Under the pieces are notes generated by a model, which saw only the letters and a program-made list of their open reading frames with translations, was not told where the DNA came from and did no database searches. Source: Rosistilla ulvae (GTDB lineage: Bacteria; Planctomycetota; Planctomycetia; Pirellulales; Pirellulaceae). From it: DNA of 64,000 nucleotides. The number at the start of each line of letters is the position of its first letter. Position 1 is the stretch's first letter. The translations under genes were made by a program, and so were the position numbers. Where the stretch lies: assembly GCF_007741475.1 (NCBI RefSeq), contig NZ_CP036261.1:2294001-2358000 (forward strand), read 5' to 3'. Below are positions 1-64,000 of the stretch, piece after piece.

Positions 1-828
1 GACCAGATCGTCGTCGAAAACGATCCGACCGGGTTCAAAGATCGTGATCGTCGATGAACCGCCAAACCGGAAATAACCTTTTTCGTCCCCCTTGGCGACC
101 GGCGAACCGGGATCGTAGGTCTGGCGGATTCCGCCGACACATGTCGCCCCGATTTCCATCAACAAGACCGTTCCCAGTCGTTCGGTCGTCAGTGCCGTGA
201 TCGTTCGCTTGTTGGTCGCCAGGATCTGGATGTTCTGGCGCAACGCGATCGGGTTGACGGAAAACAGCGGGCCGTTGATCAGCCGCGCCGGGCCAGGTAG
301 GCCTGCGGCGGGAAAGTGAAAGCGGTGGTAATCGACAGGACACAGTCGAGACAATAACAAACTTCCCGACGCGTACCGGCTAGCCAATTCGGCATCTCCC
401 AAGAGCGTCGGCAGGTCGAACATTTCCCCTTTGACGAACAGCCCGTCGCAATTTGCCAGATCGGGGACGCACAGATGGCGGCCGTCGGCGGGGAAGACAA
501 CCTTGGACGGATCGGGATCGATCGGCCGTGCCGAACGTTTCAGCTGACGATAAAAGAAGGCGTTAAAATGTTCGAACTCCTCTGGCCGCCGCATAAATTC
601 ATCGGCATCGAGTTCATATTCTTCGATAAAAGGGGCGATCTTGCGCCGCGTTCCGGGGCGGTCCATTTGCCAGCCATACCAATGCGAGAACAAAGCTCGC
701 TTGACCAACGCATGTAGCGCGACCTTCCCCGCTGGCGTTCCATAGGTCCAACGGAGCGATTTGTCGCCGTACACCTTCTCGCGACAGACTTCGCCGCGGT
801 ATCGATCGTAATAGAGTATTTCGTCCAT
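1..828 (-). CDS. psd: Phosphatidylserine decarboxylase proenzyme (3' end outside window)
   Basis: This enzyme decarboxylates phosphatidylserine to phosphatidylethanolamine at the inner membrane. The frame begins at ATG 828-826 (MDEILYYDRYRGEV) and stays open for 276 codons to the window edge. Three hallmarks of the family are visible: an Asp in VFPADG near residue 114, a His in DYHRFHFP near residue 163, and the self-cleavage motif FRFGGSSTITIF near residue 258, whose serine becomes the pyruvoyl group. The N-terminal extension resembles the longer chlamydia-type (type II) decarboxylases rather than the short archaeal form. It is the last recognisable gene on the left, and the 129-bp repeat array lies upstream of its start. 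Only the last few dozen residues should be missing. The family call is firm; activity is inferred from the intact motifs. Confidence 0.93.
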   Translation of the reverse strand, partial: MDEILYYDRYRGEVCREKVYGDKSLRWTYGTPAGKVALHALVKRALFSHWYGWQMDRPGTRRKIAPFIEEYELDADEFMRRPEEFEHFNAFFYRQLKRSARPIDPDPSKVVFPADGRHLCVPDLANCDGLFVKGEMFDLPTLLGDAELASRYASGSLLLSRLCPVDYHRFHFPAAGLPGPARLINGPLFSVNPIALRQNIQILATNKRTITALTTERLGTVLLMEIGATCVGGIRQTYDPGSPVAKGDEKGYFRFGGSSTITIFEPGRIVFDDDLV

Positions 829-989
829 GGTTTCACGCGAGCCAACGATCCAAAGTCGTTTTCGGTTTCGATGCAGGGAGGCCAACTTTCGGGCGTTTGG
901 TCCCCAGGTTTTCGTTGCCAAACGCCAACGAATTGTAATCCAACCACGCGTTGGGCCCATAGGTGCGACGCGACGTTCAAATTATGCTT

Positions 990-2367
990 GCTGAACGCCC
1001 AAGAATCGCTGGCTCCGAATTAGTGTTCTGTTTTTCAGACCACTAATCTCCGCTGATCGACGCTAATCGTGCCGGTCAAAAGGCTGAGCGGTCTGGCTGT
1101 AGAACGCTCAAGAATTTCTGGCTCCGAATAAGCCCGGATCCGCGAAGATCAGTGTTCCGTTTCTCAGACCACTAATCTCCGCTGATCGACGCTAATCGAG
1201 GCGGTCAAAAAGCTGAGCGGTCTGGCTGCAGAGCGCTCAAGAATTTCTGGCTCCGAATTAGTGCCGATAAGTGCGGATCAGCGTTCCGTTTTTCAGACCA
1301 CTAATCTCCGCTGACCGACGCTAATCGTGCCGGTCAAAAAGCTGAGCGGTCTGGATGACGAACGCTCACGAATTTCTAGATTCCAATTAGTGCGGATCAG
1401 CGAAGATTAGTGTTTCGTTTCTTAAACCACTGATCTCCGCTGATCCTCGCCAATCAAGCCGGTTGAAAAATTAAGTTGTCTGGTGGCTGAGCGCTGGAGA
1501 AGTTCTGGATCTGAATGAGCGTCGATTAGGGCGGATCAGTGTTTCGTTCTTCAAACCACTGATCGTCGCTAGTCAACGCTAATCAAGCAGGTCGAAAAAT
1601 TAAGTTGTCTGGTGGCTGAGCGCTGGAGAATTTCTAGATCTGAATGAGCGTCGATTAGGGCGGATCAGTGTTTCGTTCTTCAAACCACTGATCGTCGCTA
1701 GTCAACGCTAATCAAGCAGGTCGAAAAATTAAGTTGTCTGGTGGCTGAGTGCTGGAGAACTTCTGGATCTGAATGAGCGTCGATTAGGGCGGATCAGTGT
1801 TTCGTTTTTCAGGCCACTGATCTTCGCTGATCCTCGCTAATCAAGCCGGTTGATAAATTAAGTTGTCTGGTGGCTGAGCGCTGGAGAATTTCTAGATCTG
1901 AATGAGCGTAGACTAGGGCGGATCAGTGTTTCGTTCTTCAAACCACTGATCTTCGCTAATCGACGCCAATCAAGCCGGTTGATAAATTAAGTTGTCTGGT
2001 GGCTGAGCGCTGGAGAATTTCTAGATCTGAATGAGCGTCGATTAGGGCGGATCAGTGTTTCGTTCTTCAGACCACTGATCTTCGCTGATCCTCGCTAATC
2101 AAGCCGGTTGATAAATTAAGTTGTCTGGTGGCTGAGTGCTGGAGAATTTCTGGATCTGAATGAGCGTAGATTAGGGCGGATCAGTGTTTCGTTCTTCAAA
2201 CCACTGATCTTCGCTGATCCTCGCTAATCAAGCAGGTTGAAAAATTAAGTTGTCTGGTGGCTGAGTGCTGGAGAATTTCTGGATCTGAATGAGCGTAGAT
2301 TAGGGCGGATCAGTGTTTCGTTCTTCAAACCACTGATCTTCGCTAATCGACGCTTATCAAGCCGGTG
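990..2367. repeat. Tandem array, about 11 units of 129 bp with internal inverted repeat
   Basis: The string gtctgg recurs at 1091, 1220, 1349 and 1478, and tggtggctga recurs at 1481, 1610, 1739, 1868, 1997, 2126 and 2255, so the period is exactly 129 bp. The first unit is about 20 bp short. Each unit carries an imperfect inverted repeat: in the unit at 1386-1454 two 27-bp arms (1386-1412 and 1428-1454) pair at 22 of 27 positions around a 15-nt loop. Later units keep the same geometry with about 20 of 27 pairs. GATC occurs several times per unit. I see no sustained reading frame. The array lies between the 3' end of the isochorismatase-type gene and the 5' end of psd. Confidence 0.95.
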
Positions 2368-2525
2368 AGGGGACGATGTTGTCCGACCGTTGTTTTTGCA
2401 AGATTCCTTGGTGAGCTTCTTTAGATTCCTCTTGCGGTTCGGCGCTCGCCGCGATGCGGCGGCTTAAAATCTGGTCGTCGGTTCTTACCAGCGGATTTGA
2501 GCCGCGTGGGGGCGAGAGTTAGCAG

Positions 2526-3263
2526 CTACGGGGATGTGGCGGAGTTGGCGGGGACCAGCGGTTGGAGCATGCCGGTGACTTCGGCGAACGTTAGGATCCG
2601 TGCGTAGCGGTCGCGGAGTGTCGCCAGCGACGCTTCGTGCAGCTCGGGCGTGACGGTGGCACAACAGTCTTCGACGACGGTCACCAGATAGCCTAGATCG
2701 CAGGCGTCGCGGACTGTCGTTTCCACACATTCATTGGTGTAGACACCGACGACAAACAGCGATTCGATCCCCATGTTTTTTAGCACGTAGTGCAAGTTGG
2801 TCGACGAAAAAACGCCGCTAGCCGTCTTGTTGATCACGATTTCGTCACGCGACTCATCGGGGCCGACGATCTCTAAAAAATCGGCTTCACGCGATCCGGG
2901 CGCCGCCAATAGCCCGAGCCGTCGATGCCCTTTGCTGCGGTCGCGCCCGTCGCGGGTGAGCGCTTGGATCCGCGTGTGGATTACTTCCAGTCCGTGAGTG
3001 CGGAAGCCGTCTTGCAGACCGCGAACGTTTGGCAACACCGTCTGCTGCAGTCGATCGAAATAATACTCCTGCGCCTCCTGAGGCACTCCGCTGTTCATCG
3101 CATCTTTAAAAACGCCATGCCCGGGAGCGGCATCGAGGTATTGCAGATCGATGCACAATAGCGCCGTCCGCCCCTCGACCAAGAACTCCCGGTGGGCGGG
3201 GTTCTCGACAAACGATTCGTGATAGACCTCTTTGAGCGGATCGACGTGTTCGTTATCGGTCAT
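2526..3263 (-). CDS. Isochorismatase-family cysteine hydrolase (putative ureido/amide hydrolase)
   Basis: This 245-residue protein has the isochorismatase-like hydrolase fold. The expected Asp-Lys-Cys triad is visible: Asp in LLCIDLQ near residue 38, Lys in INKTASGVF near 141, and Cys in YTNECVETT near 178. The family includes N-carbamoylsarcosine amidase, biuret hydrolase, RutB and nicotinamidase, and I cannot pick the substrate. The start is placed at ATG 3263-3261 because a good AGGAAAAG ribosome site precedes it and the family homology begins there, although the frame is open further upstream. It is the last gene of the seven-gene minus-strand operon, 50 bp after the M20 hydrolase. Following a carbamoylase-type enzyme, a C-N hydrolase acting on a carbamoyl, ureido or amide product is the likeliest role. 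Confidence 0.88.
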   Translation of the reverse strand: MTDNEHVDPLKEVYHESFVENPAHREFLVEGRTALLCIDLQYLDAAPGHGVFKDAMNSGVPQEAQEYYFDRLQQTVLPNVRGLQDGFRTHGLEVIHTRIQALTRDGRDRSKGHRRLGLLAAPGSREADFLEIVGPDESRDEIVINKTASGVFSSTNLHYVLKNMGIESLFVVGVYTNECVETTVRDACDLGYLVTVVEDCCATVTPELHEASLATLRDRYARILTFAEVTGMLQPLVPANSATSP

Positions 3264-3313
3264 CGGCAACTTTTCCTGACAGCGGGTTTTGTTCGGGTGA
3301 AATATTCGGAGGT

Positions 3314-4558
3314 TCAGTTGGTGGCGGAACTCAGCTGCACCAAGGTTTGTAACATCAAATTTGCCCCCGCTTCGATGTCCGACCAAGCTGTCCATTCGGC
3401 AGGCGAATGACTCTGCCCGTTTTTACTGGGCACAAAGATCATCCCGACCGGAACCATGCTACCCATGATCTGGGCATCGTGAGCGGCTCCGCTGGGCATC
3501 CGTAGGTGATCGAGTTCCAGTTTGCTGGCCTGATCCATCAACAGTTGGACGATCGCGTCGTGGCAAGCAACCGGCCGCAGATAACTCTTCTGTGCAAACT
3601 CAAACATCAGATTGCGGCGACGAGCGATCGCTGAAAGCGCTTTGCGAAAAGCCGTCCCGAGTTCCTCGAGCACCGCTTCGCTGGTATCGCGAACGTCCAA
3701 GGAGAATTCGACCAGACCGGGGACGGTATTGGTAGCCCCCGGCAGGATCTGGGCTTTGCCGATCGTCGTGCGGCTGCGATCGCTGCCGTTCTCTTCCAGG
3801 ATCCGCGGGATTTCATGAGCGAAATCAGCAAGTCCCATGAAGGCGTCGTTCCGCATTTCCATCGGCGTCGTCCCGGCGTGGTTCGCTTCCCCACGCAACG
3901 TGACCGCCCATGTGAACAGCCCGGTGATCTCGTCGACCACTCCGACCGCCTTCTTGGTTCGATCCAAGACCGGTCCCTGTTCGATGTGCAGTTCGATGTA
4001 GGCGGCGATCGATTCGGGAACCCGAGCTGCGTCCAAAGCTGACAACGCATCGTGACCGTGCCGCCCCAATTCGTCGCGCAACAGAACGCCGTTCATGTCG
4101 GTCGTCGTTTCCAACGACTGAGGATTCAGTTGGCCGCAGACGGCTTGTGAACCAAACATTCCGCCAAAGCGGCCCTCTTCGTCGCTGAACGCGATCAGTT
4201 CGAGCGTCCTGTCGGGTTGGAAACCGGTCTCTCGCAGCGTCCGCAGACACTCCAGTCCGACCACGACACCAAGCGTTCCGTCTAACGCACCGGCACACGG
4301 CACGGTGTCGATGTGCGAACCGACCAGCACGCGCGGGGCGTCGGTGGTTCCCGAAAGCTCTCCCGAGATGTTCATCGCACCATCGGTCGACGCGATTAGG
4401 TCCGCTTGTTCGATCTGTTGTGTCAGCCAGCGTTTGCCCTGGATGTCGGCGTCGGTGAACGCCATCCGGTAGATCCCACGATCGGATTCGCGGCGGCCAA
4501 TTTTGGCCAGCGTCAGGATGTCGCGTTTGATGCGTTCGAGGTCGACGCGGATTTCCAT
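3314..4558 (-). CDS. M20-family Zn hydrolase, N-carbamoyl-amino-acid / allantoate amidohydrolase type
   Basis: This 414-residue dinuclear metallohydrolase belongs to the HyuC/AllC branch of M20. Metal-ligand motifs are visible: GSHIDTVPCAGALDG near residue 79, SDEEGRFGG near 126, ELHIEQGPVLD near 189, and a C-terminal SGAAHDAQ segment. Members hydrolyse N-carbamoyl amino acids or allantoate, releasing ammonia and CO2. Two adjacent ATGs occur at 4561 and 4558; the second lies at a better distance from the AGGA ribosome site, and either gives the same protein apart from one Met. It follows the AsnB-type gene by about 55 bp. Together with the carbamoyltransferase two genes upstream, it suggests carbamoyl chemistry in one pathway. 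The exact substrate is unknown. Confidence 0.9.
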   Translation of the reverse strand: MEIRVDLERIKRDILTLAKIGRRESDRGIYRMAFTDADIQGKRWLTQQIEQADLIASTDGAMNISGELSGTTDAPRVLVGSHIDTVPCAGALDGTLGVVVGLECLRTLRETGFQPDRTLELIAFSDEEGRFGGMFGSQAVCGQLNPQSLETTTDMNGVLLRDELGRHGHDALSALDAARVPESIAAYIELHIEQGPVLDRTKKAVGVVDEITGLFTWAVTLRGEANHAGTTPMEMRNDAFMGLADFAHEIPRILEENGSDRSRTTIGKAQILPGATNTVPGLVEFSLDVRDTSEAVLEELGTAFRKALSAIARRRNLMFEFAQKSYLRPVACHDAIVQLLMDQASKLELDHLRMPSGAAHDAQIMGSMVPVGMIFVPSKNGQSHSPAEWTAWSDIEAGANLMLQTLVQLSSATN

Positions 4559-4614
4559 CATGGTTCCTGTAGAGAAAAGATCCCCGGCAAAGCTGCCGGG
4601 GAAGCGTGAATGAA

Positions 4615-6534
4615 TCAATCGACAGCGGGCAGCGGCATCCCTTCGACATATTGGCCGTGCAAGATGTGCAACTGCAAAGCGTGGTTCATGATGATGTCGT
4701 TGCGGCGAGCGATCGTGTGATCGGTCTCCTGCCACGCTTGATCGATGAAATCACGCAGCTTTTTCGTGTCGAAGACGCCCAACGCCGCGATCCGGGCGTC
4801 GGTCAACCAATGGTCGATCATGTCCTGCAGCGCCGCCCGAATCACCGGCGACGTGTGGGCTGGCGGAGCCATGAAAGCAAACTTCTTCCGCTCGTACAGT
4901 TCTCGCGGCAAGACGTTGACCATCGCCTCTCGCAACACCCACTTTTCGATTCCATCGCGGATCCGCACGTCGGGCGGAATCGTGACAGCGTATTCGGCGA
5001 TGTGATGGTCCAGGAATGCCGGGCGGGCTTCCATGCTGTTGGCCATATCCATTCGGTCGCCACCCCAAGTCAAGATCTGCCCTTCGAGCATCGTCTTGCA
5101 CCAGGTGTATTGCGAGACGTCCAAGCGATGTCGGCCGCGAACCTGATCCGGATCGATCGCTCCGGCAACTTCGGCAACGGGATCGTACTGCTGCATCAGA
5201 TCTTGCATCGACGACGACAACAGCGGCCGGACGCGGGCCAGCGTCATCATCCAGGGCTGGATCCACGATGGCGTGAAGCCACACAGATCGTCCCAGGCCG
5301 GGTGACGAAGATCCTCTTCGGCCAGGATCGCTCCGGCAAAGATCCCCGCATCGTCCTCGCGCCCCAACCAATCGCGTTTGAAGAACGGATAGCCGCCAAA
5401 GAGTTCGTCGGACCCTTCGCCGGTGATTACCGCTTTGTAATTACAAGCTCGCACGCGGCGGCTCATGTGCCACTTGGCAACCGCCAGCGTGTTGTAGAAC
5501 GTCCGTTCGGCGTGCCACGTGGCTCGTTCGAAAGCAGGTCCATAGAGTTCCTTTTCGGTAAGCAGCAGCAGTTCCTGCTCCGCCCCGGTCCGCTGTGCCA
5601 TCAGTTTGGCGATGTTCGATTCGTCGTATTCGTCGCTGTCGAACGCGATCGTAAAGGCTTTGATCGGCGATTGTTGCAGCGTCGTTGCCAGCCCCAAGAT
5701 CGAACAGCTGTCGATCCCCCCCGACAGATAACATCCGACCGGCACGTCGGCTTCCAACCGCGTCGCGACCGCGTCGATCAAGCGATCTTGAACGCCTTGC
5801 ACGTATTCTGCTGGATCGGCGTTTTCGACGTGTGATTCGGGGAACTCGAGATCCCACCAACGCTTGAGCGATGTTTCCAAGCGGCCGTCGCGCTCTTGAA
5901 CGATCAACATATGACCGGGCTGCAACGCCTGGACGTCTTCGAACGCCGTCGATCCCGGCACCATCACCTGCATCATCTGGTGTATGACTGCTTTGGGGCA
6001 CATCCGCGGCTGGATGTCGGGATGTTTGAGGATCGATTTGACCTCCGATCCCCAAGCGATGCCGTTGTCGTTAACGGAATAATAGAGCGGTTTAACGCCA
6101 AAACGGTCGCGGATCAGGATCAGCCGTTTTTCGCGGGCGTCGTACAACACGACGGCAAATTCGCCTCGCAAATGTTCGACAAAGCTGAGCCCGTATTTGC
6201 GGTACAGCGGCAGCGTGATCGCACTGTCGCTCTTGCCCCCCGTCGTCAGCGTTTCACACGCCAATTGAGTCCGCAGCTTTTTGTAGCCATACAATTCGCC
6301 GTTGACCGTGACAGCCAGTTCGCCGTCGCGCGATTCGATCGGTTGGTGACCGTGATCCAAACCGACGATCGAGAGCCGCGTGTGCCCCAGGGCGAGCCCT
6401 TTCTCTGGGTACAGTCGACTGCCGCGATCGTCGGGACCGCGGTGATCGAGGACGTCGAGCATTTGGTCGAGCGCGGTGCGCAGTTGACGTTCGCTAGTTC
6501 GCGATGGGTTCCAGAATCCAGTGATTCCACACAT
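4615..6534 (-). CDS. asnB: Glutamine-hydrolysing asparagine synthetase-like amidotransferase
   Basis: This 639-residue AsnB-type enzyme combines an N-terminal class II glutaminase domain with a C-terminal ATP-pyrophosphatase synthetase domain. The nucleophilic Cys2 is present (MCGITGFW), followed by HRGPDD, VNGELYGY and RDRFGVKPLYY. The synthetase part shows the PP-loop YLSGGIDS near residue 270, ITGEGSDELFGGY, and NSMEARPAFLDHH. Length and motifs match functional asparagine synthetases, so the glutaminase half should be active. It may simply make asparagine, but AsnB-like enzymes also amidate other carboxylates or form beta-lactams, and its place between a divergent carbamoyltransferase and an N-carbamoylase-type hydrolase favours a dedicated substrate. 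The large frame on the opposite strand (4606-5835) is a shadow. Confidence 0.92.
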   Translation of the reverse strand: MCGITGFWNPSRTSERQLRTALDQMLDVLDHRGPDDRGSRLYPEKGLALGHTRLSIVGLDHGHQPIESRDGELAVTVNGELYGYKKLRTQLACETLTTGGKSDSAITLPLYRKYGLSFVEHLRGEFAVVLYDAREKRLILIRDRFGVKPLYYSVNDNGIAWGSEVKSILKHPDIQPRMCPKAVIHQMMQVMVPGSTAFEDVQALQPGHMLIVQERDGRLETSLKRWWDLEFPESHVENADPAEYVQGVQDRLIDAVATRLEADVPVGCYLSGGIDSCSILGLATTLQQSPIKAFTIAFDSDEYDESNIAKLMAQRTGAEQELLLLTEKELYGPAFERATWHAERTFYNTLAVAKWHMSRRVRACNYKAVITGEGSDELFGGYPFFKRDWLGREDDAGIFAGAILAEEDLRHPAWDDLCGFTPSWIQPWMMTLARVRPLLSSSMQDLMQQYDPVAEVAGAIDPDQVRGRHRLDVSQYTWCKTMLEGQILTWGGDRMDMANSMEARPAFLDHHIAEYAVTIPPDVRIRDGIEKWVLREAMVNVLPRELYERKKFAFMAPPAHTSPVIRAALQDMIDHWLTDARIAALGVFDTKKLRDFIDQAWQETDHTIARRNDIIMNHALQLHILHGQYVEGMPLPAVD

Positions 6535-6624
6535 GGTTAAATTCGCTTTGTACAGTTCGTGACGAAGTGAGTTTCAGCGGTGGCGCGACGCCGCGGGTCG
6601 CGCGCGTTCCGGCCGTGGCAGGTG

Positions 6625-7701
6625 CTATAGATCGCTGATCCGATTGAGTCGCTGGAGCACCGAGACCAGCAGCGCTTGGCGGACGAAGACCGCACCGGCC
6701 GCTTGGGCGAAGTAGAGGTTGTGATCGGTGTCGTCGAGATCTTCGGAGAGTTCATCGTTGCGAGCCAATGGATGCATCACCACAGCCCCCGGCTTCAGAT
6801 CGCTGGCGAGTTCCAATTTGTAACGGCCATCGAGGTTCCGATAGCTGTCACCGAGGAAGGCGATCGAATTGACATAGACGACATCCAGCTCTTTGAGAAC
6901 CTTCTGCACGTCGTTGGTGACTTCGATCGGGATCGGCGATTGTTCGATCGGTTCGGTCAAGTCGAGCCCAACCGGATCGGCCATTTCGGAGACCAGCGTG
7001 ATCTTGGAAACCGCGCCGGCGAACATCAACGACAACCGCAGGAAGCTTTTCACAGCACGCATCGATCCGGGCGTACCGATGATTCCCAAATGGATCCGCC
7101 GCTCGGGCGGACAATCGGGGCGGCACAGTTCGGGACGCCATTTCAGCAGCGCGTACCAATCGATCAACGCCTGAGTCGGATGATGGCCGCTGCCATTGCC
7201 GGCATTGATCAACGGACGCTGCAGATTCTTTTGGATCTCTTCGATCGAATTTGTATCGGGATGCCGCATGATCACGATATCGCCGTACGTGTTGAACATC
7301 TCGCCGATGTCGGCCAGCGATTCCCCTTTGGCGATTCCGGTCACCTGCCCATCGGGGACCGACAGAACTTTGCCGTCGAGTCGCAGCAGGGCGCTTTCAA
7401 ACGAGAGCCGCGTGCGGGTACTCGCTTCGAAAAACGCAGTGATCGCGATCTTGCCGTCAAGCGGCTTTTCCATCTCGACGTTCCGCGTCTCCAACAGCGC
7501 CGCCAACTGCGCCAGCGCGACGACAGTGCGGCGATCGAATTGGCGGGGGTTTAAGATCGATTGACCAGCGAGCGCTTCGAGCGCTTCGCGATCGATCTTG
7601 CCATCGGTGACATCCAACAGACGCTGCGGATCCAGCAGCTGGCCTTTGGAGTTCGATGCATTGGGTTGCAGTGCGAGCGATCGTTGTTCTTCCGTATTCA
7701 T
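6625..7701 (-). CDS. Aspartate/ornithine carbamoyltransferase-family protein with altered acceptor site
   Basis: This 358-residue protein has the two-domain transcarbamylase fold plus an N-terminal extension of about 45 residues. The carbamoyl-phosphate site is intact: FFEASTRTRLSFE near residue 97, AKGESLAD near 125, an Arg in IVIMRHP, HHPTQALID near 173, and an Arg in GSMRAVKS. The acceptor side departs from E. coli PyrB as I remember it: the TRVQ segment that contacts aspartate aligns with NSIA near residue 276, and HPLPR reads HPLAR near 308. This suggests a real carbamoyltransferase for an acceptor other than aspartate. The start is ATG 7701-7699, with a GGTAGGG ribosome site overlapping the stop of the small gene before it. 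No pyrI or other pyrimidine genes are nearby. Confidence 0.88.
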   Translation of the reverse strand: MNTEEQRSLALQPNASNSKGQLLDPQRLLDVTDGKIDREALEALAGQSILNPRQFDRRTVVALAQLAALLETRNVEMEKPLDGKIAITAFFEASTRTRLSFESALLRLDGKVLSVPDGQVTGIAKGESLADIGEMFNTYGDIVIMRHPDTNSIEEIQKNLQRPLINAGNGSGHHPTQALIDWYALLKWRPELCRPDCPPERRIHLGIIGTPGSMRAVKSFLRLSLMFAGAVSKITLVSEMADPVGLDLTEPIEQSPIPIEVTNDVQKVLKELDVVYVNSIAFLGDSYRNLDGRYKLELASDLKPGAVVMHPLARNDELSEDLDDTDHNLYFAQAAGAVFVRQALLVSVLQRLNRISDL

Positions 7702-7712
7702 AAAATGATGCC

Positions 7713-7838
7713 CTACCAAATGCGGTTTTTTCGCAAATCACTAAACAAGAACCCAATCAACAGCACTGCCCCGGCAGTACACAGCAAGAGTCCCCCCAGC
7801 ACGATGACTTTCAAAAGCCAGACCGGAAATATTAACAT
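7713..7838 (-). CDS. 41-residue single-pass membrane peptide coupled to the symporter
   Basis: This small frame starts at ATG 7838-7836, overlapping the symporter stop by 7 nt (the TAA lies inside ATGTTAA), and ends at TAG 7715-7713, 11 nt before the carbamoyltransferase start. The product begins MLIFPVWLLKVIV, has one hydrophobic helix covering about residues 3-31, and ends with the basic tail DLRKNRIW. The GGAGGG upstream of its ATG can serve as a ribosome site. Tight coupling to a sodium:solute symporter suggests a small accessory subunit, as known for some other sodium symporters, but I recognise no named family. It is too short to be caught by usual length cut-offs. Confidence 0.7.
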   Translation of the reverse strand: MLIFPVWLLKVIVLGGLLLCTAGAVLLIGFLFSDLRKNRIW

Positions 7839-9316
7839 TCGAATCCCTCCTCCGCCGCCCGTCGATCGCGGTCGGGCGTCCTGTTTTGTTGTGACAATTG
7901 CTTGAAGTCGAAGCGATCGGGAATCAGCCATGTCAGCAACGCGAAAACGATTCCCGATACCGTCGCGCCAATCAGCGATGCGACGAACCATCCGATGGCA
8001 AAATAGGCAACCAAGCCCAGGCTGCTGCCAGCGACCATCGCGGCTCCAGCAGCCCACGGACTGGGGCGACCGAAGTAGAGTCCGCCGACGATCGGCCAAA
8101 TACAACTGCCCACCATGGGGCCTGCGAAAAACAAGACGGTTGCTAGCGTGCCGATGTTCGCCCAAGCGATCGCCCAAGCGATCAGCCCCAAGATTAGAAT
8201 GCTCAGCACCGACAATTTGCGTTTGGTCGTATCGTTCAGATCGCTTCCGGCGGCTCGTTCGAAGATGTCGTTGACCATCAGATCGCTGGTCGCGGCCAAC
8301 AGGCTGTCGATACTGGAGGCCAACGAGCAGAAGACGATCACAAACACAAACAACGCTCCGCCAGTTCCCAACAGCGTCGCCGCGACCAATGGACCGGCGA
8401 TGTCGGGCTGGCTGATTCCAATCCCCAGTGCCGGCGCGGCCAAGCCGAGGAAGCCGGCGACGATTGGAACTGGCAACCACAACAGCCCGCCCAAAGCGTA
8501 AGCCTTGGGGCCAACGCCTTCGCGCATCGCAAACGCCCGGCTCCACCAGACGTTGCTGTGAAAGATCTCGCCAAATCCGAATAACATGTTGTTGAACACG
8601 GCCATCAGCGCTGCCGGAAACAGGACCGACAGCAGCATCGGCCGCTCCGTCTGCAATTGGGTGTGAACGTCGGCGATGTCGACGTGCAATAGGACCGCGA
8701 TCGCCACGACGACCAAACCGACCAGGATGATCAGGCTTTGGATGAAATCGGTTCCGATCACGGCGTACATTCCGCCAAACAGAGTATACAGAACGCAGAC
8801 CCCCAGAACCGCTGACATGCCGACTTCGTAGGGGATTCCCGACAGCACATTCAACAATTTGCCGCCGGCCATCGCCATCGAGATCAACCATGTCATCGCG
8901 TAGAAGAGCGAGATGACCAGGAACGGGATCGCGCCGAGTTGCCCGTAGCGGCGGCGAACAAATTCGACGGCGGTGTAGCCGTGAGGCATCAGTTGCCGAA
9001 TCCGGCCACTCATCGGCGCAAACGCGAACAATCCAAAACTGGCTGTCGAATAGGTCAACGCACCCCAGACACCCAGTTGCAGTGCGAACTGCGGCGCGAG
9101 CATCGTCGTGTTCGATGTGATCCATGTCGCCACTGCAGTCGCCGTTCCTAGGGCGAGTCCGACGTTGCGGCCGGCGACAGCAAACCCGTCGTACGACTTC
9201 GCTTGCCGTCCCCACCAGATTCCAAGTGCAATCCACAGGATGCCAAACGTGATCAACAGCGCGTAACCGGCGTTGGGGCTGAGGATCGTGTTGGCGAAAA
9301 TCGGTCCATCGATCAT
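7832..9316 (-). CDS. Sodium:solute symporter (SSS family)
   Basis: This 494-residue polytopic inner-membrane protein has the layout of the SSS family: a periplasmic N-terminus, about 13 hydrophobic segments, WGRQAKSYDGFAVAGRNVG after the first helix, a helix with ATWITSNTTM, and the Gly-rich LFGGMYAVIGTDF segment. Members import sugars, amino acids, pantothenate, urea or nucleosides with sodium. The start is ATG 9316-9314, which overlaps the stop of the upstream FN3 gene (ATGA). The 41-residue peptide gene overlaps its 3' end. As the only transporter in the operon it probably brings in the substrate of the downstream carbamoyl and amide enzymes. The substrate cannot be read from sequence. Confidence 0.92.
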   Translation of the reverse strand: MIDGPIFANTILSPNAGYALLITFGILWIALGIWWGRQAKSYDGFAVAGRNVGLALGTATAVATWITSNTTMLAPQFALQLGVWGALTYSTASFGLFAFAPMSGRIRQLMPHGYTAVEFVRRRYGQLGAIPFLVISLFYAMTWLISMAMAGGKLLNVLSGIPYEVGMSAVLGVCVLYTLFGGMYAVIGTDFIQSLIILVGLVVVAIAVLLHVDIADVHTQLQTERPMLLSVLFPAALMAVFNNMLFGFGEIFHSNVWWSRAFAMREGVGPKAYALGGLLWLPVPIVAGFLGLAAPALGIGISQPDIAGPLVAATLLGTGGALFVFVIVFCSLASSIDSLLAATSDLMVNDIFERAAGSDLNDTTKRKLSVLSILILGLIAWAIAWANIGTLATVLFFAGPMVGSCIWPIVGGLYFGRPSPWAAGAAMVAGSSLGLVAYFAIGWFVASLIGATVSGIVFALLTWLIPDRFDFKQLSQQNRTPDRDRRAAEEGFEC

Positions 9317-9765
9317 GATCCGCTCCCTTCGCTGCGAGGTTCTCCATGCGACGTCCGCCACGTTCCGACAACGATCAGGCCGATGATCGCAAGGAACACG
9401 ACCATCCCACATGACAGTAGCATCAGTGAAAACGACAGCGACCAATGCTTGACTTCGACTGAAGCGGGGACCGTCGACCGGGCCAATTCGTTGCCGTCGC
9501 TATCGAGTGCGCGAACGTTAAACCGATAGGTTCCATCGGCCAGTCCCGAGATAAACGCTTCGGGAAACAAGCCTCGATAACGCGACAACCCCGTGTCGTC
9601 GATCACCTGGTACTCCGTCGCCTCCGCGACCTCGTTCCATCGCAGCGTCAGATAACCTTCTTGAACTGCCGTAAACTCGGTTTCGGAGAATCGCAGCGGA
9701 TCTTCCGCAGCGGCGGCGAGGGAAAATGAAAATAGAAACGCTAGGGCAACAGCAGCCAATCGCAA
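9313..9765 (-). CDS. Secreted/membrane-anchored FN3-like protein, first gene of the operon
   Basis: This 150-residue protein has an N-terminal signal peptide (MRLAAVALAFLFSFSLAAAA), a domain resembling fibronectin type III at about residues 25-105 (LTLRWNEVAEATEYQV and GTYRFNVRALDSDG), and a C-terminal transmembrane helix (LMLLSCGMVVFLAIIGLIVV) followed by a short charged tail. Its domain should therefore face the periplasm. The start is a TTG at 9765-9763, chosen because GAGGAC lies 8 nt upstream and the signal peptide begins there; the nearby ATG at 9779 is in another frame. The stop overlaps the symporter start by 4 nt, implying a functional pairing. It might bind substrate or stabilise the transporter. 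No named family recognised. Confidence 0.82.
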   Translation of the reverse strand: MRLAAVALAFLFSFSLAAAAEDPLRFSETEFTAVQEGYLTLRWNEVAEATEYQVIDDTGLSRYRGLFPEAFISGLADGTYRFNVRALDSDGNELARSTVPASVEVKHWSLSFSLMLLSCGMVVFLAIIGLIVVGTWRTSHGEPRSEGSGS

Positions 9766-9984
9766 GCAACCGTCCTCATTGTGGTGGTGTTGATGGTTTG
9801 TGCTGTAAGCACTTCGCTGAACGGTTTTGCCACGGGCACGCGATGTTTACCGCTCTTCTCCAGTGAAATCGCCGCTGCCAATGATGAAGCGTTCGATCGT
9901 ATCAGAAATTGTTTAGAGCTGAAAGTATTGTGACGCGGTCGGTGGGGGCAAAGTTGGTTTTGGCAATTTGCCGAATGCGAGCCG

Positions 9985-11290
9985 CGATCCATCGCCAACC
10001 CGTCGCTCCGCGTCGATTTGTAGGCAGCTTCATTTTTTTGCCACAGAGGACGCGGAGGCCACTGAGTTTTTTTCGTAGGACAGATTGGCTGACGAAGGTG
10101 TCGCGCCCGGCTGCTTGTCTGCTGATTACGGGAAGCTTGGAAATTGAGGAACTTGGTGCCCGTGGTTTGGGGATCCGTTCATTCGCGTTGATTAGTGTTA
10201 TTCGCGGGCAGCTGTTAATTCGCAGGCAGCTGATTCGGCTCACGGAGGCGCAGAGCTCACGGAGCAAGCGGCCGGTGAAGCGCGCTAACAACGCAACATA
10301 TTAAAAATATAGATCCGCTCCCTGCCCGTCCCATTCGCGCTATTGGCGGGCAGATATTTTTAAACGCAGAGGCGCAGAGGTCGCTGAGTTTTTGTTCGGT
10401 AAGACAGGTCGGTCGACGAAGGTGCTGCGCCGGGTTTCTTGCCCGCAGGTCACTTGAGACTTGCGAAGCTTGAAGATTGAAGAACTTGGTGACCGTGGTT
10501 TGGGGGAACGGTTCTTTCGCGTCGATTGGTGTTATTCGCGGGCAACTGATTTGGCTCACGGAGGCGCAGAGCTCACGGAGCAAGCGGCCGGTGAAGCGCG
10601 CTAACAACGCAACATATTAAAAATATAGATCCGCTCCCTGCTCGTCCCATGCGCGTCGATTGGCGTTATTCGCGGGCAGATATTTTTAAACGCAGAGGCG
10701 CAGAGGACGCAGAGGTTTGGTTTGGTAAGACAGGTCGGTCGACGAAGACGTCGCGCCGGGCTTCTTGCCCGTTGCTCCTGCGAAGCTTGCGCTTCTTGAA
10801 AATTGAAGAACTTGTTGCCATGGTTTGGGGAGCCGATGATTTGCGTCGATTGGCGTTATTCTCGGGCAGTTTCGTTTCTAGCCACAGAGGACGCAGAGGT
10901 CACTGAGTTTTTGTTTGGTTAAGAATGATTGGTCGTCGAAGACGCTGCGCCGGGCCGCTGATCTCGCGAGTCTTGGGAATTGAAAAACTTGTTGTCGGTG
11001 GATTCGCGGGAGCCGCCCTTTCGCGTCGATTGGTGTTATTCGCGGGCAGATATTTTTAAACGCAGAGGCGCAGAGGACGCAGAGGTTTGGTTTGGTAAGA
11101 CAGGTCGGTCGACGAAGACGTCGCGCCGGGCTTGCTGGCAGCGGATCACGCGAAGCTTGGAAATTTGGGATGACGTACAGAAGCCTTTGACCTGCGTGCT
11201 CTCGTCTCCATTTCGCGTCGATTTGCGATATTCGCGGGCAGCTTCCATTTCTAGCCACAGTGGTCACGAAGGTCGCTGAGTTTTTGTTTG
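9985..11290. repeat. Intergenic repeat block with 'cgcagaggcgcagag' elements
   Basis: The region between the FN3 gene and the MarR gene (about 1.7 kb) holds no supported gene. It consists of degenerate copies of one composite unit: a 'cgcgtcgattggtgttattcg' segment, a 'cgcagaggcgcagag' core, and a 'gacaggtcggtcgacgaag' segment. The string acgcaacata recurs at 10291 and 10607, a spacing of 316 bp, and gcgtcgat plus its following unit recurs at 10653 and 11023, a spacing of 370 bp. Short open frames inside are repeats of each other and not convincing genes. Related blocks lie at 14.8-16.8 and 39.0-40.7 kb. Confidence 0.85.
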
Positions 11291-11512
11291 GTCAGGACTC
11301 TGTGTTGGTGGGATCGACGCATTTCCTTTTGGCGTGCCAGTGCAGGGGACTGAGGCTTGGTGGGCTTTCGAACCGTTGCCAACGACGCTCGCTGCGGTCA
11401 CAATTCGAAGCGGTTGCGGCGGGAGCGTTGCTGGGGCAGCGGTATGTTTCCGGCGTGACGCTGGGGCACGTGTTATTTAATCCTCCGCCGGGGCTCGTTC
11501 AAAAGAGAACTA

Positions 11513-12022
11513 ATGCCATTGCTTACTCATGAAGATCAGATCGTCGCCGCGATCCGGCAGATCATCCGTGCCGTCGACCTGCATTCGCGTCAACTGGTCA
11601 ACGGACATGGCATGACGGGGCCTCAGTTGGCGGTGTTGCAGGAGGCGGAGCGTTTGGGGCCGGTCTCGCCGAGCGCTCTGTCGCGAGCTGTCCATTTGAG
11701 TCAAGCGACGGTGACCGGGATCCTGCAGCGATTGGAGCGACGAGGATTGATCCAACGTGAACAATGTGTTGCCGATCGGCGATCGGTCCTGGTCCAAACG
11801 ACACCCGTCGGACAACAATTGCTGACCGCATCCCCCTCGTTGTTGCAAGACCGCTTCCGCGATTCACTCTCGGCGCTCGAGGATTGGGAGCGGTTGCAAA
11901 TCTTGTCGACGTTGCAGCGGGTGGCCGCGTTGATGGATGCCGAGCATATCGACGCCGCACCTCACCTGACCTCCGGCGATATCCCCACCCCAATCGACGA
12001 CCTGCCCGCTCAGACCCCATAA
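11513..12022 (+). CDS. MarR-family transcriptional regulator
   Basis: This 169-residue cytoplasmic DNA-binding protein has the MarR winged-helix layout: an N-terminal dimerisation helix, the helix-turn-helix at about residues 45-85 (SPSALSRAVHLSQATVTGIL), a wing containing EQCVADRRSVLV, where the DRR arginines are typical of the family, and a C-terminal helix. The start is ATG 11513, after AAGAGAAC. The last 25 residues are Pro/Asp-rich and look like an unstructured tail. Its ligand and targets are unknown; it is followed after about 240 bp by the aldose epimerase gene, which could be a target. Confidence 0.9.
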   Translation: MPLLTHEDQIVAAIRQIIRAVDLHSRQLVNGHGMTGPQLAVLQEAERLGPVSPSALSRAVHLSQATVTGILQRLERRGLIQREQCVADRRSVLVQTTPVGQQLLTASPSLLQDRFRDSLSALEDWERLQILSTLQRVAALMDAEHIDAAPHLTSGDIPTPIDDLPAQTP

Positions 12023-12259
12023 CAATATAACAAACCGAAGATTGTGGACGCGAAGCGAGAGGCCGATCGAAATGTCGATGCGATCGCAGGCAAACTGAAA
12101 ACTGAGGCTCCCCCGGTCACCCCGGCGACTGCCTCGCTCCAAATCGGAACCCCACACGCGACGCCACAACCAAATCGCCTCGGACGGACCGAATGCGACC
12201 TCCGCAAACCGACGAAATTAGAAACGTTATCCGAAACTGGAACAGGGACAAAACGAACG

Positions 12260-13297
12260 ATGAAGATTGAACAACGCCTCTTTGGCACCACGCCCGACGG
12301 CGCTGCGGTGACGCTGTTTACGTTAACCAACAACCACGGCAATTCGGTCGAATTGATCGATCGAGGGGCGACGATCGTCAGCGTCAACGTCCCCGATCGC
12401 GATGGCAAGCGAGCCAATGTGAACCTTGGTTTTGCCGCTTTGGATGGATATCTGCAACGCCATCCTTATTTCGGAGCGACGGTTGGCCGGGTCTGCAATC
12501 GGATCGCTGGCGGGCGGTTTGCGATCGATGGCCAAGAGTATCGGGTTGCCCAGAATTTGGGAGAGCATCATCTGCATGGTGGCCTGGTCGCCTTCGACGC
12601 TTTGATGTGGACGGCCGAACCGATCCAGACGTCGTGGCAAGTCGGCGTGCGGATGCGGTTGGTCAGCCCCGACGGGGACGAAGGCTATCCCGGCACGCTC
12701 GACACGACGGTCGAATTCACTTGGAACGACGACAACGAATTGGCATACACCTTCACCGCTCAGACCGACGCTCCCACGCATCTGAACCTAACCAACCACG
12801 CCTACTGGAATCTGGCGGGTGCGGGATCGGGAACGGTTCGCGACCATCAACTGACCATCGCCGCCGATCGCTCGCTGGCTGTCGATGACGATCTGATTCC
12901 GACGGGAGAGCAGAGTGAGCTGGAGGGGAGCGTCTTGGATTTCCGCGAGCCGAGAGCGATCGGCGATCGAATCGACCAATTGCCCGAAACCAAGGGCTAC
13001 GATCATTGTTATGTGCTGCGGGGCGAGCCGGGAGAATTGCGAAGCGCCGCCTACGCTGTCGATCCGGCCAGCGGACGGACCATGGAGGTGCTGACGACGC
13101 AGCCCTGCATGCAGCTGTATACCGGCAATCATTTAAGTGGCCAGGCCGATGCGGGTGGGTATGGTCAGCACGAGGCGTTTTGTTTTGAAACGCAACATCC
13201 TCCCGATGCCGCCAACCAACCGGCCTTCGCGTCGACGCGGTTGGATCCGGGGCAGACGTTCCGACAATCGACAGTCCATCGCTTTGACGTCGTCTAG
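12260..13297 (+). CDS. galM: Aldose 1-epimerase (galactose mutarotase)
   Basis: This enzyme interconverts alpha and beta anomers of galactose or glucose in the cytoplasm. The 345-residue length matches GalM. Family motifs are clear: VGRVCNRIAGGRF, GEHHLHGG near residue 103 (substrate-binding His), NHAYWNLAG near 180 (catalytic His), and FCFETQHPPDA near 310 (catalytic Glu). The start is ATG 12260 because the conserved sequence begins there, although the frame is open back to 12044; AGGGA lies upstream at a rather long spacing. No other Leloir-pathway gene is nearby. Confidence 0.94.
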   Translation: MKIEQRLFGTTPDGAAVTLFTLTNNHGNSVELIDRGATIVSVNVPDRDGKRANVNLGFAALDGYLQRHPYFGATVGRVCNRIAGGRFAIDGQEYRVAQNLGEHHLHGGLVAFDALMWTAEPIQTSWQVGVRMRLVSPDGDEGYPGTLDTTVEFTWNDDNELAYTFTAQTDAPTHLNLTNHAYWNLAGAGSGTVRDHQLTIAADRSLAVDDDLIPTGEQSELEGSVLDFREPRAIGDRIDQLPETKGYDHCYVLRGEPGELRSAAYAVDPASGRTMEVLTTQPCMQLYTGNHLSGQADAGGYGQHEAFCFETQHPPDAANQPAFASTRLDPGQTFRQSTVHRFDVV

Positions 13298-13318
13298 GTT
13301 TGGACGCCCCGGGGTGAT

Positions 13319-13352
13319 TGAAACGCAGAGGCGCTGAGATCGCAGAGTTTTT
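13319..13352. repeat. Single copy of the 'aaacgcagaggcgctgag' element
   Basis: The run beginning aaacgcagaggcgctgagat matches the ends of the elements at 50052 and 50222, and the downstream 'gggagcgtcggcaggc' also resembles the interior of the copy at 50052. No matching opposite end is visible, so this looks like a truncated member of that family. Confidence 0.6.
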
Positions 13353-13602
13353 GTGCGGGAGCGTCGGCAGGCACAAACCCTGAATCCCTTTTCGGTCCGG
13401 GCCGGTCGACTCGTCGGCTCCAGCAGGCCGAGATAGAATAGGAAAGGGCGTGGGAGCGCGTTGGCGATGGGGCGTTGACGACGGTCGATTGCGGCGTGTG
13501 AAGCGGCGTGGTAATCTTGTCGCAGTTCATCGATCCAAAGGTCGCTTCCCCAGCGAAGCGCACTCCTTCCCCCAATTCCCCGATCAATTGAAAGCAGGTG
13601 CG

Positions 13603-13968
13603 ATGGCAGCTACCACAATCGAAGTCAAAGAAGAAGTCGTGGTTGTCTACTTTTCCGACGGGAAGATTCTCGACAGCCAACGCATCGAACAGGTCGGTGG
13701 CGAACTGCAAGCCGCCGTCCCTCAAGCGATCCACAAAAAATTGTTGTTGAACTTCCGCGGTGTCTCGTTCATGTCTTCGGCGATGATCAGCAAACTGGTC
13801 TCGTTGAGCAAGGCGTGCAAGGGAGCGGGCGTTGAAATGAAGTTTTGTGAGGTGTCGCCCAACGTGATGGAAGTCTTTAAAATCACCAAGCTGAACAAGG
13901 TCTTTGACATCAAGCCGGCTGAGGATAAAGCGATCGCCAGCTTTGGGAAAAAGAGCTGGTTCGGTTAA
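13603..13968 (+). CDS. STAS-domain protein, anti-sigma-factor-antagonist type
   Basis: This 121-residue protein is a single STAS domain: an N-terminal strand VVVVYFSDGKIL, a central helix preceded by LLLNFRGVSFMSSAMISKL, and the later strand GVEMKFCEVS. The Ser-Ser at about residues 68-69 sits where SpoIIAA-like proteins carry their phosphorylated serine, so phosphorylation-controlled partner switching is plausible. The start is ATG 13603 with GCAGGTG just upstream; an open frame extends further back but shows no conservation I recognise. A histidine-kinase gene follows within 80 bp, so the two are probably co-transcribed. No anti-sigma kinase or PP2C phosphatase is visible in the window. Confidence 0.85.
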   Translation: MAATTIEVKEEVVVVYFSDGKILDSQRIEQVGGELQAAVPQAIHKKLLLNFRGVSFMSSAMISKLVSLSKACKGAGVEMKFCEVSPNVMEVFKITKLNKVFDIKPAEDKAIASFGKKSWFG

Positions 13969-14045
13969 CAGCTGGTTGTTGTCCGAGTTCCCGTTGTGGA
14001 ATTTGAGCTTGCAGCTGCGTTCTCTTTTTGACAACTGCGAGTCCG

Positions 14046-14693
14046 ATGAGCGATCAAGAGAATCTTTCGAATCATTCCGCTACCGAATTGGCGGAACTGG
14101 AGCGGACTTGGATGTCCCACGAGCTGCATGATGGTTTGATGCAGTGGGTGGTGGGGGCCAAGATGCAAGCCGAATCGCTGCATGCCCGCAGCATGGATGG
14201 CAAGCCTCCCACAGCTGACCAATTGCAGTATCTCGGCACGCTACTGTCGCGCGCCGTCTTGGAAGGGCGGCGGTTGATGGCGGGACTGCGGCCGCCGGAA
14301 TTGGATGAATCGGATTGGCACGTTGCGTTGACTCATTGGGCCAATATCGCTCGCACCGGTTGCCAAACCGCTGTCGAATTTAACCTCGACCCCGCGACCC
14401 GCGTTGTCAGCGATGCGATGCAACGCTGTGTCTACCGGATCGTCCAGGAATCGGTCGGCAACGCGCTGCGGCATGCCAAAGCGGAGAACGTCCGGGTCGA
14501 TGCAAAGTTTGTCGACAGCGACTTGGTCATCACCGTGCAAGACGATGGGATAGGATTCGATCAAGTGAGTGTGGGCGCCGACCGCTACGGACTCAAAGGG
14601 ATTCACGAACGAGCTGCCCTACTCGACGGCTCCGCAACGGTTCAGTCGCAGGTGGGCAGCGGCACAAGAATCGAAGTCACCCTACCACGCTGA
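14046..14693 (+). CDS. Soluble NarX/DegS-type histidine kinase (HisKA_3 + HATPase_c)
   Basis: This roughly 215-residue cytoplasmic protein contains only the catalytic core of a NarL-partner histidine kinase. The HisKA_3 phosphoacceptor is SHELHDGLMQWV near residues 24-35, and the ATPase domain shows RIVQESVGNALRHAKA (N box), VQDDGIGFD (G1) and YGLKGIHERAALL followed by GSGTRIEVTLP. There is no transmembrane or sensor domain and no receiver-regulator gene beside it. The start is ATG 14046; a TTG at 14028 would add six residues and neither has a good ribosome site. Location right after a STAS protein suggests linked signalling. Its ATPase fold is shared with anti-sigma kinases, but the HisKA_3 motif marks it as a true histidine kinase. 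Confidence 0.85.
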   Translation: MSDQENLSNHSATELAELERTWMSHELHDGLMQWVVGAKMQAESLHARSMDGKPPTADQLQYLGTLLSRAVLEGRRLMAGLRPPELDESDWHVALTHWANIARTGCQTAVEFNLDPATRVVSDAMQRCVYRIVQESVGNALRHAKAENVRVDAKFVDSDLVITVQDDGIGFDQVSVGADRYGLKGIHERAALLDGSATVQSQVGSGTRIEVTLPR

Positions 14694-14767
14694 GTCGAGC
14701 GTTCCGCGAGGAACGCCGCGCTGAAACCTACCCGCCGATGCCGGCTATCGGATCCACGTCATCGCAC

Positions 14768-16785
14768 GCAGCTCAGTAGCCACAGAGCGCGCAGAGAGCA
14801 CCGAGGTGGCGTCTCTTTTTAATGCCAGCGAGCAACAACGTTTGCCGATGTTCCGATTTGTTGTGTGCTCAGTAGCCAGCGAAACCGACGCATCTGCTCT
14901 CGCCGGAATCGCGGAGTCCTGATCAGGCGATCCTCCTCGCTACCTAAAAACTCCGTGACCTCTGAGTCCTCTGTGGCTTAAAAGAAATCTGCCCGCGAAT
15001 CGCACGAATCGACGCGAATGAGGAGCCTTGGATCCGCAGGCGATGATCTTTTCAACTTTCAAATTTTCCGCTGCCCGCGTGATTCACCACCAGCCATCTC
15101 CGTGTGCTCCGCGCCTCTGTGAGCAGAAAAATCAGCTGCCCACGATTAGCGGGCAAGAATACCAGCGTCTCTACTCGTGCCGGAATCGCGAGCCCTGATT
15201 GGTCGATCCTAGTCGTCCCATAAAAACTCCGTGACCTCTGGGCCCTCTGTGGCAGGAAAAAGAAGGTGCCCGCGAATATCGAGAACGGGGGAGCCGAGGC
15301 AGATTGCAGAACGATGGACTCCGCTATGGTTTTAGCCACAGAGGGCGCAGAGAACACCGAGGTGGCGTCTCTTTTTAATGCCAGCGAGCAACAACGTTTG
15401 CCGATGTTCCAGTTAGTTGAGTGCTCGGCAGTTAGGAAACCGGCGCATCTGCTCTCGCCGGAATCGCAGATTTTCGATTGGTCAATCCTCCTCGCTACCT
15501 AAAAACTCCGTGACCTCTGAGTCCTCTGTGGCTTAAAAGAAATCTGCCCGCGAATCGCACGAATCGACGCGAATGAGCGAGCCAGGGATCTGCAGGGTGA
15601 AGCTCTTTTCAAATTTCAAATTTTCCGCTGCCCGCGTGATTCACCACCAGCCATCTCCGTGTATTCCGCGCCTCTGTGAGCAGTAAAATCAGCTGCCCAC
15701 GAATGACGCGAAAGGAACTTCAGGTCGATGAACTGTTCTGATTTCCAAATTCGCGGGATTAGCGGGCAAGCAATACCGCCGCCACACGCTTCGGATCCTC
15801 GGCTCGCCCCCCAAAACCTCTGCGTCCTCTGCGCCTCTGCGTTAAAAAAGGTCTGCCCACGAATGACGCCAATATCGCGAATGGGACGAACTGGGATCTG
15901 CGAGCTTAAATTATCAAATTTCGCGTGCTTCGCGAGATTCGCGGGCAAACAATACCGGCACCACCGCACGGCGGTTCTTCACTTGGCCACCTAAGACTCA
16001 GTGTCCTCTGGGCCCTCTGTGGCTTAAAAGAAGTCTGCCCGCGAATATCGCAAATCGACGCGAAAGGAACTGCAGGTCGTTGAACTGTTCTGATTTTCAA
16101 ACTTCGCGCTGTTCGCGTGATTCACCACGTGCAGGCTCCGCGTGCTCTGCGCCTCTGTGAGCGGAAAAATCAGTTGCCCGCGAATCGCGCGAATCGACGC
16201 GAATGAGCGAGAGGCTTTTCTTTTGTTTTCAAGATCCACGTTGTTCTCGCCGGAATCGCGAGCCCTGATTGGTCGATCCTAGTCGTCCCATAAAAACTCC
16301 GTGACCTCTGGGCCCTCTGTGGCAAGAAAGGAGAAGGTGCCCGCGAATGACACCAATAACGCGAATGGGGCAAACAGGGATCTGCGAGCTTAAGTTATCA
16401 AATTTCGCGTTGTTCGCGTGGTTCACCATGTGCAGGCTCCGTGTGCTCAGCGCCTCTGTGAGCGGAAAAATCAGTTGCCCGCGAATTGCACGAATCGACG
16501 CGAATGAGAGAGGCAGGTTAGAGGTCGATGATCTTCGCTCTTTTGTTTAGCCACAGAGGGCACAGAGAACACGGAGGTGGTGTTTCGTTTCAAAAGCCAA
16601 CCAGCAACCAAGCTTTCCGATGCTCCAGTTCGTTGCGTGCTTGGAAGGCAAGAAAACTGGCGCATCGAGTCTGCCCGCGAATGACGCCAATAGCGCGAAT
16701 GGAACGAACTGGGATCTGCGAGCTTCTATTGGTGATTCACCACCTGCTCTCTCTGCGCCCCTCTGTGGCCAGAAACCGAGGGCTG
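14768..16785. repeat. Intergenic repeat block (2 kb) between kinase and oxidoreductase genes
   Basis: No supported gene lies between 14694 and 17016. The stretch consists of alternating degenerate modules: 'gccacagagggcgcagag'-type and its inverted form 'ctctgggccctctgtggc', 'cccgcgaatcgcacgaatcg' modules, and 'gtgattcaccac' modules. Large parts are copied internally (for example 14768-15020 versus 15335-15590). The stretch 16518-16715 is nearly identical, in the same orientation, to 38975-39170, 39663-39840 and 39981-40160. All short open frames here are repeat translations. Confidence 0.87.
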
Positions 16786-17016
16786 TCCTCCAGCGTTGCA
16801 TGTGAAAGCTGTCGGACGATATGCATCGATCGGTTTTGGCTTCACGGGAGGGAGCGGGCAAATCTGTTGGCGGGACCGAAATAGGCGGTTTGGATTGGCG
16901 CATTGGGGGGCTTGGGATGGTATGGTTTCTTGCATCTGCCGCTTTGCGGTTTTCGATAACGAATCTAACGACTCCCCCCTCTCCAAACCACTCCGCCCCC
17001 GAATTAGGAGCGATCG

Positions 17017-18201
17017 ATGAGCCTCACCCGCCGCAGTTTTTTCCTCTCCTCCACCTCCGCGTTGGCCGCCACCTCGCTCGCTTCCGCTGCACCCACCAAA
17101 CGCCGCGTCGCGGTGATCGGGCATACCGGGCGAGGCGACTTTGGGCATGGATTGGACACCGTCTGGCACCAGATCCCCGAAACCGAGATCGTCGCCGTCG
17201 CCGACGCCAATCCGGCGGGACTGGCCCGGCAACTGACCAAACTGAAGATCGATCGCGGTTTCGGCGACTACACCAAAATGCTCGACCAGGTGCAGCCCGA
17301 ATTTGTCGCCATCTGCTCTCGCCACGCCGACCAACACCATGCGATGGCGCTGGCGGCGATCGAGGCGGGAGCGCGGGGACTGTATATCGAAAAACCGATC
17401 TGCCGGACGCCGGAGGAAGCTGATGCGATGCTCGCCGCGTGCGAGCGGCGGGGAGCGACGATCGCCGTGGCTCACCGCAATCGATACCACCCGGCGCTGC
17501 CGCAGATCGATCGCTTGATCGCCGACGGCCGGATCGGGAACCTGTTGGAGCTGCGCGGTCGCGGCAAGGGGGACCGCCGCGGGGGAGCGGAGGATCTGTG
17601 GGTCTTGGGGAGCCATGTGTTGAACCTGGTCGACTATTTCACCGGCCCTCCCAAAACCTGCTCCGCCGTGATGATGCAGGGGGACCGGCGAGTGACGGCG
17701 GCCGATGTGGTGTCGGGAGCGGAGGGTTTGGGGCCGTTGGCTGGCGACGCCCTGCACGCCCGCTACGAAACGACAGCCGGCCCGATCGCCTACTACGATT
17801 CAGTCGCTCTCGACGGCACCGCCGGGACGGCGTTTTGTCTGCAGTTGATCGGCAGCCGCGGGACGATCACGATCCACATGGACGGCCGGCCGTTTGCGTA
17901 CTTGTGCGAGGGGAGTCCGTTTCGGCCACCGAAGGAGCCGCGGCGTTGGGTGCCGATCAGCAGCGGCGGGGCGGGAGTGGCGGAGCCCGATCCGGAATCG
18001 GTCGCCGACGCGACGCACCACCGGACGGCAGTCCGCGACCTGATCGAAGCGGTCGACCAGAACCGTCGTCCACTGTGCGACATGCAAAACGCCGCGACGA
18101 CGGTCGAGATGATCTGCGGCGTCTTTGAGTCACACCGTCAAGGAAGCGCCGCCGTCGAGCTGCCGCTAGCCAACCGCGGCAACGCGCTTGCGAAGCTGTA
18201 A
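17017..18201 (+). CDS. Gfo/Idh/MocA-family oxidoreductase with Tat signal
   Basis: This 394-residue NAD(P)-dependent dehydrogenase probably acts on a sugar or cyclitol. It begins with a twin-arginine signal (SLTRRSFFLSS) ending near AASAA-type residues, so it should be exported folded with its cofactor. The Rossmann fold starts RRVAVIGHTGRGDFGHG, and the conserved EKP motif is in LYIEKPICRTPEEAD, followed by AVAHRNRYHPALP and a catalytic-region His in WVLGSHVLNLVDYF. The start is ATG 17017 with TAGGAG 7 nt upstream. Many such exported paralogues occur in planctomycetes. It is a lone gene, strongly GC-rich, converging on the pilus locus. Confidence 0.92.
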   Translation: MSLTRRSFFLSSTSALAATSLASAAPTKRRVAVIGHTGRGDFGHGLDTVWHQIPETEIVAVADANPAGLARQLTKLKIDRGFGDYTKMLDQVQPEFVAICSRHADQHHAMALAAIEAGARGLYIEKPICRTPEEADAMLAACERRGATIAVAHRNRYHPALPQIDRLIADGRIGNLLELRGRGKGDRRGGAEDLWVLGSHVLNLVDYFTGPPKTCSAVMMQGDRRVTAADVVSGAEGLGPLAGDALHARYETTAGPIAYYDSVALDGTAGTAFCLQLIGSRGTITIHMDGRPFAYLCEGSPFRPPKEPRRWVPISSGGAGVAEPDPESVADATHHRTAVRDLIEAVDQNRRPLCDMQNAATTVEMICGVFESHRQGSAAVELPLANRGNALAKL

Positions 18202-18243
18202 AACAGTGGTTCGCATCGCCACTGAATCTTAGAAAACCTGAAC

Positions 18244-18270
18244 GCTCCGCTTGGGAAGAACCAGCGGAGC
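18244..18270 (-). terminator. Candidate hairpin terminator of the pseudopilin operon
   Basis: The perfect 8-bp arms gctccgct (18244-18251) and agcggagc (18263-18270) are separated by 11 nt. On the minus strand the hairpin is followed by GTTCAGGTTTTC, a weak T tract. It lies between the converging oxidoreductase gene and the pilus locus. A smaller hairpin (cagtgg/ccactg, 18204-18224) sits just after the oxidoreductase stop. Confidence 0.4.
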
Positions 18271-18286
18271 CAGGGACCAAGCGATT

Positions 18287-18415
18287 CTATTTGCGAATGA
18301 TCTCCGAGACAGTCATCTGTTTGACGTAAGTCTGCGACGGATCCTCGATTCTCAACAGCACCTGACTCGCCTCGGGAATAGGTGACTCGGCACCTAATTC
18401 TTCAGTATGGTTGCC
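18287..18415 (-). pseudogene. Possible remnant of a pseudopilin C-terminus
   Basis: Downstream of the PilW-like gene, in another frame, 42 codons encode a protein-like tail ending at TAG 18289-18287. Its end, LLRIEDPSQTYVKQMTV, parallels the end of the neighbouring gene, VRMLDKSSERIGQATI, at the same distance from the stop. Two stops lie just upstream in this frame and there is no start codon, so it cannot be a gene on its own. It may be what remains of a duplicated or recombined minor-pilin gene. The similarity is short, so this is tentative. Confidence 0.35.
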
Positions 18416-20646
18416 TGTCCAATTCGCTCGCTACTCTTATCCAGCATGCGTACCTGAATTTCCAGCGACGGAAACGTTGAGGTGAACGGAGCACGCGTTT
18501 CGCGTTCAGTAATGTCGTCAACTCCAACATTGGCGGTGTAAGGTGTTGATCCTGGGGAAATAACAATGTTGTCATCAACACCGTTAACGGCGAGATCCGT
18601 ATAGTTGCGTAGGTTGGAATGTTGCTGAAACCATAGAGTACCCACAACATAAAGATTGTTGCTCGTCGCAAAGTCAATCGATGCTACCGTACCATCGTCT
18701 CGCATCGTCGCGGCTTTGCCATCTCCTTGGTAAAAACCATCTTTTTCATAGGCATGGGTGAAAGTGTCAAAGGTCGGTTGATAGATCCGCAAATTGCGGG
18801 AGGTCAAAGATGTTCCTATCGCCAAGGCTCGCCCCGATTCATAGAGGTCGGTGGGAATGTCATACAATGGACTGTTTGAAACGGAGAATCCACTTGCTGG
18901 AGTTTCGACCAAAGATCGATTAACACCAGGAACAATACCACTAGCGGAAGCGGAAGCAACTTTCCGAAGGGCGCCTATACCTCGACTGGAACCACCTGGC
19001 AAGAGTGCGTATCCAAGATCAACAAAACTACCGCGTGATGCGACACGTGTTGAGTTTGTTGCATCACGAATCAAATCAAAGAACAGAGGGTCATCGGGGG
19101 CTATCACACTATCATCGGTGTTTGAGGCCCCAACTTCGGACCAGTCATCGTCCATTCCATTTCCATCGTCATCAATCCCCGATGCCCCAGGTGCTCCATC
19201 TGGTCCAAACCAAAATATATTTGGGGCGTTAGGATCAAAAATCTTGACATCAAACGCCAGCATGTTTGTTTCGATGACGTCATCGCCACGACGGCCAGCC
19301 CCCCAAAACGTCGATGGCACTGGAGTATGTGAAAGATCTTGGCCAAGGATAAACTCGGGCCTCAGGAAGCCATTCATGGACGGAATCGCTGTCGAAGCAC
19401 CGGTCGAAGCTACGGATGGCAAGTAGGCACTGGACGACGTACCATCAACGATTGCTTTTGAAAGCAGAGGCAATTGTGAGCCGACAGCAAGAATTGGCAT
19501 TGAGGTGAACCGTATGCCGGGAATCGATGCGCTTGTGAGTTGTTCGCCAGCAATTCGAACGTGCGCAAAGCGATTGTGAGGAAATTCCAGGTCGTCAATG
19601 GAATTTGCAGCAACGCTTCCATTGCCGGGCAACCCATCGGCATTGAGTACTCTGCGGACCGACAAATCCGATTGTTGGTGGACTGGCGCCATTCCAATTT
19701 GCCACGCCCGCGATTGCTGAGACGTATTCAGGATGGCAGGCTTCCTGGTCGTGCTGTCGCTATACCAGTTATCAGGCTCCATGAAAACATACGGATCGCT
19801 TGTCGAATATGGCGCTGCCGTGTAGTTGTATTTCGCAAGACCGCCGATTGGTTGCCCGGGGCTCGCCGTTGCACTTTGAAGGTTGAGATCTGGCCTAATC
19901 AACAAGACGCGACGGTGCAGACGCATTTTATCGGGAAAGTTGTCTCCCGCGGCACCTGCTAACGCCGCCCCCGAAGAATCGAGCAAACCATCGCTGATGA
20001 TTGGGTTGCCGGCAGCATCATACAAGAACTCGCCGGACGCTGTGTTGTTATAGTCGGGCGATAAGAAATAAATAATCTCGGCGTACTTGGATGTGATCAC
20101 GACCGGTTGTAATGCTAACGGGTCACTCGAAGGAACGTAATCATTTGGATTGGTATCCCCACTGGCGTCATCCAATTCATCTCGACGTTCTTCAACGATA
20201 TATCGAGGAACTACACCGGTGAACCAGCCCTCTCCAGCGTATGCCGTAAACGCAAGGTAGTCATCCAAGTCACCAAATCGGCTTTCGGGAAGGTACTTCG
20301 GCTCGACTGCGGAGGGTTGAGATCCCAGCACAATACCGGACGAATCTGAAAGCGGCCCTTCGTAATAAACGAGGTAGCCTTTGTGGTCGCGATCGTCGTC
20401 TTTAGGGCCAAGTACCGAAATGGTGGCTTTGTCAAGATCCGAACGCATTAAGGATGAAAGAGCACGGGTTCGGTTGCTGAGTTCAAGATTCGCCTTGCTA
20501 TCGCGGATGCTGTTCCCAAGATAGCCGAATGCCTGTGCCAAAGCACCCATCATCAGCAATGTGACCGCCATCGCGATCAACATTTCGACGAGTGTAAAGC
20601 CGTTTTTTTGATGAGACTTATTGTTCATTTTGACAAACCAAAACAT
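18394..20646 (-). CDS. PilW/GspJ-like minor pseudopilin, 750 residues
   Basis: The N-terminus has a class III prepilin signal, NGFTLVEMLIAMAVTLLMMG, with processing expected after the Gly and the usual Glu at +5. The first hydrophobic helix is followed by a long periplasmic region, far larger than typical GspJ (about 200 residues). A repeated Asp/Gly-rich, possibly calcium-binding segment (GIDDDGNGMDDDW) lies near residue 497, and the C-terminus returns to a pilin-like strand (LEIQVRMLDKSSERIGQ). ATG 20646 and ATG 20628 are both possible starts, giving leaders of 15 or 9 residues; no strong ribosome site decides. It is the last gene of the pilus locus, 14 bp after the giant PilX-like gene. 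Confidence 0.85.
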   Translation of the reverse strand: MFWFVKMNNKSHQKNGFTLVEMLIAMAVTLLMMGALAQAFGYLGNSIRDSKANLELSNRTRALSSLMRSDLDKATISVLGPKDDDRDHKGYLVYYEGPLSDSSGIVLGSQPSAVEPKYLPESRFGDLDDYLAFTAYAGEGWFTGVVPRYIVEERRDELDDASGDTNPNDYVPSSDPLALQPVVITSKYAEIIYFLSPDYNNTASGEFLYDAAGNPIISDGLLDSSGAALAGAAGDNFPDKMRLHRRVLLIRPDLNLQSATASPGQPIGGLAKYNYTAAPYSTSDPYVFMEPDNWYSDSTTRKPAILNTSQQSRAWQIGMAPVHQQSDLSVRRVLNADGLPGNGSVAANSIDDLEFPHNRFAHVRIAGEQLTSASIPGIRFTSMPILAVGSQLPLLSKAIVDGTSSSAYLPSVASTGASTAIPSMNGFLRPEFILGQDLSHTPVPSTFWGAGRRGDDVIETNMLAFDVKIFDPNAPNIFWFGPDGAPGASGIDDDGNGMDDDWSEVGASNTDDSVIAPDDPLFFDLIRDATNSTRVASRGSFVDLGYALLPGGSSRGIGALRKVASASASGIVPGVNRSLVETPASGFSVSNSPLYDIPTDLYESGRALAIGTSLTSRNLRIYQPTFDTFTHAYEKDGFYQGDGKAATMRDDGTVASIDFATSNNLYVVGTLWFQQHSNLRNYTDLAVNGVDDNIVISPGSTPYTANVGVDDITERETRAPFTSTFPSLEIQVRMLDKSSERIGQATILKN

Positions 20647-20660
20647 GACCGGACTTACGT

Positions 20661-23600
20661 TTACTTTTCTGAGAACTTGCGGAATAGAATCAGCTTTTCA
20701 GTGTCTGTGTCAGCGCCCGTCACGTATCCACATGGGATTGAACGATCTACGACATATGTGGCTTGGAAGCGTTTGACGTTTCCCGTATCAACTCCATGCT
20801 CTTTCCCTAATGCTAAACTCGCAGGATCGACTTCGAAGTAACCAACCGTCAAACGAACGATATAGGTATTCGAATTGTTTGACGTCAAATTCTGAAGCCG
20901 GGTGAGGCTCTGGTAACGCATGACGGGGTTTCTGTCCACGTCCGTTGCGGGTGACGTGGCTGTGCCCCGCACCATTAGGGGCGAGTTGTTTAGCAATGCC
21001 GCAGTCGAAGACGAATCCCGTCCTGGGCGAAGTAAGGTTCCTTCAACCCAGTGATCGCGTAACCGGTCGGAACCATCAACAATCGGATGGAGGTCGTTTG
21101 CTAAAGAGTTCGTGTACGCCCCAGCATACTGGGTGGGATAGTCAGGTGAGAAAAAGTTGGGGGCGTAGTTGTAGGGTGGCGCACCACCACTCAACGTTTG
21201 TGGTGCGCTTGTCGAAACATCGTATCCACGCCGTGATTGGTTGAATGAATCCCAGTTGGCAACCGAGCCAGGCTGACGTTCGGCAGACGTCAAGTGTCCC
21301 CAATTGAGCCCCATCCAGACGCGATAATCGGCAATTGTGTTTAAGTTGATTTTTCCAGACTTCACGTATTCAGGTCTACGATTAAACGGAAACCTGAGCA
21401 ACTGATTCCATGCATGGAACGCTGCTAACGACTCTGGGATAGGGCCAGTTGATGTGTCAAGATTGTTTACGAGTGGTCCGAAAGGATCATCGTCAAATGC
21501 CGCCGCTTGCAATCGTGACAACATTGCTGCGTCGTCGTTCATTTCCGATTTGAATCTTGGTCCCGTGGTTAAAAAGTCCAAGACACGGTAAGCGTGCGGT
21601 CCCTTTGTGTGCGATGCATCAGTAAGTGGATCGCTATTCTCGGTTTCGTAGCTGCCGAAAAAGTTCAGCAGGTGCCTGAACGGACCTCTAAAGGCTTCTG
21701 GAACAGAGTTGTCGTAGACAGTTGGGGTTGATTCAACGGAAAACTCTTCAAGAAGTCGAGCTTGAGAAGTCGCAGGGACGTACATCAGTTCCAGTGCCGA
21801 CTCGTAGGGACGGTTCAGCCATGGATGAAAGGCGAACGGTTCTTTCGGATATCCAAGGTAAATGTCCGTTTGTGGAGGATTTGAAGTTGCCTCGATAACA
21901 CTCGAGTCCGTTGTATTTGCGATTTCAGTGTTCAGGTAGCCCAACGAATTTTGCATTGTCAGGTCGAATACTTGGGTCCCTGTACCTGGGGCAGCAGCCA
22001 CAGGTGCGGTAGTTTCGTGTCCGAACAAGATTCGTTTTTGCGCACCCGCCGAGTCCATACCATTTCTTGCGCGACTCGTGACAAAATTGGGGCTGGTGGT
22101 TGCAGACGCACCATCACCATTAAACACGGCTAAATCGATTGGCAGCCAGTCGATAGTGCGGTAAGGATTCGTATCCGAATCGTACGCAATTGTAGGATCA
22201 GCTAATCGTTGCAAATACGCAGTGCGGTAGTTCTCGTAATCCCCAACGCCGGGATTATCACCATCTCGTGGCAGATTCGCGATTGATGCAGCGACTCGAA
22301 GATCTTCCGGTAAATCCCGTGGTTGGCCCGTACCGAGTGAAGGGTCGTCCTTGTTTTCGTACATGCGATAACCATCTCGCACATCGTAAACAACCCCTGC
22401 TGTTCCCGCGCCATCGAGTGTCTGATAACGTGGCATCGCATAGTATCCTGTGTCCGTAAATGGCTCGGAAACATTAAGTCCTACGCCTCGGCCTGTGCCA
22501 CCAAATAAGGCTGTCTCATCGTAGTCAGGATCTGATTTCCAGTTCGTTGGTGCAGGCGTTTGAGCATAGAATACCGTCGCATTTTGTGCGTATGTGGGCC
22601 ATGTAGAAACGCCATCCAGGTCGTAGTGTACGATTCCTGTGGCCTCGTTTACGAATCGTTGTTCTGATGGTCCGGCGGGCACATCTTGGTGCCAGTTGGC
22701 TGGGTCATAAAGTTTGGAACCAATGAACGTTCGGGGACGGGGGGCAATAACGAGATAATTCCCGGCCATTAAATTCGTGCTACTTGTGGCTGGGATCATG
22801 TTGAAGAATGCATTGGCGCGACTCAATGTCCCAATACATGCTTGTTCATTTTCGAATTGATTTAGCACCTCTTCGAGGACTTGATAATCGTCGTTTCCGT
22901 CTCCGGTGGTATCGGCGACGTATTCGCCAAATAGCACGAAACGTTCAAGTTCCAACTCAGGTGCAAGCCCCGTGATAATGTCTGGAGCTTCTGGTTGAAA
23001 AGTTGCTGTGTCCACGGAATTGCTGCGCAACACCAGCGGACTCGCAGCAATTTGCTCGGGCGTTGTCCCTGCGGAAGAGGCACTGTGTGGCGCCGAAATT
23101 GCGATCCGCCAGACAGGCATCACTGGAGCACCAGCGGAAACTGGAGTCATGCGATCCAGGTCGAGTACTGGTTGGGCTCCGCTGAAATTGTAAAGTTCGG
23201 ACGGAACCGATGGATGATTGGCTACGTTTGCGTAGGTCCGTGCCCTTGGTGAAAACAGTTCGAGAAATAAAGAGCCCTGGGGAATCCGGATTGAATCCAG
23301 GGTCGGATCTGGGTCAACCATCGCGGTGGTATCTTTGCCTGTCGGATCAAGGTCCGTATCGCGAAGTCGAAGGTCGTGTATAGCCAGTCCTTCTTTGAAC
23401 AGCAACTCAGGAAACTCGCATCCCCAAACAACGCCGCGGACCGTATCGCCTTCGTCGGTCGATATGTCGCCGTCGACATTCCAACCGTCAGATAAGTCCA
23501 AATCGAACTCAAACCCCGTCATGATGCCATCGCTGTCCCGGTAGTCGACAACGTTGACCGCCCATTGAGCGAGTCGACGAGCGCGATAATGCTCGGCCTC

Positions 23601-26381
23601 ATCTGGTGCTAGAGGCGTCGTGTTGGCAGTTGGCCATTCAAAGTCTGAGTGCTGGGTACATAAAAGCGTCGCTAGAACATATAGGTGTTTTGCCAACAAT
23701 TGGCGTGGCGTTTCGTCCGTAGCAGGCTGATTAAACGTGTAGTGTGGCATAACATTCGCTACACCTCGATATGCAACTTCGATTTCATCATCTTCATCAA
23801 TGGCACCGTCACCATCGTCATCTAGTCCGTTACCTAATGGACGATTGACGTTTAACTTCATGCCAAGCCGGATCTCTGGTGGCAGTAAGAAATTTGCTAG
23901 CGCAACGTCATTTTCGTCGATGTCTCCAGAAGCACTGGTGACATTGCGCAACCGCCGAATGAGACCTTCAATCGCACTTCCGACCTGGTCTCCCGTACGA
24001 TCTTCGGGCAACTCAAATGCTGGCGGACGATCATCGGATGAACTGGTTGTGGTGACAAGCTTTCCAACGGATGGGTCAGCAACGAGCAACGGTGCAAGAA
24101 AGTTTGACAGTCGACCAGGTAGTAGATGTTGTTCCCAGGATTTCGAACGCAGCACCTTTTCTAATTCAGAAACAGAAAACGGGCTGTCAAAAGCGGTCGG
24201 CTTTGATGGGGCAAATTCGTAGGGTGTATTGGTTATTTCATCGACACCAGCGACAATTGTCGTTCCAACGTTTGTGGCGACTAGGTTTCCGGATTGATCA
24301 ATGGCTAAACCGCCACGACCGTGCTTATCCATGGGCAATCCAGGACGCGTTGCACGTGTGTGGGTGGCCGATACTCCTGGTAGCAGTGGATCACCGCCGT
24401 CAGCATCGAATGATCCTGGAACGTTTCCACGCAGCCCGGCAATCGTGTTCGTTGACGCCAACTCCGGTTGTTGGTTTGAGGAATATCGTTCTGAAAAGAC
24501 GTTAGAGAGTACATTCGCAAGACGTCCGGAGAACCCGGTGCCTACCAATGTGCCATACTTGTCGTTTGTTCCGGCATTCGAGGTCTGGACATCCGAATTG
24601 GTATGGACAAGCAATGGAACGATTTCCGCTGGTCCGTAGCCGCGTCCAGCAGGTAAATCGATGAGGCTCGGAGACGCGGCATCGGGCGTGCCAGCCAACG
24701 GGTACGTCGAACGTCGTCCATAATCATCAGCTAATTGTGCTGCTGAACCGTGAGCATTCACATTAAAGCGATCGCTCAGATCTTCAATTTGGGGTGCGAC
24801 AAGCGCTCTCAATAAAGTTCCATCCTCCCCGGTAATCAGAGGAAGATTTAGGTCGACCCATACGCTGTCTGCAATGCCATCGCCATCGTTATCAACGTCC
24901 CATGGTCCCTGAGTCAATGCCGTTACGAGAGAGTGCAGTCGCGTCTTTTGTGCGTCAGTGTTGATTAGGTTGGGAGTTCGTAACGCGAAGTTGCTATTCC
25001 CTCCAGTAAACTGCGAATGATTTCCCGTGAATGTTGGAGAACCGTTTCCAACAAGTTGACCGGACGCAAAGGGGAGTGGGCGTGCTGTTGCACGACGGAT
25101 GGTCTCGACAAGCCGTTGAATCTCCTCGTCGGGGACCGTACCCGATGCATCGACTCCACTTAGATTTAGCAGATAGTTGATTAGCGCCGGGCGATGGAAA
25201 GACGGCAGCACCGCCGCCAGATCGGGCCTTCCGGGCTGGCCTTCTTGGAACACGCGACTCGAAAGAAAGAAGTTTTCGTAGTCAGGGGCGTCGTATGGCT
25301 CGTCACTATTGCCTGAAATGGTGAACCCCGGTGTTAACCATCGGCGGTAATTCGGCTGGAGCGCGACAGGTACTTGGTAGCCTTGGTCAGTCGCGTGAAT
25401 GAGCGGAATCGCTTGGTAGTTCCCAGTATTGAAGCCGGTTCCCTGGCCATTTAGCGGCAATGGGTTAATTCGCAGTACAACCTGTCCGTCGTCGGATGCC
25501 GGCCAACCTGCTTCGGCGTAATCGCCTCCTCGCGCAAAGTCGTTGGATGTTGTTCCCCATGCCCGATCGTTGCCACGCGTATAGAACAACGCTGATGCGC
25601 CGTATTCCGTGTCGTATAACACTGTTTGCAAGTCACGGACGGTTCCGTCATCTAGAACGATTGTTGACGGAAGACTTGGATCACTTAAGTCCAAGAACAT
25701 TGAATACCTTAGATGATATTCTGGATGCACACTGCCGGATCCATCAGCTTGCGGCCGATAGCCGACCCACCGAACAATCTTGACCGTATGGCCGGCCAAT
25801 GGTCCTCCGCCAAATGAGACAGTGCGTCCCGTAAGAGTGTCATCATAACCATATTCACTGTCGCGCCCGATGTTGCTGTCAAACCGATCCGCCGGTGGGG
25901 TTGTCGTAGTTGACGGGTGCGGCGCGTTAAGTTTAACGGGAACTTTAACAATTCCACCACCTGCGCTCATTACCCCACGGGTTCGCATCGGAGTTCCAGT
26001 GAAATGGATGTCTCCTGGTTCGATAGCTGTTGCGAGTAAAGATTCGGTCGCACTGAGGGATACCCTCATTGGATTGTCGACAGGGAGAGCTGTTGGATCT
26101 TCCCACTGATAACCGTAGTAATCGCCGAGCAGGTCGTGCCGATAGGCTGCCGAGAGGGGGTCGGTCGTTCCACGAAGTAGTTGCATAAAGGCTGAGTGCG
26201 CAACCTCTTCGTGGTCGACGACGTGGAACTGCTGTCTTGCGGTTGCAAACGATGTTTGCTGAGAGTTGCTGGCAAACGTCAGGTAGGTTGCCGCTAATAT
26301 CGCAAACAAGGCAAGCATTGCCAAAGCGACAAGCAGGATCACACCGCGTCGACGTTTCATGGGGATTCGACTATTCATCAT
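20661..26381 (-). CDS. Giant PilX/GspK-like pseudopilin, 1,906 residues
   Basis: The N-terminus is basic and then strongly hydrophobic (KRRRGVILLVALAMLALFAI), typical of PilX/GspK minor pilins, which lack the glutamate at +5. The rest is a huge exported domain rich in Asp, Gly, Asn and Thr. It carries several loops resembling EF-hand or DxDxDG calcium sites: DNDGDGIADS near residue 497, LDDDGDGAIDEDDE near 857, and DTTGDGNDDYQ near 1162. GspK members are usually about 300 residues, so this is six times longer. Starts at 26381 and 26378 are adjacent ATGs preceded by GAGAG. It probably caps or decorates the pilus tip. No adhesin domain that I recognise is present. Confidence 0.85.
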   Translation of the reverse strand: MMNSRIPMKRRRGVILLVALAMLALFAILAATYLTFASNSQQTSFATARQQFHVVDHEEVAHSAFMQLLRGTTDPLSAAYRHDLLGDYYGYQWEDPTALPVDNPMRVSLSATESLLATAIEPGDIHFTGTPMRTRGVMSAGGGIVKVPVKLNAPHPSTTTTPPADRFDSNIGRDSEYGYDDTLTGRTVSFGGGPLAGHTVKIVRWVGYRPQADGSGSVHPEYHLRYSMFLDLSDPSLPSTIVLDDGTVRDLQTVLYDTEYGASALFYTRGNDRAWGTTSNDFARGGDYAEAGWPASDDGQVVLRINPLPLNGQGTGFNTGNYQAIPLIHATDQGYQVPVALQPNYRRWLTPGFTISGNSDEPYDAPDYENFFLSSRVFQEGQPGRPDLAAVLPSFHRPALINYLLNLSGVDASGTVPDEEIQRLVETIRRATARPLPFASGQLVGNGSPTFTGNHSQFTGGNSNFALRTPNLINTDAQKTRLHSLVTALTQGPWDVDNDGDGIADSVWVDLNLPLITGEDGTLLRALVAPQIEDLSDRFNVNAHGSAAQLADDYGRRSTYPLAGTPDAASPSLIDLPAGRGYGPAEIVPLLVHTNSDVQTSNAGTNDKYGTLVGTGFSGRLANVLSNVFSERYSSNQQPELASTNTIAGLRGNVPGSFDADGGDPLLPGVSATHTRATRPGLPMDKHGRGGLAIDQSGNLVATNVGTTIVAGVDEITNTPYEFAPSKPTAFDSPFSVSELEKVLRSKSWEQHLLPGRLSNFLAPLLVADPSVGKLVTTTSSSDDRPPAFELPEDRTGDQVGSAIEGLIRRLRNVTSASGDIDENDVALANFLLPPEIRLGMKLNVNRPLGNGLDDDGDGAIDEDDEIEVAYRGVANVMPHYTFNQPATDETPRQLLAKHLYVLATLLCTQHSDFEWPTANTTPLAPDEAEHYRARRLAQWAVNVVDYRDSDGIMTGFEFDLDLSDGWNVDGDISTDEGDTVRGVVWGCEFPELLFKEGLAIHDLRLRDTDLDPTGKDTTAMVDPDPTLDSIRIPQGSLFLELFSPRARTYANVANHPSVPSELYNFSGAQPVLDLDRMTPVSAGAPVMPVWRIAISAPHSASSAGTTPEQIAASPLVLRSNSVDTATFQPEAPDIITGLAPELELERFVLFGEYVADTTGDGNDDYQVLEEVLNQFENEQACIGTLSRANAFFNMIPATSSTNLMAGNYLVIAPRPRTFIGSKLYDPANWHQDVPAGPSEQRFVNEATGIVHYDLDGVSTWPTYAQNATVFYAQTPAPTNWKSDPDYDETALFGGTGRGVGLNVSEPFTDTGYYAMPRYQTLDGAGTAGVVYDVRDGYRMYENKDDPSLGTGQPRDLPEDLRVAASIANLPRDGDNPGVGDYENYRTAYLQRLADPTIAYDSDTNPYRTIDWLPIDLAVFNGDGASATTSPNFVTSRARNGMDSAGAQKRILFGHETTAPVAAAPGTGTQVFDLTMQNSLGYLNTEIANTTDSSVIEATSNPPQTDIYLGYPKEPFAFHPWLNRPYESALELMYVPATSQARLLEEFSVESTPTVYDNSVPEAFRGPFRHLLNFFGSYETENSDPLTDASHTKGPHAYRVLDFLTTGPRFKSEMNDDAAMLSRLQAAAFDDDPFGPLVNNLDTSTGPIPESLAAFHAWNQLLRFPFNRRPEYVKSGKINLNTIADYRVWMGLNWGHLTSAERQPGSVANWDSFNQSRRGYDVSTSAPQTLSGGAPPYNYAPNFFSPDYPTQYAGAYTNSLANDLHPIVDGSDRLRDHWVEGTLLRPGRDSSSTAALLNNSPLMVRGTATSPATDVDRNPVMRYQSLTRLQNLTSNNSNTYIVRLTVGYFEVDPASLALGKEHGVDTGNVKRFQATYVVDRSIPCGYVTGADTDTEKLILFRKFSEK

Positions 26382-26434
26382 TCAACTCTCGTACGAAGAA
26401 CTTCGTAACAATAGAAAACAGAAAAGTTGCGGAA

Positions 26435-27679
26435 CTATGGAACTAGAGAAATCGGGAAGTCTTTCACTGCCACAACATCGGACACAATGACGGCAAGCGT
26501 CTCGCCGGCAACCCCGGAGGTGTTCGCAAAGCTCCAGTCAGGACCGTCGACCGTAATATTCCGAAGCCAAACCTGACGCGAGTCTCCTGTATGAGGATCC
26601 GGATATGCATTGTCCAACTCAACTTCTTGGTCGGCGTAAAGCACCCGATACCAAGCGTGCACAACTGTGGTTCCAACGAAACGCATCAAAACGATCCAGT
26701 CACCTTCGAACAACTGCGAACTGACCGCTTGGCTACCGACAATCCGTATGCTACCACCACCACCACCGCGAAAGTCTGCTGCGGTGTCGACCCAGGTCAC
26801 TCGTTCTGCGGCGTTGTTTGCCTTTACAGGATCTTCGCTATCAATCGTTGCGTCTGAGAACGGCAATTCAAAGCTTCGTTTTCGGTTGTACATGACGACA
26901 ACGCTAGCAACGGCTGTGTTCACTGAGGTGGGACGAACCGTCGCAAACCATGTGTATCGACCTCCTGTCGCACGTTGCGCTGGGTTCATTGAATAACCGT
27001 TAGCTACGTCTGCAACCGTCGACCGTACCATTTGAGCCACTGGAAGGGTGTCATCTTCGGTCTCAACGGTTAAAAGATCATCACCATCCTGGATGAGTTG
27101 CTGCGACTCGCTTGATGTCATGCGTGGAGAAAACGAACCGATGCGAGGGACACTCAATGTTGCACGCGGAAGCCTAGGCATCGTAGGCCAGTCAGCAGAG
27201 CCTTGGGCGAGCATCGGGTTAACGAGTGGGTTGTAGTTTGCTGAGTAGTATGGAAAAGTTTTCCTCACATAATAGTTGTGGTTGGATGTACTACTCGATT
27301 CATACCATCCGGTTCGAGGGAAGAGGGTGGTTGCGGATGGTGGAACAATAACTTCGGGATGCGCCAGCAAGAGTGGATCCAAGCATACACCTCTCGACCC
27401 CGCGCTAACGGGATTGAAGGTGCCTGTGGCATTGTTGTCATTGAGTGCCTGCCAGCGGCCTTCTGAATTGAATCCGAATGCACTGAACTGAGTTGCCACC
27501 CGTGAAGCAAGCGTCGTGCCGCGATCTAGGTTCATCGAAGATCTCGCCATCCGCCCGGCAACCGGGATCATCGAAGCGATTCCGAGAAGGCCAAAGAGAA
27601 GGACGCCGATCGCAAAGATTACCTCAATAATCGTCGCGCCGTTACGGCCATCTTTCAACATTAATTTATGCATGTTCAT
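26435..27679 (-). CDS. PilV/GspI-like prepilin-type protein
   Basis: This 414-residue protein has a short basic leader and a prepilin-type helix: KDGRNGATIIEVIFAIGVLL, with processing expected after NG and Glu at +5, though the first mature residue is Ala instead of the common Phe. The body is predicted to be periplasmic, with a long Ser/Thr-rich region. The start is ATG 27679-27677, fixed by a GAGGAAG ribosome site 5 nt upstream. It lies 10 bp after the GspH-like gene and 54 bp before the giant PilX-like gene, in the order expected for a minor-pilin set. Confidence 0.85.
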   Translation of the reverse strand: MNMHKLMLKDGRNGATIIEVIFAIGVLLFGLLGIASMIPVAGRMARSSMNLDRGTTLASRVATQFSAFGFNSEGRWQALNDNNATGTFNPVSAGSRGVCLDPLLLAHPEVIVPPSATTLFPRTGWYESSSTSNHNYYVRKTFPYYSANYNPLVNPMLAQGSADWPTMPRLPRATLSVPRIGSFSPRMTSSESQQLIQDGDDLLTVETEDDTLPVAQMVRSTVADVANGYSMNPAQRATGGRYTWFATVRPTSVNTAVASVVVMYNRKRSFELPFSDATIDSEDPVKANNAAERVTWVDTAADFRGGGGGSIRIVGSQAVSSQLFEGDWIVLMRFVGTTVVHAWYRVLYADQEVELDNAYPDPHTGDSRQVWLRNITVDGPDWSFANTSGVAGETLAVIVSDVVAVKDFPISLVP

Positions 27680-27689
27680 TATCGCTTCC

Positions 27690-28919
27690 TCAGTTGGACT
27701 CGATCGCCAAACGCTGTGCCAGCGCCATCGACGTTGTGAAATCATAAGGAAACGGGCCGGTGATGGAGCCAACGTCCGCCGTTCGGACCTGTCCGTTAAA
27801 CGGATTGATGACAACCCATCCCGATTCCACATCAAGAATATTGGATCGCTCGTCGTCACCGATATCGACAAGAGTCGATGCCGATGTGTTGATCTGGTCG
27901 GGACGCACGTTTGCAGTTCGCCCTACCAGAATGAAAATTGAAGAGTAGGGTTGCAGCGTATTCGGAGACCAAGTGAAATTCGGCGGCGTACTATCAGGAA
28001 CCAAACTGCCAACGTACGTGCGTTCCACAGCGCCTGTTGAATTGAAGACAATTGAAACAGGACCGTAATCAACGTCCGCGCTCGAATTCATCTGCGCGGC
28101 CGAAATTGTAGCCGGTGAAAACTGCGTGCTAGCGATGCCAATTCCGGAATAATACAGATCAATCGCAGAATTGCGAGGTAAACGTAATGTCTTCCCTCCT
28201 CCGCGAAGTGTCTTCCGTTCGATTCGAAACTGACGCGGTGTCGTGTCGACATTTGTCCCCGTTCCAGATAGCGATAAAAGTGGGAACTCTGGAGTGTCAA
28301 TATTTCCGGTCCCTGTTGCTCCTCTTGGGTCAAAATAGACTTTGATCCAGGTGTTAGGTGCCGCATCGGAAAAGTCAACGTCAGGTGGGTCTGTGTTGTC
28401 GCAAAAGCTAATTGCAGTGATGACCAGACGTCGGCCTGATAACACTAGCACATCACCAACACGAACCGGTCCATTAGCAACCATTGCCGATTTGGATAAA
28501 GAGACACATTCGCTAGGATTAAATACGGCGGCGTTAGGGGCCAGAGTCATCCCAGAAAGCGGTGCTGCCGCAGCCGTTTCGTGGTAGAGAAAACATGCGG
28601 ATTTCTCGAAATCCCCTGTGTAATCAGGTGCTGCGGACACAATACGCAGAAGCGTGACGCTGCCGCGTTCCTCAGCGAAATTGATACCATCGCGTTCGAA
28701 TACGACGGCATGGGATCGGCCCGTTGTCGTCGCCATCGTTCGAGCCGTTTCAATGAATGCGCGAACGTTCCGAATGGATTCTGAAGCGCGAGCATCTGTG
28801 ATTACATCACGAAATGTTGGCAACGTGACGGCAGTTAATAGCGAGAGGATTCCTATCACTACCAACAGTTCCACGAGCGTGAAGCCCTGCACGGTTCGTT
28901 TTAATTGAATACGGATCAT
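27690..28919 (-). CDS. GspH/FimT-like minor pseudopilin
   Basis: This 409-residue protein begins with a prepilin leader and helix, TVQGFTLVELLVVIGILSLL, then TAVTLPTFRDVITDAR as in GspH/FimT proteins, followed by an enlarged periplasmic beta-rich domain (GspH is normally under 200 residues). The start codon ATG 28919-28917 overlaps the TGA of the upstream prepilin gene by 4 nt, showing translational coupling. It probably joins the initiation complex of the pilus or pseudopilus. Confidence 0.87.
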   Translation of the reverse strand: MIRIQLKRTVQGFTLVELLVVIGILSLLTAVTLPTFRDVITDARASESIRNVRAFIETARTMATTTGRSHAVVFERDGINFAEERGSVTLLRIVSAAPDYTGDFEKSACFLYHETAAAAPLSGMTLAPNAAVFNPSECVSLSKSAMVANGPVRVGDVLVLSGRRLVITAISFCDNTDPPDVDFSDAAPNTWIKVYFDPRGATGTGNIDTPEFPLLSLSGTGTNVDTTPRQFRIERKTLRGGGKTLRLPRNSAIDLYYSGIGIASTQFSPATISAAQMNSSADVDYGPVSIVFNSTGAVERTYVGSLVPDSTPPNFTWSPNTLQPYSSIFILVGRTANVRPDQINTSASTLVDIGDDERSNILDVESGWVVINPFNGQVRTADVGSITGPFPYDFTTSMALAQRLAIESN

Positions 28920-29968
28920 AGATCGTAGCTCAAGACGTTGTCGGCGATTGAATCTTCAGATATGACTGCGCCCGGAAGTGCTTCGCTAACCTGGCGATTG
29001 AACGGATCGATGTAGGGATACGAGCTTCCCGATACGGGGCGAGGCTTCCCGTCAGTGTCGCTAACGGGCCACATCATTTGGGCATAAGGGGTTGTCGGGA
29101 ACTGTGTAGTAACCACCCCAAGTTCACCGTCAAGCCCAGGCGACATAACAAGAGGCCGAAGGCTGAATGAAGGGGAAATGCCACTGGCTGGTCCATAGCC
29201 CCAATCGGAGTTCAATAAATCAAACTCATCTTCGCCAGCTTTTGTTACAACCGATGAAGGCGAGCCAGCGGGCCAACGCACCCAAGATATGGGGTTGCCC
29301 CAAGGATCGACAATCTCCGGCATGTTATCGTCATCAAGGTCGGTAACATTTGCCGGGCTGATCAGATCTAACGCAGAAACACCGTTCAACGTTGTAGTAC
29401 TCAGAATTAAATACAAGCATTCAGAACTCTCGTGTTCGGCAGTCCAGTCGTCAAAATCTGATGGCAAACGCCTGATATAGTTTGCGAATTTACTTGGTGT
29501 TGTCCACGCAATTGACGTTGCAATCGCTCCTAATGCAGCCCCCGCTGAATCGGTGCGATTGACGATAGCGCGAATGTTCATCGGCCCCATTGCAACGGGG
29601 GTGCTGGGAACGTAATTAACCAAATCAGAACGTCGGTCTGGCATTTCCATTCGCATCAAATCACGCATCATCATCATGCGGACCCGCGATACTTCGACGG
29701 GAGGCACTGTCATTTCAACCGTAGTTGAACTCTGCGGTAACTGAACCGGAAGTTTGCGTGTTTTGTATTCCTCCATTTTGTACTGAAGGATTTCATCGAT
29801 CCGCTGAACCAGCGATCTGGTACGTGCCAACCGCGCGTCTTGCTGGGCGGAATTTAAGGCAACGGTAACCATTACCGCAAGGATCGAAACCAACGCCATG
29901 GCAACCAACAATTCGACGAGCGTGAAGCCCTGACGCATCAACCGGTTTTTGACGGATGGACTATTCAA
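28916..29968 (-). CDS. Prepilin/PulG-like protein with TTG start
   Basis: This protein of about 350 residues has a prepilin signal, RQGFTLVELLVAMALVSILA, with Glu at +5, followed by a charged helix and a periplasmic domain of roughly 300 residues. The preferred start is TTG 29968-29966, because TGGAGG lies 6 nt upstream and the codon overlaps the stop of the preceding gene. ATG 29938 would leave a leader of only four residues. Both its start and its stop overlap neighbouring genes, so it sits in a tightly coupled pilin cassette. I cannot say whether it or the preceding gene is the major subunit. Confidence 0.85.
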   Translation of the reverse strand: MNSPSVKNRLMRQGFTLVELLVAMALVSILAVMVTVALNSAQQDARLARTRSLVQRIDEILQYKMEEYKTRKLPVQLPQSSTTVEMTVPPVEVSRVRMMMMRDLMRMEMPDRRSDLVNYVPSTPVAMGPMNIRAIVNRTDSAGAALGAIATSIAWTTPSKFANYIRRLPSDFDDWTAEHESSECLYLILSTTTLNGVSALDLISPANVTDLDDDNMPEIVDPWGNPISWVRWPAGSPSSVVTKAGEDEFDLLNSDWGYGPASGISPSFSLRPLVMSPGLDGELGVVTTQFPTTPYAQMMWPVSDTDGKPRPVSGSSYPYIDPFNRQVSEALPGAVISEDSIADNVLSYDL

Positions 29969-31079
29969 CGTCTGCCTCCAGTGTTCGCGTCGAGAAATTC
30001 GTAATGTTGTCGGCAACCGCGTTGTCAGACGAGGCTTGGAAGTTTGAAACCGAGGAAATTAGCGTCGCGGTCGGCCCATCAGCATCGGGATCGGCGACCA
30101 TCGCCTCGCCGGTTCCCGCGATAAAATAGACTGGGTAACCGGACTGCGTATGCACTGATCCGAATTGATCATCCCGTCCGGCTGCAATCACCTGGAAAGA
30201 TTTGGGATTGGCGAAATCCCAAGCTTTGGAAGCCGCTGCGGCTGTGCCATACGTCGAGCCTGATGCGGGTTGCCCGTTCTTGATTTTCAGTGGTCGGACG
30301 TAGCCAACGACCGACGCAGCGGTAGTATTGGGGAACGAGTTGAATTGGCCCACATCGGGAAGCCATCCGTAAGTCCTGGAATCGAAGTAAACGTAGGGGG
30401 CAACCTTGTTGGGGGGCGAGTAGACAGGGAAAATGTCTCCATCGTCGCTGGAAATTGTTTTGCTCGTTGGAGTTGGTTTTGTGGAGCTAGCTGGGTCCCA
30501 TGGAGTGATCGACAGTTGTGTGATGTCGAAATCAAACAGTGAATTGGTGCGAGCGGTGTTGTATTGGTAATCGCCTGCGACGGTAGTGGGCGAACCCGTG
30601 CCAACGAAGTCGAACGGACCACCATCTCCCGTAAGCGGATTTTGGGGGTTACTGCTGTATCCTCCTAGCACAAAAACGAGTGCTTCCGCACGGCTTATGT
30701 TGTGAGCTGAAAAAGTCCCGCCCTGAAGCAGCATGTTGTCTAATAACTGCAGTTCCCTAACGTCGATTTGAGGAAAGATTGTCCTGAAGTGACGGATGAC
30801 CAGGTCTTTATCTGAGCAGTCTGGTGGATACTCACCGTATTTGTCACGGTATGCTTCGATTGCTAAAGCGATACCATCGGCTTCGCTTTTCATCGCCGCC
30901 TCCCTGGCATTCCCCATCACCGTCATTACCGCAGGCGTGAGAAGCCCCATCAATAGAGCAATGATGGTCACGACGATCAAAATTTCGATCAACGTGAAGG
31001 CTGCTCGGGGGTTTTTGGTTCTGGAGCGGAGGGGCTGGGACATCTGCTTTACCTGTGCCTGTGCCTGTTGCGTTTGCAT
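29961..31079 (-). CDS. GspG/PilE-like prepilin-type protein
   Basis: This 372-residue protein has a 27-residue Gln/Arg-rich leader and a prepilin helix RAAFTLIEILIVVTIIALLM; the residue before Phe is Ala rather than Gly, which is tolerated in some prepilins but worth noting. The region after the helix, AIEAYRDKYGEYPPDCS, is the hallmark of GspG-type major pseudopilins (alternating helix then KYGxYP). The start is ATG 31079 (a GTG at 31082 is adjacent), with GAGGA upstream. It heads the pseudopilin half of the locus, 413 bp after the platform gene, behind a hairpin-rich spacer. Confidence 0.88.
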   Translation of the reverse strand: MQTQQAQAQVKQMSQPLRSRTKNPRAAFTLIEILIVVTIIALLMGLLTPAVMTVMGNAREAAMKSEADGIALAIEAYRDKYGEYPPDCSDKDLVIRHFRTIFPQIDVRELQLLDNMLLQGGTFSAHNISRAEALVFVLGGYSSNPQNPLTGDGGPFDFVGTGSPTTVAGDYQYNTARTNSLFDFDITQLSITPWDPASSTKPTPTSKTISSDDGDIFPVYSPPNKVAPYVYFDSRTYGWLPDVGQFNSFPNTTAASVVGYVRPLKIKNGQPASGSTYGTAAAASKAWDFANPKSFQVIAAGRDDQFGSVHTQSGYPVYFIAGTGEAMVADPDADGPTATLISSVSNFQASSDNAVADNITNFSTRTLEADVE

Positions 31080-31292
31080 CACTGTTTTTCCTCGTTCGGC
31101 CTCGGGTACGGTCCGTCACTTCCAAGCAGCGGGGGTGGCCATCGATTAGAGCCGCTGCTGGTCTCCAAGCTTCTTGGTGGAGCTGTTTTTTCAAACCACT
31201 CCCCCGTCCGCTCTAACCACTCTCGTTTCTGACTTGTTCCTTCGCGACCGCCCGCGGCGACCGATGTTCCTTCTGCCGCAGCGTCACCACGC

Positions 31293-31433
31293 CCTCGCGA
31301 TCATGCGAGGTGGCAACACGGGCGGTTGACGCGACCGACGGTGTCGGTCGGCGATCTTGTTTTGTTTTCGATTTCGTTTTATTGGGTGGCGATCGATCGG
31401 AGTCGATCGGCCACCGTCATTTTCAATGACGGT
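31293..31433. promoter_or_regulatory. Three hairpins in the spacer between platform and pseudopilin genes
   Basis: The 413-bp gap (31080-31492) contains no gene but three perfect inverted repeats. They are CCTCGC/GCGAGG (31293-31310, 6-nt loop), CGACCGAC/GTCGGTCG (31332-31350, 3-nt loop) and ACCGTCATT/AATGACGGT (31413-31433, 3-nt loop). Transcription of the locus crosses them in the minus direction. They could attenuate or stabilise the transcript and set a different level for pilins than for the ATPases. None has a convincing T tract on the minus strand. Confidence 0.5.
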
Positions 31434-31492
31434 CTTTTCCACCGGCCGTCGCATCTTTTATGCGGGGCCGATGGTTGGCGTCTTTGCGTTTG

Positions 31493-32932
31493 TTATCCCA
31501 GGCTGCTGATCAGCGAGACGAGGGGCATGAAGAGGCTGACGACGATGAAGCCGACGACTAGACCGAGGAATACGATCAGCAACGGTTCCATCAGAGCCAT
31601 CATGCCGTCAGTCATTACGCGTACTTCTTCGTCGTATGTGTCGGCAACTTTGTAGAGCATCGTGTCCAGCTCGCCCGTCTCTTCGCCGACGTCGATCATG
31701 TTGACGACCAGGTCGTCGACCACGCGCTCTTTCATCTTCATCAGGTACCACAAGACGGCGAAGGTGCATCCGCCGGCGGTGCCGCCAAAGGCGATGCTGC
31801 GCAGCGTCTGGACCATCTCGGGGTTTTCACCCAGTTTTGTGTAGTTCGCTGTCAGGGCGACCGACATCAACATGATCCCTGGAAACGCTCCCAAAAACGC
31901 CCAGAAGAAGGCGGCCATCGGGTGGAAGCCGGGGGTACTGTTTTCGGCTAGCGGTTTGCTGATCACTTCACCCTGCCGAATCGACTCGGTCACCTTGCCA
32001 AACAGCCGCTCGAACATCGCATTGCCCGACGTTTCGCGGGTGATGTTCAGCGCTTCCAAGATCGGCACACCGCTGGAGACCAACGTACCGAGGGTTCGGG
32101 TGGTTCGGGCGAGGATGTTCTTTTCCAGCAAACCGCCGAAGATCGGCGCTTTGATGATGAACATGTCAAAGCCCATCCGCCCCTGTTTAAATTTGCGTAT
32201 CAATTTCACGATGATAAACATACAGACCGGGATCACGACGATCAGGAACCCGTACCGCACGATATAGTTGGACAGGGCGATCAGCAGCAGCGTCGGCGCC
32301 GGCAGTTCCAGATCGAACTCTTCAAACATCTGTTCGAACGTCGGAACGATCTTGATCATGATAAAGGTCACGATCGCACAGGCGACGAAGACGACGACGC
32401 AGGGATAGATCAACGCACCTTTGACTTTCCGTTTGAGCGATTCAGCCCGCTCCATAAAGTCGGCCAACCGCTGCAGGATCGTCTCCAACGCACCACCCGC
32501 CTCGCCCGCCTTGATCATGTTGACGTACAAGCGATTGAAGACCTTGGGGCTCTTGGCCATCGATTCGCTCATCGTCGAACCGCTCTCGATCTCTTCGCAG
32601 GTATCGAGTAGGGCGTTTTTCAACTTGCCCGGCTTCTGATTTCCTTCGAGGATCTTCAAGCTGCGGAGGATCGGCAGACCGGAGTCTTGCAGGATCGACA
32701 GCTGGCGAGTGAACATCGCGATATGTTTTGTCTTGGCACCACCGAACCCGCCGCCTCCACGGCGCTTCTTTTGGGCCGCCGCTTTGGCCGCTTGCTTTTT
32801 GACGGAGATCTTCGTGACGAAGTATCCCATCTGCCGAATAGTGGTTTGCGCCTCTTCTTCGTTCTGCGCATCGATCTCGTCCCGGATTTCTTGTCCGGTC
32901 GCGTCCATCGCTTCAAATAGATAGATAGGCAT
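31493..32932 (-). CDS. pilC: PilC/GspF inner-membrane platform protein
   Basis: This 479-residue protein has two GspF domains. The N-terminus reads MPIYLFEAMDATGQEI and is followed by a basic Lys/Arg/Gly linker at about residues 48-68. The first domain contains FTRQLSILQDSGLPILRSL and MIKAGEAGGALE, and the second repeats the pattern with TLGTLVSSGVPILEAL and MIDVGEETGELD. Three or four membrane helices are visible (IYPCVVVFVACAIVTFIMIK and the C-terminal LLIVFLGLVVGFIVVSLF). It anchors the assembly ATPases and pilin insertion in the inner membrane. It lies 104 bp after the GspE/PilB gene. Confidence 0.93.
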   Translation of the reverse strand: MPIYLFEAMDATGQEIRDEIDAQNEEEAQTTIRQMGYFVTKISVKKQAAKAAAQKKRRGGGGFGGAKTKHIAMFTRQLSILQDSGLPILRSLKILEGNQKPGKLKNALLDTCEEIESGSTMSESMAKSPKVFNRLYVNMIKAGEAGGALETILQRLADFMERAESLKRKVKGALIYPCVVVFVACAIVTFIMIKIVPTFEQMFEEFDLELPAPTLLLIALSNYIVRYGFLIVVIPVCMFIIVKLIRKFKQGRMGFDMFIIKAPIFGGLLEKNILARTTRTLGTLVSSGVPILEALNITRETSGNAMFERLFGKVTESIRQGEVISKPLAENSTPGFHPMAAFFWAFLGAFPGIMLMSVALTANYTKLGENPEMVQTLRSIAFGGTAGGCTFAVLWYLMKMKERVVDDLVVNMIDVGEETGELDTMLYKVADTYDEEVRVMTDGMMALMEPLLIVFLGLVVGFIVVSLFMPLVSLISSLG

Positions 32933-33036
32933 GGCGGAGGTCTACACTTTGAAGGGAAAAGTCAATTGTTGGAATGTATTAACGTTGTTTTATGAGCTTG
33001 CAGCCGGGGGGGCTGGTGCCCGCGATCGATCGGATG

Positions 33037-34749
33037 TTAGTGGTCGACGGTTTCGCGAACGACCTCTTCGAGCGACGTGATGCCTTTGTAGGCCAGTCCC
33101 ATACCGAAGGCACGCAGCGTGACCATGCCGTTGGATTCGGCGACGTCGCGGATTTCGTCGGTCGATGCGTTGGCCATCACCATCTCGCGGATCGTGTCGT
33201 TCATGATCATCAATTCAAACAGCCCCACGCGCCCCTTGTATCCGGTGTTGTTGCATTTGTCGCATCCGCCGCCGCGGTAGAACTTCTGCTCGGCGACATC
33301 TTGAGCCGACATGCCGATCTCGGCTAACAGATCGATCGACGCCGGCGCCTCTTCGCGGCAATTGGTGCAGATTCGGCGAACCAACCGCTGGGCCAAGATC
33401 GCCTCGACCGTGGCGGTCAACAGGAAGGTCGGCACGCCCATGTCTTTCATACGGGTGATCGTGCTGGGGGAATCGTTTGTGTGCAGGGTGCTGAAGACCA
33501 AGTGACCGGTCAGTGCGGCTTGGACGGCGATCTCCGCCGTCTCCAGATCGCGGATCTCACCGACCAGGATCCGGTCGGGATCCTGTCGCAGGATCGCTCG
33601 CAGACAACTGGCAAACGTGACACCCGATCCGACGTCGATCGGGATCTGGATGATCCCATCGATGTCGTATTCGACGGGGTCTTCGGTGGTGATACATTTT
33701 TCGTCGATCGTGTTCAGTTCGGTCAGGGCCGAATAGAGTGTCGTCGTTTTGCCGCTGCCCGTCGGTCCGGTGACCAGGATGATGCCGTTTGGTTTTTCGA
33801 TCGCTTTGCGGAACGGCACCATCACGGTTTCGTCCATGCCGACATTGTCGAGACTGAGCGAGACGACCGAGCGGTCCAGGATCCGCATTACCGTCGATTC
33901 GCCAAACATCGTTGGCATCACGCTGACGCGGAGATCGACCGGGTGGCCACCGACCATCAATTCGATCCGGCCGTCCTGCGGCATCCGGCGTTCGGCGATG
34001 TCCAGGTTCGCCATGACCTTGATTCGCGTGGTGATCGCAAAGGCCAGGTGGCGCGGCGGCGGAACCATTTCGTACAACACGCCTTCGGCTTTGATCCGGA
34101 TCCGGAATTCATCCTCGAACGGTTCGAAGTGGATATCGCTGGCGTGGTCCTTGATCGCCAGCAACAGGACCATGTTCAACAGCTTGCGGACCGGCGCCGA
34201 ATCGGCAAGCGCCTCGGCATCGGTGATGTTAAATTTGTCCGACTCCAGCGCCGAGATCGCCGCTTTGAGGTCGTCGTCCTCTTCCAGCGAGGCGATCACT
34301 TTTTCGACGCTCTCCGATTCGCTGTCGAAGTACCGCGTCATCGCGGACATGATGTCTCGTTCGGTCGAGACGGCCATCCGGATGTCGTAACCGAGGAAGG
34401 TCCGCAGTTCGTCTTGGATCGAAAGGTTTTGCGGGTCGCAGGTCGCGACGGTCAGGGTGGAGCCGTCGAATTTGACCGGGATCACGCGATACAGCTGGGC
34501 CATCGTTTCGGTGATCATCGCCAGGACTTCTGGCGGCAGTTCGGTATCCTGCAACTGGACCGTCTGCATGTTCATCTGTTCGGCCAAGCCCTGGGCCACC
34601 TGTTCGTCGGTGACCAGGCCCATATCCTCCGCGATCCGCCCCAACAAAGCGCCCGGCTGTTGTAGTTGTTCCTCGAGGATCACCTCCAGTTGTTCGTCGG
34701 TGATGAAACCGAGGTCGACGAGGATCTGTCCGATTTTTCGTGTTGCCAC
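33037..34749 (-). CDS. pilB: PilB/GspE-type assembly ATPase (first copy)
   Basis: This 570-residue hexameric ATPase powers pilus or pseudopilus extension. An N-terminal GspE_N/MshEN-like region (residues 1-150, KIGQILVDLGFITDEQL) precedes the ATPase core: Walker A GPTGSGKTT near residue 331, the Asp box TTEDPVEYDIDG, Walker B RQDPDRILVGEIRD, and the His box TGHLVFSTLHTND. The tetracysteine zinc site is complete (CTNC near 463 and CDKC near 498). It follows pilT by 54 bp. The other PilB-like ATPase of the locus lies at 36643-38397. Confidence 0.93.
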   Translation of the reverse strand: MATRKIGQILVDLGFITDEQLEVILEEQLQQPGALLGRIAEDMGLVTDEQVAQGLAEQMNMQTVQLQDTELPPEVLAMITETMAQLYRVIPVKFDGSTLTVATCDPQNLSIQDELRTFLGYDIRMAVSTERDIMSAMTRYFDSESESVEKVIASLEEDDDLKAAISALESDKFNITDAEALADSAPVRKLLNMVLLLAIKDHASDIHFEPFEDEFRIRIKAEGVLYEMVPPPRHLAFAITTRIKVMANLDIAERRMPQDGRIELMVGGHPVDLRVSVMPTMFGESTVMRILDRSVVSLSLDNVGMDETVMVPFRKAIEKPNGIILVTGPTGSGKTTTLYSALTELNTIDEKCITTEDPVEYDIDGIIQIPIDVGSGVTFASCLRAILRQDPDRILVGEIRDLETAEIAVQAALTGHLVFSTLHTNDSPSTITRMKDMGVPTFLLTATVEAILAQRLVRRICTNCREEAPASIDLLAEIGMSAQDVAEQKFYRGGGCDKCNNTGYKGRVGLFELMIMNDTIREMVMANASTDEIRDVAESNGMVTLRAFGMGLAYKGITSLEEVVRETVDH

Positions 34750-34803
34750 AGGTCAAGGCTTGTCGTTGGAGGAATGGAAAAGGAACGTTGGGTTGTCCGC
34801 GAT

Positions 34804-35907
34804 TTAATCTTCGTTTGATTCGCCGTCGTCGCCACTTTCGCGGCGAGCTTCGACGATCCGTTTGGCCAAGTCGTCGGGGCGATGCGCTTTGCCCAACACG
34901 TCTTCGACCGAGACCAGGCCGCCGGCCCAGAGGTTGTAGAGCGCGTCGTCCATCAATTGCATGCCGAACTTGGCTCCGGTCTGGATCGCCGAATTGATCC
35001 GGAACGTTTTGTTCTCGCGGATCAGGTTGGCGATGCCTGGGGTGACGATCAATGTTTCGTAAGCGGCACAACGCCCGCCGCCGATTTTGGGTAGCAGGGT
35101 TTGGGCGACCACACCGATCAGCGACGACGCCAATTGGGTGCGGACCTGGTCCTGCAAGTTGCCGGGGAAAGCGTCGATGATCCGGTTGACCGTTCCCTGG
35201 GCGCTATTGGTGTGCAGCGTGCCGAAGACGATGTGACCGGTTTCGGCGGCGCTGATCGCCGCTTCGATCGTCTCCAGATCGCGGAGCTCGCCGACCAGGA
35301 TCACGTCGGGATCCTGCCGCAACGCGCGGCGAATCGCCTCGGAGAAACTGGGGACGTCGACTCCTACTTCCCGCTGGTTGATCGTGCTTTCGATATGTTC
35401 GTGATAGAACTCGATCGGATCTTCGATCGTGATGATGTGGTGATCGACCGTCTCGTTCAGGTAATTGATCAAACTGGCCAGCGTCGTGCTCTTACCGCTA
35501 CCGGTCGGGCCGGTGACCAGGAACAGACCGCGAGGCCGTTGGACCAATTTGATGATCGCTTCGGAGAGCCCCAGTTGTTCGGGGGTCAGTTTGTCGTTGG
35601 GGATCTGTCGCAGCACCATCGAGATGAAGCCGCGCTGTTTGAAGACCGAGACGCGAAATCGCGCCAGTTCGCCAAAGGCGAAGCCGAAGTCGGTGCTACC
35701 GGTCTCCTGCAGCTCGCGCTGGCAGCGGTCGGGCGTGATGCTTTTCATCAACGCGACGGTATCCTCGGCTTCCAACACCTTGGTCTCCAGTTTCCGCATC
35801 CGGCCGTGGAGCCGGAAGACGGGAGGCTGGTTGACGACGATGTGGATGTCGCTGACGCCTTGTTTTACCGCTGCTTGCAGCAGCTTGTCGATCAGAACGG
35901 TTGCCAT
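34804..35907 (-). CDS. pilT: PilT-type twitching/retraction ATPase
   Basis: This 367-residue ATPase matches PilT in length and lacks the zinc site of PilB. It has Walker A GPTGSGKST near residue 134, TIEDPIEFYHEH, Walker B RQDPDVILVGELRD, the His box TGHIVFGTLHTN, and the C-terminal PilT motif GIANLIRENKTF. It should depolymerise the pilus, which argues that this locus makes a retractable type IV pilus rather than only a type II secretion pseudopilus. The start is ATG 35907. A gap of 735 bp separates it from the second PilB gene upstream. Confidence 0.93.
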   Translation of the reverse strand: MATVLIDKLLQAAVKQGVSDIHIVVNQPPVFRLHGRMRKLETKVLEAEDTVALMKSITPDRCQRELQETGSTDFGFAFGELARFRVSVFKQRGFISMVLRQIPNDKLTPEQLGLSEAIIKLVQRPRGLFLVTGPTGSGKSTTLASLINYLNETVDHHIITIEDPIEFYHEHIESTINQREVGVDVPSFSEAIRRALRQDPDVILVGELRDLETIEAAISAAETGHIVFGTLHTNSAQGTVNRIIDAFPGNLQDQVRTQLASSLIGVVAQTLLPKIGGGRCAAYETLIVTPGIANLIRENKTFRINSAIQTGAKFGMQLMDDALYNLWAGGLVSVEDVLGKAHRPDDLAKRIVEARRESGDDGESNED

Positions 35908-36642
35908 ACCTGGTTAGATCCTCGCGCGGTGGCGAATCGGTTCACGCTTCATGGGTGAACCCTTCAACAATCGATGCCCCCAGCGGGCCTCTCAAAACTT
36001 CATTAATTGCGATTGAACGAATGATGAATGTTGCGGCGTCGTGCGCCCGTCTCTTATTTCAAGTCTGTTTGTCAGGGAATAAATAAGGATGACAAGCAGC
36101 GAAATGAATCAATAAGGTTGTTGGATATCTGTTTGATTAGATGATGAGTAACCCTCTCGGGTGTGAAGGTATTATCCCCAACGACGCCGCGGAGACAATG
36201 AAATTGCGGTTTGCGGCGCAACGGCCGTCCCCGAGCTGTCGTTTCATCCGGCAAAACCACGCAGGCCGGAAAGGCCCTGGGGGGCACAAAACGAGGCGGT
36301 AAAGAGGCGGTGGCAACCGATGCCGGCGGGGCGGGCAAACGGCCGTTTTGGCAGATCCGTCACAACCGGAAATCGGATCGGGGAGAAGTCCCCTAGCGAT
36401 GAAGCAACGGAAGATAAGTTGCCGTTGTTGTCGCGGCGTTTTGTCGCGTCGCCAGCGGTGGGCCAAGCGGGGAGAGTTCCCCGTCGTGGCCGCACGGTTC
36501 CGGCCGAGCGACAAGCATCCGCAGCGGGGCCGCGGCTGGACCGAGCGATCGCCGATCGAGGTCGCGGCCCGCCCAAGTGGCGTGACGCTTCCCCCGCCAG
36601 GAATGCCGTCGCGGCGGAGGGGGAAGCTAGCAAACCAAGCGA
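35908..36642. other. Intergenic stretch between pilT and second pilB, no gene seen
   Basis: The half next to pilT (35908-36180) is AT-rich, with stops in all frames, and may hold promoter or leader sequence for pilT. The half from 36200 to 36640 is GC-rich and open in several frames on both strands, but none has a ribosome site plus a protein-like composition, so I call no gene. A large direct or inverted repeat was not seen. Confidence 0.5.
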
Positions 36643-38397
36643 TTAGAGATCTTCTTTGAGCAATTGTTCGATTGCCAAGTGATCCTGTTCGGTCTTTTTC
36701 GCGACCCGATAGACCTCTTCAAACGTGGTGATCCCTCGCATGATCTTTCGTATACCGTCGGCATACAGCGTGGTCATGCCGTTTTCGATCGCCGCTTTGC
36801 GGATGTCCTGCGAGCTGCGGGCCTGGAACATCATCTCGCGAATCGTGCTGCGGACCAGCATCAGTTCGTAAATACCGATCCGGCCGCGGTATCCGCTGCG
36901 TTGGCAATGGGCGCATCCTTTGCCCTTAGCGAATTCGGCCTTCTTCGCCAATTCGGGCGGAATGCCAGCATCGCGGATCAGGCTCTCCGGTGGCTTGTAA
37001 CGTGTCTTACAACGTGGGCAAATCGTCCGGACCAGCCGCTGAGCGAGGACTGCGATCACGCTGCTTGCCACCAGATAGGATGGTACACCCATGTCCATCA
37101 TTCGTGTCGCGGCACTGGGCGCATCGTTCGTGTGCAGAGTACTGAATACCAAGTGTCCAGTGAGAGAAGCCTGGATTCCCATCGAAGCGGTCTCGTTGTC
37201 GCGCATTTCTCCGACGAGGATGATGTTGGGTGCCTGACGCAACATGGCTCGAATGATCAGGGCGAAATCGAGTCCGATGTTGTGCCGCACCTCGCACTGG
37301 TTGATCCCCTGCAGGTAGTATTCGACAGGGTCCTCCGCGGTGATGATCTTGCGATCGGGGCGGTTCAGGGCGTTCAGCGAGGCGTAGAGTGTGGTGGTCT
37401 TTCCCGACCCTGTCGGGCCGGTGACCAAGATGATGCCGTTGGGGCGTTTGATCAGCGATTGGAAGTTGCGGAAGTCGCGCTCGGCCAGTCCCAGTTGCCG
37501 GATGCCGACCTTAATATTGTCGCGGTCCAACAGTCGCATGACCGCCGATTGGCCGTGGTTGGTCGGGATCAGGCTGACCCGCAAATCGAGTTCTTTGTCC
37601 CCCACGGTGATCTTGATCCGGCCGTCTTGCGGTTTCCGCTTTTCGGCGATGTCGATCTTGGAGAGGATTTTGATGCGGGACATCAGGGCCATCAGCATCC
37701 GGCGGGGGGGGCTGTCCCGCTCCACCAACCGGCCGTCGATCCGGTATCGGATCCGGACTCGGTCCTCGAACGGTTCGACGTGGATATCCGACGCTCGCAA
37801 TTGAACCGCTTCGGCGATCATTAGGTGAACTAATTTTACGACCGGCGGGCTCGCTTCGTCGAAGATCTCGTCGACGTCGCCGCCGGAATCCTCTTCGGTC
37901 TCGGTGAAGTCGATCGCCGTATCGGTGAACTCTTGCAACATCGAGTCGGCCGATTCACCTTCGACCTGACCGTAATAGCGGTTGATCGCTTCTTGGATCG
38001 AGGTTTTGGGAGCCAACGCCGTTTCGACTTTGCGGTTCAGGATAAACCGCAGCTTTTCGATCGTCTCGAGGTCGAACGGGTCGCTGATCAGGACCTTGAG
38101 GACAGTCTCGTCCCCCCCGATCGGCAAGACGTTGTTTTCGCGGGCGACCGATTCGGGGACCAGTTCGATGACGGTCTCGTCGATCCGAATCTCGCTGAGG
38201 TTGACGTATTCGAGCTTATGGAAGTCGGCGAGCGCTTTGGTCGATTCCTCGGGGGTGGCGTAGCCCAGTTTATCGAGCGCTTCGCTGATGTTGATCCCCG
38301 AGTCGCGGGAGATCTGCGCCGCTTCGTTGAGTTGGTCGATACTGACGATGCCCCGCTGGAGCAGTAGATCGGTAAAGTCGCGTTTTGGACCAGCCAT
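36643..38397 (-). CDS. pilB: PilB/GspE-type assembly ATPase (second copy)
   Basis: This 584-residue ATPase has an N-terminal MshEN/GspE_N region (DFTDLLLQRGIVSIDQL), Walker A GPTGSGKTT near residue 327, ITAEDPVEYYLQGINQ, a Walker B region RQAPNIILVGEMRD, the His box TGHLVFSTLHTNDAPSA, and a complete tetracysteine motif (CPRC near 462, CAHC near 497). In Walker B, Ala replaces the Asp found in the neighbouring copy (RQDPD). The start is ATG 38397-38395 with GAGGG upstream; the longer open frame begins in unconserved sequence. It is the promoter-proximal gene of the locus. Two extension ATPases could serve alternative pilin sets or an assembly/secretion split. Confidence 0.93.
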   Translation of the reverse strand: MAGPKRDFTDLLLQRGIVSIDQLNEAAQISRDSGINISEALDKLGYATPEESTKALADFHKLEYVNLSEIRIDETVIELVPESVARENNVLPIGGDETVLKVLISDPFDLETIEKLRFILNRKVETALAPKTSIQEAINRYYGQVEGESADSMLQEFTDTAIDFTETEEDSGGDVDEIFDEASPPVVKLVHLMIAEAVQLRASDIHVEPFEDRVRIRYRIDGRLVERDSPPRRMLMALMSRIKILSKIDIAEKRKPQDGRIKITVGDKELDLRVSLIPTNHGQSAVMRLLDRDNIKVGIRQLGLAERDFRNFQSLIKRPNGIILVTGPTGSGKTTTLYASLNALNRPDRKIITAEDPVEYYLQGINQCEVRHNIGLDFALIIRAMLRQAPNIILVGEMRDNETASMGIQASLTGHLVFSTLHTNDAPSAATRMMDMGVPSYLVASSVIAVLAQRLVRTICPRCKTRYKPPESLIRDAGIPPELAKKAEFAKGKGCAHCQRSGYRGRIGIYELMLVRSTIREMMFQARSSQDIRKAAIENGMTTLYADGIRKIMRGITTFEEVYRVAKKTEQDHLAIEQLLKEDL

Positions 38398-38974
38398 GAA
38401 ATCCCTCGTAGCGTTTCGGATCCGATAAGCGACGGCAGGCTTGCATATAAGACGAGCGCCCCGCGGGTGGATCGTGGGCAGCAAGCGTGAAGCCGTCGTT
38501 GATTTTTGTGTGATTTGCGCATCGCCTCATCGAGGCCGTTGGGGGGCAGTCGCTGTCGGCCGATCGATCGGCGTCGTTGCCCTCGCCCCCTCCGCTGCGC
38601 AGCGGAAATTGTACCGCAGTCTATTGTACAGAGGAGAACCCCAGCGGATGCGTGGTTTTTCGCCACCGCAAATCAGTTTTCCAAAGTAGGATCGGCGTTT
38701 TCAGTCGCGGTCGCCAAGTTCGATTCGCTCCGCCCCCGCCCCCGCCGCGCCAACGGTTCCGATTTTTCATCCCCGTCGCGTCGGATGAATCGGGGGGACG
38801 CGCCGGCAGGGAGCAGGAAAAGCGAAGCCACGGAGGAGACGTTGCCTCTTAAAAGCTAGGCCGCAACGACGCCTGCCGATGCTTCATTCTATGTGCGTCG
38901 CGTGTTTTTTGTGCGTTCGAGCAATCGAGCGACTCGCGCACTTGTCCATTGCGCGAAGGGTGAGTTGCGGTAGA
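38398..38974. other. Upstream region of the pilus locus, no gene seen
   Basis: This stretch precedes the first gene of the minus-strand pilus locus and must contain its promoter, but I cannot mark boxes with confidence. It is GC-rich with a polypyrimidine-rich part near 38720-38750. Short frames on either strand lack ribosome sites and conservation. The repeat block begins at its right end. Confidence 0.5.
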
Positions 38975-40720
38975 GCGATGATCTTCGCTCTTTTGTTTAG
39001 CCACAGAGGGCACAGAGAACACGGAGGTGGCGTTTCGTTTCAAAAGCCAATCAGCAACCAAGCTTTCCGATACTCCAGTTCGTTTGGGTGCTTGGAAGGC
39101 AAGAAAACTGGCGCATCGAGTCTGCCCGGGAATAACGCCAATAACGCGAATGGGACGATCAGGGATCCGCGAGCTTAAGTTATCAAATTTCGCGCTGTCC
39201 GCGGGATTAGCGGGCAAACAATACCGCCGCCACCGCACGGCGGTTCTTCACCTGGCCACCTAAGACTCAGTGTCCTCTGGGCCCTCTGTGGCTTAAAAAA
39301 TGTCTGCTCGCGAATATCGCAAATCGACGCGAAAGGAACTGCAGGTCGTTGATCTGTTCTATTTTCAAGATTGGCACTGTTCGCGAGATTCGCGGGCAAA
39401 CAATACCGCCGCCACACGCTTCGGTTCTTCACCTCGCCCCCCAAGAACTCTGTGTCCTCTGCGCCCTCTGTGGCAAGGGAAAGAGAAGGTGCCCGCGAAT
39501 AACGCGAATGGGACGATCAGGGATCTGCGAGTTTGAATTTTCAAGTTTCGCGTTGTACGCGTGATTCACCACGCGCAAGCTCCGTGTGCTCTGCGCCTAT
39601 GTGAGCAGAAAAATCAGGTGCCCGCGAATATCGCGAATCGACGCGAATGGGGGCGAGGCAGGTTAGAGGTCGATGATCTTCGCTCTTTTGTTTAGCCACA
39701 GAGGGCGCAGAGAACACGGAGGTGGCGTTTCGTTTAAAAAGCCAACCAGCAACCAAGCTTTCCGATGCTCCAGTTCGTTGCGTGCTTGGCAGGCAAGAAA
39801 ACTGGCCCATCGAGTCTGCCCGCGAATAACGCGAATGGGACGATCAGGGATCTGCGAGTTTGAATTTTCAAATTTCGCGTTGTTCGCGTGATTCACCACG
39901 CGCAGGCTCCGTTTGCTCAGCGCCTCTGTGAGCAGAAAAATCAGTTGCCCGCGAATCGACGCGAATGGGGGCGAGGCAGGTTAGAGGTCGATGATCTTCG
40001 CTCTTTTGTTTAGCCACAGAGGGCACAGGGAACACGGAGGTGGCGTTTCGTTTCAAAAGCCAACCAGCAACCAAGCTTTCCGGTGCTCCAGTTCGTTGCG
40101 TGCTTGGAAGGCAAGAAAACTGGCGCATCGAGTCTGCCCGCGAATAACGCCAATAGCGCGAATGGGGCAAACAGGGATCTGTGAGTTTGAATTTTCAAAT
40201 TTCGCGTTGTACGCGTGATTCACCACGCGCAAGCTCCGTGTGCTCTGCGCCTCTGGGAGCGGAAAAATCAGTTGCCCGCGAATCGACGCGAATCGACGCG
40301 AATCAGCGAGAGGCTTTTCTTTTGTTTTCAAGATTCGCTTTGTTCTCGCCGGAATCGCGCAGTCCTGATTGGTCGGTCCATCTTGCCACGTAAAAACTCA
40401 GTGTCCTCTGCGCCCTCTGTGGCAAGGGAAAGAGAAGGTGCCCGCGAATAACGCGAATGGGACGATCAGGGATCTGCGAGTTTGGATTTTCAAATTTCGC
40501 GTTGTTCGCGTGATTCACCACGTGCAAACTCCGTGTACTCTGCGCCTCTGTGAGCAGAAAAATCAGTTGCCTGCGAATCGACGCGAATGGGGGCGAGGCA
40601 GGTTAGAGGTCGATGATCTTCGCTCTATTGTTAAGCCACGGAGGACGCAGAGAGCACCGAGGTGGTCTTTCCTTGCAAGATTTACCAGCAACAGAGCTTG
40701 CCGATTTTCAAGATTCGCTT
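38975..40720. repeat. Intergenic repeat block with two 318-bp tandem units
   Basis: The string ttagaggtcgatgatcttcg occurs at 39663 and 39981 (318 bp apart) and again at 40603, with a shortened copy near 38977. Each unit runs through a 'gccacagagggcgcagag' core, 'ccaaccagcaaccaagcttt', 'ctgcccgcgaataacgc' and 'gtgattcaccacgcgc' modules. The first about 190 bp are almost identical to 16518-16715, in the same orientation. No gene is supported; the open frames repeat the same peptides. Confidence 0.88.
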
Positions 40721-40767
40721 CCCCGGCTTTTCCGGCCTCTGCGGGGCGTGGCTGTGGTTGGTCCTGA

Positions 40768-41667
40768 ATGCCAACCCCCTGCAGTTGTGGAGAAAATGCG
40801 GACAAATTGCTTGCCCCGATTTCCGCCGCTGCAATCGATAGGCTAGAATCTCGGCTTGCTCGTCACGACGCCGGTTTCTTCTCTTCTTCTGCAACCCAGC
40901 GACGCGTTTTGATCTCTGCCAATCATTTAACGAAGCGGTTTGCCAACGGCAACCAGCAGGTGCTGGCTGTCGAGGATCTTTCTTTTGACGTCCAACCGGG
41001 GCATGTCTTCGGTCTGCTGGGGCCCAATGGGGCAGGCAAGACGACGACGCTGCGAATGGTGTTGGGGTTGATCGAACCGACCTCCGGCGACGCTCAGATC
41101 CACGGATTTCAGGTCAGCCGCGATTCGGATGAGGTGAAGCGGCGGATCGGTTTTGTGTCGGCTAGCGTCGGCGTCTACCCTTGGCTGACTCCGCGCGAAG
41201 TGTTGCGTTTCGTCGGCGATCTGTATGGCGTTCGCCCGCAGGTGGCGGTTGAACGAATCGAGCGGCTGTCGAAGTTGTTAGGACTGGAAGAGATCCTGGA
41301 TCGGCGCTGTTCGGTTTTGAGCACCGGGCAGCAGCAGCGAATGAATCTGGCTCGGGCTTTGGTCCACGATCCGCCGGTGATGTTGATGGACGAACCGACG
41401 CGTGGATTGGACATCGTCGGCAGCCAGGTCGTCTTCGATTACATCGTTCATTTACGCAGCGTTGGCAAAGCGGTGATCGTTTGCACGCACCGGTTGGACG
41501 AGGCGGAGCGGTTTTGTGATTCCTTTGGCTTGTTGAATCACGGCCGGTTGTGCCAGCACGGCAGCCTTGGCGATCTGCAGGATCGAACGGGGCGGACGAC
41601 ATTAACCGAAATGTTTGTGGATCTGTTGGCGGCCGATTCCAAACCAACCACGGAGCCTTCGATTTGA
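40768..41667 (+). CDS. ABC transporter ATPase, NatA-like
   Basis: This ATPase energises the adjoining permease. Walker A is [10 protein letters not shown] near residue 87, the signature reads [15 protein letters not shown] (near 190), Walker B is [12 protein letters not shown], and the switch is IVCTH. The frame opens at ATG 40768, but the family homology starts near residue 48 ([11 protein letters not shown]), at a TTG at 40909 that has no clear ribosome site; the first 47 residues overlap the end of the repeat block and may not be translated. Its TGA overlaps the TTG start of the permease (TTGA), so the two are coupled. Substrate unknown; NatA relatives export sodium or act on lipids and peptides. 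Confidence 0.88.
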
Positions 41668-43901
41668 GTTCTTCCGATCTGGGAAACGATCCGCACGACC
41701 AGGGGCAAGGTGTCGATCGCGTTGGTGGAGAAGAGGCCATCGGCCGACCGGCTTCGATCCGCACGTCGCGGTTGGCGTTAAAAGAGCTTCGCGAGATCTT
41801 GCGCGATCGGCGGACGATCATGACTTTGGTCTTGATGCCGTTGTTGGTCTATCCACTGTTGGGCGTGACGGTCCAGAAATTTCTACTCAACAGCCTCCAA
41901 CAGCAGCAATCGTTGGTCTACGACATCGGCGTCGCCAATGAATCCGATGGGATGTTGTTGTTGAATCTGTTGCATCAAGGCAAGTTGCTGTTGGACGAAC
42001 AGCAGCCGGCGGCGACCGAACCGGAACGCGCCGATCCGATGGCGGATTTGTTGGGAGCCGACGCGTCGGCAGTCGAACTGAAGGTCATTCAGCCCTTCGA
42101 GCCGACCGGGACGCGGGACCAATTGCAGCAGATGGTTGCAGAGCAAATTCTGCAGGTCGGGGTGATCGTCCAGTGGACGGGAGAGGAGGCGGACCCGGCG
42201 CGGCAGCCGCGATTTGAATTGATCTACGACCAACGCGTCGGAGCGGCCGCGGCGGCTCGGGATGAAATGGTCCGTCGGTTGCAAGCCGTCAACGACACCT
42301 GGACGCGTCGCGTTTTGCAGCGGGCGAAGATCGCCAACGATCTCCCCGCTCCCTACATCGAACAACATGTCGCATCGCAGACACAGTCCTTTTCGTTGGT
42401 CACGTTTGTGCCATTGATGCTCGTCTTGATGACGATCACAGGGGCGGTCTACCCGGCGATCGACTTGACCGCGGGGGAGCGGGAGCGGGGGACGATGGAA
42501 ATTTTGATCGCTGCGCCGGTGCCGCGGATCTCGCTGTTGATCGGTAAGTTTGTCGCGGTCCTGGTCGTGGCGATGTTGACGGCTGTGGTCAATTTGGTCG
42601 CGATGTTGATCACTGTCTATACGTTGGGGATCGATGGGATGATCTTTGGCGACGGCGGGCTTTCGATCGTCGTGGTCTTGCAAATCCTGGTGTTGTTGCT
42701 GGTCTTCGCCGCATTCTTTTCCGCGATGATGTTGGGACTGACCAGTTTCGCACGATCGTTCAAAGAGGCGCAAGCGTATCTGATTCCATTGATGCTGGTC
42801 GCGCTGGCACCGGGGATGTTGAGCTTGATGCCCGAGCTGCGACTGACCGCGGCGCTTGCGATTGTGCCGTTGGTGAACATCGTGTTGGCGGGACGCGATC
42901 TGTTGCAAGGGACGTTGGTTCCGGCGATGTTTGCGATCACGTTGATCTCGACGTCGCTGTATGGATTGTTGGCTCTGACGCTGGCCGCGCGAGTCTTTGG
43001 TACCGATTCGATCCTCTACGGCAGCGATGGTTCTTGGGCCGATCTGTTCCGTCGCCCCGCGACGCCCCGGTCGGCACCGTCGATGCCGGCGGCGATGTTC
43101 TGTTTGGCCGTCTTGTTTCCCAGCTTCATCGTGATCGGCGGGATGTCGTCGCGGATCGGCAGTTCGATGGATGGCAAGTTGGTCGCCAACGCAGTTGTCA
43201 CGGTGATGTTGTTTGGTTTGTTGCCGTGGTTGTTCGCTCGGCTGGGCTATGTGCGGATTCGATCGGCCTTCTTTTTAGACTTGCCGAAGCTGTCGGCCTT
43301 TGTCGCCGCGGTGCTGTTGGGATGTTCGGTTTGGACGATGGCGTACGAGTTGGAAGTGTTGACGCTGTCGGCCAGTCGGATCGAGTTGTTGAAACAGATC
43401 TTCGAGGGGATGAAGTTCGATTTTGCCGCGATCCCGTTGCCGCTGAAGTTGCTGACGTTGGCGGCTGTGCCGGCGATCTGCGAAGAGTTTTTCTTTCGCG
43501 GTTTTCTGCTGAGCGCTTTCCTGCGCAATGGCAAACCTTGGGTCGCCGTGTTGGCAACTGCGGGGCTGTTCGGATTGTTCCATGTCGTCGTCCGCGATTC
43601 GCTGCTGTTCGAACGCTTTTTGCCCAGTTCGTTGATGGGGTTGGTGTTGGGAGTTGTTTGTTACCGCAGCGGTAGCCTCTATCCGGGGATCGTGTTGCAC
43701 GCGTTGCACAACGGGATCTTGGTCTCGATGAGTCACTTCGAGACAAAATTGTTGGAACGAGGGATCGGGATCGATGCGCAAACCCATCTACCAACGGTCT
43801 GGTTGGGCGTTGCGCTGTTGGTGATCGGGGCGGGCGCCGCAGTGCTACTCTGGTCGACTCGCCGCACTCCCGCGGCGAAACTGGTCCCCGCAAGTCTTTG
43901 A
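41664..43901 (+). CDS. ABC-2 permease fused to a CPBP (CAAX-like) intramembrane protease
   Basis: The first 450 or so residues form a NatB-like ABC-2 permease: a membrane anchor ([15 protein letters not shown]), a large extracytoplasmic loop, then a helix bundle beginning [20 protein letters not shown] followed by [17 protein letters not shown]. The C-terminal 250 residues are a CPBP protease with all three motifs: CEEFFFRGF near residue 606, FGLFHVV near 637, and HALHNG near 680. The start is TTG 41664, overlapping the ATPase stop, with GGAG 8 nt upstream; the frame is open further back inside the ATPase gene. The protease may process a substrate exported by the transporter or act in maturation or immunity of a peptide. 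Confidence 0.88.
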
Positions 43902-44286
43902 CACCTGTCTGTTTCCTTTCACACCAGAGAGAGGAATGGGAAACGCAGAGCCGCCGAGATCGCAGAGTCCTGGGGTGGCCGATGATTCTTTTGATGCAAT
44001 AGTTTTCGTTCTTCGCTGCACTGGGCGGTTGGAGACGTTGAGGCTAAGGTTTGGATCCCGCAGTTAGATCGTACTCAGCGGGATCGGTTTTGCCTCGGGG
44101 GCGTTGGAGTTGTTGCAGCGTGGTGTCACCGTGCGTGGGGGAGTCCTGCAGTGACTCCAGATTAGCGATACACCCGATCTGGTGGTGTGCTACAATTGCG
44201 ACCAACGCTGGTTTGCGGGGCACGCGACAGGCTGCGGCACTTGGGTTGATGGGGTTCAATTGCATTGTTTTCAACGTTTTTCGCTC

Positions 44287-44595
44287 ATGATTCGCCATCA
44301 AACCATCAAGTCGAAGTGGTGTCGTCGCTGCCGCGACATGACCAACCATGAGGTATACGAGATCATCCCGCCGTGGTTGTTTTGGATGAGCTTGGTGGCA
44401 ACGCTTGGAATCGCTTATCCGTTACTGATGTCGATCCAACATCGGTCGACCAATCAGTGCACCCATTGCGACGCCCGCGACAACGGCCGCTATTTTTCAA
44501 AGCAGCGGCACAAGCGATCCGACTCCGGACATCGCAGCGAGTCTCGACGGCGAAGCAAGCGACGCAAGCGGACTCGAGTCGCACCGGCAGAATAG
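44287..44595 (+). CDS. Small membrane protein with two CxxC knuckles
   Basis: This 102-residue protein is not a family I recognise. It starts at ATG 44287 (MIRHQTIKSKWC), has CRRC near residue 12, one transmembrane helix (PWLFWMSLVATLGIAYPLLM), and CTHC near residue 58, followed by a very basic Arg/Lys/Ser tail of about 30 residues. The two CxxC pairs flank the helix, so on a single-pass topology they would face opposite sides unless the helix is re-entrant; zinc binding by each pair alone or across a dimer is possible. An open frame extends upstream to 44182 and adds two more cysteines. Codon choice looks like that of neighbouring genes. Confidence 0.55.
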   Translation: MIRHQTIKSKWCRRCRDMTNHEVYEIIPPWLFWMSLVATLGIAYPLLMSIQHRSTNQCTHCDARDNGRYFSKQRHKRSDSGHRSESRRRSKRRKRTRVAPAE

Positions 44596-44620
44596 CTGCT
44601 GTTCGCAAAACGGAAAGTTT

Positions 44621-44736
44621 AAACGCAGAGTCGCAGAGAGCGCAGAGAAGCTGCTTTCTATCGAAAATCGAACAGGCGCTAAACCCAGCCGACTCTCCCG
44701 ATGCAAAACCTCTGCGAACTCAGCGCCTCTGCGTTT
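44621..44736. repeat. 116-bp MITE-like element with inverted ends
   Basis: The element begins aaacgcagagtcgcagag and ends ctcagcgcctctgcgttt, which are imperfect inverted copies of each other. The interior has no coding potential. The same design recurs at 44799-44895 and 50052-50160. Confidence 0.6.
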
Positions 44737-44798
44737 CAATCAAACCGGCTCCTGGCTCGCCCCGACAGGATGGCCGCGTGTCGCAGTAGGTATATTTA

Positions 44799-44895
44799 AA
44801 ACGCAGAGTCGCAGAGAAGACACATCCCAAGAAGCGATAAAACCTGCCAACTCTCCCGATGCAAAACCTCTGCGATCTCAGCGCCTCTGCGTTTT
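44799..44895. repeat. 97-bp MITE-like element with inverted ends
   Basis: The element begins aaacgcagagtcgcagag and ends ctcagcgcctctgcgttt, the same termini as the copy at 44621. The right part (ctctcccgatgcaaaacctc) is identical in both copies, while the left interior differs. It lies just downstream of the fucose synthase gene's 3' end. Confidence 0.6.
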
Positions 44896-44990
44896 AAAAT
44901 AGCTTGCGCAGCAGGCTCGGATCCGGACCTCAATCGCCGCGTCGGACGCAATGCGGTGGGGGAGGTTTATAGCCCGGCGTTGGGAATTCG

Positions 44991-45959
44991 TTAGGCTTGC
45001 CGCAGCGTGCTTTGGGCGTTCTCTTTCAAGAAACTTGCGTAAGCCTGCTGCAGGCCTTGGGCGAGTTCGACTTCGTGTCGCCAACCGAGTGCGTGCAACT
45101 GTGTCACGTCGGTCACTTTCCGCGGCGTGCCATCGGGTTTCGAAGGATCGGTTTCGATCTGGCCTTGGTATCCGACGACGGCTGCAATCTTTTCGGCTAG
45201 TTCCAGGATCGTGAGGTCTTCGCCCGTGCCGACGTTGACCCAGTCGGGCGGATCGCTGGCGGAGAGTAGATGCATCGCAGCGGACGCTAAGTCGTCGACG
45301 TACAGGAATTCGCGGCGTGGCGAACCGCTCCCCCAGATCGTCACACTCGGCAGCCCCTCTTCCTTGGCTTCGTGGAACCGACGCAGCAGCGCCGGCAGAA
45401 CGTGGCTGTTTTCGGGGTGGTAGTTGTCGCCGGGGCCGTACAGGTTGGTCGGCATGGCGGAGTGGAACATCACGCCGTACTGTTGTCGGTAGTATTGGCA
45501 CAGCTTCAAACCGGCGATCTTTGCGATCGCGTAGGCTTCGTTGGTGGTTTCCAGCGGTCCGGAAAGGAGTGCCGATTCGACCAGCGGCTGCGGCGCGTCG
45601 CGTGGGTAGATGCATGTGCTGCCCAAAAACAACAACCGCTGGACCCCGTGGCGATAGGCCGATTCGACGCAGTTCAGGGCGATCTTCAAGTTCTCCGAAA
45701 GGAACTCGACCGGATATTGGCTGTTCGCAAAAATCCCACCGACCTTCGCCGCCGCCACGACGACAGCGTCGGGGCGGTTGTCGGCATAAAATTGGTCGAC
45801 AGCTTGCGGATCGGAGAGATCGACGACCTCGCGCCCGGCGGTCAGCAGTTCGATCGATGGATCGGCGGCAACGCGTCGGCAGATTGCGTCGCCGACCATG
45901 CCGCGGTGTCCGGCGACAAACAGTCGTTGAATTGAAGGAGCCGAGGGGGCAGCGTTCAT
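44991..45959 (-). CDS. fcl: GDP-L-fucose synthase
   Basis: This 322-residue SDR-family enzyme converts GDP-4-keto-6-deoxymannose to GDP-L-fucose by epimerisation and NADPH reduction. It shows the nucleotide-binding motif FVAGHRGMVG, the family sequence AAAKVGGIFAN, the catalytic Ser in GSTCIYP, the Tyr/Lys pair in YAIAKIAG, and MPTNLYGPGDNYHPENSHV. Length is normal. The start is ATG 45959, 12 bp after the glycosyltransferase stop, so they share an operon. It supplies activated fucose for a surface polysaccharide. The gmd partner is not in the window. Confidence 0.95.
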   Translation of the reverse strand: MNAAPSAPSIQRLFVAGHRGMVGDAICRRVAADPSIELLTAGREVVDLSDPQAVDQFYADNRPDAVVVAAAKVGGIFANSQYPVEFLSENLKIALNCVESAYRHGVQRLLFLGSTCIYPRDAPQPLVESALLSGPLETTNEAYAIAKIAGLKLCQYYRQQYGVMFHSAMPTNLYGPGDNYHPENSHVLPALLRRFHEAKEEGLPSVTIWGSGSPRREFLYVDDLASAAMHLLSASDPPDWVNVGTGEDLTILELAEKIAAVVGYQGQIETDPSKPDGTPRKVTDVTQLHALGWRHEVELAQGLQQAYASFLKENAQSTLRQA

Positions 45960-45971
45960 TTCGTTTCCAAT

Positions 45972-47231
45972 TTAGGTGGCTTGGATCGGGGAGAGGCGGC
46001 GGTCGGTTTCGCAAACCACTTCTAAGACATCGGCGAATTGCTGGGTTGCTATTCTACGATCGTACCGAGTCTGTGCCAGTCGGCGGGCATTTTCACCGCT
46101 GGCTTGCAATTCGTTCGAATGTTCGGTGCACCAGCGGACATAATCGACGATCTGCGAGACGCTGCCCGGCGGCACGGCGCGGCCAACTTGGTGCGTGTGG
46201 ATCTCGCGGGCGATCGAAAATTCTTCCGGGGCGATCGCCATCACCGGCGTTCCCGAGGCGAGGATCCCGTACAGTTTGCTGGGGGCCAGGCAGCCGCGGA
46301 TGTTCGCATCCATCGAAACAACGTGCAAGTCGGCTGCGGACAAGCTCTCGGTTAACCGTTGAATCGGTTGGTACTCGATAAAGCGAACGTGTTTCGCATC
46401 GCGTTGGGCCGCATAAGCTTGCAACGCCGCTTTGCGAGCCCCATCGCCGACCAGGGCAATCACTGCTCGATCGGGCCAGTCGGGACGGCACGCTGCGTCG
46501 ATCAGAACTTCCAACCGTTGACTCATCCCCATATTGCCCGAGTGCATGACGACAAAACGATCGTCCAATTGTTGCTCGACGCGAAACGGATTGGCCGACT
46601 TCAACGGCTGGATCGCTTCGGTGTCGACCCAGTTGGGGACGATCGAAAATTTTTCGGGCGGCAGCCCCCAACCGACCAAGCGGTCGCGCATGTCGTCGTC
46701 CAGGACAACGATCTGGTCGGCCTGTTGGTACGCAGCCAGCAAGCGACGGCGGATCTGGCGAGTGATCATTCCCTCTTTGATCACCCCCAAACCGATCGCG
46801 ATGTCGGGGTAGACGTCCTGCGTGTAGACAATAAATTTTGCCCCCATCCGGCGAGCGATCGGCGCGGCGACGATCGGCAGAAAAAAGGGATCCGATTCGC
46901 TGACGATCACGTCGAAGGGAGAGGCGGCGGGGACGCGGCGACCCCAGCGACGGGTTTGCCATGTGAAGGAGAGCAGATTGATCAAGCGACCGAGCTTCGA
47001 TCGTTTGGGCAATGTCGTGTGGGGCAGTCGATCGATCGTGACCCCATCGCGCTGCTGTTGTCCGCGGCGGACAAACGCTTCGCCGCTGAGGTTCTTGTTC
47101 GGTTGCCCGGCGACGACCGTGATATCCCAATCGGTCGACAACGCCCCGCACAACTGTTCCAACAATTGCCCTGTCGCTTCCACATCGGGCCAATAGCAGC
47201 GATTCAAAAATGCGATTCGTGGGCGAGTCAT
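45972..47231 (-). CDS. GT4-family glycosyltransferase, WbuB-like
   Basis: This 419-residue GT-B enzyme probably transfers a sugar, possibly fucose, onto a lipid-linked polysaccharide precursor at the cytoplasmic face. The N-terminal domain has NRCYWPDVEATGQLLEQL and YTQDVYPDIAIGLGV, as in WbuB/colanic-type enzymes. The C-terminal nucleotide-sugar domain has VVMHSGNMGMSQ and the donor-binding segment GCLAPSKLYGILASGTPVMA. The start is ATG 47231. It lies directly upstream of fcl. Acceptor and donor specificity cannot be read from sequence. Confidence 0.9.
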   Translation of the reverse strand: MTRPRIAFLNRCYWPDVEATGQLLEQLCGALSTDWDITVVAGQPNKNLSGEAFVRRGQQQRDGVTIDRLPHTTLPKRSKLGRLINLLSFTWQTRRWGRRVPAASPFDVIVSESDPFFLPIVAAPIARRMGAKFIVYTQDVYPDIAIGLGVIKEGMITRQIRRRLLAAYQQADQIVVLDDDMRDRLVGWGLPPEKFSIVPNWVDTEAIQPLKSANPFRVEQQLDDRFVVMHSGNMGMSQRLEVLIDAACRPDWPDRAVIALVGDGARKAALQAYAAQRDAKHVRFIEYQPIQRLTESLSAADLHVVSMDANIRGCLAPSKLYGILASGTPVMAIAPEEFSIAREIHTHQVGRAVPPGSVSQIVDYVRWCTEHSNELQASGENARRLAQTRYDRRIATQQFADVLEVVCETDRRLSPIQAT

Positions 47232-47277
47232 GGTCGGCGGGGCGTTCGGATTGCAGAGCGGGGGGAGCGGAGGTGCG

Positions 47278-47973
47278 TTAGTAACGAAAGCGTCGGCGGA
47301 TCAGCAGCACGGCGAGCACGAGCACTCCCGCGGCGATGGCCCCTGCCGCCACACGCTGCATCGTCGTCGAGTAGACCGCCAAGTAATACCCCAGCTTCAA
47401 ATATTCCGCCAGGACCAGTTCGGTTCCTTGCGGCGATTGCCACCAAACGTCCCAGTCGAAAGCATCGGTCGGCGCCCCGATGAAACAGAAGCTTTCGAGT
47501 TTATCGCCGTAGATGCTGGCGGCCGCCCACCGCGCTCGCCGCGTGTGATACCGATTGGTCACGATCGCGATCGTCGCTTCGGGATCGGATTCCAGGATCG
47601 AACCGATCAACTCTAGATCGCTGTGCGTCGTGCGACTCTCCCCATCCAGGAAAATCATCCGCTCCTCGGCGATTCCCCGCTTTTGAAAGATGCGATGGGT
47701 CAATTCGTGTGTCGGCAGACTCAGCCCCTCTTGGACCGCGCTGGAACTTGGGTTGCGCAGGATCGCTGTCTTGTCGGCAAGCCCTTCGCGCAGGATCGCA
47801 ACGGCGGCAAAGGTCCGAGATTCAGGGCCGCCGGGAAGGACGACGACATAGTCGGCCGGAAGCCGCGGATCGGTGACATCCAACCAATTCGCAACCTCCC
47901 GCAACAGATAACTGTGGCCGGCGACCAGCAGTCCCAAGACGAGCAGCAATGTAAAGCCAACGCGACGGACCAT
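47278..47973 (-). CDS. DUF218/YdcF-like membrane protein
   Basis: This 231-residue protein has an N-terminal membrane anchor (VGFTLLLVLGLLVAGHSYLL), a DUF218 domain (ADYVVVLPGGPESRTFAAVAI, IVTNRYHTRRARWA) and a second hydrophobic helix near the C-terminus before a basic tail. DUF218 proteins (ElyC, SanA, YdcF) act in envelope polysaccharide maintenance, with unsettled biochemistry. Its ATG overlaps the TGA of the preceding gene by one base (TGATG), so the two are coupled, and it precedes the glycosyltransferase by 46 bp. Confidence 0.85.
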   Translation of the reverse strand: MVRRVGFTLLLVLGLLVAGHSYLLREVANWLDVTDPRLPADYVVVLPGGPESRTFAAVAILREGLADKTAILRNPSSSAVQEGLSLPTHELTHRIFQKRGIAEERMIFLDGESRTTHSDLELIGSILESDPEATIAIVTNRYHTRRARWAAASIYGDKLESFCFIGAPTDAFDWDVWWQSPQGTELVLAEYLKLGYYLAVYSTTMQRVAAGAIAAGVLVLAVLLIRRRFRY

Positions 47974-48866
47974 CAGGACGCTCCCACAGGCAAAGGTTCC
48001 GACGGCAAAGGTTCTGTGGGGGGTAGGCTGTTTTCGTCGGCGGGACGCATCGGTACGCCAAACGCTTGCAACCGCTCGATGAAGGCGTCCTCGTATTCTT
48101 GCGGACTCAGATCGTCGACGGTTGGGAGCCCGCCGGGGGACATCCAGTTATAAAACCTTCCGATCGCTTGGCCATAGAAGGCTTTGCAACCAGTGGTCGT
48201 ACGCCACCAGCGATCGGCCGAATATTCGGTCGGTTCGAGCGGTTTGACTTTGATCTGCGCCGCCGTCGCGGCGACCAGTTCGCGATCGATCATCCGGCGC
48301 AGTCCTCCGCTGGACAATGCGTCGGCAAACATGCAGACGATCGCATCGGGGTGCTGTTCCAACCAGTCCCCAAGAAACTGGAGCTTCTGGAGTCGATCGC
48401 GAGAACGGCCCGGAACGTGTTGCAATTGCTCCGGCTTCGCTCCCACGTCGATCAGCAGATTGGGCAACAGGTCGTCGGTTGGCGGAGCTGCACCACACTG
48501 TACCGATCGGGGGGCCCATTCTTCGGGCATAAGGATCGTCTTTTGGCCGGCTGCCATCGCGATCGTTGTTTCCAGCATCCGATCGCCGCTGATCATATAT
48601 AGATGCGTCAGTTCGGATTCATCGATCGTGTCGTTGCTGCGGAAGGTGCGCGTCAGTCTGGAGAGCAGCGGTTCGTGCAGCAACCAGCCTCCGACCGCTA
48701 CTGCGATCGCAAAAAACAGCCATTTTCGTCGTCCCGGCAAATCAAAAACCTTTGCTATCGTGTACGCTTTGCGGTGCCATTGCGTCATTACGCGGCGGAT
48801 GTCGTCGAAAAACGCACGCCCGTATTTTGCGGACGCATGGCGATCCCCTGCGATCCGAATTCGCAT
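47973..48866 (-). CDS. Diverged DUF218-like membrane protein, paralogue of the next gene
   Basis: This 297-residue protein has one N-terminal transmembrane helix (WLFFAIAVAVGGWLL) after a basic segment and a likely periplasmic domain. Its pattern parallels the neighbouring DUF218 protein: HLYMISGDRMLETTIAMAAG resembles the VVVLPGG segment, and ADRWWRTTTGCKAFYGQA aligns with WDVWWQSPQGTELVLAEY. The VLPGG glycines are partly lost. ATG 48866 or ATG 48788 could start it; neither has a strong ribosome site. The C-terminus is Pro/Glu-rich. It opens a four-gene polysaccharide operon. I regard it as a degenerate or specialised paralogue. Confidence 0.65.
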   Translation of the reverse strand: MRIRIAGDRHASAKYGRAFFDDIRRVMTQWHRKAYTIAKVFDLPGRRKWLFFAIAVAVGGWLLHEPLLSRLTRTFRSNDTIDESELTHLYMISGDRMLETTIAMAAGQKTILMPEEWAPRSVQCGAAPPTDDLLPNLLIDVGAKPEQLQHVPGRSRDRLQKLQFLGDWLEQHPDAIVCMFADALSSGGLRRMIDRELVAATAAQIKVKPLEPTEYSADRWWRTTTGCKAFYGQAIGRFYNWMSPGGLPTVDDLSPQEYEDAFIERLQAFGVPMRPADENSLPPTEPLPSEPLPVGAS

Positions 48867-48977
48867 TCGTGGAAAAGGGGGATCGGAAATCGGTGAGATA
48901 GTTGATCATGTTAGTTGCTGGACATCCCCAAGGCCAATCGGCAAACGTTGGCTTCCCAGGGCTTAGGCATTATTGGC

Positions 48978-49030
48978 AACCCGAAGCGTAAGCGAGGCAC
49001 CGCGTGAATTCCTCGCTTACGCGTCGGGTT
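48978..49030. repeat. Near-perfect 20-bp inverted repeat
   Basis: The arms at 48978-48997 (aacccgaagcgtaagcgagg) and 49011-49030 match at 19 of 20 positions around a 13-nt spacer. It lies between divergent genes, so it is not a terminator between tail-to-tail genes. It resembles REP-type intergenic palindromes. No other copy of this sequence was noticed in the window. Confidence 0.75.
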
Positions 49031-49185
49031 ACCATTTCCAGCGACGCTCCAGTTTGAAACACTGAATGGCCCTGCGAGGCTTCCAAAGGGAACCAGCCCC
49101 TGACACGAGCCGGCTAGTTCGCCGCAACACCAACACGGGATAGCCCTTCGAGGGGGGGCCCGGCTTTGAGAAGGAACAAATTTTA

Positions 49186-49971
49186 ATGGTTCGATGGCGG
49201 CCCAGCGGAGCGACGACGATCGTCAGTGGTGCATCAAGCGGGATCGGGTGGGAGATCTCCCGCCAGTTGGCGATGCGTGGGGCGACCGTGATCGCGGTGG
49301 CGCGGCGTGGCGATCGGTTGCAGCAATTGGCCGACAGTTTGTCCGGTGCCGAGGGGAAGATCGTTCCTATGGCGGGAGATTTGACAGATGCGGCATTTCG
49401 GGACCAGATTATCGCTCGGGCCGGATCGATCTCCGATGGGCTGGATCTGTTGGTCAACAACGCGGGGATTGGGGGCATCGGCCCCTTTGCCGATGCCACT
49501 CCCGATCGACTGCGTCGGATCATGGAGGTCAATTTCTTCGCTCCTGTCGAATTGACCCGGTTGGCCCTGCCGATGCTACGGTCCAGCGGCAACGCGGTGA
49601 TCTGCAACGTCAGCAGCGTGCTGGGGCATCGCGGCGTGCCGGGGAAGAGTGAGTATTGTGCCAGCAAGTTTGCGATCCATGGTTGGAGCGATTCGCTGCG
49701 GGCCGAGTTGGCGCGGTCGGGAATCCAGGTCACGTTGGTCAGTCCCAGCACGACGGCGAGCGAATTTTTTGATGTGGCGATCGAAACAAAAGAGTCGGCG
49801 TCGCATCGCCGCCGCGGGGCGATGAGTCCCGATCGGGTGGCTCGATTGGCGATCGGGGCGATCGAAAAACGCCGCGACGAAATCGTCCTCAGCCCCGGCG
49901 GCAAGCTGTTGGTCTATCTCGACCGCTGCTGTCCCTGGTTGGCCAACCGCTTGATCGCTCGCTTCGGATAG
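49186..49971 (+). CDS. Short-chain dehydrogenase/reductase
   Basis: This 261-residue classical SDR has the cofactor motif VSGASSGIG, the NNAG motif in LLVNNAGIGG, the catalytic Ser in VSSVLGHRG, and the active-site YCASK. After ARRGDR at the end of beta-2, an Arg-rich pattern favours NADP(H). The start is ATG 49186 with AAGGA upstream. The C-terminal segment (LLVYLDRCCPWLANRLIARF) is hydrophobic and may associate with membranes. It stands alone, so the substrate is unknown. Confidence 0.92.
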   Translation: MVRWRPSGATTIVSGASSGIGWEISRQLAMRGATVIAVARRGDRLQQLADSLSGAEGKIVPMAGDLTDAAFRDQIIARAGSISDGLDLLVNNAGIGGIGPFADATPDRLRRIMEVNFFAPVELTRLALPMLRSSGNAVICNVSSVLGHRGVPGKSEYCASKFAIHGWSDSLRAELARSGIQVTLVSPSTTASEFFDVAIETKESASHRRRGAMSPDRVARLAIGAIEKRRDEIVLSPGGKLLVYLDRCCPWLANRLIARFG

Positions 49972-50051
49972 GAAGTGTCGAATCTGCGTTTCAGTTCCTC
50001 CCCACATCGCCGGTGACATGAAGTGCGGCAGACGAGTCGGTTTTGATTTTA

Positions 50052-50160
50052 AAACGCAGAGGCGCTGAGGTCGCAGAGGTTTTGTGGTGGGAGCGTCGGT
50101 CGGCTTTATCGCTTGTTCGACTTTTAAAGTAGGAACTGTCATCTCTGCGACTCTGCGTTT
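50052..50160. repeat. 109-bp MITE-like element with inverted ends
   Basis: The element begins aaacgcagaggcgctgaggt and ends tctctgcgactctgcgttt, imperfect inverted copies. It shares its termini with the elements at 44621 and 44799. A half copy begins at 50222 (aaacgcagaggcgctgagat), with a weak partner near 50317 (cctctgcgg). Between 50161 and 50584 I see no gene with good support. Confidence 0.6.
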
Positions 50161-50584
50161 TAAATTTCCTCTTACGCCATGCGGCGATTCTGTTGGGGCG
50201 AGCGAGGGGCTGATTTGATTAAAACGCAGAGGCGCTGAGATCGCAGAGGGGCGTGATCGAATCGCCGCAGGCCGGGGCCGCTCTTAATGAACGCTATTCA
50301 ATCTATGTTCTCTGTCCCCTCTGCGGCTCACTGCCCCAGCGCGTGCAGAGGCTGTTGTTCCCCCGCCAGGACCGTCTACTGAAATCGGGGGGCGAGCGAT
50401 GTTTTGCGGTTTCTCGTCAACCGGGATGCTGATGCGTGCCGGTTGATATCTCCGAATCGACACGTCGATTGGGCCCTCTCCTGGGCTACGGTGCATCTGA
50501 TATGATACCTGGCGACTCATTTCGGCGCTAAACGCTTGCTTTCGCTTTTATCTTTTGCTCCCCACCGGTCCCGCCTCAAAATCC

Positions 50585-51274
50585 ATGTTGCCACGCACGC
50601 TCGAACCCGAATCGATGGACGACCCGGCCGAAGCGGCCAGCTACGACGACATGAACCACTCGTCGGTCAACATCCGCTTTGTCGACGACCTCTTGGCCGG
50701 CGGCGAGATTGGCAACGACATCTTGGACCTCGGCACCGGGACGGCGCAGATCCCGATCCTGTTGTGCGAACGGATGCCCGAGGTGCGGATCATGGCACTC
50801 GACGCGGCGGCCAGCATGTTGGAATTGGCGATCTACAACATCGAGATCGCCAGTGCCATCGAACGCATCCAACTGATGCAGGGGGATGCCAAAGCGATGG
50901 ACGACTTTGAAGACGAGATGTTCGATTGCGTGATGTGCAACAGTCTGATCCATCATCTGCCCGAACCTCAGCCGACGTTTGCCGAGATCCATCGGTTGAC
51001 AGCGATCGGCGGCCGGATATTCGTTCGCGATCTCTGTCGCCCCGATTCGGAGACGGCTGTCGAAGCGTTGGTCGCCCAGTATGCGGCCGACGAATCGGAG
51101 ATCGCCCAACAATTGTTCCGCCAATCGCTGCACGCGGCGCTGACGCTGGACGAAGTGCAACAGATGGTTGCCGCCGCGGGACTGCCTCGCGATTCAGTGC
51201 AGATGACCAGCGATCGCCATTGGACGTTGGATGTTCGCAAGACAACCGCTCACCAAGAAGAGGCCGCGTCGTGA
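50585..51274 (+). CDS. Class I SAM-dependent methyltransferase
   Basis: This 229-residue cytoplasmic enzyme has the SAM-binding motif [16 protein letters not shown], motif II around [12 protein letters not shown], motif [21 protein letters not shown], and [11 protein letters not shown]. It resembles the Methyltransf_11/25 group. The start is ATG 50585; the upstream extension in frame uses a non-ATG codon. Its TGA overlaps the GTG start of thyA by 4 nt (GTGA), so the two are translated together. The substrate is unknown; the coupling hints at a role in nucleotide or cofactor metabolism but does not prove it. Confidence 0.9.
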
Positions 51275-52065
51275 AAACCTATCTCGATCAACTGAGACAA
51301 CTCCTCGACCACGGCATCGATCGTCCCGATCGAACCGGAACTGGAACGCGCAGCCAATTCGGAGCGCAGATGCGTTACGATCTGTCAGCCGGATTTCCGT
51401 TGCTGACCACCAAGCGGTTGCACCTGCGGTCCATCTTGTACGAATTGTTGTGGTTTTTGCGAGGCGACACCAACATCGCTTGGCTCAAAGAGCATGGCGT
51501 TTCGATCTGGGATGAATGGGCCGATGAAAATGGCGATTTGGGGCCGGTCTACGGCCATCAATGGCGCAGCTGGCCGGCGCCCGATGGCAGCACGATCGAT
51601 CAGATCGCGGAAGTCGAATCGCAGATCCGCAGCAACCCCAACTCGCGGCGCTTGATCGTTTCGGCCTGGAATGTTGCCGAAGTCAACAACATGGCGCTGC
51701 CACCGTGCCACTGTCTGTTCCAATTTTATGTCGCCGACGGGCGGCTGAGCTGCCAGTTGTATCAGCGCAGCGCCGACTTCTTCTTGGGCGTTCCCTTCAA
51801 CATCGCCAGCTATGCTTTGTTGACGATGATGATGGCGCGCGTGACGGGGCTGGAGGTGGGCGACTTTGTCCACACGCTGGGCGATGTGCATCTGTATCAC
51901 AATCATTTTGAACAGGCGCGGCTGCAATTGAGCCGCGAGCCGCGACCGCTGCCAACGATGCAGATCAGCGGCCAGCAGAAGAGTTTGCGCGATTTCCAGT
52001 TCGACGATTTCCAGTTGATCGATTACGATCCGCATCCGCATATCAAAGCGGCTGTTGCGGTCTGA
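51271..52065 (+). CDS. thyA: Thymidylate synthase
   Basis: This 264-residue enzyme methylates dUMP to dTMP using methylene-tetrahydrofolate. It is full length and matches ThyA throughout: [48 protein letters not shown], the catalytic Cys in [33 protein letters not shown], and the end [13 protein letters not shown]. The start is GTG 51271-51273, overlapping the methyltransferase stop; the much longer open frame upstream belongs to a shadow of that gene. Because ThyA is used, folate would be oxidised to dihydrofolate, and no dihydrofolate reductase gene follows here. Confidence 0.97.
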
Positions 52066-52105
52066 CCCACATTCGATCGATCTGGTGGAAGACCCGAGGA
52101 CGCTG

Positions 52106-52990
52106 ATGACGACCGATTATTCGAGCATTCACGAACCAATCAGCGACCTGTTCTCGCGGCTTGCCGCGGCGGCGGATCGGGACCAGTATCGATTGACCGA
52201 CGCACAAGTCGCTCATTACCACGAGTTTGGTTTTGTCGCGGGTGTGCGGTTGTTGAACGATTCGCAAATCGAACACCTCCGCGGCGAACTGGCCGAACTG
52301 GTTCAGCCCGATCACGACGGCCGATCGCTGTGGTACGAATACAACAGCAATGAATCGGCCGATCCAGATCTGGTCTTGTTCCATGCACTGGGGGCTTGGC
52401 GAACGCGGCCCGGTTTTCACGACATGTTGTGGAATCCAGCCTTCACCGTTGCGGCCAGCCAGTTGTTGGGCGGATCGGTCCGGTTCTGGCACGATCAATT
52501 GTTTTGCAAACCGGCACACCACGGCGGCGTTGTTGCGTGGCACCAAGATTATTCGTACTGGACGCGAACCCAACCGATGGCCCATCTGACCTGTTGGATC
52601 GGATTGGATGATGCCACCGCCGACAACGGATGCTTACAATATGTGCCTGGCAGCCATCGATGGCCGTTGTTGCCGATCACCGGACTTGCCGGAGACATGC
52701 AAGCGATCGGCGAAGTCTTGAGCGAAGATCAGATGGCTCAATTGATGAACCCCACCGCGATCGAATTAAAGGCGGGGGAGTGTGCGTTTCATCATCCGTT
52801 GCTGGTTCACGGATCGTTCGCCAATCGGACCGAACGCCCGCGGAGAGCCGCTGTTTTGAACGTGGTTCGGGATGGCGTCTGTTCATCGGACGACGAACCG
52901 TTGTTGGCGGGGACCGATCCGATTCCCACGGGGCAGCCTCTGGAAGGCCGCTTTTTTCCGTTGCTGTTGGACAGCGATCCCCAAGGCTGA
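52106..52990 (+). CDS. Phytanoyl-CoA dioxygenase (PhyH)-family oxygenase
   Basis: This 294-residue Fe(II)/2-oxoglutarate-dependent oxygenase shows the iron ligands HxD in AWHQDYSYW near residue 145 and a distal His in [12 protein letters not shown] near residue 234, with an Arg in ERPRRAAV that would bind 2-oxoglutarate. The family hydroxylates lipids, ectoine and diverse secondary metabolites. The start is ATG 52106 after GAGGACGCTG. It sits 40 bp after thyA in the same direction, but a functional link is not evident. Confidence 0.9.
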
Positions 52991-53238
52991 AGCGACCGGT
53001 CGGCGTGCCGATGACGGTTTTCCGTGGCGGGGGACGGTGCCCCTCGCCGCTGTGGCGAACATCTCGCGACCGATTGTCCTGGTCGCAACGCGGGAGAACC
53101 CCGGTGGGCGTGTCGGTTTGCTTTACGATCGGCTTGCCAAGGCCTATGTTAAAAGTAGTGGGGAGGCTCGATCGCGGTTCGCTCGCAGCCCGAACCCCAT
53201 CGGCTCAAACGTACCTGTCTTTCGAAGGAAGAAGCAAA

Positions 53239-54186
53239 ATGCACGCGATGCAATCGTGGTTGAAGACCATGCTGCTGGCTGTTGGCCTGTTGGTGATGGC
53301 GCTGCTGGGGGCTGCCAACGCATTGGCCCAAGCGGTTGCTCCGGCGGAGTTCAAGGAGCAGGAGAAGCCCGCGACGGCCAAGAAGGCGACTGGCGAGTAT
53401 TTGCGAATCACCAAGCTGGACAATGGCAAACCCGATTCGATGGAGACGGCGATCGTCCGCTTCGAAGGTCTTCCGGGGAGCAAATATGCTGGCCGGGTGG
53501 TCGATCTGATCGGTGTCGTGCATATCGGGCAGAAGGAGTATTACGAGCAATTGAACCAGCGGTTCGCCGATTACGACCGCGTACTCTACGAATTGGTCGC
53601 TCCCGAAGGGACGACCGTCAACAAAGAACAGGCGGGGGAAGTTCGCGGCCCGTTAGGGGCGATGCAGTTGGGGATGAAAGACATCTTGAACCTGGACTTC
53701 CAGTTGGAGCATGTCGATTACGACGCCAAGAATTTCCGGCACGCCGACATGAGCCCCGAGGAGTTTGCCGCGGATATGGCCGATCGTGGCGATAGCATTA
53801 TGAAAATGGTCTTCCGCATGTTGGGATCGGGGATGGCGACTCAAGCGTCGGCCGAACCTGCGGCTTCGGATACCGCGTTGCTGTTCGCGTTGTTCGCTCC
53901 CGACCGAGCTCGGCGGATGAAACAGATCATGGCGTCGCAGTTCGAAGACATGGAGATCGCCACCGCGGCGATGGCCGACGCGACGGGAAAAAGCACGATC
54001 ATCACCGAGCGCAACGGCAAAGCGATGAGCATCTTGACCGACGAATTGGACCGGGGCAGCCGGAAGGTCGCGGTCTTTTATGGAGCGGGGCATCTTCCCG
54101 ACATGGCCGATCGGTTGCGCAACGACTTTCAAATGAAGAAGACGCAAACCGAGTGGTTTCAAGCTTGGGATTTACAGAAGAATTGA
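53239..54186 (+). CDS. TraB/TIKI-superfamily protein with signal peptide
   Basis: This 315-residue protein has an N-terminal signal or anchor (MLLAVGLLVMALLGAANALA), then the TIKI/TraB pattern: LIGVVHIGQKEYYEQL with the GxxH-type His, an YELVAPEG segment, ITERNGKAM, and the C-terminal VAVFYGAGHLPDMADRL. Family members include TraB pheromone-shutdown proteins and Wnt-cleaving TIKI metalloproteases, with the His and Glu residues expected in the active site. The start is ATG 53239 with AAGGAAG upstream; the frame is open much further back but that part is a shadow of the dioxygenase gene. Substrate unknown. Confidence 0.82.
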   Translation: MHAMQSWLKTMLLAVGLLVMALLGAANALAQAVAPAEFKEQEKPATAKKATGEYLRITKLDNGKPDSMETAIVRFEGLPGSKYAGRVVDLIGVVHIGQKEYYEQLNQRFADYDRVLYELVAPEGTTVNKEQAGEVRGPLGAMQLGMKDILNLDFQLEHVDYDAKNFRHADMSPEEFAADMADRGDSIMKMVFRMLGSGMATQASAEPAASDTALLFALFAPDRARRMKQIMASQFEDMEIATAAMADATGKSTIITERNGKAMSILTDELDRGSRKVAVFYGAGHLPDMADRLRNDFQMKKTQTEWFQAWDLQKN

Positions 54187-54467
54187 GCCGGCAAACTTGA
54201 TTCAATGCGTCCAGATTCTGAAAATTCTGGATGCTATCGTCGTCACAGTTTCACTCGCCTGGGCCAGCTTCCCCAGTTCGGCTGCTTCGCCGAATGTTTC
54301 CAGCTCGCTGGCGTTGGCTAACCGGCACGGCAGTTGACGGAATTGCAAGTCGTACTGAATTGCGACGGGTCGCGTTCCGATAGTCAATACCATCGTATCG
54401 ATCAGCACGACCGTTCCAGGTCGTCGCGTCGATGGATGTTCTGACGACTATGCCGGGCCGTGAATCC

Positions 54468-56663
54468 ATGATGACAAACCGCAAACGACGACGCATGCGC
54501 TCCATGCTGCTCCATTCATTGGCGATCGGTACATCGATCACCTGGGGGGGCTTGTTTGGAAGCGTGCATGCCGACGAGCCTGCCAGTCTTCGACCGAGCT
54601 CGTCGCGTCCGGTGTTGATGCCAGTTCAAGCGACTTCGGCACCACTCGATTCGGACGGCGAATCGCAGTTCCAGTCGTCGCGTCGACCGGCCGCCAACCG
54701 TCAGGCGCCGTTGCCATTCGAACCGCCGACGGCGATCTCGCGCTCCGAACCATCGACCTCAACGTCGAAAGCGACGACTCCCCCGATGGGCGTCTGGGTG
54801 CCACGCGGCAGTCGAGCGCTGCGGACCTCGACCGCTCAACGTTTCACTCCTTGGACGACTCCCGATATCGATCGCCGATCGACCTCCGGTTCAATGCAAG
54901 AGAGCAGCGACGCAGCGCCGAACGGTGGCTCGAGCGAATCGAGTCGTTCCGAAACGAAGGTGCATCGCTCCGAATCGGTTCAAGAATCGGGCTCGCTCTC
55001 GTCGGCTGCCGATCATACGCCACCAAGCATGCGCCGGGAGACCACGGTGCGATCACAAACCGAGCGGTCGACTCGGACCGATCGGATCGCCGGTTCGGTG
55101 CAGCGCAATACGACAACTTCGGAAACGATCGTCGTCAATCCAACTGTCGACGATCCCGCTCCCGCCCCATCGCCCGGCACGCTGAGCGAGCGAACCGAAA
55201 CGACGGAGACATTGGAAACGAAGACCGAGACTTCGCGTCGGACCCGTGTTGCCCGCCGCGATTCGTCGCAGGTCACGACCGAACAGCATTCGAGTTCACG
55301 ACGGTCGACCGAGACCGAAGAACTGCAGATGGCCGCGCCGCGCGAGGTCGCCAAACTGGAAATCGAAGCGCTGGTTCCCGTTCAATCACCCGATTCGAAC
55401 GAGCCGATCGATGATGTCGTGGAGCCCAACGAATCGCAACCGGTTCCAGAGGAAGAGGTCACCGATGGCGATATCGATGCCGAATCGTTGGAGCGATTGC
55501 GAGCGGCGATCCGAAGTTTCCCGGGCCGATCGGCGGCACGGGAGGATTTGGACTCCGATGAAGCGGCGTCGTCCCCCAGCGATCGCATGGCTCGGGCGTT
55601 GGATAGCACCGGGGGCAAACAGGATGATGAACCGGCACCGCAGAAGCGTCGAGCTCGTGTCTTGACTCGCGAGGTGCAGACGCTTCGGCCACACATCGCT
55701 CGCGTGCTGACCGATTATCATCGCCGGCCCGAAAACGTATCGGGCCGTAGCCCATGGGGCACGTTTCACATGATGTTGCCTTTTGGTGCCGACGCCAACG
55801 TGCAATCGGGCAGGAATTTGCACAATTCGATCGCCTGGTTGTGCAGCAATCGTCCCTGCCGCGGGCAACGCCTGATCACGACGACCAAAAGTGGTCGGAT
55901 CTACGTTCGCCAGGGGCCCGGATTGCAAGGGCATCAAGCTCAACTGCTCGCGATGTTGGCTCAGGTGAACGTGGAAGCGACCTATCCGATCACCACCGGC
56001 CGCAGTCGGTTCACGATCGAAGACTTGATCCGCGCCGAAATGGCCGACTGTCGCCGCGGTCAAGAGTTGACGTTCAGCCTGATTGGTCTGTCGCACTATC
56101 TGCCGACCGATACCCATTGGCGAGCATCCGACGGCAGCGTCTGGAACTTTGAAACCTTGTTGGCCGAAGAGTTGGCACAACCGATCGTAGGTGCTGCGTG
56201 TGGCGGAACGCATCGTTTGATGGGGCTCAGTTATGCCCTGCGTCAACGCCGCATGGAAGGTCTGCCGATCGAAGGGCAATGGTTGCGAGCCGACGCGTTT
56301 ATCAAGGACTTTGTCAACTATGCATGGTCGCTGCAAAACAGCGATGGTTCGTTCAGTACGAATTGGTTTGAAGGGCCGCAGGACAATCGCGAACTCGACC
56401 GCAAGGTGCAAACGACCGGTCACATCCTGGAATGGTTGATCTTCACCGCCGACCAAGACGAATTGCAAGATCCTCGATTTGTTCGCGGCGTGCAGTTCCT
56501 GACCAATGCGTTCAGCCGCTATCGGACGCACGAATGGCAACCGGGGCCCAAGGGGCACGTGCTGCGTGCGTTGTCGTTGTATCATCGCCGCGTCTATGGC
56601 GACCCTCGGCCATGGGCGAGTCCGTCTCAGGTCGCTCAGCCCGCTGGCCGCGCGTATCGCTAG
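54468..56663 (+). CDS. Large secreted protein with disordered linker and helical C-terminal domain
   Basis: The protein is about 730 residues and I do not recognise a named family. The N-terminus is basic then hydrophobic (MLLHSLAIGTSITWGGLFGS), with a likely signal cleavage near VHADE. Residues of about 50-400 are Ser/Thr/Arg/Glu-rich, with little hydrophobicity, and appear disordered. The last 280 residues are folded and helix-rich, with LIGLSHYLPTDTHWRASDG, YAWSLQNSDGSFSTNWF and TTGHILEWLIF, which recall the alpha/alpha barrel of prenyltransferase/squalene-cyclase-like proteins. A start at ATG 54432 would add 12 residues; I prefer 54468 because the signal peptide is cleaner. Confidence 0.7.
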   Translation: MMTNRKRRRMRSMLLHSLAIGTSITWGGLFGSVHADEPASLRPSSSRPVLMPVQATSAPLDSDGESQFQSSRRPAANRQAPLPFEPPTAISRSEPSTSTSKATTPPMGVWVPRGSRALRTSTAQRFTPWTTPDIDRRSTSGSMQESSDAAPNGGSSESSRSETKVHRSESVQESGSLSSAADHTPPSMRRETTVRSQTERSTRTDRIAGSVQRNTTTSETIVVNPTVDDPAPAPSPGTLSERTETTETLETKTETSRRTRVARRDSSQVTTEQHSSSRRSTETEELQMAAPREVAKLEIEALVPVQSPDSNEPIDDVVEPNESQPVPEEEVTDGDIDAESLERLRAAIRSFPGRSAAREDLDSDEAASSPSDRMARALDSTGGKQDDEPAPQKRRARVLTREVQTLRPHIARVLTDYHRRPENVSGRSPWGTFHMMLPFGADANVQSGRNLHNSIAWLCSNRPCRGQRLITTTKSGRIYVRQGPGLQGHQAQLLAMLAQVNVEATYPITTGRSRFTIEDLIRAEMADCRRGQELTFSLIGLSHYLPTDTHWRASDGSVWNFETLLAEELAQPIVGAACGGTHRLMGLSYALRQRRMEGLPIEGQWLRADAFIKDFVNYAWSLQNSDGSFSTNWFEGPQDNRELDRKVQTTGHILEWLIFTADQDELQDPRFVRGVQFLTNAFSRYRTHEWQPGPKGHVLRALSLYHRRVYGDPRPWASPSQVAQPAGRAYR

Positions 56664-57328
56664 GAATTGCTGTCATTGCGAGCGGCCGCGCCGGCCGGCT
56701 CGCAGCATCGGGAGAGCTTGGGAAACAGGCCCGTCCGCAGTTCGCGGGCGGGTGTGTGAAAGCCGATCGGCAGCGCGGCAAATCGGCTGCGAGCCCCCCC
56801 TTTTCTTTTCGGTTCTTTTCTCGAACCGCAACGCATCGCTGTGCGTAGGAACGGGTCAAACGGGAGTCGTTTGACCATCTGAGTCGGTTGCTGGCCAAAT
56901 GCCGCCCGTTGAGTACGTGTGAATAGCGGCTATATTAGCTGCCTTGTGGCGGTTTGTGGCTAGGCGAACAGGCGTCTTGGAAAGCTTTGCAGCGTTCCGC
57001 TCGGACGCTTGGACCGAACTCCGCCGACCTACCTCTCCGCCTCGCTTTGGGCAATGGAATGCCGTCGACTGATCCGTTGAATGCAAACGTGTTGGAAGAT
57101 GTAACGCAGAATAAATCGGTTGTTGCTGGCGTCCGAAGCGTCCGGCTGGATTTCGGGCCCCAGTGCGTTGTGCCCTCGGCGGCCATCGGTTTGCCGGCTT
57201 CGGCGATGTTATCAGATCAACGGAATTCACTCGCCGAGCGACCGACGGGATCGAGTGAAGAGACGTTCAGCGGTGACGAAGCCCTTTGAAGACAATTGAC
57301 CTTTGAAGATAAAGACAAAAGTAAAGAC
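56664..57328. other. Intergenic stretch before the Gld-type operon
   Basis: No gene is supported. An inverted repeat agccgat/atcggct (56761-56788) followed by a T-rich run near 56801-56809 could end transcription of the secreted-protein gene. The part from 56880 to 57328 should hold the promoter of the ABC operon; its short open frames overlap on opposite strands and lack ribosome sites. Confidence 0.45.
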
Positions 57329-58072
57329 ATGAGCGAATCGAACGGAAAGCGACCGATGATCGAGGCGGTGGGACTGAGCAAGTTCTACGGCCCGTTTGCG
57401 GCGGCACGGGACATCAGTTTCACGGTCAACGAAGGGGAACTTGTCGCTTTTTTGGGTCCCAACGGGGCCGGTAAAAGCACGACGATGAAGATGTTGACCG
57501 GTTACATCGCTGCTTCCGAAGGGGAGGCGCGGATCGCTGGTCATAATATGCTTTCGGATCGGATCGAAGGGAGCAAGCGGCTGGGCTATCTGCCCGAGAA
57601 CGGCCCGTTGTATCCCGAGATGACGCCGGCGAGTCTGTTGGAATTCTTCGCCGATGCCCGCGGGATGGGACTTCGCGAACGCAAGCAGCACGTCGAGCGC
57701 GTCGTCGAGATCTGCGACCTTTCGACAGTCATGCACAAAGCGACCAGCAAGCTTTCTAAAGGTTTTAAGCAACGCGTCGGCATGGCCCAAGCGCTGTTGC
57801 ACGACCCCGATGTGTTGATCTTGGACGAACCGACGGCCGGTCTGGATCCGAACCAGATTCGCGGCGTGCGGGCGACGATGGCCAAGTTGGCCGAGACCAA
57901 GACGATTCTGTTGAGCACGCACATCTTGCAAGAGGTCGAAGCGATGGCGACGCGTGTCGTTTTGATCAACGAGGGACGCAAGGTCTACGACGGAACCGTC
58001 GACGATTTGGGACACAAAGGCCAGTTGGACGAAGCGTTCCACAAACTCACCCATGGCGAAATCATCAGCTGA
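57329..58072 (+). CDS. gldA: ABC transporter ATPase, GldA-like
   Basis: This 247-residue ATPase shows Walker A GPNGAGKSTTM near residue 45, signature LSKGFKQRVGMAQAL near 143, Walker B LILDEPTAGLDPNQ near 165, and the switch His in ILLSTHILQE. The segment GYLPENGPLYPEMTP is typical of GldA/CcmA-like ATPases. The start is ATG 57329 (a TTG at 57296 would add 11 residues). It begins a three-gene operon with a fused GldF/GldG protein and a DUF4340 protein. In Bacteroidetes GldAFG is linked to gliding; in planctomycetes its role is unknown and it may act in envelope assembly. Confidence 0.9.
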   Translation: MSESNGKRPMIEAVGLSKFYGPFAAARDISFTVNEGELVAFLGPNGAGKSTTMKMLTGYIAASEGEARIAGHNMLSDRIEGSKRLGYLPENGPLYPEMTPASLLEFFADARGMGLRERKQHVERVVEICDLSTVMHKATSKLSKGFKQRVGMAQALLHDPDVLILDEPTAGLDPNQIRGVRATMAKLAETKTILLSTHILQEVEAMATRVVLINEGRKVYDGTVDDLGHKGQLDEAFHKLTHGEIIS

Positions 58073-58180
58073 TTCCGCCCCGCCTCCTGTTTCTATCTGA
58101 GCTCGCGGTTCCGGTTGGGGATCGCGAACATGCCGTTGAAATCAAATCACCAGTTCTCGCAATTGAAATAGTGTAGAAGA

Positions 58181-61096
58181 ATGGATCTAGTAACTCTCCT
58201 ATTGGCTCTGCTCAAACTGCTTCTGATCGACTTGATCTTCGTCGGCGTGCTGTTTGTTCTGATCAGTCTCTTGGCTCGCACCAAACGCGCCGCGTTTGCG
58301 GTATTGCGACGCAATTTCTTCGGTTATTTCAGCAATCCAACCGGATATGTGTTCCTGTGTATCTTTGTCTTTTTGACTTCGTTGGCTGCCTTCTGGCCGT
58401 ACGAATTCTTCAACGACAACCTTGCGACGCTGGACCAATTGAATCGCTATCTGCCGTTGATCATGTTGTTCTTTATCCCCGCGATCACGATGAGTATCTG
58501 GGCTGAAGAGAAACGCCAAGGGACCGACGAACTGCTGCTGACCCTGCCGGCGGATGATTTCGACATCGTGATCGGTAAGTATCTGGCGGCCTCGGCGATC
58601 TTCACCGCGTCGTTGATCTTCTCTCAGCTGTCGAACTTCATCACCCTGGCTGTGCTCAGCTATGGCGATCTCGATACCGGGCTGTTCTTCACTACCTACC
58701 TCGGATATTGGTTCGTCGGGCTGACGATGATTGCGATCGGGATGGTCGCTTCGTTCTTGACCGGCAACCTGACCGTTGGCTTTATCTTGGGAGCTCTGTT
58801 CAACGCGCCGCTGGCGTTTGCGTCGATGGCCGACGTGATCATTCCCGGCGGTTGGTTCCAGCGGATCGTTAGCGGATCGGGACTGAGCGCCCAATTCGAC
58901 GACTTTGGCCGCGGCGTGATCAGTCTTTCGTCGACCGTTTACTTCTTGTTGGTCGCCCTGATCGGGATCTATCTGTGCATGGTCTTGATCGGTCGCCGTC
59001 ACTGGTCGGGCAGCAAAGATGGAAACACGATGTTTTGGCATTACGCCGCTCGCGCTGTCGCCTTGATGGTGCTGGCCGGTGGTGCGGTTGTGCTGCTTCG
59101 CAACTGGGACCAACGGATCGATACGACCGAGGGAAACGTCAGTTCGTTGGCCCCCGCCACGATCGAATTGATCAAGAATCTCGACGCCGATCGCCCGATC
59201 GTGGTCGATGCGTTTATCTCGACCGATATTCCCGAACAATACGCACGGACCCGATACGAATTGGTCAGCGTGCTCAAAGAGTTCCGCGCCGAAGCGGCCA
59301 AGCGGGGCAAGACGATCGACGTCAACCTGTACCAAGATCTGGAGTTGTTCAGCGACGAAGCCGCCCTGGCGTCGGAGCGTTTTGGGATCGAACCGGTCTC
59401 CCGATTCGTTCGCTCGCAAGGCTCGATGGAGAACCAAGAGATCCTGTTGGGGGCCGCTTTCCGAAGCGGGTTGGAGAAGGTTGTCGTGCCATTCTTCGAC
59501 TACGGCATTCCGGTCGAATACGAATTGGTTCGCTCGATCAAAACCGTTTCGCAAAGCACTCGCAAGCGATTGGGCATCGTCAATACCGACGCCAACCTGA
59601 TGGGCGGATTCTCGATGGCTGGCGGATCGCCGCGGCGAATCGAAAAGCATCCGTTGGTCGTCGAGTTGGAAAAGCAATATCAAGTCGACGAGGTCGATCT
59701 GTCGTCGCCATTGGATCCGAGCCGGTTTGATGCGGTCGTCGCCGTGCAACCTTCGTCGCTGGCTCCCGATCAATTCGACCGTTTGGTCGAAGGGGTGAAG
59801 GCGGGAATTCCAACGGCCATCTTCGAGGATCCGATGACGAGCCGGGGGATCCCAGGAACGGGCGAACCGAAGCAGTCGCCAGGGGGCATGTTTGGCCAGC
59901 AGGGCGGCCCAGTTCCGAAGGGCGATATCCGTAAACTGTGGGATGTGTTGGAGATCGAGTCGCCCGGCATGCCGGGAATGACAGCTCTCTTCTCCCCCGA
60001 TATCGTTTGGCAACACTACAATCCGTATCCCAAGATGGCCGCGTTGGGCTACAACGACCAATGGTTGTTCGCCAAAGAGGAATCGCCCGGCGCCGAGGAC
60101 GCGCTCTCCGAAGCGAACCCGATCACCGCGGGACTCGGCGAGATCTTGTTCATCTACGCCGGTGCGGTCAACGCCAAGAAAGATTCGGTGCTGAAGCATA
60201 CGCCGTTGGTGCAAACCGGTATGGCGACGGGCTTGATCCCGTTGGCGAAACTGCAGCCCGCGATGCGCGACCCAAACACCTTGCGTGCCGAACAGGGTGA
60301 CTTCAAAGGAATTCAAACGATCGCCATGGCGATCGAAGGATCTGACAAGTCGGAAGCTGCGAAGGATGAATCTGGCAAGGAGAGCGCCGAGAAGGATGAC
60401 GCCGATGCGAAGTCCGAAACCGACGAGTCTGGCAGCGGATCGATCAAAGCCGTTTATGTGGCCGATACCGATCTGTTGATCCAAGAGTTCTTGGCGATTC
60501 GGGCTCAGCCAGAGTTGTTTGCCGAGGTCGATCTGCGCGTTCAGAACGTGACCTTTGTGTTGAACATCGTCGATTGGTTGGCGGACGAAAGCCTGTTCAT
60601 CGACGTCCGCAAGCACGAGCCACGGTTCAGCACGCTGCAGTGGATCGAAGAGGTCGAGAACGAAGCTCGCGAAAAAGAGAGCGCTGCGGGAGCAGAGTTC
60701 GATCTAGCGTTTAAAGAAAAGGTCCGCGAGATCGAAGAGAAGAACACCGAAGAGCTGCAGAAGCTGCAAAAGGAACTGGACGACGCCAAGAAGAACAACC
60801 AAGACGGCAAGATCGATCTCGGTGCGTTCCAGGCGATTCAGACCCGATTCATGATGAAACAGCAACAGTTGGAACGGATGTTGACCGTCAGTCGCGAGAA
60901 ATTGGAGCGCGAACGAGACAGCCAGATTCAAAAGGAACGCCGGGCGGCCGATCTGACCGTTCGAGCGCGACAGAATCGTGTGAAGGCTGCTGCCGTGACG
61001 CTCCCTTGTATCCCGCCGTTGTTGATCGGCGTGATCGTCTTTGCGTCGCGTCGACTGCGTGAACGCGAGAACATTTCCAAAAGCCGGCTTCGATAA
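58181..61096 (+). CDS. Fused GldF-like permease and GldG-like ABC-type auxiliary protein
   Basis: This 971-residue protein joins two parts. Residues of about 1-290 form an ABC-2 permease with six or more helices (VFLCIFVFLTSLAAFWPYEF, MSIWAEEKRQGTDELLLTLP). Then a membrane anchor (AVALMVLAGGAVVLL) leads into a periplasmic GldG/ABC_transp_aux domain (VVDAFISTDIPEQYARTRYE, VEYELVRSIKTVSQSTRKR, VLNIVDWLADESLFIDVRK). A coiled coil (residues of about 820-920, rich in Glu/Lys) precedes a last helix near the C-terminus. A short Asp/Glu/Lys/Ser insert sits near residue 725-755. The start is ATG 58181. In Bacteroidetes GldF and GldG are separate proteins. Confidence 0.9.
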   Translation: MDLVTLLLALLKLLLIDLIFVGVLFVLISLLARTKRAAFAVLRRNFFGYFSNPTGYVFLCIFVFLTSLAAFWPYEFFNDNLATLDQLNRYLPLIMLFFIPAITMSIWAEEKRQGTDELLLTLPADDFDIVIGKYLAASAIFTASLIFSQLSNFITLAVLSYGDLDTGLFFTTYLGYWFVGLTMIAIGMVASFLTGNLTVGFILGALFNAPLAFASMADVIIPGGWFQRIVSGSGLSAQFDDFGRGVISLSSTVYFLLVALIGIYLCMVLIGRRHWSGSKDGNTMFWHYAARAVALMVLAGGAVVLLRNWDQRIDTTEGNVSSLAPATIELIKNLDADRPIVVDAFISTDIPEQYARTRYELVSVLKEFRAEAAKRGKTIDVNLYQDLELFSDEAALASERFGIEPVSRFVRSQGSMENQEILLGAAFRSGLEKVVVPFFDYGIPVEYELVRSIKTVSQSTRKRLGIVNTDANLMGGFSMAGGSPRRIEKHPLVVELEKQYQVDEVDLSSPLDPSRFDAVVAVQPSSLAPDQFDRLVEGVKAGIPTAIFEDPMTSRGIPGTGEPKQSPGGMFGQQGGPVPKGDIRKLWDVLEIESPGMPGMTALFSPDIVWQHYNPYPKMAALGYNDQWLFAKEESPGAEDALSEANPITAGLGEILFIYAGAVNAKKDSVLKHTPLVQTGMATGLIPLAKLQPAMRDPNTLRAEQGDFKGIQTIAMAIEGSDKSEAAKDESGKESAEKDDADAKSETDESGSGSIKAVYVADTDLLIQEFLAIRAQPELFAEVDLRVQNVTFVLNIVDWLADESLFIDVRKHEPRFSTLQWIEEVENEAREKESAAGAEFDLAFKEKVREIEEKNTEELQKLQKELDDAKKNNQDGKIDLGAFQAIQTRFMMKQQQLERMLTVSREKLERERDSQIQKERRAADLTVRARQNRVKAAAVTLPCIPPLLIGVIVFASRRLRERENISKSRLR

Positions 61097-61148
61097 CCCC
61101 CGACTTAAATCAGACTGATACCAAGACAGAATTGCGGAGAATAGAAAC

Positions 61149-62954
61149 GTGAGTGAAAGTGGAAAGACAGGCGTCTTTTGGTTAGTCGCGTCGGCTGTGG
61201 TCGCGATGGCGGCCATCGTGGCGTGGCCTCGTTCGACCGAGACCGATCTGGCCGCCTTGATCGGCAAACCGATCTTCGAAAACTTCAACGATGTGTTGGA
61301 CGTTTCGATGTTGAAGATCGATCGCTTCGACGAAGAACTGGGGCAGCTGAGTTCCTTCGAGGTCACTCGCGACTCGAAAACCAATCAGTGGTCGATCCCT
61401 TCGCACGATGGCTATCCAGCCGATGCGACCGAACAGATCCGCGATGCCGCAACCGCGTTTTTGGATCTGGAGATCTTGGATGTCGCCAGCGAAGTCAAAG
61501 ACGATCACGAGAAGTTCGGCGTTCTGGAACCCAACGCCAGTTCGTTGAAAGTCGGTGACGAAGGTGTCGGACGGTTGGTGCAATTCGAAAACGACAATGG
61601 GGAAGTGCTGGTGAATTTGATCATCGGCAGCATGGTCAAAGATACCGAGGACCAACGCTTCGTCCGAATCCCGACTCAAGATGTCACCTATGTCGTTAAA
61701 TTTGACGACACTCCGCTGACGACAAAATTTGAATCTTGGATCGAAGACAATCTGTTGGATCTCAGTTCGTTCGACATCAAAGAGATCGGAATTCGCGATT
61801 ATTCGATCGTCCGCACCTTGCAAGGTGCCAGCATGCAACCGAACTTCGATGCCGATATCGCTTTGGAAGAGGATGACGTCTGGAAGCTTGCCAAGTTGGA
61901 TGTCTACGAAAAAGGGAAGCCAGTCGCCCAAACGTTGGCCGCCGATGAAGAGCTCGACGGAACCAAATTGGGCGACCTTCGCAGCGCGTTGGACGACCTC
62001 AAGATCGTTGATGTTCGTCGCAAACCCGAGGGCCTCTCGGGCGATCTGAAGACCGACGCCGGGTTCATGAAGAACGACGATGCCGTTCGTTCGCTGATCA
62101 CACGCGGCTTCTATCCTCAACCGACCGAAGATGGCAAGGGAGAGGTCTTTGCGGCTAATGGCGAGTTGATCGCGACGCTTAAAAACGGAGTCGAATATCT
62201 GCTCCGCTTCGGTGAAATCGATCAACAAAGCCTGGATTCGGAAGAGGAATCCGAAGAGGGAGCGGAGGAGCAAGTTGTCGGTGTGAACCGATATTTGTTG
62301 GTCAGCGCGCGGGTCAACGAAGCGACTTTCCCTGAACCCGAACTGCAAACCGTTCCCGAGACCTGGGAACAATTGCATCCAGAGATCCAAGCGGCTCAAG
62401 CACCCAAGACCGATCAACCGGCGGCGGAGCCCAAGCCGGAAGATGCCAAGCCGAAAGCGGACGAAAAGCCTGCGGCTGAAAAGACCGAGGAAGCTGATAT
62501 GCCTGCGGCTGAAGAGGAATCAAAGCCTGCCGCTGACGAGCCGACCGAAGAGGCGCCTGCCGACGAAGAGGAAGCTGATAGTTGTGAAGCTCCTAGCGAC
62601 GATGACAAAGAGACCGAAGAGACTTTGTTCCAGGACGATGAGGCGTCCGAGGCGGAGAAGCCTGCCGATGCGGAAGCTAAGCCCGCCGCTCCGGAACTGA
62701 CCGATGAGGAGAAGCAGGAGGAATTGGAGGTTGCACAGGAATCGATCCGTAAAGCGAATCAACGCAAGTTGGACGCGAGAAACGATCAACTGGAAGAGGC
62801 GCGGAAAAAGGTTCGTAGCCTGAACGAACGCTTCGCCGAATGGTACTACGTGGTTCCCGAGAGCGAATACCGCAAGATCCACCTGACTCGCGATGATCTG
62901 ATCAAGAAAAAGGATCCCGCCGGAGCAGCAGCTCCCGTCGTGCCGGGCAACTGA
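61149..62954 (+). CDS. DUF4340-domain membrane-anchored protein
   Basis: This 601-residue protein starts at GTG 61149 with GGAG upstream. One N-terminal helix (VFWLVASAVVAMAAIVAW) anchors a periplasmic region of repeated DUF4340-like units (KTNQWSIPSHDGYPADATEQ and VWKLAKLDVY patterns). Residues of about 410-520 form a low-complexity Ala/Glu/Lys/Pro linker, then a charged coiled coil (LEEARKKVRSLNERFAEWYY) ends the protein. It is the third gene of the Gld-type operon, 52 bp after the fusion protein. DUF4340 proteins often accompany this transporter type; their function is unknown. Confidence 0.88.
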   Translation: MSESGKTGVFWLVASAVVAMAAIVAWPRSTETDLAALIGKPIFENFNDVLDVSMLKIDRFDEELGQLSSFEVTRDSKTNQWSIPSHDGYPADATEQIRDAATAFLDLEILDVASEVKDDHEKFGVLEPNASSLKVGDEGVGRLVQFENDNGEVLVNLIIGSMVKDTEDQRFVRIPTQDVTYVVKFDDTPLTTKFESWIEDNLLDLSSFDIKEIGIRDYSIVRTLQGASMQPNFDADIALEEDDVWKLAKLDVYEKGKPVAQTLAADEELDGTKLGDLRSALDDLKIVDVRRKPEGLSGDLKTDAGFMKNDDAVRSLITRGFYPQPTEDGKGEVFAANGELIATLKNGVEYLLRFGEIDQQSLDSEEESEEGAEEQVVGVNRYLLVSARVNEATFPEPELQTVPETWEQLHPEIQAAQAPKTDQPAAEPKPEDAKPKADEKPAAEKTEEADMPAAEEESKPAADEPTEEAPADEEEADSCEAPSDDDKETEETLFQDDEASEAEKPADAEAKPAAPELTDEEKQEELEVAQESIRKANQRKLDARNDQLEEARKKVRSLNERFAEWYYVVPESEYRKIHLTRDDLIKKKDPAGAAAPVVPGN

Positions 62955-62990
62955 GTCGGTCGGGGCAGTCCCGATTTCTAACGAGCATCA

Positions 62991-63026
62991 ACAGCACGGT
63001 TCGCAAGAACCGTGCTGTTTTCGTTT
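62991..63026 (+). terminator. Rho-independent terminator of the Gld-type operon
   Basis: A perfect 12-bp stem, ACAGCACGGTTC (62991-63002) and its complement (63007-63018), encloses the tetraloop gcaa and is followed by TTTCGTTT. It lies 37 bp after the DUF4340 stop. This is the clearest intrinsic terminator in the window. Confidence 0.88.
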
Positions 63027-63147
63027 GATGCACTCCTGATGGAACGTCTGGAAGTCTGGGTGGAATGGTCGATCCATTGCCAGCTTTGCGTTACGGACGC
63101 GATACTCTCGAGGCGAACTGCCGCGAGATGCTTCGCGTGACGAACTG

Positions 63148-63174
63148 TTGGCTATGGAACCAAAGGCCTATAAT
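63148..63174 (+). promoter_or_regulatory. Candidate sigma-70-type promoter for the DUF262 gene
   Basis: A perfect TATAAT (63169-63174) is preceded by TTGGCT (63148-63153) at a short 15-nt spacing. It lies after the terminator and about 110 bp before the ATG. The -35 match and spacing are poor, so this is only a candidate. Confidence 0.3.
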
Positions 63175-63283
63175 GGCATTGGACGTTAATCGCGAGAATG
63201 ACCAAGAAGTGCGGATGGAAATGGTGTGCTCGTTGTTACCCCAAAGCCGATGCTGCAACCAAAATGTTTAGGTTCACTAACCA

Positions 63284-64000
63284 ATGACACGTAACTCTCT
63301 ACTCAACACCGATACCGAAGATCTCAAGGAGCTATTAAGTAACGGAAAGAGCTACAAGGTTCCGCCCTACCAACGCGATTATTCATGGAAACAGGAGCAT
63401 TGGGAAGATCTCTGGGAAGATTTGATGTCGATCGAAGCAAGTCGAGAAGATCACTATATGGGTGCGGTGGTCTTGGAGAGTGCAGAGCGGAAGCACTACC
63501 GTATCATTGATGGCCAACAACGGATGGCCACACTAAGTATTTTGATTTTGGCGTGTGTCGATTTTCTGGATCAATTGGCTCGTGATGGCCTCCACTCGGA
63601 GGACAATCGTGAGCGAGCGTCAGAACTGGAGCGAAGTTATCTCGGTGCCAAGGATCCCGCGAGTTTACGAATCACGCCAAAGCTGCAATTGAATGCCAAC
63701 GATGACGATTTTTTTCAATTGAATATTGCCCAGCGCAAGGCGCCGCAGGGAGGAACGCGCGGCTTGAGTGACTCGGAGAAATTGCTTTGGGCTTGTTTCC
63801 AGTTTTTTCAGCTCAAGGTGCGGAAGAAATTTGAATCCAATTCGATGGGGGCGGACGTCGCTCGATTTGTCAACGAAGTCGTTACCGAACGGTTGGTATT
63901 CATTACCGTGCGGGTTCAGGATCAGGTAAGTGCGTATACTGTTTTCGAAACGCTGAATGCTCGAGGGTTAGAATTAACCGAAACAGACCTGTTGAAGAAT
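63284..64000 (+). CDS. DUF262 (GmrSD-type) protein, N-terminal part
   Basis: The frame starts at ATG 63284 (MTRNSLLNTDTEDLKEL) and remains open for 239 codons to the window edge. It shows the DUF262 pattern: YKVPPYQRDYSWKQEHWEDLWEDL, then YMGAVVLE, and IIDGQQRMATLSILI, where the DGQQR motif is the ParB-like nucleotide-hydrolysing signature, followed by FETLNARGLELTETDLLKN. Full-length relatives usually carry a C-terminal DUF1524 HNH nuclease; GmrSD acts as a type IV restriction system against modified phage DNA, and related DUF262 proteins occur in BREX and other defence loci. Whether DUF1524 follows cannot be seen here. Confidence 0.9.
   Translation, partial: MTRNSLLNTDTEDLKELLSNGKSYKVPPYQRDYSWKQEHWEDLWEDLMSIEASREDHYMGAVVLESAERKHYRIIDGQQRMATLSILILACVDFLDQLARDGLHSEDNRERASELERSYLGAKDPASLRITPKLQLNANDDDFFQLNIAQRKAPQGGTRGLSDSEKLLWACFQFFQLKVRKKFESNSMGADVARFVNEVVTERLVFITVRVQDQVSAYTVFETLNARGLELTETDLLKN

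Follow-up and report, generated by a model that had tools for sequence, protein, structure and literature searches.

The window analysed here is a 64,000-nt stretch of the Rosistilla ulvae genome, and within it seven minus-strand genes lie packed together, all of them where a preliminary description made from the sequence alone had placed them (Table 1). The spacing is also as described: the FN3-like and SSS symporter genes share a 4-nt ATGA overlap, the symporter gene overlaps that for a 41-residue peptide by 7 nt, and gaps follow of 11 bp to the carbamoyltransferase (CT), 90 bp to the AsnB-like gene, 53 bp to the M20 hydrolase and 50 bp to the isochorismatase-fold hydrolase (ICH). Five of the family labels given earlier are backed by Pfam domains above cut-off, namely SSF, OTCace_N with OTCace, GATase with Asn_synthase, Peptidase_M20 with its dimer domain, and Isochorismatase. 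The FN3 label fared worse; the only Pfam match of that protein is Y_Y_Y, at 17.6 bits against a cut-off of 26.6. A MarR-family gene, divergent from the operon, was absent from the earlier account.

Table 1. Features of the cluster and its surroundings, in positions of the window.
Feature	Position	Strand	Remarks
FN3-like protein	9313..9765	-	150 aa; signal peptide and C-terminal TM by eye; predicted secreted/membrane-anchored
SSS-family Na+/solute symporter	7832..9316	-	494 aa; SSF 71.4 bits (cut-off 22.8)
Single-TM micropeptide ending in Trp	7713..7838	-	41 aa; between SSS and CT
Divergent carbamoyltransferase (CT), ATCase fold	6625..7701	-	358 aa; OTCace_N 118 bits
AsnB-like glutamine-dependent amidotransferase (predicted)	4615..6534	-	639 aa; Asn_synthase 306 bits
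Terminator-like hairpin, AsnB/M20 gap	4581..4602	-	9 bp stem, T-rich tail
M20-family hydantoinase/carbamoylase-type hydrolase	3314..4561	-	415 aa; hydantoinase/carbamoylase family model TIGR01879, 350.7 bits (cut-off 204)
Isochorismatase-fold cysteine amidohydrolase (ICH; predicted)	2526..3263	-	245 aa; Isochorismatase 122 bits
Repeat-rich spacer, operon to MarR gene	9766..11512	.	no blastn match in two congeners
MarR-family regulator, putative EctR/CosR type	11513..12022	+	divergent from operon

Conservation of gene order had been set beforehand as the test of whether these genes belong together, and the order is kept across relatives. From 107 relatives we retained 80 loci, in records labelled as six phyla, and counted gene content in the 48 where CT is flanked by 4.5 kb or more on each side (full loci). 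All 48 full loci contain the symporter, CT and AsnB-like genes together, so the gene set exceeds chance. The M20 and ICH genes are both present in 36, both missing from 10, and M20 stands alone in 2; M20 homologues at 31% (L060, L062) were left out of this count and included among the 42 aligned M20 sequences used below. The system splits into a synthesis and uptake core and a separable M20–ICH module. An FN3-like homologue is found in 32 of the full loci (24-54% identity) and the MarR gene in 19 of the 80, many of which lie on short contigs. None of the 80 is labelled gammaproteobacterial. Most named isolates carrying the cluster are, we take it, marine, a few hosts (Chitinophaga, Sphingobacterium) presumably are not, and nine MAG labels carry soda-lake sample codes. 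CT matches at E <= 1e-20 were found in 82 of 149 genomes; apart from the window's own genome and G025 they reach at most 46% identity, and we take these to be other carbamoyltransferases.

The four enzymes and the symporter change mainly at synonymous positions. Between the window and its congener L245, the ratios of synonymous to amino-acid changes are 76:15 for CT, 130:16 for AsnB, 90:16 for M20, 161:30 for SSS and 69:11 for ICH, an excess of about 5- to 8-fold. The FN3-like protein (37:38) and the 41-residue peptide (12:10) change fast.

By its sequence, CT is a third carbamoyltransferase beside the genome's PyrB and ArgF, which are separate genes that each exceed their curated cut-offs. 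The best curated models for CT are aspartate carbamoyltransferases (ATCases), yet it falls under both PyrB equivalog models, with 169.7 bits on TIGR00670 (cut-off 236.95) and 167 on NF002032 (cut-off 263); the genome's own PyrB passes both, with 317.2 and 381.1 bits. CT retains the carbamoyl-phosphate motif STRTR (S94-R98 conserved in 65 orthologues), and its K125 and R215 stand where ATCase has K84 and R167. The ATCase motif TRIQ, which holds what we take to be the aspartate side-chain residues Arg229 and Gln231, aligns to NSIA in CT, while the own-genome PyrB keeps RIQ. N278 and A281 are invariant in 28 sequences, and N278 and S279 are conserved at 97% or more in the 65 orthologues. The predicted structure (pLDDT 88, pTM 0.89) finds only ATCases among the best 50 solved chains listed (TMt 0.80-0.88), and the orthologues form one clade with support of 100/98 and a long-branch warning. 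Thus CT shares with PyrB its fold and carbamoyl-phosphate motif and differs from it in the replaced aspartate side-chain residues, its separate clade, its operon and its scores below the curated cut-offs. We rejected PyrB as an identity on the equivalog scores, the change of TRIQ to NSIA and the presence of PyrB as a separate gene, in keeping with the earlier label of a divergent carbamoyltransferase. YgeW was rejected as well (24.6 and 24.0 bits against cut-offs of 453 and 500). We propose that CT is an N-alpha-carbamoyltransferase acting on L-glutamine or another neutral amino acid.

The AsnB-like protein begins with MCGITG (Cys2), contains GATase and synthetase domains and has a loop, S271-G-G-x-D-S, conserved in 64 orthologues; by these features it would be an AsnB-type glutamine-dependent amidotransferase. 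It had been foreseen that the pathway idea would suffer if this enzyme were an ordinary AsnB. It does pass the asparagine synthase model TIGR01536 (406.6 bits over 267.1), but this is indecisive because an N-acetylglutaminylglutamine amide (NAGGN) amidotransferase passes the same model with 456.5 bits. The protein stays below cut-off on the NAGGN amidotransferase model TIGR03104 (274.4 against 570.1) and on the XrtA/EPS (358.9) and lasso-peptide (200.1) amidotransferase models, and its nearest solved relative is the hydroxyamidotransferase 7ylz. We propose that it amidates the alpha-carboxyl group of a carbamoyl amino acid.

The SSS symporter is the candidate importer of the solute. An equivalent of the micropeptide lies between SSS and CT in all 77 loci with a testable gap, each ending in W as read by eye (L115, where the gap is large, was excluded, and in L061 and L084 no usable SSS-CT pair was obtained). 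The window's 41-residue peptide has no family match in Pfam or curated model searches, and three homologues that we tried gave one sub-threshold match (17.3 bits against 80). We propose that the peptide is a small subunit of the symporter; the FN3-like protein is probably a transport accessory.

The highest curated score of the M20 hydrolase is to a subfamily model named allantoate amidohydrolase (NF006771, 525.1 bits over 399); it falls under the AllC equivalog TIGR03176 (267.5 against 597.75). Its nearest solved enzyme is the L-N-carbamoylase 3n5f, at 265.8 bits versus 192.3 for the allantoate amidohydrolase 1z2l. H83, D94, E128/E129, H192 and H385, presumably metal ligands, are conserved in the 42 homologues, and we propose that the enzyme removes a carbamoyl group. 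In ICH, D39, K146 and C179 are conserved in 37 orthologues and presumably form the Asp-Lys-Cys triad of isochorismatase-fold cysteine hydrolases. The nearest solved structures are the cysteine hydrolases 6xix/6xj4, and biuret hydrolase and RutB also match; ICH is under the equivalog cut-offs for biuret hydrolase (71.8 against 370 bits), RutB (51.5 against 377.95) and nicotinamidase (43.9 against 174). Its proposed role is amide removal.

The window's MarR matches those upstream of ectABC in L131 and L132 at 51-54%, versus at most 35% (partial) for five own-genome paralogues. We assign it to the EctR/CosR type by this kinship with MarR proteins that adjoin compatible-solute genes. Osmolyte genes lie near relatives of this MarR in 18 of 26 regions beyond the two CT loci, versus 0 of 25 control regions around another MarR family. 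In this count the test loci, once inspected, supplied the queries for abl, SPS, ProV and AsnO, and six counted regions (L131, L203, L204, L205, L206, L213) are themselves query sources. The 18 comprise ectABC (6), aminomutase-acetyltransferase pairs of the ablAB or acetyl-beta-lysine type (6), a ProV-like ATPase of betaine uptake, matching with 54% or better (4; the match in L210 ends at a contig edge, at 33% of the query), an NAGGN amidotransferase (1) and sucrose-phosphate synthase (1). The ect genes were found by an independent search, and the six counted ect regions are also in the MarR match list; in L141 about 4 kb separate MarR from ectD. We examined 28 of 33 MarR places (the window, L035 and 26 others), omitting G023, G287, G131, G253 and G178, with E of 2.5e-22 or weaker. 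The eight regions not counted are L212, L214 and L217 (weak or indirect matches), L202 (a 29% ProV-like match) and L200, L211, L215 and L218 (none), and no MarR of this type occurs in 6 of 12 ectoine regions. The control set, five own-genome regions and 20 picked by hand from about 100 places, gave two weak ProV-like matches (29-33%) that were not counted.

In 6 of the 80 loci (L036, L037, L041, L042, L045 and, divergently, L055) the cluster has genes for making and importing glycine betaine next to it, and remnants of them are present in L046. In L045 the glycine/sarcosine methyltransferase (GSMT) scores 494.7 bits, above its cut-off of 350; a gene resembling sarcosine/dimethylglycine methyltransferases reaches 374.6 where 550 is required, and the transporter scores 447.7 on the BCCT model (over 407.55) and 501.5 on the betaine model (under 650). 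Among L054-L115, BCCT or GSMT genes stand beside the cluster only in L055, and the first 25 of the 96 Pfam families identified in 136 flanking proteins include no osmolyte family (136 of 177 chosen from 403 listed; two Aminotran_3 members were left aside). In the genome that contains the window, the best GSMT score, 24.6, is below the cut-off of 350. Together, the betaine genes and the MarR test, with its caveat on query choice, link the cluster to compatible solutes. This context, like the division into core and module, goes beyond the preliminary description.

On the strength of these observed features, we consider it probable that this gene set, carried mainly by marine or saline bacteria, serves to make, import and recycle a nitrogen-rich salt-protection solute, most likely N-carbamoyl-glutamine amide (CGA). 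In the scheme that we infer, from the reactions and their order to the acceptor, the parts played by the peptide and FN3-like protein and the control by salt, CT would use carbamoyl phosphate to carbamoylate the alpha-amino group of L-glutamine, and the AsnB-like enzyme, spending ATP and taking nitrogen from glutamine, would turn the alpha-carboxylate into an amide; the product would be a neutral solute rich in nitrogen. Uptake would run through the symporter with its 41-residue subunit and the FN3-like membrane protein. Surplus solute would lose its amide to the isochorismatase-fold amidase and its carbamoyl group to the M20 carbamoylase, returning glutamine, ammonia and CO2, and the MarR regulator would repress the operon at low salinity.

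We favour CGA because it bears exactly the two groups that CT-type and AsnB-type enzymes add; glutamine as the acceptor is drawn from this known solute, by analogy, and not from sequence. The reading is supported by conservation of the core as a unit, by a CT that keeps its carbamoyl-phosphate residues while TRIQ becomes NSIA, and by the L-N-carbamoylase nearest to M20. The osmolyte role is supported by the osmolyte genes near MarR relatives, the betaine genes near the cluster, the mostly marine named isolates and the soda-lake MAG labels. It is supported, too, by the SSS importers (EctI) that accompany ectoine genes in this phylum (PMC13342039), and CosR and EctR repress compatible-solute genes (PMC7876524; PMC13342039). 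CGA itself goes back to a 1991 description in a purple sulfur bacterium (cited in PMC1224877), and that review treats it as an osmolyte whose amino and carboxyl charges are masked. PMC7824335 places it in halophiles in addition to betaine, much as betaine genes adjoin the cluster in the six loci. The likeness to the Ectothiorhodospira solute would lie in predicted chemistry (an N-carbamoyl group and a 1-amide) and osmolyte role. The literature that we found, seen in part, on CGA or on this gene combination names no genes for CGA.

Several observations weaken the reading. The top M20 model fits a ureide substrate equally well, the AsnB-like protein passes the general asparagine synthase model, and gammaproteobacterial labels are missing from the loci. 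PMC3857566 makes CGA a minor solute in Ectothiorhodospira marismortui, and PMC3694870 lists sucrose, glutamate, trehalose and MGG from NMR of Rhodopirellula baltica DSM 10527, though R. baltica BR-MGV has the cluster (L047, with AsnB matching in two pieces). The osmolyte role is weakened by the L054-L115 flanks, the patchy occurrence of the MarR gene, the ectoine regions that lack it and the MarR regions left uncounted, as well as by the full loci short of one or both hydrolases and the few non-marine hosts; for the window itself, the missing GSMT weighs the same way.

A less likely alternative keeps the machinery and the osmolyte role and changes the product to another N-carbamoyl amino acid amide (e.g. 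of asparagine, glutamate or a beta-amino acid), undescribed as a solute. Acceptor specificity is unreadable from sequence, the acceptor-site motif is unlike that of ATCase, and the betaine genes and MarR test fit equally; among carbamoyl-amide osmolytes, however, the literature that we found mentions CGA alone. We regard as improbable the preliminary description's leaning, a catabolic or nitrogen-scavenging system for ureides, hydantoins or carbamoyl amino acids in which CT would run in reverse to recover carbamoyl phosphate. An SSS importer, the allantoate-named M20 subfamily and ureide hydrolases among the ICH relatives would suit it. However, the 10 full loci that keep SSS-CT-AsnB without M20 and ICH place the hydrolases outside the core, breakdown would not be expected to involve an amidotransferase that uses ATP, the regulator and neighbours are of osmolyte type, and M20 and CT fall under the AllC and YgeW models. 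Nor does a purine-ureide family, or a hydantoinase, allantoinase or carbamate kinase family, appear among the first 25 flank Pfam families. We therefore set aside purine-ureide catabolism, even though M20 passes the allantoate-named model.

Slightly less plausible still is a role of CT and AsnB in modifying something larger, either a specialised natural product or part of the cell envelope. The sub-threshold XrtA/EPS and lasso-peptide matches and the 7ylz relationship of the AsnB-like protein would agree with this, but no scaffold-making enzyme recurs with the core among flanking protein clusters, and a small recyclable solute would better account for the presence of importer, hydrolase module and EctR/CosR-type regulator. 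That the genes are merely a spare PyrB and AsnB brought together by chance is hardly credible: the best CT models and the asparagine synthase score would allow it, but CT misses the ATCase cut-offs that the genome's PyrB passes, has its own clade and replaced aspartate side-chain residues, and stays linked to SSS and AsnB from phylum to phylum. The linked pathway first suggested, from uptake through carbamoyl transfer and amidation to C-N hydrolysis, is supported by the conserved order and by a CT that is neither PyrB nor ArgF of its genome.

In E. coli, the ygeW-ygeY region brings a carbamoyltransferase and an M20 hydrolase close together, and the preliminary description was reminded of it; the likeness does not extend to CT, which is not YgeW-like, or to the core, which AsnB and SSS complete here. 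The ectR-ectABC(D) clusters with EctI (SSS) or other importers likewise combine genes devoted to synthesis with an importer, and their MarR gene, adjacent or divergent, belongs to the same subfamily; they differ from the present cluster, which has no ect gene, another chemistry and often a breakdown module. In NAGGN synthesis, too, a carboxylate is converted to an amide by an enzyme of AsnB type, which yields a neutral osmolyte derived from glutamine, and the MarR type stands beside the NAGGN amidotransferase of L204 (996.4 bits); here the group added would be carbamoyl instead of acetyl, with no dipeptide.

We put at a little better than even the chance that this is the first CGA gene set, a make-import-recycle system under EctR/CosR-type control across planctomycetes, verrucomicrobia, bacteroidetes, myxobacteria and others, with a new Na+ symporter subunit of about 40 residues ending in Trp. 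If so, CGA, known from very few phototrophs, would become a common marine and soda-lake osmolyte and add a nitrogen-rich, labile solute to those pools; amidated glutamine osmolytes would extend from NAGGN to a carbamoyl form, and one MarR subfamily would be a marker reliable enough to lead to new compatible-solute loci. The conserved pair of candidate enzymes makes the question of CGA genes directly testable with two proteins, defined substrates and one mass.

The hairpin between the AsnB-like and M20 genes is one of 15 hairpin-type sites, versus 11.9 expected; one stem base is altered in the congener L244 and the site has no alignment in L245, and because it is not preserved in congeners we dropped it as a module boundary. 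The spacer between the FN3-like and MarR genes is about 350-365 bp in two congeners, versus 1.7 kb of repeat-rich DNA in the window. These upstream repeats, and a downstream tandem array (1022-2366), lie outside the system.

Re-examination of the window, part of a single-contig 7.48-Mb genome, bore out the positions, overlaps and gaps that the preliminary description had given for the seven genes. Pfam and NCBIfam place five of their proteins: an SSS symporter, a carbamoyltransferase (CT), an AsnB-type amidotransferase, an M20 carbamoylase-type hydrolase and an isochorismatase-fold hydrolase (ICH). In the same collections the FN3 label earlier attached to the first protein is weak, and the 41-residue peptide matches no family. 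A terminator-like hairpin lies between AsnB and M20 in the window; it is not kept in congeners.

The genome already encodes PyrB (L002; 381.1 bits, cut-off 263, LLRIQ motif present) and an ornithine carbamoyltransferase (L003; 333.9 bits, cut-off 280.85) adjoining an argD-type aminotransferase gene (441.8 bits, cut-off 410.05); the CT is therefore an extra enzyme. In a tree with 30 further carbamoyltransferases from the phylum it forms a group of its own (support 100/98, with a long-branch warning). Its closest solved structures are aspartate carbamoyltransferases (ATCases), which its predicted model (pLDDT 88, pTM 0.89) matches with TMt 0.80-0.88 among the best 50 matches. The two share this fold and the carbamoyl-phosphate motif STRTR, which is kept in 65 CT orthologues along with K125, H174, Q177 and R215. 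The Arg and Gln of the ATCase TRIQ segment bind that side chain, and in the alignment this segment is replaced by NSIA in CT. Together with the retention of R215, which we take to be the position of ATCase R167, this replacement suggests an acceptor that probably has an alpha-carboxylate and lacks an acidic side chain.

Across 149 genomes from the phylum, its own included, a first CT scan gave one close relative (G025, 61% identity; other matches at most 46%), whose gene order, SSS, peptide, CT, AsnB, matches the window. Within the window's own family, CT is found at E <= 1e-80 in 23 of 149 genomes (its own included), two congeners among them. A named scan yielded 107 relatives; the 80 loci kept have titles from planctomycetes, verrucomicrobia, bacteroidetes, myxobacteria, candidate division GN15 and Calditrichaeota. 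Most named isolates among the hosts are marine, and nine MAG labels agree with listed soda-lake sample codes. Gene content was counted in the 48 loci where CT is flanked on both sides by 4.5 kb or more. SSS, CT and AsnB occur together in all 48, and M20 and ICH in 36 (M20 on the CT strand in 24, on the opposite strand in 12); two have M20 without ICH, 10 have neither, and 32 have an FN3 homologue. Because SSS-CT-AsnB is present in 48/48 and M20 with ICH in 36/48, FN3-SSS-peptide-CT-AsnB is the core and M20-ICH a second module.

All 77 loci with a testable gap between SSS and CT encode there a peptide with one hydrophobic span and a terminal Trp, its C-terminus often reading RDxKxxxLW. We regard it as a good candidate small subunit of SSS, with MetS of NSS transporters as an analogue.

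The closest solved relative of M20 is L-N-carbamoylase (265.8 bits versus 192.3 for allantoate amidohydrolase). Among curated models, however, M20 scores highest with a subfamily called allantoate amidohydrolase (525.1 bits, cut-off 399), and it falls below the AllC equivalog (267.5 bits, cut-off 597.75). ICH retains Asp-Lys-Cys and is closest to biuret/ureidoacrylate-type cysteine hydrolases, with all scores well below equivalog cut-offs.

A MarR gene that the preliminary description did not list lies beyond the FN3 end of the operon. A repeat stretch separates the two in the window; it has no match in the two congeners (L244, L245), where the MarR-FN3 distance is about 350-365 bp. Its product shares 51-54% identity with the MarR encoded upstream of ectABCD in ectoine loci L131 and L132, against a maximum of 35%, in partial alignments, for five MarR paralogues from the same genome. 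This MarR type is found in six of 12 ectoine regions examined and in 19 of the 80 CT loci. Homologues at E <= 1e-15 occupy 33 places in 32 of 294 genomes of the phylum; 28 of these neighbourhoods were inspected, and setting aside the window and CT locus L035 left 26 regions. Osmolyte genes lie near MarR in 18 of them (ectABC in six, ablAB-type pairs in six, a ProV-like ATPase at a level of at least 54% in four, and an amidotransferase for N-acetylglutaminylglutamine amide (NAGGN) and a sucrose-phosphate synthase in one each) and in none of 25 control regions around a different MarR family, a comparison whose query genes were mostly chosen after the test loci had been viewed, and in which six of the regions counted had themselves supplied queries.

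Coordinates of features in the window and in related loci
Feature	Position	Remark
MarR gene	11513-12022	divergent from operon
CTTTGAGCTGAAAG-like sites	L244:10787, L245:10757, L035:6172, L042:3779, L046:6504, L077:7804, L207:69	gap upstream of MarR gene
Tandem array	1022-2366	10.4 copies of 129-bp unit
Stretch with no listed ORF of at least 35 aa	1023-2485	
Repeats with 177-bp and 327-bp periods	9766-11512 and 39502-40293	first stretch separates MarR from operon
Fused methyltransferase	L199:8960-10663, L201:4969-6654	near EctR-type MarR and ProV-like ATPase

Curated models support these assignments. The NAGGN amidotransferase scores 996.4 bits (cut-off 570.1); AblA is passed in L213 and L216 (779.6 and 763.9 bits, cut-off 525.4), and AblB scores are 344.5, 335.2 and 214.5 bits (cut-off 205.1). 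ProV is over the cut-off of 326.6 in L203 (327.8) and under it in L201 (266.5); the sucrose-phosphate synthase passes for its phosphatase domain (257.3 bits, cut-off 209.75) and falls just under for its glycosyltransferase domain (563.5, cut-off 576). In L206-L209 (L206, L207, L208, L209), a divergent lysine-2,3-aminomutase-like and AblB-like pair adjoins an EctR-type MarR; where scanned, the aminomutase lies below the AblA cut-off of 525.4 (262.5 in L206, 261.7 in L208), so its amino acid may be other than lysine. The EgtD-like half of the fused methyltransferase stays below the 290.9-bit cut-off in both loci (165.5 and 190.8 bits); the fusion possibly represents another methylated osmolyte route. 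CTTTGAGCTGAAAG-like sites (at most one mismatch) form a possible operator; some further matches lie away from the MarR-upstream gap (L036, L038, L042, L045, L054), and none was found in the window's first 14 kb, six scanned ect regions or the 25 control regions.

A compatible-solute cluster under MarR control is a known kind of locus. Genes for ectoine and betaine are well-established targets of repression by CosR and EctR (PMC7876524; PMC13342039), and planctomycete ectoine clusters include SSS importers, EctI (PMC13342039). We consider it very probable that this is a conserved osmolyte locus. Its predicted product is likely an N-carbamoyl amino acid amide, and N-carbamoyl-glutamine amide (CGA) itself is somewhat favoured. 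CT would add the carbamoyl group to glutamine, and the AsnB-like enzyme would convert the alpha-carboxylate to an amide, as AsnO does in NAGGN synthesis; M20 and ICH would reverse both steps. Such a make-and-reverse scheme would explain why carbamoyl-adding and carbamoyl-removing, and amide-making and amide-removing, enzyme types share one operon. We found no description of this pathway in the literature searched, and the accessible parts of the literature found on CGA (PMC7824335, PMC1224877, PMC3857566) name no genes for it. Weighing against this reading, one study reports other solutes in R. baltica DSM 10527 (PMC3694870); the cluster here was read in strain BR-MGV (L047), where the AsnB match is split into two pieces. 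The count of 19 MarR-bearing loci among the 80, and the lack of an osmolyte family among the matches listed for the flanks of L054-L115, also weigh against it.

Osmolyte-type genes adjoin the cluster in five CT loci (L036, L037, L041, L042, L045): a glycine/sarcosine methyltransferase (GSMT), a sarcosine/dimethylglycine methyltransferase (SDMT)-like gene and a BCCT transporter immediately precede FN3 in the same orientation. Remnants of the set are present in L046, and in Phycisphaerales locus L055 it is divergent, with BCCT interrupted by the contig end. In L045, GSMT scores 494.7 bits (cut-off 350), the second methyltransferase 374.6 (under the equivalog cut-off of 550), and BCCT passes its family model (447.7, cut-off 407.55) and misses the betaine equivalog (501.5 versus 650). 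The window's genome has no GSMT above cut-off (best 24.6 bits), and the flanks of L054-L115 have no osmolyte family among the matches listed. A 70-79 aa peptide upstream of FN3, SP76, is conserved in L036, L037, L041, L042 and L044-L047, including L044 and L047, in which no GSMT, SDMT or BCCT was found, and L046, beside the remnants.

The 129-bp tandem array lies just downstream of the operon. DNA identity to congener L244 is 95-98% for CT, AsnB and M20 and lower for ICH (90%), SSS (85%) and FN3 (75%); this mosaic across 2526-9765 suggests recombination within the operon.
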